Of a stretch of 37,373 bases of DNA, positions 1 to 37,373 are shown piece after piece. Each line of letters opens with the position of its first letter. Position 1 is the stretch's first letter. The notes beneath the pieces were generated by a model that made no database searches, was not told the DNA's origin, and saw only the letters and a list, made by a program, of their open reading frames with translations. The stretch covers positions 1 through 37,373 of the forward strand of contig JAAYDA010000059.1 of NCBI GenBank assembly GCA_012729505.1, written 5' to 3'. The DNA is from Syntrophomonadaceae bacterium (lineage in GTDB: Bacteria; Bacillota; Syntrophomonadia; Syntrophomonadales; DTU052). A program made the position numbers and the translations under genes.

Positions 1-111
1 GACTGGATTTCTTTTCGGCTTCCCATCTGCATTCTTTTTGAGACGAGACAGTATACCCTTTAGCATTTTGCGCCTTCTTTCTTGAAGCAATCTATATATA
101 TCCCCATACAT
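1..111 (-). CDS. Partial hypothetical protein, cut by the window edge
   Basis: An ATG at 111 opens a frame of 37 codons without a stop that runs off the left edge. The visible N-terminus is very basic (several R and K clusters) and has no domain I recognise. It would start about 20 bp after the stop of the marR-like gene on the same strand, the usual place for the target of a MarR regulator. I see no clear ribosome site before the ATG, so the start, and the gene itself, are uncertain. Confidence 0.3.
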   Translation of the reverse strand, partial: MYGDIYRLLQERRRKMLKGILSRLKKNADGKPKRNPV

Positions 112-130
112 GCGGGTAAATGAAATAGAA

Positions 131-595
131 TTATTTTTCTTTTTCAATCTTATCAGCCGATTTACTGTAAAAAAGATCGTTAAGATCAGTGAAAAAGCGT
201 AATATTGCAGCTTGATCATCGTCGCTGTAGTGTTCGAAAAAGGTCAACCACTCTTGGCTGGCTTTATTATGAATTTTTTTATGCTTGTCATAGACAGACT
301 GCCCACTCTCAGTGAGTCGAAAATAAATTTCTTTGTTATTGTCCGGCTCCTGATAACTTTCGATTAAGCCCTTACTTAGTAACCTTTTGCTGATTTTACT
401 TATACCTGCCCGCGTCAGGCCCATCTGTTCTGAAATTTTTGTTACATTCGGATGGTCAGTCATACCAATACAGTCAATACAGTGTACTTCCGTAAGGCTG
501 ATCTCATCCAGCAGACCATCTTGTTTATGCTGAAATACGTCTGAGTACTCCTGTATTTTTATAAAAATGTCTAAGATTCTCAGCGCTTGATTCAT
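131..595 (-). CDS. MarR family transcriptional regulator
   Basis: The 154-residue product has the length and layout of MarR repressors: an N-terminal dimerisation helix, a winged helix-turn-helix at roughly residues 45-110 (including the stretch TKISEQMGLTRAGISKISKR), and C-terminal helices. MarR proteins bind short palindromes as dimers and usually release DNA when they bind a small phenolic or drug-like ligand; the ligand here cannot be read. The start at 595 is supported by an AGGAGAG ribosome site. Two palindromes lie directly upstream over its own promoter, so autorepression is very likely. A further frame begins just downstream and leaves the window. Confidence 0.9.
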   Translation of the reverse strand: MNQALRILDIFIKIQEYSDVFQHKQDGLLDEISLTEVHCIDCIGMTDHPNVTKISEQMGLTRAGISKISKRLLSKGLIESYQEPDNNKEIYFRLTESGQSVYDKHKKIHNKASQEWLTFFEHYSDDDQAAILRFFTDLNDLFYSKSADKIEKEK

Positions 596-610
596 ACGTT
601 CTCTCCTCTT

Positions 611-630
611 TTTGTTAACGCGTTAACAAA
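611..630. promoter_or_regulatory. MarR operator candidate 1 (perfect palindrome)
   Basis: The 20-bp sequence TTTGTTAACGCGTTAACAAA is a perfect dyad. It lies between the -10 box and the ribosome site of the marR-like gene, where a bound repressor would block initiation. Confidence 0.75.
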
Positions 631-633
631 ATT

Positions 634-662
634 AATTTATCACGTTTTTGTTAACGCGTCAA
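634..662 (-). promoter_or_regulatory. Promoter of the marR-like gene
   Basis: On the minus strand TTGACG (657-662) is followed, after exactly 17 bp, by TAAATT (634-639), a good sigma-A type pair. Operator-like dyads cover the -35 element and the start region. Confidence 0.6.
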
Positions 663-668
663 CAAAAA
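645..668. promoter_or_regulatory. MarR operator candidate 2 (near-perfect palindrome)
   Basis: A 24-bp dyad with the same core (TTGTTAACGCGTCAACAA, one mismatch between halves) overlaps the -35 box of the marR-like promoter. Its centre is 36 bp from that of the first palindrome, so two dimers could bind at related faces of the helix. Confidence 0.7.
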
Positions 669-769
669 CATTTTGCGCAAAAACCAGATGGCGTGCGGTC
701 TTTTCCGCTTGGCGGCGCAAGTCAGCCAAAATAGCGCCTCTTTATCGAAGCACCATCGGATCGCCAGTC

Positions 770-967
770 TTATCGTTCTTGCTGATTCTTCCTCGGTCGT
801 TCTTTCTCCTTAGTTATCTTGACTACCAATGCGTCAACTTTATGGTTCTGGGCCATAAATGCCTCGTCCTGTGTGAGAAGGATACCTCTTTTCAAGGCAT
901 CCTCCCCTAATTTGAGCAATTTTTCTTGCTCCTTCTTCATTTCTTCACAGAGAGACACCTTCTTCAT
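770..967 (-). CDS. Small Spo0E-like aspartyl-phosphate phosphatase (tentative)
   Basis: A 65-residue, highly charged helical protein. Its second half reads DEAFMAQNHKVDALVVKI, which resembles the second helix of Spo0E-type phosphatases (consensus around S-Q-x-L-D). Those proteins dephosphorylate Spo0A~P and hold back sporulation. The S of the signature is replaced and the similarity is judged by eye, so the assignment is tentative. I prefer the ATG at 967 over a TTG at 979, because an AAGGGA lies about 12 nt upstream of the ATG but almost touches the TTG. Confidence 0.45.
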   Translation of the reverse strand: MKKVSLCEEMKKEQEKLLKLGEDALKRGILLTQDEAFMAQNHKVDALVVKITKEKERPRKNQQER

Positions 968-1166
968 TGCTATTATCAAATCCCTTAGCTTAATTTTAGC
1001 TGAATAAAATTAGGGTGTTATTCTTCTACCCATAATGCAGCTTTACTTGCCTTGGTCATTTAAGATATCAGAGTTTTTGCTTCACTCTTATCTTACTGCG
1101 ATATTCGCATTAAAACTAGTACAACCTCACCTAAAATTGATAGATAGAATAATGAGGTGCGAAGAT

Positions 1167-1415
1167 ATGAAACCACGAAAGAACCCGCCCGGTAACAAAA
1201 ACATAATCGGAACCAAGGTTGTTGCACTTCGAAAGGTAAAGAATATGAAGCAGAAGGATTTGCTGGCGAAACTACAAACTGTGGGCTTAGATATTAGCGC
1301 GACAAGCCTTTCCCGCCTTGAAGGACAATACCGGCTTGTTCAGGATTATGAAATCGTTGCTATTGCGAAAGCATTTGATATTTCTGTCGAAGAATTGTTA
1401 GGGAAAAAGCGATAA
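1167..1415 (+). CDS. XRE-family helix-turn-helix regulator
   Basis: The 82-residue product is almost entirely a Cro/CI-type HTH domain (VVALRKVKNMKQKDLLAKL, then ISATSLSRLEGQYR as recognition region) and ends with the typical ISVEELLG tail. The ATG at 1167 is chosen because GAGGTG sits 8 nt upstream; the frame also extends upstream to 1035 without a ribosome site. Single-domain XRE proteins of this size are common in phage remnants, integrative elements and toxin-antitoxin loci. The 3' end overlaps the tail of the opposing toxin-antitoxin relic by 18 bp. Confidence 0.8.
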   Translation: MKPRKNPPGNKNIIGTKVVALRKVKNMKQKDLLAKLQTVGLDISATSLSRLEGQYRLVQDYEIVAIAKAFDISVEELLGKKR

Positions 1416-1835
1416 ATCATCGCCATAATACGCCTGCACATCGTTCGTTGGCATACAAGGAAAAACATGATTGTGCTCCAAACTCGCATTATTATAGCGG
1501 ACATAGCCCGCCAGCATTTGGCGGGTGCGGTCGGAAACAATCACCTTATACTGAGATTTCTTTTCTATGCTCCACCTCGGCAATAAGCTGTCCAGATAGC
1601 TGTCCAGTTTATCCGGCGTTGTTCCGGCGCGCCCGACCATACGGTCTTCCTCGACGGCCAGCAGTTCTTCCCGCAGCTTCAGCATTTTTTCACGGCAGGT
1701 AAACGCCTCTATATCCATCACCACAAGATCGCCCTCGCCGTTTTTGGTAAGATACACCGGCTCACCTGTAGACCTGCACAAATCCGCTATCTCATTATAG
1801 TTCTGCCGGATGCTTGCGGACGGTTTAATCTGCAT
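1398..1835 (-). pseudogene. Decayed Phd/YefM antitoxin fused in frame to a truncated ParE/RelE toxin start
   Basis: The first ~80 residues form a Phd/YefM antitoxin (SIRQNYNEIADLCRSTGEPV, LVVMDIEAF). The next stretch, SQYKVIVSDRTRQMLAGYVR, is the typical N-terminus of a ParE/RelE toxin, normally a separate overlapping gene. Here both lie in one frame. Adding one base after the LDSLL codons restores a separate antitoxin end (...IAEVEH...) with a stop a few codons into the toxin. The likely toxin ATG now reads ATA. The toxin then ends after about 45 residues in an unrelated tail instead of its usual ~100. I infer a one-base deletion plus loss of the toxin start and body. The ATG at 1835 has a GAGGAG site 8 nt upstream. 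Confidence 0.65.
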
Positions 1836-1862
1836 GGCATCAACTCCTCGTAGCAAAATTCT

Positions 1863-1877
1863 AACTATATTATAGTT
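1863..1877. promoter_or_regulatory. Antitoxin operator candidate
   Basis: AACTATATTATAGTT is a perfect 15-bp dyad covering the -10 box of the toxin-antitoxin promoter. This is the expected position for autoregulation by a Phd/YefM antitoxin. Confidence 0.55.
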
Positions 1878-1897
1878 CTATCATGCTATGCGTTCAA
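1869..1897 (-). promoter_or_regulatory. Promoter of the toxin-antitoxin relic
   Basis: On the minus strand TTGAAC (1892-1897) and a consensus TATAAT (1869-1874) are separated by 17 bp. It directs transcription into the antitoxin start at 1835. Confidence 0.7.
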
Positions 1898-1970
1898 CTG
1901 CTTGGGATGCCTTGTGTATTTGTTAATCTAAAAATACATCATTACATTCCCAATGCTTCCAATGAAACTG

Positions 1971-2046
1971 AGGGACTCGAAATCGAGTGTCCTCCGGACA
2001 TGTGGGTTCACTCTTCGGGTACAGGCGAGTCCCACATTCGGCACCA
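1971..2046 (+). other. tRNA 3'-half-like relic (Leu/Ser type) with an interrupted T-loop
   Basis: The stretch resembles the last part of a class II tRNA. It has an anticodon-loop-like CTCGAAA, a variable-arm-like GTCC-TCC-GGAC hairpin (1989-1999), a T-stem GTGGG/CCCAC (2002-2006/2031-2035) and a GCACCA end (2041-2046). No matching 5' half is seen upstream. The T-loop is split: TTC and GAGT are separated by 17 extra bases (2010-2026). Such 3' fragments are typical attachment-site scars left by integrating elements. It could instead be an unrelated set of hairpins, since ACTCGA-AA-TCGAGT (1975-1988) also folds alone. Confidence 0.35.
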
Positions 2047-2082
2047 AATCTAAACCTCGTTATTGATACAATGACGAGAAGC

Positions 2083-2113
2083 CGAAAAAGCCCAGTAATA
2101 CTGGGCTTTTTCG
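2083..2113 (+). terminator. Rho-independent terminator
   Basis: A perfect 13-bp stem (CGAAAAAGCCCAG / CTGGGCTTTTTCG) with a 5-base loop. The T-run is part of the right arm, and the structure can work on either strand. It follows the tRNA-like relic. Confidence 0.7.
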
Positions 2114-2275
2114 CATTTCAGAGGCAAAACTGCGCCGTCTTGAGAGACACTTTTTACGCCTTTTTTTGCACCCTCTCAATTATAACGTAAAATTTTTTGA
2201 CATATGCTCAAAATATTTAGTATTGGAGTATAAAACCCGTTCATATCCAGCAAACTATTATCGAGGTGATGAGAA

Positions 2276-2737
2276 ATGCAATTAACACAAAAAGAAACAT
2301 CGTTCCTGAAAGATTTGAAGGAGCAAGAGCAGATCTGTGTGGAAAAGTATAATAAGTATGCGTCCGAAGCTCACGATGGCCAGCTTAAGGGTTTATTCGC
2401 ACGGATTGGACAGGTTGAACAGCAACATTTGGATACAATTAATCAAATCATGGGCGGAACCGTTCCAGCAATGCAGGCGGGAGGGAATAAACAGGTGCAG
2501 TTGAATTTTACTCCAACTTATAACGCCGCGTCCTCAGACCCCAACAAGCAAAGAGACAGTTATCTTTGCACTGATTTATTATCAACCGAAAAACATGTGT
2601 CGTCTGTTTATAATACTGCCGTCTTTGAGTTTAAGGATACGAATATAAGGGATGTTCTTAACCACATACAAAAAGAAGAACAACAACACGGTGAGCAGAT
2701 CTACAACTATATGGCACAAAACGGAATGTATAACTGA
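2276..2737 (+). CDS. Spore coat protein, CotF family (ferritin-like fold)
   Basis: The 153-residue product has the CotF-type layout: two long helical halves (about residues 5-55 and 90-150) joined by a Gly/Pro/Ala-rich linker (GGTVPAMQAGG). Conserved features include LLSTEKHVSSVYNTAVFEF and the terminal QKEEQQHGEQIYNYM. The family resembles ferritin-like four-helix bundles and is deposited in the spore coat of Bacilli and Clostridia. A GAGGTGA site precedes the ATG. The gene stands alone, as coat genes often do, and should be expressed late in the mother cell; I could not fix a sporulation promoter with confidence. Confidence 0.85.
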   Translation: MQLTQKETSFLKDLKEQEQICVEKYNKYASEAHDGQLKGLFARIGQVEQQHLDTINQIMGGTVPAMQAGGNKQVQLNFTPTYNAASSDPNKQRDSYLCTDLLSTEKHVSSVYNTAVFEFKDTNIRDVLNHIQKEEQQHGEQIYNYMAQNGMYN

Positions 2738-2772
2738 AATTTAGTGCCAGTTCAATAGCGGATTAAACCGAT

Positions 2773-3082
2773 GAGGCTGTTCCAAATCCAAAAATGGATA
2801 GGGTCAGCCTTTCTTTAATCTGTTCTTCTAGCTAGGCTTAATTGGCTAAAATTATAAAATTGAAAAAGAACAGAGCTGTTACACTCTGGCCCCTGCAACC
2901 TTTCTCATGTTATGGGCGATACATAAGATCCCCCATTCTGCCTTAACCTTTTCCAGGCCACGAATTTGGAATCGCCGGAACTCTCGATTCCACTTAGGTT
3001 GCCCAAATACAGGCTCTACTTCAACTTTGCGCCGCCTATAGTTTTCTCGACCGGTATCCTCGCCGAACTGAGCGGAATGCCT
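2773..3082 (-). mobile_element. IS1182-like insertion sequence remnant (transposase C-terminus and one end)
   Basis: Minus-strand codons from 3082 down to the stop at 2879-2881 read FGEDTGRENYRRRKVEVEP, then a conserved VFGQ-K-NREFRRF-IRGL region, and end with CIAHNMRKVAGARV. This is the C-terminal signature of IS1182-type DDE transposases. About 68 codons remain of a normal ~450-550, so it cannot be active. Downstream, GAGGCTGTTCCAAA at 2773 looks like the terminal inverted repeat of such elements. The 5' part is missing and the fragment abuts a broken DUF169 gene. Confidence 0.75.
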
Positions 3083-3240
3083 TCAACTATACTGCGCATC
3101 TGGTAGTACGGCATACTAAAGATTAGATCCGAGTCCTTAAATCCCTTTACCAGGTGTTGGCTTGAGTTATATACTCCGGCCAAATCATTGAACCTTCCTC
3201 CCTTAAATTTTATTCGGCCGAGATTAAAATCAAGCTGCAT
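3083..3240 (-). pseudogene. C-terminal fragment of a DUF169 protein
   Basis: The frame contains GFKDSDLIFSMPYYQMRSIV, which matches the usual C-terminal pattern of DUF169 proteins (GxKDxxLxFxxPxxxxxxIV). The neighbouring intact DUF169 protein has the related [15 protein letters not shown]. Only ~50 residues remain; there is no ribosome site, and the 3' side runs straight into the transposase remnant. I infer a second DUF169 copy destroyed by the IS; the exact join lies somewhere in about 3065-3095. Confidence 0.4.
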
Positions 3241-3264
3241 TAATACAACTAAACCCGAAAACCA

Positions 3265-3981
3265 TTAAATCCGCGCTGCGATCCCCAACCATGTTTCTTT
3301 GGTCAAAAAGCTTTCTTCGACTTGCTCCTCCAACTCCAAAAACCGTTTATAGGGGATGCTGAACGAAAGAATGTCTTTCTCTATATACTTTCGGGCAGAA
3401 GGGTCAGTTAATCCTATAACACACTTTTGACTTTCTGCCTCCGCTTGTTCAAGTGCATATAAAACAGATTGCTGACAACCGGCTGCAAAATCGATCTTAA
3501 CATTGTCCTGGGAAGGTCTATCGTAATTAGCGAACCACATCAGAGCGGAAAGTTGATCTGCATTGGCAAGAAATATGATAATTTCCGGTATTTCATCTTC
3601 AGCTAATTCCGACATTGGTTTAAAAATAAGATAAGTCTTTGTGGAGACCGCTGGTAAACCAGTTACGAATTGTGCAGCTAATTCGGGGTTCTTCTTATAG
3701 AACTCTCCTTCCCTGCCTCCTACACCTCCAGTGGATAAAAAATACTCAATAAAACCCAGTTCAAAACGTTTAAAACCCAATCCAACTTTACCGCCGGGAC
3801 AAGTGGTTGTCTTTTCGTCAAATACTGCAATATGGCCTTTGGCGGCAGCATTTAACATTGAAACAACGCAACCCCGTTTTCCTTCTTTAAATTGCATAGC
3901 TCCTTCCGGTTTAGTCTCTGAACGGAAAACGGCAACCGGTTGGTTTTTCATTTTTATGGAATTCGCAATCTTGCTTTTCAT
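3265..3981 (-). CDS. DUF169 family protein
   Basis: The 238-residue product matches DUF169 in length and features: an N-terminal [17 protein letters not shown], a central [12 protein letters not shown] with the conserved Cys, a hydrophobic [19 protein letters not shown] core, and a C-terminal FSIPYKRF motif. Members are common in anaerobes and archaea and their reaction is unknown; the conserved cysteines suggest metal or cofactor binding. I chose the ATG at 3981 because GGAG lies 11 nt upstream, while the GTG at 3993 overlaps that site. A truncated paralogue lies just downstream. Nothing nearby reveals a pathway. Confidence 0.75.
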
Positions 3982-4085
3982 ACTTACCCACACTCCATAT
4001 CATATTTATGCTTTAACACGTCATGTCCTTGCACCCTAATCATAGGCGTACGGGGAGAAAGAATGGTTATTAACGCTTCTTTCAC

Positions 4086-4964
4086 TCACCTGGTGCTCCG
4101 GTACCTGCCGTCCCGTTCCTCGATCCATCCTAAGTTGAGCAATCGTTTCAGGTGAGTGTGAACATGCACCCGTTCGAAGAAGGCCTGGACCAACTGGGCG
4201 GGCTGGTATCCGTACAGGAATTTCTGGGCGGTTATCTCTTCCGGGGTACGGGACTTTTCCAGGTAGCTTAACAACTTCTCTTCCCGCTCGAAGATAATCG
4301 CCAGATACCTGTCGAATTGTTCATCGATGTTCTTTTCGATTAAAGACCGGTGTGACGACACCACCACCTGAGGCTTCAAGGCTTTTAAACGACTGATGGA
4401 GGAAATAAAATCATCCACATCACTGGTTATGTTGCCATACCAGGGACCGGTTTTGGTAAGGGCCACATCGGCCGCAAACAGTACTCGTTCCTTCTCCAGC
4501 CAGAAAGAGTAATGTCCCTGGGTATGACCGGGGGTATGCACAGCTTGGATGGTGGTATGCCCTACCTTCCATTTATGGCCATCGGTAAACACCTGATCCG
4601 CCTGATACTCCCGCCACTCAAAGGCCTCGAAAATCCAGTCCTGAACTGTCTGCCCGCCCAAAATCTGAAAACCGTACCAATCGATATAAGTTTGGCGGGA
4701 ACTGATTCCTTCCTGGTCTTCCTGGGGTACAAACAATTCAGCCTCCGGAAAAATCCAGTTAAACATGACGTGGTCCTCATGGAAATGCGAATTTATCAGA
4801 TAATCCACCGGAAAATCCTTTAGGGCCTCCGCATTCTCCCGGCCAAAGCCGGTATCGATAAGCAGAGTCAAATCATCTTCCACCAGCAGGGAATTGGCCA
4901 CCAGCAGTCCAGTCTCGCTGGAGGCCTTGACCATCTTGATTCGATCAGTGATGGGGATAAGCAT
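4086..4964 (-). CDS. Metallo-beta-lactamase-fold hydrolase with C-terminal helical domain
   Basis: The 292-residue product carries the full MBL metal site: HFHEDH (H60, H62, D64, H65), HTPGH (H147), D166 in FAADVAL, and H205 in VVSSH. This binuclear site, usually Zn or Fe, serves glyoxalase II, lactonase and thioesterase-like hydrolases. The last ~80 residues (RTPEEITAQKFLYGY onward) resemble the LACTB2-type helical/winged C-terminus. The substrate cannot be told. A strong AAAGGAGA site precedes the ATG at 4964. It lies downstream of the dehydratase gene on the same strand, but a terminator lies between, so it is probably a separate unit. Confidence 0.8.
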   Translation of the reverse strand: MLIPITDRIKMVKASSETGLLVANSLLVEDDLTLLIDTGFGRENAEALKDFPVDYLINSHFHEDHVMFNWIFPEAELFVPQEDQEGISSRQTYIDWYGFQILGGQTVQDWIFEAFEWREYQADQVFTDGHKWKVGHTTIQAVHTPGHTQGHYSFWLEKERVLFAADVALTKTGPWYGNITSDVDDFISSISRLKALKPQVVVSSHRSLIEKNIDEQFDRYLAIIFEREEKLLSYLEKSRTPEEITAQKFLYGYQPAQLVQAFFERVHVHTHLKRLLNLGWIEERDGRYRSTR

Positions 4965-5063
4965 GTCAAATCTCCTTTGGCTATATTGTTTACCGGCAAC
5001 TAATCAATCCTTCTACTCTTGGACGGCTGAGTCCTTCCATATTGTTTTCAGGTTGGCGGATAA

Positions 5064-5107
5064 TAAAAATGGAGGTTCCCGGTAGGCATAGAACACCGGA
5101 AACCTCC
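5064..5107 (-). terminator. Terminator of the acyl-CoA/4-hydroxybutyryl-CoA operon
   Basis: On the minus strand a 13-bp stem GGAGGTTTCCGGT / ACCGGGAACCTCC (5095-5107 / 5071-5083, one mismatch) with an 11-base loop is followed by ATTTTTATT. It closes the unit that ends with the dehydratase gene. Confidence 0.85.
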
Positions 5108-5146
5108 TGAAATTACCAATTTACGCCTGTAAAACAGGCTGACTGG

Positions 5147-6592
5147 TTACTGATCCTCATCGTCGATTATACCGCAGATCTTCCGGGCAAATCCCTTGCG
5201 CTGCTCCAGTTTAGCATCCCTTAGCAACATCACCCGCTGAGCTTGGGGGGAGCCCGCACCATGCATGGACTCTACCATAGCGGTCCCTCCGGTCATATTC
5301 TCAATAAGTCGCGCCATGCGAATGCGGTGTTCGGTCGGAAACGTTGCCACCCCTTTAAAATATTTATCGACCACCGGCCCAATGACAGGGTGGGCCAGAT
5401 CCTTCTCCGAAGGCAAGGTGCCGATAAACCCTCCGGCGAGATCATGGGCCAGCCGCCCTATTTCATAAATGAAGCGAGTAATATTTTGTTTGGTTACATT
5501 GGCATAGGTAGTATGGGGATAATAGTTTCCGGCCGGAAGTTGGCTGCCTTCATAAGAGCATGCCAGTGAACCGGTATGCAAAGTCTCAGCAAGGTGGATC
5601 ATCTCAACCAGCTTATCCTTTATATGACTGGCCCGGGCGGCACCATTATACTCTGCCATGGAAGCGCAGGCACCGATGAGTACATCAGTAACCCCGCATT
5701 TGCAGCCTCCATAATTCTGACGATGGTAGGTGGCGAATCTCTCCACCAGCATTCCGGAGAACTGCGTCTCTCCGCACATGAAAACTCTATACCAGGGAAT
5801 AAACACATCATTGAACACCACCAGGGTCTCTCCGCCAACTATGCCAAACACCCGGTTACCCTGGTCCATCTCACACATTTTGCGTTCATCGTTGGTTTGA
5901 CGGCCAAAGATCTGCATGATTCCCGGCGTCTCCAGATTGACGGCAAAGCATACTGCATAATCGGCATCCTCCGGCCGCATGTTGACGGTTGGCATTATCA
6001 GTATTTCATGAGAGTTGGCCGCTCCGGTCTGGTGAGCCTTCGCCCCCCGAACCACGATCCCGTCCTCTCTCCTCTCTACCACATGGACGAATAAATCCGG
6101 ATCTGCCTGTTGGTGAGGAGACAGCATCCGGTCCCCCTTGGGATCAGTCATACCTCCAACCACCATCAAATCGTTCTCCTGAATGTGTTTCAGGTACTCG
6201 CAAAATCTTTCATGATATTTGGTCCCAAGCTTCTCATCCATCTCATAAGTTACGCTGTAAGTAGCATTCAGGGCATCCCATCCCACACAGCGCTGGAAGC
6301 AGGTACCGGTCCGCTGGCCAATGGCTCTTAACAGCTTGACCTTTTTTACTAAGTCCAGGTTGCTCTGATGAATGTGGGTGAAGCGGTTAATGGTCTTGCC
6401 TGTTAAGTGTGAGGTTGCGGTTGCCAGATCCTCAAATTCAGGATCGCAAGCCACTTCATAGGTCATCGCCGCCGAGTTGACATGGGGCCGAAAATGCGGG
6501 TTGTCTACCAAATTCTCAACTTTTTCGCCCATAAAATAGATTTCTCCTGACATCTGCCGCAGACTGTCCATATACTCTTGAGCTGTTTTCAT
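5147..6592 (-). CDS. abfD: 4-hydroxybutyryl-CoA dehydratase / vinylacetyl-CoA isomerase
   Basis: The 481-residue product belongs to the HpaB-like flavoprotein family, and its length fits AbfD (~484 aa). All four [4Fe-4S] ligands of the clostridial enzyme have counterparts at the right spacing: C98 and C102 (TGTCFQRCVGWD), H290 and C297 (YHRQNYGGCK). The nearby active-site residues E255, Y294 and K298 are also present. The enzyme converts 4-hydroxybutyryl-CoA through vinylacetyl-CoA to crotonyl-CoA by a radical mechanism with FAD and the cluster; it is oxygen-sensitive and cytosolic. It is the last gene of the unit, 85 bp after the acyl-CoA dehydrogenase, with GAGGAGG before the ATG. Related 4-hydroxyphenylacetate hydroxylases lack this cluster set, so I regard the call as strong. 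Confidence 0.88.
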   Translation of the reverse strand: MKTAQEYMDSLRQMSGEIYFMGEKVENLVDNPHFRPHVNSAAMTYEVACDPEFEDLATATSHLTGKTINRFTHIHQSNLDLVKKVKLLRAIGQRTGTCFQRCVGWDALNATYSVTYEMDEKLGTKYHERFCEYLKHIQENDLMVVGGMTDPKGDRMLSPHQQADPDLFVHVVERREDGIVVRGAKAHQTGAANSHEILIMPTVNMRPEDADYAVCFAVNLETPGIMQIFGRQTNDERKMCEMDQGNRVFGIVGGETLVVFNDVFIPWYRVFMCGETQFSGMLVERFATYHRQNYGGCKCGVTDVLIGACASMAEYNGAARASHIKDKLVEMIHLAETLHTGSLACSYEGSQLPAGNYYPHTTYANVTKQNITRFIYEIGRLAHDLAGGFIGTLPSEKDLAHPVIGPVVDKYFKGVATFPTEHRIRMARLIENMTGGTAMVESMHGAGSPQAQRVMLLRDAKLEQRKGFARKICGIIDDEDQ

Positions 6593-6677
6593 AAAACCAT
6601 CCTCCTCAATATTAAATGATTAGTAGTTTTCAAAATAAAGAACCATTTAAGCGCATCTGTCGCTTCTGCAAATTATT

Positions 6678-8513
6678 TTAATCAAAGAAAAATGATTCCT
6701 GCATGTCCAGAAAGGCATGGTCGCTCTTTCTTATCGTTTCTAATTTGCCGGTGACCGGAGGAAGCAGGGTCCCCAGATAGTATTTGGCAGTTATAATTTT
6801 GCCGGTGAAAAAAGCCTCATTGAAATAATCCGGAGCTTCACCATTAGGCTTATGTTCGGTTTTACTTTCCTCCAGTCGTTCCCGGGCCACTCTGGCCTCC
6901 CAAAGAAAGAGCCAGCCCAAAAGTATATCTCCCCATATTTCCAGGTAAAGAGATGCCCATGATTCAACTAACTCCACTACTCCGGCTGTTTTCATGTTCA
7001 GGACCTTTTCGGTTATCTCCTCCAGCATGCCAAGGTAGCTTTTCAAGTCCGATGCATAGGGAATCAACTCGTTCCATTCAAGCGCTTCCACAATGCTTTC
7101 TTTAATCTGGCTCAGCACTGTCCGATAGGCCCGGCCATTTTTCATGGAGATCTTGCGGTTAACCAAGTCCAGACTCTGTATGCCATTAGTGCCTTCATAT
7201 ATAGAGGTAATTTTGCAGTCACGGGCAAACTGTTCCACATGATACTCAGAGCAGTATCCATAGCCACCCAGGACTTGAACAGCCTTGATACAGACCTCAA
7301 ATCCCTTGTCACTGCCGTAGGCCTTGCAAACCGGTGTCAGCACTTCAATGATATCGTTCCATTTTTGCTTTTCATTTTCATCAGCGGCGGTGTGGATACG
7401 ATCCATACAAAAAACCGCATAAAGCACCAGGGCCCTGATCCCCTCGGTGTAGCATTTCATCCACAGCAGATTGGCTCTCACATCGGCATGTACCACTATA
7501 GGATCCTGAGCAACTTCCTTCTTGCCCGCTGCCACTCCCTGCTTTCTCTCCCGTGCAAAATCCAAGGCATGGAGATAAGCGGTACTCCCCTGGGCTATTC
7601 CCTGCATACCCACCAGAAGCCGCTGCTCATTCATCATATTAAACATTGTTACTATTCCTTTGCGTTCCCCACCCAGCAGTTCTCCCCGGCAATTTTCGTT
7701 GTCGCCAAAGGCCAGCACGCTGGTGGATGAACCTCGCATACCCATCTTATGCTCAATACCCGGGCAGACCACATCATTGTTTTCACCTAATGTCCCATCA
7801 TCATTTACCCGGATTTTAGGGACTATGAAGCAGGACAGCCCTTTGGTTCCTTCCGGATCCCCTTCAATTCTGGCCAGCACAACATGAATAATGTTCTCGT
7901 TAAGATCGGTTTCGCCACCGGTGATAAATATCTTGCTCCCGATTATGCTATAGGTTCCATCCTGATTTTTGACGGCTTTACTCCTTACCGCACCTACATC
8001 ACTCCCGGCCTGAGCTTCAGTGAGGCACATGGTACCGCCGAATCGGCCTTCATACAATGGCAGCATATATTTTCGCTTTTGGTCCTCGCTCCCAAAAACC
8101 TCAATAACCTTAGCCGCGCTATGGGTCAGACCATAGTAGCCGGCCAGATTGTGATTGGCTGCAAAGAATAGTATCTTACAAACATAATCAACCACATGGG
8201 GTACATTCTGCCCTCCCACCTCATATTTCTCCTGAGCGCAGAACCATCCGCCTTCTACCAGCTTACGGTATGGCTCATGATAGACAGATGGAACCCGGAC
8301 CGTGCCATTTTCCCATTTGCAGCCGATCACATCACCTGGTTCATTAGCAGGTGCAAAATCATTCACTGCCAGCTTTTCCGCCGTATTGATTGTCATTTCA
8401 AAGGTTTCCCGGGAATGATCACTAAAACGTTCTGATTTGCAGAGCTCTTCAACATTCAAAAGATCATACAGTACAAATCGAACATCCTTTAAATCACACA
8501 GCTTGTTGCCCAT
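6678..8513 (-). CDS. Acyl-CoA dehydrogenase, long (~600 aa) type
   Basis: The 611-residue product has the acyl-CoA dehydrogenase N-terminal, middle (CLTEAQAGSDVGA, the FAD/substrate strand) and C-terminal domains. The catalytic glutamate lies in SIYEGTNGIQSLDLV. Beyond this it carries ~150 further residues (WNELIPYASDL to the end), as in the DmdC-like/long acyl-CoA dehydrogenases. These flavoproteins oxidise acyl-CoA to 2-enoyl-CoA and pass electrons to ETF. In this setting butyryl-CoA/crotonyl-CoA or a related C4-C5 thioester is a reasonable substrate, but it is not proven by sequence. GAGGAGTG precedes the ATG at 8513. Besides read-through from the ligase gene, it has its own sigma-54 promoter in the 67-bp gap upstream. 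Confidence 0.88.
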   Translation of the reverse strand: MGNKLCDLKDVRFVLYDLLNVEELCKSERFSDHSRETFEMTINTAEKLAVNDFAPANEPGDVIGCKWENGTVRVPSVYHEPYRKLVEGGWFCAQEKYEVGGQNVPHVVDYVCKILFFAANHNLAGYYGLTHSAAKVIEVFGSEDQKRKYMLPLYEGRFGGTMCLTEAQAGSDVGAVRSKAVKNQDGTYSIIGSKIFITGGETDLNENIIHVVLARIEGDPEGTKGLSCFIVPKIRVNDDGTLGENNDVVCPGIEHKMGMRGSSTSVLAFGDNENCRGELLGGERKGIVTMFNMMNEQRLLVGMQGIAQGSTAYLHALDFARERKQGVAAGKKEVAQDPIVVHADVRANLLWMKCYTEGIRALVLYAVFCMDRIHTAADENEKQKWNDIIEVLTPVCKAYGSDKGFEVCIKAVQVLGGYGYCSEYHVEQFARDCKITSIYEGTNGIQSLDLVNRKISMKNGRAYRTVLSQIKESIVEALEWNELIPYASDLKSYLGMLEEITEKVLNMKTAGVVELVESWASLYLEIWGDILLGWLFLWEARVARERLEESKTEHKPNGEAPDYFNEAFFTGKIITAKYYLGTLLPPVTGKLETIRKSDHAFLDMQESFFFD

Positions 8514-8562
8514 ATCTTCACTCCTCTATTGTGATTATTAAATGAACTCTGCATATGCTTAT

Positions 8563-8577
8563 GCAATATCTGTGCCT
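8563..8577 (-). promoter_or_regulatory. Sigma-54 (-24/-12) promoter upstream of the acyl-CoA dehydrogenase
   Basis: The minus strand reads AGGCACA-GATA-TTGC: invariant GG and GC at the exact -24/-12 spacing and 13 of 15 positions fitting TGGCACG-N4-TTGC. It starts 4 bp after the stop of the ligase gene and lies 50 bp before the dehydrogenase ATG. Confidence 0.75.
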
Positions 8578-8580
8578 AAA

Positions 8581-10257
8581 TTATGCATTAGCGCGCTTGG
8601 CTTTTTCCTCTTCCACCAGATCCTTGCGCTGCACCTTGCCGGTATTGCCCTTAGGCAGACTATCACGAAATTCTATTTTTCGAGGATATTTATAGGGGGC
8701 CATCTGCTCCTTGGCCCAATCGATCAACTCTTTCTCCGTGATTTTCCCGGCATACTCGGGTTTAATTACTGCGAAAAGCTTGACTTCTTCGCCCTTGGTC
8801 TCATGAGGAACGCCAATCGCACAACATTCCGTGATGGCTGGATGGGTATACATATACTGCTCCACCTCCGCCGGAAAAACGCTGTAGGCGGATACCTTGA
8901 TCATTTCTTTGAGACGTCCGCAAACGAAAATGTAGCCGTTTTCGTCCATTTTAACAATATCACCGGTACGAACCCAGCCATCACCGAGAAACGTTTCCCG
9001 CGAAGCCTCTGGATTTTCCCAATAACCAATACCGCAGCTATCACATTTGACCCAGAGTTCCCCTTCTTCCCCTAATTCCACATCCCGGCTCAGATCCTTT
9101 ACATCAGCAATCCTCAGGTCCAACTGGGGAACGGGAAGCCCTATACTGCCGAATACAATGGCATCCATGGGGTTCATGGTTGTGGTTGCTGTCGTTTCAC
9201 TCATCCCGTAACCTTCAAACAAGGTTATACCCATGGCTTTATAACGCTCGGAGATAGCCACCGGGAGAGGGGCGCCGCCAATGGCAAAAGCCCGTAAGCT
9301 GGAAAGGTCATACTTGCCAAAATTCGGATGATTTGAAATGGCTATAACCACCGGAGTAGCCACACATATCCATGTTACCCGATAGCGTTCCACCGCTTGC
9401 ATCCAAGCCTCGACATCAAACCGGGTGAGAATTACCAAGCTGTTTCCGGTAAAAGCAAAAGTGCTGAGATGGTCATTCATACAGGTTATATGGAACATTG
9501 GCAGAACCGCAAATTGAACGTCATCCACAGTCATGGTTATGTTAACGGTATTTATCCAGGCGCCATTAACCAGGTTTTTGTGGGTAAGCATGGCTCCTTT
9601 GGGACGTCCGGTGGTGCCTGAGGTGTACTGCAGCAGGGCCAGGTCGTTGATATCAACCTCAGCCATTTCGGTTATGGGATCTGCCGAAATGAAATCCTTC
9701 CAGGCAACGGCATCCGGGCACTCAATCCCCTGTGCCCGCAGGTCTGCCGGAAATGCCGGATACGGATCTTCAGGGAGATACTCATCCAAAGAAGTTACAA
9801 TTATGTTTTCTACTGACGGAAGCTGATCCTTGATCTGGTTATATACCGGAACTACAGATTCCTCGATGATCATAACCTTGGCCCGGGCATCATTTACTGC
9901 GTAATGGACCTCCCCCGCCTTATAAGCGGGAGAGATGGCCATCACCACTGCTCCCAGGGAGTGGGCGGCATAATAAGCTATTACAAATTGCGGAGAGTTC
10001 TGCATCCCAAGATAGACCCGGTCGCCTTTTTTGATCCCCAGCTTCTTGAGACCTCCCGCAGCCCTTAACACCATGTCTCTAAGTTCATCCCAGGTAATCT
10101 TGCGGCCATAATAAATTAGCGCCGTTCGGTGGCGCAAGCGCAGGGAATTATTATAAAGGTGCCGGAACAACGGCTCCTTGCCGTGAATATATCCTTCCTT
10201 GGCCCATAAATCGGTATAGCTTTTTTCCCAGATCCTTTCCCATGCCTTAACTTCCAT
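8581..10257 (-). CDS. Acyl-CoA synthetase (AMP-forming acid-CoA ligase)
   Basis: The 558-residue ANL-superfamily enzyme shows the P-loop-like YTSGTTGRPKGAMLTH, the GYGMSETTATTT motif, GDIVKMDENGYIFVCGR with the hinge Asp/Arg, and the catalytic lysine in LPKGNTGKVQRKDL. It activates a carboxylic acid with ATP to an acyl-adenylate and then to acyl-CoA in the cytosol. The fold does not reveal the acid. As first gene of the unit ending with 4-hydroxybutyryl-CoA dehydratase, 4-hydroxybutyrate is the natural guess, while a short or medium fatty or aromatic acid is possible. AAGGGAGG precedes the ATG, and a perfect sigma-54 promoter lies ~105 bp upstream. Confidence 0.87.
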   Translation of the reverse strand: MEVKAWERIWEKSYTDLWAKEGYIHGKEPLFRHLYNNSLRLRHRTALIYYGRKITWDELRDMVLRAAGGLKKLGIKKGDRVYLGMQNSPQFVIAYYAAHSLGAVVMAISPAYKAGEVHYAVNDARAKVMIIEESVVPVYNQIKDQLPSVENIIVTSLDEYLPEDPYPAFPADLRAQGIECPDAVAWKDFISADPITEMAEVDINDLALLQYTSGTTGRPKGAMLTHKNLVNGAWINTVNITMTVDDVQFAVLPMFHITCMNDHLSTFAFTGNSLVILTRFDVEAWMQAVERYRVTWICVATPVVIAISNHPNFGKYDLSSLRAFAIGGAPLPVAISERYKAMGITLFEGYGMSETTATTTMNPMDAIVFGSIGLPVPQLDLRIADVKDLSRDVELGEEGELWVKCDSCGIGYWENPEASRETFLGDGWVRTGDIVKMDENGYIFVCGRLKEMIKVSAYSVFPAEVEQYMYTHPAITECCAIGVPHETKGEEVKLFAVIKPEYAGKITEKELIDWAKEQMAPYKYPRKIEFRDSLPKGNTGKVQRKDLVEEEKAKRANA

Positions 10258-10362
10258 TAATATGCCTCCCTTTCAAATAACATTGATTGGTGACGCAATA
10301 TAATCCATGGTGCATAAATTGATGTCGATTCCTATAACCGCTGTCACTTGCCGATTTATATT

Positions 10363-10377
10363 GCAAAAAACGTGCCA
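10363..10377 (-). promoter_or_regulatory. Sigma-54 promoter of the ligase-dehydrogenase-dehydratase operon
   Basis: The minus strand reads TGGCACG-TTTT-TTGC, identical to the sigma-54 consensus at every defined position. Transcription should begin near 10351, giving a leader of ~95 nt. The gene immediately upstream encodes a sigma-54 activator. I found no convincing enhancer dyad in 10380-10526; the site may lie there or inside the activator gene. Confidence 0.92.
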
Positions 10378-10526
10378 GAAAGTTCGCGCAATTTGTTCTG
10401 TTGCCGGATCATCATGCCATGGGATAGGCTGCACATAGGAAAATGGCAATGGCAAGGGATCATTGAAGACTGAATGAAGTGGAAATAAAAAGGCTTATTT
10501 CGGCAGGATCGCCAGAAGCCTGTTCA

Positions 10527-12476
10527 CTAAAGATCATACTTGTCTATTTTGCTGTACAGCGTTGTTCGGGCAATTCCCAATTCCCGGGCAACCCGGGTGA
10601 TATTTCGATTATGGATTTCTAAAAGGTTTTGAATTAGTTCTTTTTCATATTCCTTAACCGGCAGGTCAAACGAGGGGCTTTCATTACTGTGTATAAACTC
10701 CTGGGGCAGATGTTCCATGGTTAAGATCACATCATTACACACATTGACAACTCTCTCCAACATATTTTGCAGCTCCCGGACATTACCCGGCCAATCATAG
10801 CTGTTAAATGCCTCCCATACCTTTTTATCCACCTTTACGATTGCTTCTTTTTTTAGGTTTACACAAAGGTTTTCAATCAGATGAGCTGCCAGCAGTGGAA
10901 TATCATCTTTTCGTTCACGCAGAGGCGGAATCTTGATTAAAAAGACATTAAGCCGATAAAAAAGGTCTTGTCTGAATCTGCCCTGGCTGATTTCCGCATT
11001 CAAATCTTTATTGGTCGCCGCAATAATTCGGAAATCAACCGGGATCTCCTTGTTGCCTCCGACGCGGGTAATAGTCTTGCTTTCCAGGACCCGCAACAGA
11101 GTAGTCTGCAGGTCCAGAGGCATTTCACCGATTTCATCCAGAAAAACAGTACCACCCTGAGCCAATTCAAATTTGCCGATTTTACCTCCCCGTTTGGCTC
11201 CTGTAAAGGCCCCGTCATCGTATCCGAACAGTTCGCTGGCCATGAGCTCCCGGGGAATCGCCCCGCAATTTATCGCCACAAAGGGGGCTCGTTTGCGAAT
11301 CCCCGCATTGTGAATAGATTGGGCAAACACCTCTTTACCGGTACCGCTTTCCCCCAGAAGTAAAACCGTTGAGCTGCTGCCGGCTGCCTGGCGCGCCAAA
11401 TCAATCGTCTTTAAGAATTTAGGATCTTTGCCGATCAGGTTAGCAAATGTCAGACGACCTTCGGAACCGCTCATACGCTGTGCCAGTCGCTGGGCACGTT
11501 TTATCTCGTGAATAAGCAGTACCATACCCTCGCTGATTTCGTCTCCATGTATGGGACGGGTAGTTAGAAGATATGTGTTGAGGCCATTGGAGGTATAAAT
11601 ACCTATCTCATAATCTGTGACAATATGGTTGTTCTGGACAATATCATACACATCTTTATTCTCCGGGCTTAGCAATTCGAAGAACTTTTGTCCTGTTTCA
11701 TTGGGATCAACCCCCAAATAACGAGCCATAATACTGTTTATATGGGTTACGTTTGCCTGGGAATCAACGGCCAGAATCCCTTCGGAGATGGATTCCATCA
11801 CCGCATTCTTGTAGTTGCTGGCATGTTCCAGAGAATGTAAGGCCTTGCGCAGCTCCAACTGGGTCTCAATCGCCCGGACTGCTGTTACGACCATTCCCAG
11901 GGTATGAGGATGCACCTTATCTAAAGGCCCTGCTATGGTAAGAGTCCCGTGGATCTTCCCTTCCGGATCGTGAATCGGAGCAGTGGAGCAACACCAAGGA
12001 TGAAACATCCTGCAATAGTGTTCCCGCCCTTGAATCTGAATGGGTTGATCCAGGAAGAGCGCGGTTCCAATGGAATTAGTCCCCACCGTTTTCTCATCCC
12101 ATTGGGAGCCAGGGATAAAATTCCCCAATCTGCCTTTTTCCTTGGCTTCGTCAGAGCCGATTACCTCCAGCAAACAACCCTCACGGTCAGAAAGGACAAT
12201 AACAAATCCTGCATCAGCCATAAATCTAAAAATATTCTCCATAATAGGAAGGCTGATCATAATAAGTTCTTCCGTGGTATTTTTGTGCCTTGTCAGCATC
12301 TCTCCCTGAAAGATGATCGGTGCCTGAGTTGGCTCATAGCTAACCTGGTTCTCTTTGCTCCTTTTCCAGGAATCCAAAATGTCCTTGGATAAATCCGAGA
12401 ACTCCAAGGTTTCACCGGCCATGAATTGTTTCCATATTTCTTTTATCTGATCCTGATTAAGATAAATGTCCGCCAT
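10527..12476 (-). CDS. Sigma-54-dependent transcriptional activator (AcoR-like, GAF-PAS-AAA+-Fis)
   Basis: The 649-residue product reads in order: an N-terminal region with a GAF domain (about 60-200), a PAS domain (about 210-320, ESISEGILAVDSQANVTHIN), an AAA+ sigma-54 interaction domain with Walker A GESGTGKE, the sigma-54-contacting GAFTGA, Walker B VFLDEIGE, and a C-terminal Fis-type HTH (NITRVARELGIARTTLYSKI). The layout is that of AcoR-type activators, which sense metabolites through the GAF/PAS part rather than by phosphorylation. It lies just upstream of, and in the same direction as, two sigma-54 promoters, so it is almost surely their activator. Its own start at 12476 has a GAGGCGG site. 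Confidence 0.93.
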   Translation of the reverse strand: MADIYLNQDQIKEIWKQFMAGETLEFSDLSKDILDSWKRSKENQVSYEPTQAPIIFQGEMLTRHKNTTEELIMISLPIMENIFRFMADAGFVIVLSDREGCLLEVIGSDEAKEKGRLGNFIPGSQWDEKTVGTNSIGTALFLDQPIQIQGREHYCRMFHPWCCSTAPIHDPEGKIHGTLTIAGPLDKVHPHTLGMVVTAVRAIETQLELRKALHSLEHASNYKNAVMESISEGILAVDSQANVTHINSIMARYLGVDPNETGQKFFELLSPENKDVYDIVQNNHIVTDYEIGIYTSNGLNTYLLTTRPIHGDEISEGMVLLIHEIKRAQRLAQRMSGSEGRLTFANLIGKDPKFLKTIDLARQAAGSSSTVLLLGESGTGKEVFAQSIHNAGIRKRAPFVAINCGAIPRELMASELFGYDDGAFTGAKRGGKIGKFELAQGGTVFLDEIGEMPLDLQTTLLRVLESKTITRVGGNKEIPVDFRIIAATNKDLNAEISQGRFRQDLFYRLNVFLIKIPPLRERKDDIPLLAAHLIENLCVNLKKEAIVKVDKKVWEAFNSYDWPGNVRELQNMLERVVNVCNDVILTMEHLPQEFIHSNESPSFDLPVKEYEKELIQNLLEIHNRNITRVARELGIARTTLYSKIDKYDL

Positions 12477-12656
12477 TCATACCGCCTCGAATCGGATGGA
12501 TTGCCTCTGCTTCAATTATATCTGAATTCCAATTTAAACACATCAGCGAATATGTGTTCAGTGTAGCTTTTCCGTACAGTGTTGTATTATACTACATTTT
12601 GTTCTTCTCTCTCTGCTGGTCACAAACTTCTTTATGACTTCCTAGCATTCTGCACT

Positions 12657-12806
12657 TCAACGTGACCTGGACCTCTTTGCCTGGGAACGGGCAACCTTAG
12701 TTAAAAAGTCCAGGGATGGATTGTACGTTCCGCTTTCCAGGCGACTGATATTGGATTTCCAGATCCCGATCCGAAGCGCCAATCCTACTGCTACAGCAGT
12801 CCCGGT
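12657..12806 (-). pseudogene. Remnant of an XRE-type HTH protein
   Basis: The minus strand translates to IGIWKSNISRLESGTYNPSL and then DFLTKVARSQAKR before a stop at 12657. This is the recognition-helix half of a Cro/CI HTH domain, as in HigA-like antitoxins. A stop codon directly precedes the open stretch at 12807, and there is no start codon or N-terminal helix. It is a truncated relic of about 50 codons. Confidence 0.55.
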
Positions 12807-12992
12807 TCAGTAAATATATAGAAACGAAAAGCCATTTTGACGCGGAGAGCCGTACCGTGTATTATGGTCTGAAGGAAGCGTGGCAGAAGAAAAAGGTTGG
12901 AAGGTTTACAGTGCATATCATCATGCCTCAGTAATCTGTGGAACCCAGAGCTTTTGCCCATTCCTAGAAAGAAACGAAAGGAGTTCTTGCTT
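12807..12992. other. Intergenic stretch between the HTH relic and bfr
   Basis: I see no complete gene. On the plus strand a short frame reading ESRTVYYGLKEAWQKKKVGR and ending in a stop near 12931 has a coding-like composition but no start or recognisable family; it may be another relic. No iron box is evident before bfr. Confidence 0.3.
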
Positions 12993-13460
12993 ATGAAGGG
13001 AGATCCCAAATTAATTGACACTTTAAATTCGCTGCTTGAAGATGAACTGACCGCAATCAACCAATACATTGTTCATGCGGAAATGTGTGAGGATTGGGGC
13101 TACGGCAAGCTGCACCACGGCTTTGAAAAACGGGCAATCGATGAAATGAAGCACGCCGAAATACTGATTGGAAGGATACTCTTTCTCGGGGGCACACCTA
13201 TCGTCAGCAACCTGAGCAGTATCCACATCGGCAGTGAAGTCCCTCAGCAGGTTGAAAATGACCGCATTGCTGAAACCGGCGCAATCAAGGCATATAACGA
13301 TGCCATTAAACTGGCGGCCGAGTTGGGAGATCACGCCACCCGGGATATTCTTGTGCAGATTCTCAAAGACGAGGATCGTCATATGGACGAACTCGAAGAA
13401 ATGCAGGATCAAATCGAGCAAATGACATTGCCCCTCTTCCTGACGACTCAGGTAGATTAG
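12993..13460 (+). CDS. bfr: Bacterioferritin
   Basis: The 155-residue product has every key residue at the standard bacterioferritin number: ferroxidase ligands E18, E51, H54, E94, E127 and H130, and the haem-binding M52. It should form the 24-subunit haem-containing shell that oxidises Fe2+ and stores iron, protecting an anaerobe from Fenton chemistry. I take the ATG at 12993 with GAAAGGAG 9-10 nt upstream; the frame also extends upstream to 12897 without support. A strong hairpin terminator follows. The feo genes lie 1.2 kb downstream, so the region looks devoted to iron. Confidence 0.95.
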   Translation: MKGDPKLIDTLNSLLEDELTAINQYIVHAEMCEDWGYGKLHHGFEKRAIDEMKHAEILIGRILFLGGTPIVSNLSSIHIGSEVPQQVENDRIAETGAIKAYNDAIKLAAELGDHATRDILVQILKDEDRHMDELEEMQDQIEQMTLPLFLTTQVD

Positions 13461-13536
13461 ACAGATTCTCGATTCTAAGCTCTAAGCTAATTTATATCCA
13501 AGGGAATTATCTTTATATATAAACGCTAAGATTTTT

Positions 13537-13562
13537 AGAACCTCCGGCCAGCCGGAGGTTCT
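13537..13562 (+). terminator. Terminator after bfr
   Basis: A perfect 12-bp stem AGAACCTCCGGC / GCCGGAGGTTCT with a 2-base loop, followed by a pyrimidine-rich CTCTTTCC tract. It lies between convergent genes. Confidence 0.7.
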
Positions 13563-13620
13563 CTCTTTCCAGAATAGCTCTGTGTGACATACCCTGTTGA
13601 ATGCTTCGGGATCGACTGAA

Positions 13621-14265
13621 TTACTGGGCCACAAAATAGATCTGCTCAAACAAGGGGATTCCGTTTTTCCACTGAGATACAAACTCTGCATTAGTCATAG
13701 TTCTGTTATATCCATAGGAATTATCTGCAGCTTTATTTGAATCATAGAAGAAGATATTATCCTCATCATATCCAACTACGGTTACATAATGTTGCCAGCT
13801 GACAGAATGTCCAATTAATACAATAATGGGATTCCCCCGGTTTAATCTTGTTTTTAGCTGTTCCAAATCACCCCGTAGCATTTTCGCGTCATGACCATAT
13901 TCCGAAAAAACATCTATAATTCCTTGGGGCATCACATAACCATTTGAGAACTTGGGCTCAAGCTTTGTGTATATTTCTTTTCCGCTTATGTCCTCTCCTA
14001 ATATCCTAAGAGCATAAGCAGCAGAGAATCCGGCACATTGGCCTCTTTCCTGTTTTTCAAAATAACTTTTTGCTTTCACCAAATATGTATCTCTATATTC
14101 TGTTTTTTGAGCGTCGTTTTTGGGCAGAGTTTGCTTATAGATATCTAAAATAGATATACCTGCGCCGCTTATCGAAAAGATTGATTGCAATGCAATGTTG
14201 AAAATGATCACGGCAATTATTATGGCAAACACCATTTTATAAAATATTTTTATTAAGTATTTCAT
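13621..14265 (-). CDS. Membrane-anchored C39-like (papain-fold) cysteine peptidase
   Basis: The 214-residue product begins with a hydrophobic segment (about residues 8-32, FYKMVFAIIIAVIIFNIALQ), a signal anchor that should place the rest outside the cell. The catalytic domain fits the C39-like family: Cys77 in ERGQCAGFSAAYAL, His159 in SWQHYVTVVGYD and Asp175 in FFYDSNK. Unlike peptide-export C39 peptidases it has no ABC transporter domain, and no bacteriocin-like gene is visible nearby. The start at 14265 has a modest AAAGGT site. Substrate unknown; cell-wall or peptide processing is a guess. Confidence 0.75.
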   Translation of the reverse strand: MKYLIKIFYKMVFAIIIAVIIFNIALQSIFSISGAGISILDIYKQTLPKNDAQKTEYRDTYLVKAKSYFEKQERGQCAGFSAAYALRILGEDISGKEIYTKLEPKFSNGYVMPQGIIDVFSEYGHDAKMLRGDLEQLKTRLNRGNPIIVLIGHSVSWQHYVTVVGYDEDNIFFYDSNKAADNSYGYNRTMTNAEFVSQWKNGIPLFEQIYFVAQ

Positions 14266-14315
14266 TTCGGCAATACCTTTTCGTTATTTACCTACTCCAT
14301 AATCCTGCCTGCAAT

Positions 14316-14592
14316 TCATCTTTTAGTCAACATATCCCCTTCTAGGCCTTGACGAATAATTTGCTCTCCAATGGAAATATAGATTTCACCAGTGGCGTAC
14401 CGGCTGACAATCGATTGAAATACGCGCCGTCATCGGGGAATAAACTGATTGGTTCGCTTTATCCTGTCCTATCTTTCGCATATCATCTGCCAGCCCGCTT
14501 AAATCGCCCATTGATATGATAGCCTCTTTATAAGCCTGCTGCCACGTGATATCGGCAGGAGATAAAATGTCTGCTGCTTCATTTTCCCACCT
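14316..14592 (-). pseudogene. Frameshifted coding relic, family not recognised
   Basis: Two adjacent minus-strand frames look like parts of one protein. One (14592 to a stop at 14386) reads ADILSPADITWQQAYKEAII followed by SMGDLSGLADDMRKIG. The other picks up near 14390 as EIYISIGEQIIRQGLEGDML and stops at 14316. The second has the feel of a natural C-terminus. There is no start codon in the first. I infer a truncated, frameshifted gene and cannot name its family. Confidence 0.4.
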
Positions 14593-14647
14593 TCAGCGGC
14601 GGTAACGTATCTGTTTTACATCCATATTATATAAAAGATCAGATAAG

Positions 14648-14666
14648 TTAGCTTAGGCTAACAATC
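14648..14666. promoter_or_regulatory. DtxR/IdeR-type iron box upstream of feoA
   Basis: TTAGCTTAGGCTAACAATC matches the DtxR/IdeR consensus TTAGGTTAGGCTAACCTAA at about 14 of 19 positions, with the dyad core GTTAGC-TTAG-GCTAAC intact (14647-14662). It lies 26 bp before the feoA start. Fe2+-loaded repressor bound here should switch the feo genes off when iron is ample. Confidence 0.7.
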
Positions 14667-14691
14667 ATGGGATGTAATAAGGGGGTTCAAA

Positions 14692-14955
14692 GTGGCTGCT
14701 TTAGCTCCAACCATGACTCTGGCCAATCTGCCCAGAAAATCAAAAGGCTATGTTGCTTCGATCCAGATAACCGGGCCATTAAGACGCAGAATTCTGGACC
14801 TGGGAATTGTACCGGGGACGCCGGTTCATTATGTCAGATCAGCCCCTGGCGGCGACCCAATGGCATTTCGCATCAGGGGAACAGTAATTGCCCTGCGCCG
14901 CAGGGATGCAGGCGGCATCAGAGTACATCCGATTGAACCTGGCTCCATAATCTAA
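14692..14955 (+). CDS. feoA: Ferrous iron transport protein A
   Basis: The 87-residue product is an SH3-like FeoA protein. Its core pattern ITGPLRRRILDLGIVPGTPV and the final strands match the family, and the length fits single-domain FeoA (75-90 aa). FeoA associates with FeoB in the cytoplasm and is needed for Fe2+ uptake. The GTG at 14692 is preferred because AAGGGGG ends 6 nt upstream; an ATG at 14713 lacks one. The feoB G-domain gene starts 13 bp after the stop, and an iron box lies just upstream. Confidence 0.92.
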   Translation: MAALAPTMTLANLPRKSKGYVASIQITGPLRRRILDLGIVPGTPVHYVRSAPGGDPMAFRIRGTVIALRRRDAGGIRVHPIEPGSII

Positions 14956-14968
14956 AAGGAGGATCACC

Positions 14969-15739
14969 GTGAATTCAGAAAACCGTCTTAGAATCTCCAG
15001 AGAGCGCTTTGGCTTAAAAGCCGGTATTGATCTGTCTGTGGTGGCCCTGGCAGGTAATCCCAACGTAGGGAAAAGCACAGTTTTTAACAAATTGACCGGA
15101 TTGCATCAGCATACCGGCAACTGGCCGGGAAAGACTATTCAAAGTGCGCAGGGTTCCTTTAGTTATAAAGGGCGGCCCTTTTTGCTGGTGGATTTGCCTG
15201 GAACCTATTCCCTGCTGGCCCATACTCCGGAAGAAGAGATTGCCAGAGATTTTATTTGTTTTGGACGGCCTGACGTGACCCTGGTAGTGCTTGACGCAAC
15301 CTGTCTGGAAAGAAACTTGAATTTGGCCCTTCAGGTAATAGAAATTACTCCCAATGCCGTGATTTGCGTAAACTTAATGGATGAAGCCCGAAAGAAGAAA
15401 ATACATATAGATATTCCCCTTTTGGAACAAGAACTGGGTGTGCCTGTAGTAGCGGCTTCGGCTCGAAATGGGGAAGGATTAAGCGATATTCGCGAAGCTT
15501 TATATCAGATAATCACCAAAGAGCGCATTACTATGCCCCGGCAGATTCAATATTCCAGCGACATTGAAAATGCTGTACAGCAGCTGCTCCCAGAGCTTAA
15601 CCACCTAGACATATTTACCCTCAGCCCCAGATGGGTGGCCCTGAGATTACTGGATTCCGATAAAAGCCTTCTGGACAGCATTACTTCTTACCTGAATCTG
15701 GAGACTGAATGCTGGCGGGAGGCGGGTGCGTCAGTATGA
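14969..15739 (+). CDS. feoB: FeoB cytosolic part: G domain and helical domain, as a separate gene
   Basis: The 256-residue product covers only the soluble NFeoB portion: G1 GNPNVGKST (29-37), G3 DLPGTY (75-80), G4 NLMD (135-138), G5 around SARNGEG, and then the GDI-like helical domain. It lacks the membrane half found in ordinary ~650-800 aa FeoB. The next gene begins with an ATGA overlap of its stop codon and supplies the missing permease, so the two products should assemble. The start is a GTG at 14969 with AAGGAGG upstream. Because the break is a tidy coupled junction, I read this as a true split gene rather than a sequencing frameshift, though the latter is not excluded. Confidence 0.88.
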   Translation: MNSENRLRISRERFGLKAGIDLSVVALAGNPNVGKSTVFNKLTGLHQHTGNWPGKTIQSAQGSFSYKGRPFLLVDLPGTYSLLAHTPEEEIARDFICFGRPDVTLVVLDATCLERNLNLALQVIEITPNAVICVNLMDEARKKKIHIDIPLLEQELGVPVVAASARNGEGLSDIREALYQIITKERITMPRQIQYSSDIENAVQQLLPELNHLDIFTLSPRWVALRLLDSDKSLLDSITSYLNLETECWREAGASV

Positions 15740-17115
15740 GGGAATTGATGCCCGATCTGAGCAATGCCTGGAAGAAGGCAGGAAATATCGGCAACTTCTC
15801 TGATCAGATTGTGTCAGACATTTATAAAAATACTGAAGAGATTATCCAAAAGGTTGAGCGGCAGGATTACAAATCCCGAAATCTGGACGGGAAAATTGAC
15901 GACATCCTTACCTCCCGCCTGTTTGGTTATCCCATAATGATTGCTCTGTTAGGATTTGTTTTTTGGCTTACCATTCAGGGTGCCAACGTTCCTTCAGAAT
16001 TGCTGGCCACAGTGCTGCTAGGCTTCCAGGAACAACTGACTCACTGGTTTGTACTGGCAAATGCACCTGACTGGCTTCATGGAATTCTGGTGTTGGGAGC
16101 TTACCGATCATTAGCCTGGGTAGTATCTGTCATGCTGCCTCCTATGGCTATCTTCTTCCCTCTTTTCACCCTGCTTGAAGATCTAGGCTATCTCCCCAGA
16201 ATAGCCTTTAACCTGGACAATACCTTTAGAAAATGCGGAGCTTGTGGGAAACAAATGCTTACCATGTGTATGGGGTTTGGCTGTAATGCGGCCGGAGTGA
16301 TTGCGTGCAGAATCATCGATTCCAAACGAGAACGTTTGATCGCCATTTTAACCAACACTTTCGTCCCGTGTAACGGCAGATTTCCTACTTTGATTGCGCT
16401 GTCTATCATTTTCGCCGCCGGAGCCGCAGCATCTGCCTACAAAACCATAATAGCCAGTGCGGTCGTAACCGCTCTGGTAATGCTGGGAATCATAATAACC
16501 TTTGCCGCTTCATGGATATTATCAAAAACCATCCTCAGAGGAGAATCATCTGCTTTCTTCCTGGAACTCCCTCCTTACCGCAAACCCCAAATCGGAGCGG
16601 TAATTTACAGATCAATAATTGATCGTACTGTTTTCGTCTTAAAACGGGCAATGATAATGGCTGCACCGGCAGGGGCCGTTACCTGGGTACTGGCTAATGT
16701 ATTCGTCGGAGATATAAGTGTTCTCACCCATCTGGCCCAGTTTCTTGAGCCTACGGCCAGAATTATCGGGCTGGACGGCTTCATTCTGATGGCATTCATT
16801 CTGGGATTGCCTGCCAATGAAATCGTTATCCCCATTCTGCTAATGAGCTACTTATCCATGGGATATATGGTGGATTTCACCGGTCTGGAGGAATTGGGAA
16901 GAATTCTGGTACAGAACGGGTGGACTTGGGTGACCGCTTTAAATGTTATGTTGTTTAGTTTACTGCACTGGCCCTGCTCCACCACCCTGTTAACAGCTTA
17001 CAAAGAATCAGGCAGCCTCAAGTGGACGTTTGCGGCATTCCTGATTCCTACAGTTACTGCGTTCTCAGTCTGCTTCCTCACTGCCCAGCTTGCACGGCTA
17101 TTGGGCTGGACTTAA
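15736..17115 (+). CDS. feoB: FeoB membrane permease part, as a separate gene
   Basis: The 459-residue product starts with a soluble linker (about 1-60) that normally joins NFeoB to the membrane, then some 8-10 transmembrane helices with two FeoB gate repeats. It has the FeoB Cys motifs KCGACGKQMLTMCMGFGCNA and FVPCNGRFPTLIALS, and the late motif LLHWPCSTTLLTAYKE. It should form the Fe2+ path in the inner membrane and depend on the G-domain protein encoded just before it. Its ATG at 15736 overlaps the upstream TGA (ATGA), a translational-coupling arrangement. No terminator follows before the aminotransferase gene. Confidence 0.9.
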   Translation: MRELMPDLSNAWKKAGNIGNFSDQIVSDIYKNTEEIIQKVERQDYKSRNLDGKIDDILTSRLFGYPIMIALLGFVFWLTIQGANVPSELLATVLLGFQEQLTHWFVLANAPDWLHGILVLGAYRSLAWVVSVMLPPMAIFFPLFTLLEDLGYLPRIAFNLDNTFRKCGACGKQMLTMCMGFGCNAAGVIACRIIDSKRERLIAILTNTFVPCNGRFPTLIALSIIFAAGAAASAYKTIIASAVVTALVMLGIIITFAASWILSKTILRGESSAFFLELPPYRKPQIGAVIYRSIIDRTVFVLKRAMIMAAPAGAVTWVLANVFVGDISVLTHLAQFLEPTARIIGLDGFILMAFILGLPANEIVIPILLMSYLSMGYMVDFTGLEELGRILVQNGWTWVTALNVMLFSLLHWPCSTTLLTAYKESGSLKWTFAAFLIPTVTAFSVCFLTAQLARLLGWT

Positions 17116-17290
17116 AACAATGGACTAATTAAATATAGCCTATGTTGGGCACTTTACTGGGCGAGAGCAAGACACCTTTTTTCGGAAAGGGAATACAATT
17201 AATTATACGATTGCGCCAAATGATGGCTTTTAACACCCCTGCTTATTCCGATAATTGGCATCATTCCCTTTGGCGCAGGGAGGTTATCAT

Positions 17291-18616
17291 CTGTCCATTA
17301 ATGATCATCAGCAGGATCTTCGCCACCTCTTTGTGGGTTTGAACATGCCCGTCACACTAAGCGGCGGCGAAAAACCCTTGATAAACTTTGACAATGCCGC
17401 TACTACTCCTCCCTTTCAGACCGTTCTCCAGGCGGTTGAAAGCTTTGCCCCCTGGTATGCTGCCGTACACCGTGGCGGCGGTGCCAAGTCAGAAACAACC
17501 ACCCGCCTGTATGAAGAGGCTCGGGAGATAGTGGCTGATTTCGTTGGAGCAGACCGGGACAGCAATGTGGTTATCTTTGTGAAGAACGCCACTGAAGCTA
17601 TTAATAAGCTGGCCTATCGCCTGGCTCAAGCCCGCGACAGGAGAGATATTATTATTTCCACTGTCATGGAACACCATTCCAACGACCTGCCTTGGCGCAG
17701 CAAATTTCGGATGCTCTATGTGGATGTGGATGATTCCGGCCGCTTGCTGCTTGACGATCTAAAGAAAAAATTAAGACTATCGCGGGGAAGAGTCCGGCTG
17801 GTTACCGTCACCGGTGCATCCAATGTAACCGGCCACATCAATCATCTGGCGGAAATTGCTGATCTGGCTCACCAAAACGGCGCAGAAATAATGGTGGACG
17901 GCGCCCAGATGGCGCCACATCTGCCAGTATATATGAAAGGCTCCGCCGGAAGTGGGTCTCTGGATTACCTGGCCTTCTCCGGGCACAAAATGTATGCCCC
18001 TTTCGGCACCGGCGTTCTTATTGGCCCTCGTAAAACATTTGACTATGGTCACAGCGAGATTGTGGGCGGAGGAACCGTCGAAGCCGTAAGTCAAAGACGG
18101 GTGCGCTGGGCGAAATCTCCACAGCGGGACGAGGCAGGAACCCCCAATGTTATGGGTGTCATCGCCCTTACAGCCGCTGTCAAAACCCTTAAACACTTGG
18201 ACATGAGTCTGGTCGCCAGGGAAGAAGCAAAATTGGCGGATTATGCCCGAAAACAACTATCCCACATACCGAAAATAATGTTTTACGGTGATCAGGAAAA
18301 TCATAATTACAAGGTAGGCATTATACCCTTCAATATTAAGGGCCTTACTTATGATAAGGTTGCACTTGACCTTGCCCATGAGTACGGAATCGCAGTTCGA
18401 AGCGGCTGTTTCTGTGCACAGCCCTATGTTCGAAAGCTTTTAAAGGTACCCCCCTCTGAAATTGAAAAGGAATTTACCGGAACAGATGTGACCTATCGAG
18501 GTATGGTAAGAGTAAGTTTCGGTCTTTACAACACCAAATCCGAGGTGGATCTATTGGCGGAAGCCCTTGACAGCATCTCTGCCAAAACAAGTAAAACTAT
18601 AACTCCCCAATGGTAA
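17291..18616 (+). CDS. Class V aminotransferase / cysteine desulfurase-like PLP enzyme
   Basis: The ~441-residue fold-type I PLP enzyme shows INFDNAATTP, the phosphate/PLP region KNATEAINKLA, the PLP-ring His region TVMEHHSNDLPW, VDGAQMAPH, and the Schiff-base lysine in FSGHKMYAPFG (K233). A flexible cysteine pair follows in VRSGCFCAQPY (C373, C375), where cysteine desulfurases keep their active Cys. Release of sulfur from cysteine is likely, but selenocysteine lyase or isopenicillin-N-epimerase-like activity is possible. GGGAGG at 17278-17283 places a CTG (17291) at ideal spacing; TTG 17255 and ATG 17345 are alternatives. It follows feoB by ~175 bp and may share iron control. Confidence 0.8.
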   Translation: MSINDHQQDLRHLFVGLNMPVTLSGGEKPLINFDNAATTPPFQTVLQAVESFAPWYAAVHRGGGAKSETTTRLYEEAREIVADFVGADRDSNVVIFVKNATEAINKLAYRLAQARDRRDIIISTVMEHHSNDLPWRSKFRMLYVDVDDSGRLLLDDLKKKLRLSRGRVRLVTVTGASNVTGHINHLAEIADLAHQNGAEIMVDGAQMAPHLPVYMKGSAGSGSLDYLAFSGHKMYAPFGTGVLIGPRKTFDYGHSEIVGGGTVEAVSQRRVRWAKSPQRDEAGTPNVMGVIALTAAVKTLKHLDMSLVAREEAKLADYARKQLSHIPKIMFYGDQENHNYKVGIIPFNIKGLTYDKVALDLAHEYGIAVRSGCFCAQPYVRKLLKVPPSEIEKEFTGTDVTYRGMVRVSFGLYNTKSEVDLLAEALDSISAKTSKTITPQW

Positions 18617-18641
18617 ACACCCTCCAAATCAGGCCGCGGGC

Positions 18642-19979
18642 TCATTCCCTTCTCTTGCTATAGCTGTCCGCATCTTGATACAAGCAGACAATGGCTGTTT
18701 CCAGGCGGTGCCCTCTTATTTCAGTTACCTTAATGCTAAGGCCGTATTCTTCCAGCTCTGGGGTGGCCCCGTCTTCAGGAACTGAACCCAGCAGGCCAAA
18801 AACCAGGCCTCCAAAAGTATCATAATCCTCTTCGGGCAATGTGACTTGCAGATGATCTGCTACCATATCCAGAGGTGCGGTTCCTTTTATCTTCCAGGTA
18901 TGCGAATCGATTAGTTCAATCAGAGGCGGATCTTCAGGAATTGACTCATCATTTTCCAAATCTCCCACCAGTTGCTCCAGCAGATCCTTCATAGTGATGA
19001 TACCACTCATCCCCCCGTATTCATCTAACACCACCGCAAAATGATTGCGGCTTTTTTTCATATTGGTAAACAATACGTCGGTCCGCACTGTCTCAGGCAC
19101 AAAGTAGGCCGGTTTCATAACTTTTGTCAGCACCGTCTTCCGGTCTCTTTGTTTGATCCGGAAATAATCCTTAACTCTTATAATTCCAATAACATTATCA
19201 ATATGCTCGCTGCATACCGGATAAACTGAATGTCTTCCTTCCGTAATAGTTTTTTCCCACTCTTCATCAGTCTCCTCAAGCCATAAAACAGTCACTTCGG
19301 TTCTATGGGTCATGACTTCTTCGGCCATCCTATCGTCAAATTCAAAGATATTCTGGATCATGTTCTTTTCACTGAAGCTGATAGTACCTTTTTGGCTGCC
19401 GGCATCCACCATAAAACGAATTTCTTCTTCGGTGATTGTTTCATCCTCGGCATATGGATCAACCCCGAGAAGACGAAGAACCCCGTTAGTAGAGGCAGAC
19501 AATAGCCACACCAGCGGGCCAAATAATTTGGAGATTGAATATACGAAGCCTGACATGGCAAGTGCCAATTCTTCCGCCCTTTGCATTGCAATTCGCTTAG
19601 GAACCAGCTCTCCGAATACTAGGGTAAAATAAGAAAGGATCAAGGTTATCATAATTACGGACAGAGTATCCAAGGTAGCAGTTGGTATAGAAACGCCCAG
19701 GCTCACCAGCCAATCTACCGCCCGGTCAGAGAAGTTGTCAGCAGCAAAGGCGCTGGCCAAAAAACCGGCCAGAGTAATACCTACCTGAATAGTGGAAAGA
19801 AAGCGGGCGGGGTGCTCAGTTAATTTGGCCAGTCGCAAGGCACGTTTTTCACCGGTGGAGGCAAGCCGGGCCAGCTTGGCGTCATTGATGGAAATAACCG
19901 CTATTTCGGCGCAAGCGAATACGGCATTAATAATGATCAAGACCAGTTGCAGAATTAAATACCAATATACCGGTTCCAG
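18642..19979 (-). CDS. CNNM (DUF21)/CBS-domain/CorC membrane protein, hemolysin family
   Basis: The product (~445 aa) has an N-terminal DUF21/CNNM membrane domain with the conserved NAVFACAEIAVISIND and FGELVPKRIAMQRAEE, then two CBS domains (about 210-340, VFPVC-like SVYPVCSEHIDNVIGIIRVKD and AVVLDEYGGMSGIITMKDLL), then a C-terminal CorC_HlyC domain. Homologues are divalent-cation (Mg2+/Co2+) or Na+ exporters, and the hemolysin name is historical. A CTG at 19979 fits an AAGGAGG 8 nt upstream and restores a full first membrane helix (WYLILQLVLIIINAVF). The next in-frame TTG at 19940 would truncate it. It converges with the aminotransferase gene. Confidence 0.85.
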   Translation of the reverse strand: MEPVYWYLILQLVLIIINAVFACAEIAVISINDAKLARLASTGEKRALRLAKLTEHPARFLSTIQVGITLAGFLASAFAADNFSDRAVDWLVSLGVSIPTATLDTLSVIMITLILSYFTLVFGELVPKRIAMQRAEELALAMSGFVYSISKLFGPLVWLLSASTNGVLRLLGVDPYAEDETITEEEIRFMVDAGSQKGTISFSEKNMIQNIFEFDDRMAEEVMTHRTEVTVLWLEETDEEWEKTITEGRHSVYPVCSEHIDNVIGIIRVKDYFRIKQRDRKTVLTKVMKPAYFVPETVRTDVLFTNMKKSRNHFAVVLDEYGGMSGIITMKDLLEQLVGDLENDESIPEDPPLIELIDSHTWKIKGTAPLDMVADHLQVTLPEEDYDTFGGLVFGLLGSVPEDGATPELEEYGLSIKVTEIRGHRLETAIVCLYQDADSYSKRRE

Positions 19980-20152
19980 CCCGAAAACCTCCTTGGAACG
20001 CTTGAAATGAAAAATGCAACCCTTGTTTTATGAATTATTTCTTCACACGCCATCTTTTTCCTTCAGGGAAGGAAAAACCGGGAAAGTCAGAAGGGGTTGA
20101 TAGGATGGTTTATCACTCATCCCAACATTTCCCGTGTCTCAGTCTTGGTTCC

Positions 20153-21262
20153 CTATTCTCTCAGCATCTTGAGTTGCTCCGGAGAAGGCTCTCTGGGAAT
20201 TACAGCTACGGTAAGGCCATTGTATTCAAATACGGTTTGGCTGTCATCTGTAATTTCACCAAGAACAGCCGTCTTCACATCCTGGGTCCCAAGGGCGGCC
20301 AATACTTCGTCAACATGCTCAGGTGCTACCTGAAAAAGCATACGGGCCTGGGTCTCACAGATAAGAATCTCTTCGGGGGTAATGTCATTCTCTCTTAATG
20401 GAGCTTTGGAAAGTTCTATTTTTGCTCCCAGTCCACCATAACGGGCTGATTCACAAACGGCGGCCCCGATTCCGGCGGCACCTAAATCTGAACAAGCTTT
20501 GATCCTCCCGGTGCGAATGGCTGCAATGCTGGCCTCCATCGTGGCTCTTTCTTCGGCAAAAAGAGCTACCGCCGGGCGCAGCTCCGATACCAGCCCCGCT
20601 CTGTACAGGGTGTCATTACCGTCTGTGCCGGTCTCCCCCACAATGATGATCTTGTCTCCGGCGGACTTGGCCGGTTTGGTCAGAGGTCTGTCACTGATCT
20701 GTTTACCAACCACCGATATTACCACAGCCGGAACTATATCACTGAAAGAAGTTGAAAATCCGCCTCCGGCTACAAATACATCCATGGAGTCGGCCATATC
20801 CCTTACTCCTTGGAGTATCAGATTAAGCCGCTCCTGACTTGTCATTTCTACACAATTGCCACAAGTACACTTTCCATCAAAACCACAGGGACCTACCAGA
20901 ACCTTTTCTTCAAGAGGACGAGTTCCAATGAAATCAAGAAGGAAAATAGGGCGGGCACCCATGGCCACCACATCTCGCATGGCGCCACCGGCACCGGTCG
21001 CCGCACTGTCATAAGGGCGCGGAACACAGGGGCTGCAATGACTTTCCATTTTAGCTGCTACCAGAGTATCGGTGCCGGGGATCTTGACTACTGCAGCATC
21101 GTCATTGGCATCCGGACCAACCAGCAGGGCTCCCGGCCAGGTTGCATCCACCTTGTCATTCAGCCTCTTGAAAGAACTAAAGTCAATGGCAGTGTCAATG
21201 TTATGATGCAGGTGAACAAACAGCGCATGCATCAATGCTTTCTCTACTTTATTCACAAACAT
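20153..21262 (-). CDS. AIR synthase-related (PurM/SelD/HypE-like) protein with a cysteine-rich insert
   Basis: The ~370-residue product has the two-domain PurM-like ATP-binding fold: GPDANDDAAVVK near the start, ATGAGGAMRDVVAMGARP (PurL-like) and SDLGAAGIGAA in the second domain. Unusual for the fold are six cysteines: SHCSPC (C76, C79 from the ATG at 21262) and the insert PCGFDGKCTCGNC (C126, C132, C134, C137), which look like a metal or Fe-S site. Family members make phosphorylated or thio/seleno/cyanated intermediates, and the substrate here is unknown. The ATG at 21262 is used; GAGGAGG is too close to it (2 nt) and fits the GTG at 21256 better. It ends the biotin decarboxylase gene train. 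Confidence 0.75.
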   Translation of the reverse strand: MFVNKVEKALMHALFVHLHHNIDTAIDFSSFKRLNDKVDATWPGALLVGPDANDDAAVVKIPGTDTLVAAKMESHCSPCVPRPYDSAATGAGGAMRDVVAMGARPIFLLDFIGTRPLEEKVLVGPCGFDGKCTCGNCVEMTSQERLNLILQGVRDMADSMDVFVAGGGFSTSFSDIVPAVVISVVGKQISDRPLTKPAKSAGDKIIIVGETGTDGNDTLYRAGLVSELRPAVALFAEERATMEASIAAIRTGRIKACSDLGAAGIGAAVCESARYGGLGAKIELSKAPLRENDITPEEILICETQARMLFQVAPEHVDEVLAALGTQDVKTAVLGEITDDSQTVFEYNGLTVAVIPREPSPEQLKMLRE

Positions 21263-21333
21263 GTCCTCCTCATTGTAGTAATCTGTAATCTGCACCGGAG
21301 TCCGACTAACCTCAGTCTCCAATTCACGCTAAA

Positions 21334-21924
21334 TTATACCCTATTCCCACCTTCAGTCAATAATCCATGCATGATAAAATCAATATAAGTACTTACAATG
21401 GAATGAATATCATCCGGCCCATCGGGATCGTACCAATTGCCAAGCCAGTTAAGCATTCCGCCGATGCCGCGAACCACATGTACACTATCAACGGCCCTGA
21501 ATACTCCTTCCTTGATGCCCATATCAACATGTTCTTTGACAAGGACTTCCTGCCGCTTCAGCATCCCGCTGATCTCTTTGCGTCTTTCCAGGGATAAATG
21601 AGCTGTCTCCCGCAAATATGCTTCTGAAATGTCACGGTTGGAATGATACTGAATAACAATGTTTTCAAACAGCTTTGAAACCTTCTCCTTGATGGATAGA
21701 TCCGAGTCAACTATAGCTTGGGAGCCATTTTCCAAATTGCGGATATGCAGAAGACAGATTTCATACAATATATCTTCTTTCGCTTTGAAGTAATAATATA
21801 CAGCCGGTTTGGATATGCCGATTACTCCCATAATGTCGTCCAAACTGGTAGAATAGTACCCTCGCTCTCTGAATAGCTTGGCCGCAACGGCCAGGATCTC
21901 TCTTCTTCTGTCAGCACCGCCCAC
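21334..21924 (-). CDS. TetR/AcrR family regulator (FadR-like)
   Basis: The 196-residue product has the N-terminal TetR HTH (AAKLFRERGYYSTSLDDIMG then ISKPAVYYYFKAKEDIL) and an all-helical ligand domain of the type that in FadR-like proteins binds acyl-CoA. The GTG at 21924 has GGAG 8 nt upstream. It sits 23 bp after the biotin ligase gene and 71 bp before the AIR synthase-like gene, so it is probably cotranscribed with the decarboxylase genes and could regulate them. A candidate dyad at 24591-24606 lies over their promoter. The ligand, perhaps a short acyl-CoA, is inference. Confidence 0.85.
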   Translation of the reverse strand: MGGADRRREILAVAAKLFRERGYYSTSLDDIMGVIGISKPAVYYYFKAKEDILYEICLLHIRNLENGSQAIVDSDLSIKEKVSKLFENIVIQYHSNRDISEAYLRETAHLSLERRKEISGMLKRQEVLVKEHVDMGIKEGVFRAVDSVHVVRGIGGMLNWLGNWYDPDGPDDIHSIVSTYIDFIMHGLLTEGGNRV

Positions 21925-21947
21925 ACATCTCTCCTTCTTTCTCTCAT

Positions 21948-22802
21948 CTATTTGTCAATAATGTTTATCTCCCCGGAAATAACAGTATGAATAATACCGG
22001 CATCATCCTTCACCAGCAAAGAACCATCTTCATCAAGATCAATTGCCAGGCCAATCTCATAGCCGGCTGGAGTATCGAACTTTACTCGCTGTCCAATGTC
22101 CTGAGAAAGCTTCCTTCCTCTTAGGAGAATATCGCTAAAATTCCCTTCCAGAAGCTGCTGATAACATTTTTCAAAGCGGTTTAGCAATCCCTGCAGAAGC
22201 AAAACTCTCGGCACAAACATCTTGTTTTCTTCCCGGGCTGAGGTAGGGGCCGTACGCAAATCATCGGGGAAGTCCTCAAGCCGGTTATTTATATTCAACC
22301 CAATACCGGTCACAACATATAGGATATGATTCTGCTTGATAGCAGCTTCTGATAGTATCCCGGCAATTTTTCTCCCATTGATCAAAATATCGTTGGGCCA
22401 TTTTATGCGGGCAGGTAACTGCAATTCTTCTTGCAGAGTTTCGGCTACTGCCACCGCTGCCACCTGGGATACTCGCGATACCTCATGTAACGGCAAAGCA
22501 GGCCTCAGAACAACTGTCACGTATATCCCTTGTCCCTCAGGGGAGTGCCAGCTTCTTCCCCGTCTTCCCCGGCCCGCGGTTTGCATTTCCGCCACTACCG
22601 CCGTTCCTTCAGGAACACCGCCGGCAGCCAATTCCTGCGCTTTTAAGTTAGTAGAATCAAGCTCCTGGTAATAATAGTATTTTTGGCCGAAATATTTACT
22701 GATTAAGCCCGGGCACACATTTTCCGGTGATAATAAATCCATCTGTTTCAAAGCCTCTTTCACAGATATCAAGCCATAATCTTTAATGACCGCATAAAAC
22801 AC
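21948..22802 (-). CDS. birA: Biotin--[acetyl-CoA-carboxylase] ligase without a full HTH domain
   Basis: The 284-residue product contains the biotin protein ligase core: DSTNLKAQEL, GRGRRGRSWHSPEGQGIYVT (biotin/AMP loop), KWPNDILINGRKIAGIL, and a C-terminal SH3-like domain (FDTPAGYEIGLAIDL). Only ~45 residues precede the catalytic core, too few for the usual winged-helix repressor domain plus linker, so it probably cannot repress biotin genes like group II BirA. A stop codon just upstream rules out much extension. It should load biotin on Lys36 of the carrier protein encoded 57 bp upstream. Confidence 0.92.
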   Translation of the reverse strand: MFYAVIKDYGLISVKEALKQMDLLSPENVCPGLISKYFGQKYYYYQELDSTNLKAQELAAGGVPEGTAVVAEMQTAGRGRRGRSWHSPEGQGIYVTVVLRPALPLHEVSRVSQVAAVAVAETLQEELQLPARIKWPNDILINGRKIAGILSEAAIKQNHILYVVTGIGLNINNRLEDFPDDLRTAPTSAREENKMFVPRVLLLQGLLNRFEKCYQQLLEGNFSDILLRGRKLSQDIGQRVKFDTPAGYEIGLAIDLDEDGSLLVKDDAGIIHTVISGEINIIDK

Positions 22803-22859
22803 GAAGCACCGTGGTCGTTATCAACCTGCCGGCGCTTAATGCAAGGGTCTAGATAGATA

Positions 22860-23072
22860 CTATTCCAAAACCATCAAAACTTCACCTTCGGCAACCTGCT
22901 GACCAATAGTGACCTTCACTTCCTTAACAACGCCATTTTCCGGGGCATATACAGGGTTTTCCATCTTTATGGCTTCCAGGATTATTACTTCATCATCTTC
23001 AGCTACGCTCTGTCCGGCCTCCACTAGTATCTCCAGAATTTTTCCTGCCATGGGGCTTTCGATTACTGTCAT
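22860..23072 (-). CDS. Biotin carrier subunit of the decarboxylase
   Basis: A 70-residue, free-standing biotinyl/lipoyl domain. The biotin site is EAIKMEN with Lys36, a conservative variant of EAMKM. The hinge pattern (SPMAGKI near the N-terminus, VAEGEVLMVLE at the C-terminus) fits the gamma/biotin subunits of methylmalonyl-CoA and glutaconyl-CoA decarboxylases, though it lacks their long Ala/Pro linker. It shuttles CO2 between the carboxyltransferase and the membrane beta subunit. GGAGGT lies 7 nt before the ATG. Confidence 0.92.
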   Translation of the reverse strand: MTVIESPMAGKILEILVEAGQSVAEDDEVIILEAIKMENPVYAPENGVVKEVKVTIGQQVAEGEVLMVLE

Positions 23073-23265
23073 TTGTCTACCTCCAATTATTATTACTTTT
23101 TTTATTATACTTCAGGTAAACAGGTTTATCCTGCATCAATTAGTCATTATTTAGCAGAATATGACTATATTGATGTGCAAACCCTCAATTTATTACGGAT
23201 ACCCAAATGCACTAACCGCAGAAAATTCGGCTTCTGTGCAATCACAATTGGCCTCCGCGCTATTA

Positions 23266-23400
23266 TTATTTAGATTCCAATTTCTCCGGGAATATTTTCA
23301 ACAGCAGTTGTCCCGCCAGGGCAAGTATTCCTATCACAAGGAACATTACCGGCAAGCCTATCGCCGCAATCTCAAGTGCCTGAATAACTGATTCGCTCAC
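23266..23400 (-). CDS. Tiny membrane subunit (OadG/delta-like) of the decarboxylase
   Basis: A 44-residue gene easily missed by length cut-offs. GTG at 23400 follows AAGGAGG by about 8-9 nt and lies 24 bp after the beta-subunit stop. The product has one transmembrane helix (GLPVMFLVIGILALAGQLLL) and a short charged tail (KIFPEKLESK). Position and form match the small gamma/delta subunits (OadG, MmdD, GcdD) that tie the carboxyltransferase and biotin carrier to the beta subunit. It is shorter than most and lacks their Ala/Pro-rich tail. Confidence 0.7.
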   Translation of the reverse strand: MSESVIQALEIAAIGLPVMFLVIGILALAGQLLLKIFPEKLESK

Positions 23401-23424
23401 TGTTCTGTTAACCTCCTTTTCGAT

Positions 23425-24534
23425 CTACATGCCCAATACCAGAGCTAATATGATACCACCGGCAACAACGGAACCGATCTGACCTGCCACATTGGTCCCT
23501 ACAGCATGCATAATAAGGTAGTTTTTCTTGTTCTCTTCAAAGGCCATTTTGGCAACTACCCGGGCTGACATAGGAAAGGCTGATATGCCGCAGGCGCCTA
23601 TCATGGGGTTGATTTTCTCCTTGAGGAACAGATTTATGCCTTTGGCAAAAAGAACTCCGCCCGCAGTATCAAATATAAAGGCCACAATACCTAATCCCAT
23701 GATCATCATCGTCTGCACATTCAAAAAGTCTGCGGCAACCATGGTAGAACCAATTGTGATCCCTAAGAGAAGGGTAACCAAATTGGATAATTCATTTTGA
23801 GCAGCCTTAGAGAGGGAATCAACAACTCCACATTCTTTTATCAGATTACCAAACATCAGGAAACCAATCATCGCTACACTAATCGGAGCTATAATTCCGG
23901 CTATTAGCGTAACTACAATTGGGAAAGCGATCTTGACCATTTTGGATACAGGAATATCTGCTTTTTTGGGCATAATTATCGACCGCTCTTCTTTGGTGGT
24001 TAAAGCTCTGATAACCGGGGGCTGAATAAGCGGTACCAAGGCCATGTAAGAATAAGCCGCCACCGAAAGAGGCGCCAGCAGCTGCGGCGCTATCTTGGCG
24101 GCAACATAAATAGTGGTTGGCCCATCCGCCGCTCCAATTATTCCTATCGCCGCCGCTTCTTTGATATCAAATCCGGCTAAGGCCGCGATAACAATCGTTA
24201 CAAAAATACCAAGTTGGGCCGCTGCCCCAAATACCATTACAACCGGATTCCTAAGCATTGGAGTAAAGTCACACATAGCACCGATGGCGATAAAGATCAG
24301 GCAAGGGAAAAGCTCAGTAGCTATCCCGGCATTGAACAATAGCGTCAACGGCCCGTCAGCTCCTATTGCTGAAGAAAAAGGAATGTTGCATAACAAGGCC
24401 CCAAACCCAATAGGCAAAAGCAATAGCGGTTCATACTTTTTAGCAATTGCCAGGTAAATCAAAATGAGTCCGATTACAATCATTATCAGGTGCTTCCATG
24501 TTAAACCCATAATTCCAATTAACAGCTGATCCAT
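23425..24534 (-). CDS. Sodium-translocating decarboxylase beta subunit (OadB/MmdB/GcdB)
   Basis: The 369-residue polytopic membrane protein shows the hallmark region GIIGAADGPTTIYVAAK with the conserved Asp, followed by YSYMALVPLIQPPVIRALTTKEER and a C-terminal CGISAFPMSARVV. In this family the subunit decarboxylates carboxybiotin and uses the energy to export Na+. It heads the leftward gene train (small subunit, biotin carrier, BirA, TetR, AIR-synthase-like) and is divergent from the carboxyltransferase gene. GGAGGAC precedes the ATG at 24534. The beta chain does not tell the acyl-CoA substrate. Confidence 0.93.
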   Translation of the reverse strand: MDQLLIGIMGLTWKHLIMIVIGLILIYLAIAKKYEPLLLLPIGFGALLCNIPFSSAIGADGPLTLLFNAGIATELFPCLIFIAIGAMCDFTPMLRNPVVMVFGAAAQLGIFVTIVIAALAGFDIKEAAAIGIIGAADGPTTIYVAAKIAPQLLAPLSVAAYSYMALVPLIQPPVIRALTTKEERSIIMPKKADIPVSKMVKIAFPIVVTLIAGIIAPISVAMIGFLMFGNLIKECGVVDSLSKAAQNELSNLVTLLLGITIGSTMVAADFLNVQTMMIMGLGIVAFIFDTAGGVLFAKGINLFLKEKINPMIGACGISAFPMSARVVAKMAFEENKKNYLIMHAVGTNVAGQIGSVVAGGIILALVLGM

Positions 24535-24596
24535 GACTACTCGTTGTCCTCCTAACTAATATTACTTGCATTGGGAAGCAGAGATCTCTATACTTA

Positions 24597-24625
24597 ACAG
24601 TAAGTAAATTGCTGTTATTTGTCAA
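24597..24625 (-). promoter_or_regulatory. Promoter of the decarboxylase beta gene train, with overlapping dyad
   Basis: On the minus strand a consensus TTGACA (24620-24625) is followed after 17 bp by TACTGT (24597-24602). A dyad TACTTA-ACAG-TAAGTA (24591-24606) covers the -10 box and could be an operator, for instance of the TetR protein encoded in the same train. Confidence 0.5.
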
Positions 24626-25055
24626 TAGCCTCTTCCTAAATAATGCTCAATAGTGTGAAAAAAAATCCTTGGCGGAGTAAGCTCCGGAATATCTTCTATT
24701 ATCGAACATTTTTATCTTTAGGGAAAGTAGGTGAATTTGCTGTGGGATCATCCCCACCCTGGTTATAGCGGAGATTGGAACAAAAACAGGATAAGAAGTT
24801 GCCGGTCAAATAATGATTGTTGTGTGAATTACTGAATATGTTGGTAAAATAGAACCAAGATGAAATCAACAGGCAGGCCCGGGCAAAGCATCATATCACA
24901 AATAACTCCTATATTTACTGTCGGGCAGGAGCCGGCAGAGATTCCTGGGCAAGGATCAGGAAGAGGGCGAACTAATGTTATCATATTGTTACTCATTACA
25001 GCAGGGACCTGCTTTTGATAATTCATTCTGGAAAAATCGCAGAAAGGTGTAATTT
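24626..25055. other. Divergent intergenic region between the decarboxylase beta and carboxyltransferase genes
   Basis: About 430 bp with no convincing gene: short frames on both strands have no family resemblance and no ribosome sites. An AGAAAGGTG site at its right end serves the carboxyltransferase ATG. TAAAAT near 24844 is a possible -10 box for that gene but has no clear partner. No terminator, tRNA or riboswitch was recognised. Confidence 0.4.
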
Positions 25056-26648
25056 ATGAGTAAAGAAAATTTAGTTAACACCGAACCTATCCGGCCTGAG
25101 TTGGCTGAACTGATTAAACGCACGTCATATGGTCTTGATGAAAACCGGCCGGATGCGGTAGCTCGCCGGGCAGAAAAAAACCAGCGAACTGCCCGCGCCA
25201 ATTTAGAGGATTTTTGTGATCCCGACAGTTTTATTGAGTACGGAGCTCTGGCTATAGCCGCGCAACGCGGGCGCAGAAGTGAAGAGGAATTAATGACCAA
25301 AACTCCGGCTGACGGTCTAATCACCGGGATTGGATCGGTAAATGGCGACCTCTTCGGTGAAGAGAATGCCCGCTGCCTGATATTATCCTACGATTTCACG
25401 GTTCTGGCCGGTACTCAAGGTTATTTTAACCACAAAAAGATGGACCGCATGTTGAAACTAGCCCATGAACAGGAGATTCCTTTGGTCTTATTCGCCGAGG
25501 GCGGCGGAGGAAGACCTGGTGATGTGGATTCGAGCGGAGTTGTCGTAGCAGGCCTGGACCTTTCAACTTTCGCCATGTTCGGAGGTTACAGCGGCAGGGC
25601 ACCTTTGATAGGCATTGTATCCGGGCCCTGTTTCGCCGGCAATGCGGCTCTGCTCGGATGTTGTGATGTGATCATTGCCACCAAGATTTCCAACATCGGT
25701 ATGGGCGGGCCGGTGATGATTGAAGGCGGCGGACTGGGGGTATTCCAAACCGAGGAAGTAGGTCCCATTGATGTTCAAGCTAATAATGGAGTCGTGGATA
25801 TTGTGGCTGAGGATGATGTGGACGCAGTAGCGCTGGGCAAAAAATATCTGTCTTATTTCCAAGGCTCTACCAAGGAGTGGGTAGCTCCGGATGTAAGCCG
25901 GCTCCGTAAAGTTATTCCGGAAAACCGCCGCCGGGTCTATGAAATGCGTTTAGTAATTAAAGGAATTGCAGATGTGGACTCATTTCTGGAACTGCGCCCT
26001 GCCTATGGCCCTGGCATGATTACCGGTTTTATTCGCATCGAAGGCAAACCTTTCGGTGTCATCGCTAACAACTGCAGACATATGGCCGGAGCCATTGAAG
26101 CTGAAGGTGCCGACAAAGCAGCCCGCCTAATGCAGATATGCAATGTACATGGCTTACCAATTTTGAGTCTGATAGATACTCCCGGCTTTATGGTGGGACC
26201 GGACATTGAGACTCGAGCTCAGGTACGTCATGTATGCCGTATGTTTGTACACGGCTCTCATTTATCTGTACCGTTCTTTTCCGTTGTAACCCGCAGAGGA
26301 TATGGTCTTGGAGCTATGGCTATGGCCAAGGGAGGATTCCACGAATCAGCATTCATAGCCGCATGGCCTACCGGAGAATTTGGCGCTATGGGCCTCGAAG
26401 GCGCAGTAAAGGCCGGGTTTAAGCGAGAGCTCGAAGCTGAGAAGGATCCGGAAAAGCGGGAAGCTCTTTTCAACAAGCTGCTTGACCAGCTTTATGATCG
26501 TGGCAAGGCTGTTAATATGGCCGCCTACCTGGAAATTGACTCAGTAATTGATCCGATAGATACCCGCAGATGGATTATGAAGGGATTGATGTCGACACCG
26601 AACAAAGGAGCCAGAGAAGCCAATCTTCCTTTCATTGATCCAGTTTAA
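25056..26648 (+). CDS. Biotin-dependent acyl-CoA carboxyltransferase (decarboxylase alpha subunit)
   Basis: The 530-residue product has the two crotonase-like halves of carboxyltransferases: an N-terminal half with FAEGGGGRPGD and GIVSGPCFAGNAALLGCCDV, and a C-terminal half with GVIANNCRHMAGAIEAEGADKAAR, LIDTPGFMVGPDIE and RRGYGLGAMAM. It moves CO2 between an acyl-CoA and carrier-bound biotin. The divergent neighbours (beta, tiny subunit, carrier) suggest it acts as the alpha chain of a Na+-pumping decarboxylase. Length is near MmdA (~510 aa) and below GcdA (~590), so methylmalonyl-CoA, glutaconyl-CoA or another substrate all remain possible. AGAAAGGTG precedes the ATG. Confidence 0.88.
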   Translation: MSKENLVNTEPIRPELAELIKRTSYGLDENRPDAVARRAEKNQRTARANLEDFCDPDSFIEYGALAIAAQRGRRSEEELMTKTPADGLITGIGSVNGDLFGEENARCLILSYDFTVLAGTQGYFNHKKMDRMLKLAHEQEIPLVLFAEGGGGRPGDVDSSGVVVAGLDLSTFAMFGGYSGRAPLIGIVSGPCFAGNAALLGCCDVIIATKISNIGMGGPVMIEGGGLGVFQTEEVGPIDVQANNGVVDIVAEDDVDAVALGKKYLSYFQGSTKEWVAPDVSRLRKVIPENRRRVYEMRLVIKGIADVDSFLELRPAYGPGMITGFIRIEGKPFGVIANNCRHMAGAIEAEGADKAARLMQICNVHGLPILSLIDTPGFMVGPDIETRAQVRHVCRMFVHGSHLSVPFFSVVTRRGYGLGAMAMAKGGFHESAFIAAWPTGEFGAMGLEGAVKAGFKRELEAEKDPEKREALFNKLLDQLYDRGKAVNMAAYLEIDSVIDPIDTRRWIMKGLMSTPNKGAREANLPFIDPV

Positions 26649-26685
26649 GGATTTGGATTTGAATCTCGACCCTACCCTTTGTACG

Positions 26686-26726
26686 TTGTCCGCTTGAGAA
26701 CATAACTTATGCACTCAAGCGGACAA
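26686..26726 (+). terminator. Long stem-loop after the carboxyltransferase gene
   Basis: A perfect 13-bp stem TTGTCCGCTTGAG / CTCAAGCGGACAA encloses a 15-base loop. There is no T-run directly after it. It is the first of two tandem hairpins at this convergent junction. Confidence 0.45.
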
Positions 26727-26739
26727 TCATGTGAAATAC

Positions 26740-26784
26740 GGCCCGTTTCAGTTTGTGAGTAAACTGAAAACGGGCCATTCTTTT
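26740..26784 (+). terminator. Rho-independent terminator between the carboxyltransferase and the metal ATPase genes
   Basis: A 15-bp stem GGCCCGTTTCAGTTT / AAACTGAAAACGGGCC with one bulge and a 6-base loop, followed by ATTCTTTT on the plus strand. It may serve both converging genes. Confidence 0.8.
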
Positions 26785-26815
26785 CGAAAAACTCCCTTAT
26801 CCCCGCCTTCTATGG

Positions 26816-29179
26816 TTAATGTCTGACCCGAAGCAGCCGCATACCGTTCAAGGTGACTAGAAGAGTGGTTCCCATATCGCCCACCACCGCCAGCCACATG
26901 GTCAGCCATCCGGGAATGACCAGCAACAGGATCATACCTTTGATGATCAGGGCAAAACTAATATTCTGTTTAATGATCTGCAGAGTTTTTCGGCTCAGCT
27001 TAATGGCATAGGGTAGTTTGCTCAAATCGTCGGCCATCAAAGCAATATCAGCAGTTTCCAGGGCGGCATCTGTCCCGGCCGTTCCCATGGCTATTCCCAC
27101 TGTGGAAACCGCCATAGCCGGTGCATCATTGACACCATCCCCTATCATGGCAACTTTACCATGACCGGCAATCAGGTCTTTCATGGCACGAACCTTGTCT
27201 TCAGGAAGAAGATCCGCCTTGAAATCATTAATCCCGGCCTGAAGAGCAATGGCTTCGGCGGTGTTATAATTGTCTCCGGTCAGCATTATGGTCTTTGTGA
27301 TTCCGACACCCTTGAGGTCGGCCAGGGTCTGTACGGCAGTATCTCTTAGAACATCTGCCACCGCAATCAGCCCCAGAATATCAATAGAGTCTCCCAGGAG
27401 CATGACAGTCTTGCCCTCTTTTTGCAAACCGGTGATTTTATCCTCCCAATTGGCCAAACCTTGTTCCCGGTCGCTGAAAAGCTGGGCGTTTCCTATATAG
27501 TAAGGCTTACCCTCAATCCTGGCCCGGGCTCCCTTGCCCAAAACAGCTTCAAACTCTTCAATCTCCGGCACTTCTAACCCCAGTTTCCCGGAATAATTTA
27601 TAATACTCCGGCCCAGAGGATGCTCAGAGCGTGATTCAATAGCCGCTGCAATCGCAACTATCTCAGGCTGAGAATAGCCATTTGCGGCAATAACATCAGT
27701 TACTTGCGGCTTTCCCACAGTCAGAGTGCCCGTTTTGTCAAATGCGATTACCGATAATGCCCCCGCTTCCTCCAAATAAACTCCGCCCTTAATCAAAACA
27801 CCGTTCCTGGCCGCACTTCCTATGGCTGAAACAATAGAAACCGGTGTAGAAATCACCAGAGCACAGGGACAGGCCACTAAAAGCAGGGCCATGGCTTCAT
27901 AGAACCATTTATGCAAAGGCTGCCCAAAAACCAGGGAAGGCACAATCGCCACCAGAGCAGCCCCCACTATTACTGCAGGCGTATAATGCCTGGCGAACCG
28001 ATCCACAAACTGCTGGGAAGGGGCTCGTTGACCCTGGGCTTCTTCCACCATATCAATAATTTTGGAAAGGGTATTATCTTGGGCCAAGCGTGAAGCCCTG
28101 ATTTCCAGAGATCCCTGTCCATTAATTGCCCCGGCATAAACCTCATCGCCAATCTTTTTCTCCACCGGCAGAGACTCACCTGTAATCGGAGCCTGGTTAA
28201 CAGAAGAAAGGCCCTTGATTACCTGACCATCCATGGCAATCCTCTCCCCCGGGCGAACGATGATCATTTCTCCAATGCGAATTTCCTCAATAGGTAAAGT
28301 TACTTCCAAGCCATTACGGCTGACTAATGCTTCGGCAGGGGTAAGCTCCATCAGAGCGCTAATTGAATTTCGAGTCTTATCAAGAGTGTAGCTCTGGAGA
28401 GCATTCCCCAGGGAAAACAAAAATACCACCGCAGCAGCTTCTTCATATTGACTTATAACAACAGCCCCTATTACCGCAATGCTCATAAGGATATTCATGT
28501 CCAATTCACGGGTGTTGATCAGTACAGCTATACCTTTTTTGGCCGGCAGGAATCCTCCTGAAACAATTCCGGTCAAGAATAAAGCTATGGGCACCAAATC
28601 TGGAAATGACATTTTTCCGGCTATCAGCCCTGATAACATAAACACCAAAGAAACCACTGTCGGCAGAGCATATTGATTAGTATTCCATATAGAAGCCTTT
28701 TTCTTTTGTCCCCCAGATGATTGAATATCTCCGGAATATCCGAGCTTTTCCACCGTGGCCATAATTTCTGATACAGGTCCTCGGTGAGTGACAACTGCCT
28801 TGGCCGCTCCAAAGTTCACCTGAGTCTGTTCCACTCCAGGAATTGCGGAAATGCCTTTTTCCAGCTTGGCGGCACAATCAGGGCAGTCTAATCCGTTAAT
28901 CCTCAAAGTTGTAGTAGTGCGCCGAAAACCGGATTTCTCTTCTTGACGGGCTTCATATCCCAAGGCCTTAATCTTCTCAATAACTTCCTCAGACCGGACT
29001 TGAGCAAGGTCAAGCTCCACCAGCAATTTGCCAATAGGAAAAGCAACCGTAGCAGATGCCACTCCCGGCATTAGTTTGATGGCCTTTTCAACCTTGGCTG
29101 CACAATCGGCGCAGTCCAACCCGTTTATCTGAAAAGCGCAACCCGCTTCCCCTTCTGCTTTTCCCAGGGCCTCTCCCAT
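26816..29179 (-). CDS. cadA: Zn2+/Cd2+/Pb2+-exporting P1B-type ATPase with two HMA domains
   Basis: The 787-residue product carries two N-terminal heavy-metal domains (GLDCADCAAK with C23/C26, GLDCPDCAAK with C99/C102), a membrane domain with the CPC metal site (LLVACPCALVISTPVS), the phosphorylation site DKTGTLTVGK, the HP motif SEHPLG and GDGVNDAPAM. It uses ATP to export soft or borderline divalent metals across the inner membrane. The CadC-type repressor gene 28 bp upstream points to Zn/Cd/Pb rather than Cu. The two GLDCxDCAAK domains are near copies, suggesting internal duplication. GGGAGGT precedes the ATG. Confidence 0.92.
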   Translation of the reverse strand: MGEALGKAEGEAGCAFQINGLDCADCAAKVEKAIKLMPGVASATVAFPIGKLLVELDLAQVRSEEVIEKIKALGYEARQEEKSGFRRTTTTLRINGLDCPDCAAKLEKGISAIPGVEQTQVNFGAAKAVVTHRGPVSEIMATVEKLGYSGDIQSSGGQKKKASIWNTNQYALPTVVSLVFMLSGLIAGKMSFPDLVPIALFLTGIVSGGFLPAKKGIAVLINTRELDMNILMSIAVIGAVVISQYEEAAAVVFLFSLGNALQSYTLDKTRNSISALMELTPAEALVSRNGLEVTLPIEEIRIGEMIIVRPGERIAMDGQVIKGLSSVNQAPITGESLPVEKKIGDEVYAGAINGQGSLEIRASRLAQDNTLSKIIDMVEEAQGQRAPSQQFVDRFARHYTPAVIVGAALVAIVPSLVFGQPLHKWFYEAMALLLVACPCALVISTPVSIVSAIGSAARNGVLIKGGVYLEEAGALSVIAFDKTGTLTVGKPQVTDVIAANGYSQPEIVAIAAAIESRSEHPLGRSIINYSGKLGLEVPEIEEFEAVLGKGARARIEGKPYYIGNAQLFSDREQGLANWEDKITGLQKEGKTVMLLGDSIDILGLIAVADVLRDTAVQTLADLKGVGITKTIMLTGDNYNTAEAIALQAGINDFKADLLPEDKVRAMKDLIAGHGKVAMIGDGVNDAPAMAVSTVGIAMGTAGTDAALETADIALMADDLSKLPYAIKLSRKTLQIIKQNISFALIIKGMILLLVIPGWLTMWLAVVGDMGTTLLVTLNGMRLLRVRH

Positions 29180-29207
29180 TTTCTATACCTCCCGAGCAGA
29201 TTGAAAT

Positions 29208-29567
29208 TCAACTATGGGCAACATGATCCAATCCTTGCGAAAAAAGGATCTCAACATGATCATCCGCCAACGAATAATAAAGGACCTTGCCCTCACGCCT
29301 GTTCTTCACTAACTTATGGGTCCTGAGCAATCTCAATTGGTGAGAAACCGCTGATTCAGAAGCACCGATGACTGCGGCTATATCACATACGCATAACTCC
29401 CGCTTCAACAAAGCGAATAGGATTTTAACCCGGGTAGGATCACCCAGGATTTTAAATAAACCCGCCAAAGCTTGGGCCACAGTAGCTTCCACCATTTGCC
29501 GGCGCACTTCCTCAACCACATCCCGATGTATACAGGAAACATCACAACGATCCAAATCAGCTGCCAT
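29208..29567 (-). CDS. cadC: ArsR/SmtB family metal repressor, CadC type
   Basis: The 119-residue winged-helix protein has both metal-site types of the family. The CadC-like thiolate site is RCDVSC near the N-terminus plus ELCVCD in helix 3. The SmtB-like helix-5 site is DDH followed ten residues later by H, with a further H (DHVAH). The recognition helix is ASESAVSHQLRLLRTHKLV. Binding of Cd/Pb/Zn should release it from DNA and allow expression of itself and the ATPase downstream. A 40-bp dyad covers its promoter. GAGAGGT precedes the ATG. Confidence 0.92.
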   Translation of the reverse strand: MAADLDRCDVSCIHRDVVEEVRRQMVEATVAQALAGLFKILGDPTRVKILFALLKRELCVCDIAAVIGASESAVSHQLRLLRTHKLVKNRREGKVLYYSLADDHVEILFSQGLDHVAHS

Positions 29568-29580
29568 TTTAAACCTCTCT

Positions 29581-29620
29581 TATTCTCAACATTTGAACAC
29601 TTGTTCATATGTTGAGAATA
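29581..29620. promoter_or_regulatory. CadC operator: 40-bp dyad
   Basis: The two 20-base halves, TATTCTCAACATTTGAACAC and the complement of the right side, agree at 18 of 20 positions around a centre at 29600/29601. It spans the -10 box and transcription start of the cadC-cadA unit and contains the ATATGAACA-n-TGTTCA type core expected for ArsR/SmtB proteins. Confidence 0.85.
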
Positions 29621-29643
29621 GCATACATAGCTGTCACCGTCAA
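29615..29643 (-). promoter_or_regulatory. Promoter of the cadC-cadA unit
   Basis: On the minus strand TTGACG (29638-29643) and TATTCT (29615-29620) are 17 bp apart; the -10 box is inside the operator dyad. Confidence 0.7.
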
Positions 29644-29747
29644 CGAAAATAACGGGGAGCAAGTGGAATTCAATCCGGGTCGAAGCCGGGAGCCAAATCT
29701 CTTCAGGAAAATACCGATAGCCGATTGGCCCTGCAGGCTGTATACTT

Positions 29748-29776
29748 TTGACTTCTCAAAAGCACCATAACAATAT
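29748..29776 (+). promoter_or_regulatory. Possible promoter of the ABM-domain gene
   Basis: TTGACT (29748-29753) is followed after 17 bp by CAATAT (29771-29776). The -35 box is good, the -10 box weak. Confidence 0.35.
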
Positions 29777-29847
29777 ATGCTATTATTATGAACTTCTGCG
29801 GCCCGGGTCGAGAGGTTACACACAATAATTAAATGGAGGCGCAAATA

Positions 29848-30147
29848 ATGATTACTAATATTGTAACACTGAAGGCCAAGCCCGGTATGGAAGGGGAAAT
29901 GGCCGAACTCCTCAAATCCTATATCGCTCAGATTTCTGATGAAGAAGGCACCCTGACTTATACTCTTCTTCAGGCCAAAAAGGACCCCACCGAATTCATT
30001 TTCTATGAAGTATACAAAGACAAAGCCGCTATGGAACTCCACGGATCAACACCACTCTTCAAAGAAGTCATGATGGAAAAAGTGGTGCCCTTTTTGGCAG
30101 GAAAGCCCCAAATGACCTTCTGTGATATAGTAGCAAGCAAAGAATAA
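29848..30147 (+). CDS. ABM-domain protein (putative quinol monooxygenase, YgiN-like)
   Basis: The 99-residue product is a single dimeric alpha+beta barrel domain: an N-terminal strand ITNIVTLKAKPGMEGEMAELL, the turn DEEGTLTYTLLQAKKDPTEFIFYEVYKDKAAMELH and a C-terminal strand. Members include cofactor-free quinol monooxygenases, haem-degrading IsdG and signalling proteins; the sequence does not settle which. The ATG at 29848 is chosen since GGAGG lies 8 nt upstream. It is a single-gene unit with its own terminator. Oxygen-dependent chemistry would be surprising in an anaerobe, so a protective or non-oxygenase role is possible. Confidence 0.8.
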   Translation: MITNIVTLKAKPGMEGEMAELLKSYIAQISDEEGTLTYTLLQAKKDPTEFIFYEVYKDKAAMELHGSTPLFKEVMMEKVVPFLAGKPQMTFCDIVASKE

Positions 30148-30158
30148 TCGTCTCTGAG

Positions 30159-30199
30159 AGCACCGGGCATCTTCTGAAAAGGGGATGTCCGGTGCTTTT
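30159..30199 (+). terminator. Terminator after the ABM-domain gene
   Basis: A 13-bp stem AGCACCGGGCATC / GATGTCCGGTGCT (one G-T pair) closed over 12 bases and followed by TTT. Confidence 0.8.
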
Positions 30200-30237
30200 G
30201 GGAGAAATCAGCCCTATTATATGATAAAGTAAGACTT

Positions 30238-30269
30238 GATTCAGGTGGAGTTTTGACTCCATCTGAATC
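30238..30269. repeat. Inverted repeat (14-bp stem, 4-base loop)
   Basis: GATTCAGGTGGAGT and ACTCCATCTGAATC pair over a TTTG loop with one G-T pair. It lies between convergent genes. No T-run follows on either side, so it is not a standard terminator. Confidence 0.6.
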
Positions 30270-30295
30270 TTAGTCGCACGGATCCAGGGACTTAA

Positions 30296-30339
30296 CTGCC
30301 CTAAGACACCCGCCTCTATAGGCGGGTGTCTTAGGGCAG
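30296..30339. repeat. Perfect 19-bp inverted repeat
   Basis: CTGCCCTAAGACACCCGCC (30296-30314) and its exact complement (30321-30339) enclose TCTATA. The stem is very stable and GC-rich and has no following T-run. Function unknown; it may be a strong roadblock between convergent units, or a fragment of a small palindromic repeat. Confidence 0.75.
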
Positions 30340-30362
30340 ATTAGTCATCGGACAACAAGAAA

Positions 30363-30396
30363 CGGAAACCACATGTATCATTAAATATGGTTTCCG
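30363..30396 (-). terminator. Terminator after the SDR gene
   Basis: On the minus strand CGGAAACCATAT / ATGTGGTTTCCG (12-bp stem with one G-T pair, 10-base loop) is followed by TTTCTTGTT. Confidence 0.65.
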
Positions 30397-30432
30397 CACT
30401 GATCAGGTCATTAATTATGATGCTCGGCTATA

Positions 30433-31215
30433 CTAAGCCAGCGCGTTGGAACCGCCATCAACGGGGATAACATGTCCGGTAATGAAATCTGATGCCGGCG
30501 ATGACAGAAATACTACTGCCCCTTTCAGATCCCATTCACTCCCAAATCTCCCCAGTGGATTTGCACCTCTTACATGCTCTTCACCAACATTGGCAAAATG
30601 CTTCTCGGTCATATGAGTGACGAATGGCCCTGGAGCAATTCCGTTTACATAGATACCGTATCTGGCCCATTTAACTCCCAGATCCTGGGTCAGGGTAATA
30701 ACTGCACCTTTGCTGACGTTATAAGCAACGGTATTCTGCTGTTCAGGATATGTTCCGCCATAACCGGTGGTGGAAGATATGTTTACAATCTTGCCTCCGC
30801 CCTTTTCTTTCATAACCCGAGCGGCCATAACCGACAACTGAAATACGCCGGTTAAGTTAACATCCATGATCTGCTGCCATTTATTCATAGGATAGTCCAG
30901 GGCATCCGCTCCCCAAGTAATGCCGGCATTATTAACCAAGATGTCCACCGTGCCGAATTCTTTGACAGTAACATCAATCAGGTTTTGACAGTCTTCCGCT
31001 TTACTGGCATCACATGCAACAGGAAGGGCTTTTACTCCGGTCTCAGCTTCGATTAATTTGCATAGTTCAACACATCTTTCGACTTTGCGGGCTGCTACAA
31101 CAACGTTAGCCCCTGCTTCTGCAAGACCCATGGACATCTGGGCACCTAATCCGATAGAGCCACCCGTAATGATTGCAACCTTACCTTTAAGATTGAATAG
31201 ATCGTTTGTTTTCAT
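30433..31215 (-). CDS. Short-chain dehydrogenase/reductase, classical type
   Basis: The 260-residue product has the NAD(P) motif TGGSIGLG (17-24), NNAG (95-98), and the catalytic set N120, S147/S148, Y165 and K169 (AYNVSKG), and ends with the common HVIPVDGGSNALA. Asp and Arg cues for NADP choice are ambiguous (ARKVER follows the second strand, which hints at NADPH). The substrate is unknown; 3-hydroxyacyl or gluconate-5-dehydrogenase-like chemistry is typical. AGGGAGG precedes the ATG. It is divergent from the iron-dependent alcohol dehydrogenase gene. Confidence 0.88.
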   Translation of the reverse strand: MKTNDLFNLKGKVAIITGGSIGLGAQMSMGLAEAGANVVVAARKVERCVELCKLIEAETGVKALPVACDASKAEDCQNLIDVTVKEFGTVDILVNNAGITWGADALDYPMNKWQQIMDVNLTGVFQLSVMAARVMKEKGGGKIVNISSTTGYGGTYPEQQNTVAYNVSKGAVITLTQDLGVKWARYGIYVNGIAPGPFVTHMTEKHFANVGEEHVRGANPLGRFGSEWDLKGAVVFLSSPASDFITGHVIPVDGGSNALA

Positions 31216-31295
31216 TTAATTACCAACCTCCCTAATTATTAAATCATTAGTTCAAATCTTATCACTATATACCCCACAATTCAATAATTGGGCAC

Positions 31296-31310
31296 CGGCG
31301 CTTTTCTTGC
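31296..31310 (+). promoter_or_regulatory. Possible sigma-54 promoter upstream of the iron alcohol dehydrogenase
   Basis: CGGCGCT-TTTC-TTGC has GG and TTGC at the correct -24/-12 spacing but departs from consensus at three of eleven defined positions. A start near 31321 would leave a ~190-nt leader. It is weaker than the two sites in the dehydratase operon. Confidence 0.35.
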
Positions 31311-31508
31311 CTGACTTCCGGTCAATCCCGCCTTACGAAACAATATTTATCCCCGCCGAGGCATGAAATCGTTAATAACCATCTTAAACAAAAATGCTCT
31401 GACAGGAAAAATCTTTCCAAATATAGAAATGTATCTTCCAACAGCGGGAACTATATTTATAAGAAATGTGCCACCAGATGGTTGCTGATGGCCGTAGGAG
31501 GAATAATA

Positions 31509-32678
31509 ATGCTGAACTTCAATCTTCAAGTTCCGACTCGTATCCTGTTTGGAAAAAACAAAGTGGATGAGCTTGGCAAGGAAATCTTGAAATACGGCAA
31601 CAGGGTGCTGCTTGTTTATGGAGGCGGCAGCATCAAGAGATGCGGCCTTTACGACCGTATAGTCCAAATACTGAATGAGAAAGATATTTTCTATGCCGAA
31701 CTCTCCGGTGTCCAGCCTAACCCTCGTATCACCAGTGTTCGCCAGGGGGTAGAGCTGTGCCGGGAAAACCGGGTGGAACTGGTTTTGGCAGTGGGAGGCG
31801 GCAGTGTCATCGACTGTGCTAAAATTATCGCCGCCGGAGTTATGTATGATGGCGAACCCTGGGATTTCTTTCAGGGCAAGGCCCGAATCGGAAAGGCTTT
31901 ACCGGTTGGGACTGTGCTGACCCTGGCTGCAACCGGCTCGGAAATGAATCTGACCGCCGTGATCAGTAATGAGGATACCGACGAAAAAATAGGGGTGGGT
32001 GGCATCAGCCTTTATCCCCGCTTCTCCATTCTTGATCCTGCCCTGACTTTTACGGTTCCCCCCCACCAGACAGCCGCCGGAACTGCTGATATTATCAGCC
32101 ATATTTTTGAGCAGTATTTCAGCCCCACCCCGGGCTGCTTTGTCCAGGATCGTATGGCCGAGGCCATGCTGAAAGCCTGTATCTATTATGGCCCTGTAGC
32201 CATAGTTGAGCCAGAAAACTACGAAGCACGGGCCAACCTGATGTGGACCGGCACTCTGGCTCTGAACGGGTTGCTCAGTACCGGCAAAAATACCGACTGG
32301 GGGGTTCACCAGATCGAACACGTAATCAGCGCCATCTACGATGTCACTCATGGATTGGGCCTGGCCATCCTGATTCCTGCCTGGATGCGTCAGGTTCTGA
32401 ATGAACACACCGTTGTGAAGCTGGCGGAATATGCCCGCCGGGTATGGGCAATCCACGGAGATGACGATTTTGCCGTTGCGAACCTGGGAATTAATAAAAC
32501 TGAGGATTTTTTCAGATCACTAGGCCTCGCCGCCAGTTTAAAAGAGATCGGAGTAGAAGAGGGCCGTCTTGAAGAAATTGCTGATCAAGCCACCGCTGAT
32601 CAGGTTCCGCTGGGTTCCTTTGGTCAACTCAGCCGCAATGACGTATTGAATATTCTGCAAGCGGCTTATTCTGCCTGA
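31509..32678 (+). CDS. Iron-dependent alcohol dehydrogenase (YqhD/BDH type)
   Basis: The 389-residue product shows GGGSVIDCAK (97-106) for NAD(P) binding and the four metal ligands at the numbers known for YqhD: D194, H198, H267 and H281. YqhD/BDH enzymes reduce short aldehydes with NADPH (butanal, 3-hydroxypropanal and similar). In this genome succinate semialdehyde/4-hydroxybutyrate interconversion or butanol formation is possible but not shown. AGGAGG lies 7 nt before the ATG at 31509; the frame also opens upstream at 31482 without support. A terminator follows. Confidence 0.9.
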   Translation: MLNFNLQVPTRILFGKNKVDELGKEILKYGNRVLLVYGGGSIKRCGLYDRIVQILNEKDIFYAELSGVQPNPRITSVRQGVELCRENRVELVLAVGGGSVIDCAKIIAAGVMYDGEPWDFFQGKARIGKALPVGTVLTLAATGSEMNLTAVISNEDTDEKIGVGGISLYPRFSILDPALTFTVPPHQTAAGTADIISHIFEQYFSPTPGCFVQDRMAEAMLKACIYYGPVAIVEPENYEARANLMWTGTLALNGLLSTGKNTDWGVHQIEHVISAIYDVTHGLGLAILIPAWMRQVLNEHTVVKLAEYARRVWAIHGDDDFAVANLGINKTEDFFRSLGLAASLKEIGVEEGRLEEIADQATADQVPLGSFGQLSRNDVLNILQAAYSA

Positions 32679-32724
32679 TTATCGTACTTAACACCGCTCA
32701 CAGGATATAGAGCCAAAACAATAA

Positions 32725-32765
32725 CTGTCGGCAAATCGGGGATTCCTCTCCCGAAATGCCGACAG
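32725..32765 (+). terminator. Terminator between the alcohol dehydrogenase and Ca-ATPase genes
   Basis: Stem CTGTCGGCA / TGCCGACAG (9 bp) is extended inside by CGGG / CCCG across matched AAT/AAA bulges. A T-rich stretch follows on the plus strand only after CTGC, so it may act for either converging gene. Confidence 0.6.
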
Positions 32766-32787
32766 CTGCTTTATATCTCCAATTCCA

Positions 32788-35394
32788 TTAGTTTCTTTCC
32801 ACCGAACCTCGACCTTCAAAGCTGCGCTGAATCAGCTTGATAATTTCAACAATTGGGATTACCGATACGGCCAAGCCAATTGCTATCAGAAAATCTGCGC
32901 CGGACAGAGCCACTAACCGAAATAGCGAGTTCAGGCCCGGGACGTAGATGACTACGATTGTCATTAAGAAAGAACCCAGCATCGCCAGCCACAAGTACCA
33001 GTTATGGGTCCCCATAGTAAAGATGGACTTGCGCAGGGATCGCATATTCATAGAATGGAATATCTCACACATAGATAAAGTCAAAAAGGCCATAGTCATG
33101 CCAATGACATGAGACTGAGCATAACCGATGAAAAAAGATATCAAAGTCAAAATGGCGATGAGAACTCCCTGATATAATATGTTCCAGCCCAAACCACCGG
33201 CAAATAAGCTTTCCTTAGGATTTCGGGGCGGACGTTTCATGCCTTCAGACTCAGCCTCTTCCATACCCAGAGCCATGGCCGGAAAGGTGTCGGTAACCAG
33301 GTTAATCCATAAGATATGAATCGGAGCAAACAAACGCACATTAAAGAGCATTGCAATAAATATGGCCACTACCTCACTCAGGTTGGAAGCCAGCAGGAAC
33401 TGGACAACCTTGCGAATATTATCATAGATGCGGCGTCCTTCTTCAACTGCATAAACTATCGAGGCAAAGTTGTCGTCTGCCAGAACCATGTCGGCCACAT
33501 TTTTGGTTACATCGGTTCCGGTGATACCCATGCCAACCCCTATATCGGCTGACTTCATTGCCGGAGCATCATTGACGCCATCCCCGGTCATGGCTGTTAT
33601 CTTGCCTCGCTTCTTCCAGGCATTCACTATGCGCACCTTGTGTTCCGGCTGAACCCGCGCATAAACCGAATAATTGACTACCAAATCGGCAAATTCCTTA
33701 TCGGAAAGCAACGAAAGCTCTGCCCCGGTAATGACCTGACCGGCATCAGTGATGATTCCTAATTCCCGGGCAATAGCGGTCGCCGTGTCTTTATGGTCAC
33801 CAGTAATCATTACCGGCCTGATTCCCGCCTTACGGCAAGTATTTATTGCAGCCAGCGCCTCGGGCCGAATGGGATCTATCATTCCGCTCAGGCCAATGAA
33901 AGTCATTCCCCTTTCCAGCGCATCAGGTTCACAACTAGCGGGCATCTCCTCATATAAGCGAGTAGCAAACCCCAATACCCTCAAGGCCTGCTCAGCCATA
34001 GCATGATTCTGGCGGCCAATTTCCTGTATCCACTCTTCAGTCAATTCCTCTATACCATTAGGAGTAACAATGTGAGTACAGATTTTTATAATCTCATCCG
34101 GAGCCCCTTTGGTAAATTGAACATAGCCGCCCGAAGGGTTCTCATGAACTGTAGACATCATCTTACGAACCGAGTCAAAGGGCGCCTCACCCCGACGAGG
34201 CATATTCTTCTTCAGCAATGTAATATTCTGCTTCTGAAGAGCATAATTGGTCAAAGCACATTCGGTAGGCTCGCCCAGAACTTCATTATCGGGAGATATC
34301 TGTACATCGTTGCATAAAGCCATTGCCACTACCAGCGACTCGGGGTCCCCAGATGTCTCTGTAACGGTCATCTTATTCTGGGTGAGAGTACCCGTCTTGT
34401 CCGAGCAAATGATCTCCGTACATCCCAAAGTTTCCACCGCAGTAAGACGGCGAATAATAGCATTGCGTTTGGACATTCTGGTAACTCCAACTGACAATAC
34501 CACAGTTACAACTACTACCAGACCTTCCGGGATGGCAGCAACCGCCAAGCTGATTGCCAGCATAAATGTTTCCAGGACATGACCGCCATAAAAACCACCG
34601 TTTTGCATCACACTGAAAACAAATATAAAAATACATATTCCCAATACGCCTGCACTTAATATTTTGCTTAAACCGGCCATTCTAATCTGCAGCGGAGTTT
34701 TATCCGCTTCTGTTGCCGAGAGAATACCCGCGATTTTGCCTATTTCAGTGGCCATTCCCGTGGCAACTACTACTCCTTCGCCACGGCCGTATACAGCACT
34801 GGTTCCCATATAGGCCATATTGATCCGATCTCCCAGGGTAACCTCTGAGCCATCAGCAATGATGCTGCCACTGCTTTTTTCAACCGGGACCGATTCCCCG
34901 GTCAGGGATGATTCTTCTGTTTTCAGACTGGCCACGTCAATCAGTCGCATGTCGGCCGGAACCGCATCCCCCGCCTCTATCAGGACAATGTCCCCGGGAA
35001 CGACCTCCTCCGATTTAACCTCAACAACCACACCTTCCCGGCGCACCCGCGAAAACGGAGCAGCCATTTTTTGCAGAGCTTCAATAGCTTTCTCCGCCTT
35101 ATTCTCCTGATACACTCCCAAAGTAGCATTCATCAGTACAACCACCATAATGATGATCATATCGGCTATTTCGCCGAAGACTCCCGATATTATGCTGGCA
35201 GCAATAAGCACAATAATCATCGGGTCAATCATCTGCTCCAGGAATTTGGCCGCCAAGGATTTCTTTTCTTCCTCTTTAAGCCTGTTTGCGCCATGTTCTA
35301 AAAGTCGTGACTGAGCTGCCTGTGAGGTCAGGCCATCTGTAGTAACCCTTTGCTCATCCAGAACTTTTTCAACACGCTCTAAATGATGTTTCAT
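32788..35394 (-). CDS. P2-type calcium-transporting ATPase
   Basis: The 868-residue product follows SERCA/LMCA1-type architecture: an N-terminal cation ATPase domain, membrane helices with MIDPMIIVLIAASIIS, the actuator motif LTGESVPVEK, AAIPEGL in helix M4, the phosphorylation site DKTGTLTQNK, KGAPDEI nucleotide binding, GDGVNDAPAM, then the C-terminal membrane domain with NLVTDTFPA. It should export Ca2+ (possibly Mn2+) with ATP. The ATG at 35394 is chosen because GGAGG precedes it; the frame is open ~180 bp further upstream, but that stretch has no homology-like features. The gene stands alone. Confidence 0.9.
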   Translation of the reverse strand: MKHHLERVEKVLDEQRVTTDGLTSQAAQSRLLEHGANRLKEEEKKSLAAKFLEQMIDPMIIVLIAASIISGVFGEIADMIIIMVVVLMNATLGVYQENKAEKAIEALQKMAAPFSRVRREGVVVEVKSEEVVPGDIVLIEAGDAVPADMRLIDVASLKTEESSLTGESVPVEKSSGSIIADGSEVTLGDRINMAYMGTSAVYGRGEGVVVATGMATEIGKIAGILSATEADKTPLQIRMAGLSKILSAGVLGICIFIFVFSVMQNGGFYGGHVLETFMLAISLAVAAIPEGLVVVVTVVLSVGVTRMSKRNAIIRRLTAVETLGCTEIICSDKTGTLTQNKMTVTETSGDPESLVVAMALCNDVQISPDNEVLGEPTECALTNYALQKQNITLLKKNMPRRGEAPFDSVRKMMSTVHENPSGGYVQFTKGAPDEIIKICTHIVTPNGIEELTEEWIQEIGRQNHAMAEQALRVLGFATRLYEEMPASCEPDALERGMTFIGLSGMIDPIRPEALAAINTCRKAGIRPVMITGDHKDTATAIARELGIITDAGQVITGAELSLLSDKEFADLVVNYSVYARVQPEHKVRIVNAWKKRGKITAMTGDGVNDAPAMKSADIGVGMGITGTDVTKNVADMVLADDNFASIVYAVEEGRRIYDNIRKVVQFLLASNLSEVVAIFIAMLFNVRLFAPIHILWINLVTDTFPAMALGMEEAESEGMKRPPRNPKESLFAGGLGWNILYQGVLIAILTLISFFIGYAQSHVIGMTMAFLTLSMCEIFHSMNMRSLRKSIFTMGTHNWYLWLAMLGSFLMTIVVIYVPGLNSLFRLVALSGADFLIAIGLAVSVIPIVEIIKLIQRSFEGRGSVERN

Positions 35395-35732
35395 CCTCTG
35401 CCTCCATTCGTTTTTTGTTCCTTGTCTGAAAGTGTTTCCAAAATCCGCAGTCCGCTGTCCTGGCCAATTCTGCCATATAAAAAGGCAAGACCAGTCCACG
35501 CCCTGCATGAACAAAGGTCTTGCCCAATAAATCGATTGCTCCCGGATGTCGTCAAACATCGTGTTGACGGCAAGCAATAACCAGAATATCCGGTTGGCTA
35601 CTCCCCTTTGACCAAGGATTATTAATCTATAGATCGATAATATCCTGATCTCAAGGATTAGTCAATGATTTTCTATTCTTTGTTTCCCATGCTTTTCGGT
35701 CCCGTCAGACTCCGGCAGCCTCGGCGGCAAAA
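35395..35732. other. Intergenic region upstream of the Ca-ATPase gene
   Basis: About 340 bp with no recognisable gene. The minus frame open from 35577 into the ATPase gene lacks a ribosome site and conserved residues. I could not find a convincing -35/-10 pair; TTGACC around 35600 and the AT-rich 35620-35660 are weak hints. Confidence 0.3.
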
Positions 35733-35767
35733 GCCAGGAACCGCAGCCCATGGCTGCAATTCCTGGC
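35729..35767 (-). terminator. Terminator after the ketopantoate-reductase-like gene
   Basis: On the minus strand GCCAGGAA-tt-GCAGCC and GGCTGC-gg-TTCCTGGC form a 14-bp stem with one 2x2 internal loop, followed by TTTT. It is ~95 bp past the stop of the upstream minus-strand gene. Confidence 0.6.
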
Positions 35768-35861
35768 GATTGGTTGTACAGAGTCCAAATAGAATTTAGC
35801 GGGCTGTATTGTCATGACCCTAAATAATTACCCGGGTTGGCCCCGGTCATCTCTTAAATTT

Positions 35862-36884
35862 TCAGGCAGGAAAATCCGGAATCTTAACCCGGTCAACATT
35901 GGCCGGTTCAATCTTATATTCGCCATTCGCCATTCCCTTTACAATATCCAATACTTGTTTGTTAACCGGTGTCTGGACACCGTACTTCTCTCCCCATTCG
36001 CAGATAATACCATTATAGGCTGTTTCAATCTCAGGCATACGTCCTGCTTCAATATCAAACAAGATTCCGGTTTTTATACTCCGATGCGGTGTCAATAGCT
36101 TAGAGAACAAGGGCAGTTTTTCGGCGCGCTCTTTTTGCGTTTCGAAATCCAGCTGCCGGATGTCAAACCCCTGCAGAGGTTCAGGTGATACTCCCGCAGC
36201 TTTGGCAACGGCCAAAGCTTCCTGCCAAATATGAGCGGCACAAGTTAACGCCTTGGGGTTATCGAGTACATCGCCGTATGTGCCGGCAACAACCGCCGAC
36301 ATGGTGCTGAAGGAGGAGTTTATGGTCAGCTTGGTCCAGCGAATACCCATAAGATTGGTGGTTTTCTCAGGAATACCGGCAGCAGAGAGTATCTTCACAA
36401 TTTCATTCACCCGGGCGGTATCTTTCCCGTCCATTTCACCCACATCGTATGACATGTGATCCGGAGTTGAAGTAAGCTTTGACACCCCAGGCTCCATCCA
36501 GGTAGCTCCCCATCCAACTATACAGCCGGCAGTTCTTTCCTTTCCAACAACTGCGGCCACAGCATTTTCGGGAATACCATTCTGCATAGCCAGGACAACC
36601 CCGTCCGGCTTCAGGTGTTTGACCACATGCTGGAGGGCCTGGTCATGCTGAGTGGATTTAACCAGATAAAAATACAGGTCATACTCACCGGTCATCTGAT
36701 CGGGTGTCAGAGCCTTAACAGGTTGAACCAGATCCATAAGCCCAATTATTTTAGCTCCCGATTTGTTTAATGCTTCCACATGTTGGACATTGGAGTCAAT
36801 CAGGTCTGTTTCATAGCCGTTCTTAGTCAGCAAAGCTCCGATAATAGTACCTAATGAGCCTGCCCCCATAATTGCCATCCTCAT
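35862..36884 (-). CDS. Ketopantoate reductase family protein (PanE/ApbA-like)
   Basis: The 340-residue product begins with a Rossmann GAGSLG (MGAGSLGTIIGALL) and keeps family features: VKSTQHDQAL with Lys, ALAMQNGIPEN-type MQNG, and a helical C-terminal domain (WTKLTINSSFSTMSAVV with the active-site Lys region). PanE reduces 2-dehydropantoate to pantoate with NADPH for CoA synthesis. This one is ~40 residues longer than usual and no pan genes are near, so another 2-oxo or 3-hydroxy acid is quite possible. The ATG at 36884 follows AGGAGGT by 7 nt; the frame also extends to 36947 without a ribosome site. Confidence 0.75.
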   Translation of the reverse strand: MRMAIMGAGSLGTIIGALLTKNGYETDLIDSNVQHVEALNKSGAKIIGLMDLVQPVKALTPDQMTGEYDLYFYLVKSTQHDQALQHVVKHLKPDGVVLAMQNGIPENAVAAVVGKERTAGCIVGWGATWMEPGVSKLTSTPDHMSYDVGEMDGKDTARVNEIVKILSAAGIPEKTTNLMGIRWTKLTINSSFSTMSAVVAGTYGDVLDNPKALTCAAHIWQEALAVAKAAGVSPEPLQGFDIRQLDFETQKERAEKLPLFSKLLTPHRSIKTGILFDIEAGRMPEIETAYNGIICEWGEKYGVQTPVNKQVLDIVKGMANGEYKIEPANVDRVKIPDFPA

Positions 36885-37373
36885 AATAGCTACCTCCTGT
36901 AAATGTATTTTTGCTGCATCTGAATGATGATTTAAAGGAAAAATCAATCTGGACTACCTTTTGCACCAGGGTTCAAGACTCTGCCGAATAGCGACAAGCT
37001 GTTTCCCGCTTACTAAATACCATTTGACTCCATATACTTTAAGGAAAATCCTTGATTTGGTGTAGAAGCTTACCCTATTTTGCCGAAAGATAACATCGTT
37101 TGGTCATACATATTATATTATCACAATTTGGCATTCTTATATACCAAACTGTTCATATAAAAGCCACCCGCCAAGGGGCATTTTGCCCACCGGCTCTAAA
37201 TTCTGATTTCAAGCATACAGGCGGCAATGACAAAGCCGAACTATTTCTAGCAGCTTGTGTGAATAATCGTGTATAAAAACACTTTTACAAGAAGGAATAT
37301 CCCTTCAAATAGCGAATTATCCATTATGAAGAAATTTAGAGAGTACAACCAACATCAGATAATGCTTTTTCCA
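36885..37373. other. Right-end intergenic region
   Basis: About 490 bp without a recognisable gene. It is AT-rich and holds a spaced inverted repeat GTTTGGT (37098-37104) / ACCAAAC (37143-37149) and a structured GC-rich stretch at 37162-37195. No promoter could be assigned with confidence. Confidence 0.4.
37162..37195 (-). terminator. Terminator-like hairpin, possibly of a gene beyond the right edge
   Basis: On the minus strand AGCC...GGCT flanks an inner GGGCA / TGCCC pair, followed by TTTTATATG. The stem has unpaired stretches, so the call is weak. Confidence 0.3.

Follow-up and report, generated by a model that had tools for sequence, protein, structure and literature searches.

The 67-bp gap between the ligase and dehydrogenase genes of a minus-strand gene cluster harbors a sequence, AGGCACAGATATTGCA, which we consider, with a probability of about 0.6 judged from sequence comparisons, to be a sigma-54 promoter for the dehydrogenase-dehydratase pair that would be opened by the activator encoded in the same cluster. 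A working sigma-54 promoter at this position is probable, and the cluster is most simply read as two sigma-54 units located side by side, i.e., the ligase and the dehydrogenase-dehydratase pair, each with its own promoter. Read along the minus strand, the cluster consists of activator, TGGCACGTTTTTTGCA, ligase, AGGCACAGATATTGCA, dehydrogenase and dehydratase-like gene. The window referred to below is the whole stretch of 37,373 nucleotides that was analysed, and its relevant features are:

12562–12596, minus strand: sole good operator copy in the window, 86 bp before the activator start codon (38.5 bits)
10527–12476, minus strand: sigma-54 activator (enhancer-binding protein) with GAF, PAS, Sigma54_activat and HTH_8 (Fis) domains
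10362–10377, minus strand: first −24/−12 promoter, TGGCACGTTTTTTGCA, upstream of the ligase gene; exact consensus match
8581–10257, minus strand: AMP-forming acyl-CoA ligase, 558 aa
8514–8580, minus strand: ligase-dehydrogenase gap, 67 bp (direct reading and consensus scan)
8562–8577, minus strand: candidate internal −24/−12 (sigma-54) promoter, AGGCACAGATATTGCA (bases read directly, motif scoring)
6678–8513, minus strand: long acyl-CoA dehydrogenase with an Acyl-CoA_dh_C domain, 611 aa
5147–6592, minus strand: 4-hydroxybutyryl-CoA dehydratase-like protein of the HpaB superfamily (best PDB match 1u8v, E 1.4e-174)

The dehydratase label is that of the best PDB match, 1u8v, and the CxxxC and HxxxxxxC positions, which we take to be iron-sulphur ligands, are conserved in that alignment. 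A −24/−12 site belonging to the dehydratase gene itself was considered and rejected for the window, as the 85-bp gap before this gene contains none at a score of 21 or more. Elsewhere in the window, the GTPase part and the membrane part of a FeoB-like protein, labelled from the translations alone, are found in two overlapping open reading frames (ORFs) in different frames, 14969–15739 and 15709–17115 (plus strand), i.e., a split gene or a frameshift.

Sequence, position and rarity of the internal motif

In AGGCACAGATATTGCA the GG is found at 8576–8575 and the GC at 8564–8563, i.e., the GG-N10-GC spacing is exact. Comparison with TGGCACN5TTGCW reveals one mismatch over the 16-mer, an A for T at the first base (−26), while GG, CAC, TTGC and the spacing are all intact. 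The ligase stop codon TAA occupies 8583–8581, and the element begins at the fourth base past it, with three bases in between. On the other side, the dehydrogenase ATG is located at 8513 and is preceded by an AGGAGT ribosome-binding site at 8525–8520; transcription from AGGCACAGATATTGCA is predicted to start near 8551, which would yield a leader of 38 nt. A consensus scan of the 67-bp gap found neither a terminator nor a sigma-70 promoter. An earlier note on this DNA had placed a sigma-54 motif in the gap, four bases past the ligase stop, and this observation is borne out by the exact spacing and the start at the fourth base. The element is credible as a sigma-54 promoter positioned to drive the dehydrogenase-dehydratase pair.

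The rarity was evaluated with a strict matrix composed of 23 other −24/−12 sites of the same genome, all with T as the first base and none from the window. Here, AGGCACAGATATTGCA reached 16.7 bits, the second highest score of 74,716 window positions, after the ligase promoter with 24.9 bits and ahead of a third position with 12.9 bits. The absence of T at −26 and the score, about 8 bits below that of the ligase promoter, count against the element. In a first-order Markov background, 9 of 4,482,960 positions scored at or above AGGCACAGATATTGCA, which corresponds to a chance expectation of ~1e-4 in the gap (52 placements, one strand). A second matrix, based on 30 genome sites with the ligase promoter included and AGGCACAGATATTGCA left out, gave 18.4 bits, again the second of 74,716 window positions, with 12.1 bits for the third. 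A window search that allowed up to three mismatches is uninformative because it returned 84 matches where 92.8 were expected; strict scoring is informative.

In the whole genome, up to one mismatch was found at 88 positions, compared to 30 for the backwards pattern. All 88 matches were placed against mechanically called ORFs and classified by whether they are located outside an ORF or at its edge. This was the case for 11 of the 15 exact matches, 8 of the 19 that deviate at position 6 (TGGCAT in all 8 cases), and 5 of the 8 with a first-base mismatch (4 of 7 without AGGCACAGATATTGCA), but for only 2 of the 46 with mismatches at positions 2–5 or 12–15. Because of this difference between first-base variants and the latter group, an A at −26 seems to be tolerated in this genome, while changes at most other positions of the motif do not, although the numbers are small. 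Two of the other variants of this kind receive low scores (4.8 and 8.1 bits) from the matrix of this genome. The first-base variant GGGCACGTTAATTGCA, on contig C50, has a PTE-family gene on one side and, on the other, a divergent ORF with an activator match. The genome contains one Sigma54_DBD match (RpoN, E 8.7e-60), 17 activator-domain matches at E 1e-40 or better and about 30 likely −24/−12 sites.

−24/−12 sites of the dehydrogenase and ligase genes in related bacteria

A scan of species genomes identified seven dehydrogenase loci. Orthologues were also sought in the organism's own genome and those of 40 relatives, in 63 genomes from the class and in a sample of 398 from the phylum; besides many paralogues at 35–41% identity, this added only a damaged close copy in genome G002. 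At E 1e-150 the class and phylum searches returned no further orthologues (matches in 3 of 63 and in 2 of 398 genomes, counting the organism's own); in the phylum sample, three candidates were scored in genomes that had more, and damaged or distant copies would be missed.

Locus L059 (genome G004) is from the same family and has a dehydrogenase that is 82% identical, while L060 (genome G002) is the locus with the damaged dehydrogenase. In both, the order is −24/−12 site, ligase, (an MFS gene in L059), activator, −24/−12 site and dehydrogenase. In other words, the ligase gene has its own −24/−12 site in two of two relatives, and that of the dehydrogenase, which is TGGCATGAAAGTTGCA in both loci, is found between the activator and dehydrogenase genes. 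In L022 (Desulfosporosinus fructosivorans) the order is activator, TGGCATAGAAATTGCG and dehydrogenase; the dehydratase orthologue of this species has an operator and a −24/−12 site. In L026 (Syntrophomonas sp.) the dehydrogenase gene comes after a 3-hydroxyacyl-CoA dehydrogenase gene and a thiolase gene, and the series as a whole is preceded by a −24/−12 site. No such site is found directly upstream of the dehydrogenase gene, which follows that of the thiolase; the dehydratase gene of this locus has its own site. Also in the Family XIII loci L023–L025 and in the distant L027 (43% identical, omitted from the multi-locus site map) the dehydrogenase is without a directly upstream −24/−12 site. 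A directly upstream site is thus seen at 3 of the 8 loci; when only those loci are counted in which the activator gene immediately precedes the dehydrogenase gene, the figure is 3 of 3.

The 16-mer in front of the dehydrogenase gene does not differ between L059 and L060, and a terminator-like stretch just before it is also conserved, while the leader after it has diverged. A homologous leader common to the window and the relatives was not found; the alignment of the 67-bp leader was equalled by 23, 162 and 84 of 300 shuffles for L059, L060 and L022, respectively. Because the leaders do not align clearly beyond shuffles, AGGCACAGATATTGCA may be inherited from the relatives' promoter or newly formed. 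The damaged dehydrogenase gene of L060 (8753–9871, minus strand, G002) is an ORF of 372 aa whose match is confined to query residues 1–89 and 304–611, which looks like an in-frame loss of the central part; an assembly error is possible.

The operator and its distance from the promoters

Comparison of the sequences upstream of the −24/−12 sites in L022 and L026 exposed an operator, TGTAG-N6-ACAACASTGT-N10-TACA, which is composed of two abutting TGT-N11-ACA dyads. In these two loci, the operator centre is found 70–299 bp upstream of 9 of 9 −24/−12 sites that score 21 or more, where one L026 copy serves two sites; the L026 activator gene has both an operator and a −24/−12 site. A matrix built from the eight copies of L022 and L026 alone was then run on the window. 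The only good match is the copy at 12562–12596, followed by its own reverse complement (9.4), an overlapping register (6.1) and a score of 2.1; it is a held-out confirmation of the operator derived from the relatives. A TATAAT sequence at 12520 is located between this copy and the activator ATG. The operators of the window and L060 are found just ahead of the activator gene, while in L059 the MFS gene is preceded by one copy and the activator gene by a weaker one.

A search of nine genomes with up to three mismatches, with the reversed pattern as control, found copies with 0–1 mismatch only in this gene cluster, i.e., in G007, G445 (D. fructosivorans), G004, G002 and the own genome. Matches with three mismatches are noise because the reversed control gave 0–3 per genome, and two copies with two mismatches are located outside the cluster (G007 contig C19 and G003 contig C113). 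The copy on C113 (L123) is found together with a −24/−12 site before a distant ligase paralogue; G003 has no dehydrogenase match at E 1e-150.

Near the operators of the window, L059 and L060, the scan for −24/−12 sites found none above 18, compared to 21–24 at the sites named above, and non-canonical elements beside these operators were rejected on the basis of best scores of only 16–18. Of the 17 candidates listed, four retain GG-N10-GC (scores 16–18) and are rated weak. One of them is found at 12789 in the window, on the upstream side of the operator. The other three belong to L059, with positions 5706, 5924 and 7631; the last two of these are each near a gene start, with an operator copy upstream. 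Unrecognised local promoters are therefore possible there. Divergent use of the operator toward the ferritin-like gene (12897) was also considered and rejected, as the only plus-strand candidate at a score of 16 or more between 12300 and 13050 is TGGATTGTACGTTCCG at 12717, which is without the GC.

In the window, the distance from the operator centre is 2,202 bp to the ligase site and 4,002 bp to AGGCACAGATATTGCA, both downstream of the operator. The corresponding distances to the dehydrogenase site are 2,286 bp (L059) and 2,254 bp (L060), while the operator nearest to the ligase site in these two loci is located about 1,970–1,980 bp downstream. The earlier note suggested that the dehydrogenase-dehydratase pair might be produced in excess over the ligase, or might be separately inducible under the same activator; excess and separate induction are conjectures. 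Use of the same activator is without local support, i.e., no recognisable operator copy is found within ~350 bp upstream of either promoter. Over this range the best 17-bp dyad scores only 0.4 upstream of the ligase site and 0.4 upstream of AGGCACAGATATTGCA, a value reached by 256 of 37,357 window positions; the scores are 2.2 (ligase) and 4.7 (dehydrogenase) for L059, and 4.1 and 2.0 for L060. At the nine L022/L026 sites, whose own copies are in the matrix, the same dyad scores 11.8–19.5. Control by the same activator would have to involve action over a distance or an operator too weak to recognise.

The favored reading of AGGCACAGATATTGCA as a promoter opened by the neighbouring activator can be described as follows. 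Two sigma-54 units would have come to adjoin downstream of the activator gene, each keeping its −24/−12 element. The RpoN polymerase would wait in a closed state at both promoters until these are opened by the GAF/PAS activator encoded just upstream. Looping from the sole recognisable operator would be the route best supported by the sequence, but this step taken alone is rather improbable and there are others within the same reading, e.g., a local operator too weak to recognise. Because no terminator was found in the gap, some of the dehydrogenase mRNA would also come from read-through that starts at the ligase promoter. A more general scheme for this bacterial family, in which a single enhancer preceding the activator gene would act over the length of entire genes on separate sigma-54 promoters, is likewise doubtful at present. 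In the window the enhancer would have to span 2.2 kb to the ligase promoter and 4.0 kb to the dehydrogenase promoter; in the sister genomes the distance to the dehydrogenase promoter would be about 2.3 kb, and the ligase promoter would be reached from downstream over about 2.0 kb. The location of the L059 and L060 operators downstream, rather than upstream, of the ligase site argues against looping from a single enhancer, and so do the four weak GG-N10-GC sequences near the operators. In the more distant relatives L022 and L026 an operator copy is found within 300 bp of each promoter. If true, the remote enhancer would mean that control within one regulon has shifted naturally from local enhancers to a long-range one. 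The question raised is whether a native sigma-54 enhancer acts over 2–4 kb and intervening genes, where relatives keep local copies. Sigma-54 enhancers have been tested at distances up to 6 kb, where they are less efficient, and natural sites are described up to 3 kb upstream (PMC7408454); activity from 15 kb is cited for glnAp2 (PMC4641369).

The rival explanation that survives best, albeit a rather improbable one, is that AGGCACAGATATTGCA is a decayed or weak promoter, which lost T(−26) and a local operator after the ligase unit had come to lie in front of it, such that read-through from the strong promoter at 10377 now supplies most of the dehydrogenase and dehydratase. The weaker match compared to the ligase promoter would fit such a history, as would the absence of a recognisable local operator and the only 67 bp between the genes, in which no terminator was found. 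However, GG, CAC, TTGC and the spacing have remained intact and first-base variants look tolerated genome-wide. Furthermore, the ligase promoter is likewise without a local operator, and this lack therefore does not single out AGGCACAGATATTGCA.

Less likely still is a genuine sigma-54 promoter that uses another activator, or one that acts without an operator, while the copy at 12562–12596 only autoregulates the activator gene. The 17 activator-domain matches offer candidates, and autoregulation is consistent with an operator 86 bp before the activator ATG with TATAAT in between, as well as with the operator and −24/−12 site of the L026 activator gene. On the other hand, no other dyad was found upstream of AGGCACAGATATTGCA, and the ligase site is preceded by no dyads other than CCCGGGTTGCCCGGG and a single TGT-N12-ACA, which both fall within the terminal part of the activator coding sequence; the operator of another activator near both window promoters was rejected because no dyad is common to the two. 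Confinement of the 0–1 mismatch operator copies to this cluster in the nine genomes also argues against this explanation. A chance match without function is very improbable: the mismatch at a usually conserved base and the lack of excess in the three-mismatch window search would allow it, but it is difficult to reconcile with a chance expectation of ~1e-4 for the coding strand of the gap, with an orientation that is correct within a cluster that includes a sigma-54 activator gene, and with the separate −24/−12 site of the downstream dehydrogenase gene in three relatives.

Relation to other sigma-54 systems

Putative internal sigma-54 promoters have been published for Myxococcus xanthus (PMC7910581). 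The resemblance is that a −24/−12 element is found within a series of genes of the same orientation and is expected to drive only some of them; however, those promoters are found within coding sequence, whereas AGGCACAGATATTGCA is located in an intergenic gap. In clostridia, operators of the type TGT-N10-12-ACA are described in fifteen groups, mostly 100–250 bp upstream of the promoter, together with the −24/−12 consensus TTGGCATNNNNNTTGCT (Nie et al. 2019, PMC6615313). The window resembles these regulons in the operator type, the −24/−12 consensus, the location of an activator gene beside fermentation genes and the Fis-type HTH, and the XanR regulon includes abfD (PMC6615313). It differs in that its sole good operator is 2.2 and 4.0 kb away from the promoters, and XanR has a distinct reported motif and other genes in its abfD unit (PMC6615313); the operator letters ACAACA occur 0 times in the main text of that paper. 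For Desulfovibrio vulgaris, 23 operons are described with a −24/−12 promoter and no predicted operator, and distant enhancers are named as a possibility (PMC4641369). The window promoters are similarly without a recognisable nearby operator, but here the analysis produced an operator motif for the neighbouring activator and located the sole good copy in the locus. For relatives of Syntrophomonas, the comparison yields an operator that can be tested and that belongs to an activator of acyl-CoA and 4-hydroxybutyryl-CoA-type metabolism.

AGGCACAGATATTGCA itself is an ordinary kind of promoter. The view that two −24/−12 promoters in one operon are unusual does not hold, as serial sites are found elsewhere in the genome and in the relatives. 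L022 and L026 contain 4 and 5 −24/−12 sites, respectively, at a score of 21 or more in about 14 kb. In the own genome, contig C13 (L145, 2524–6326) harbors a paralogous HpaB-family gene (hpaB), a thiolase and a ligase gene with two exact −24/−12 sites in series. On contig C30 (L144, 2834 and 5194), two identical −24/−12 16-mers are found in series, each before an AMP-binding ligase gene, and a TGTCC-N7-GGACA dyad is located 123–125 bp upstream of each site, in contrast to AGGCACAGATATTGCA with no recognisable operator nearby, which counts against the latter. The C30 pair represents a second activator regulon that is ready for testing.
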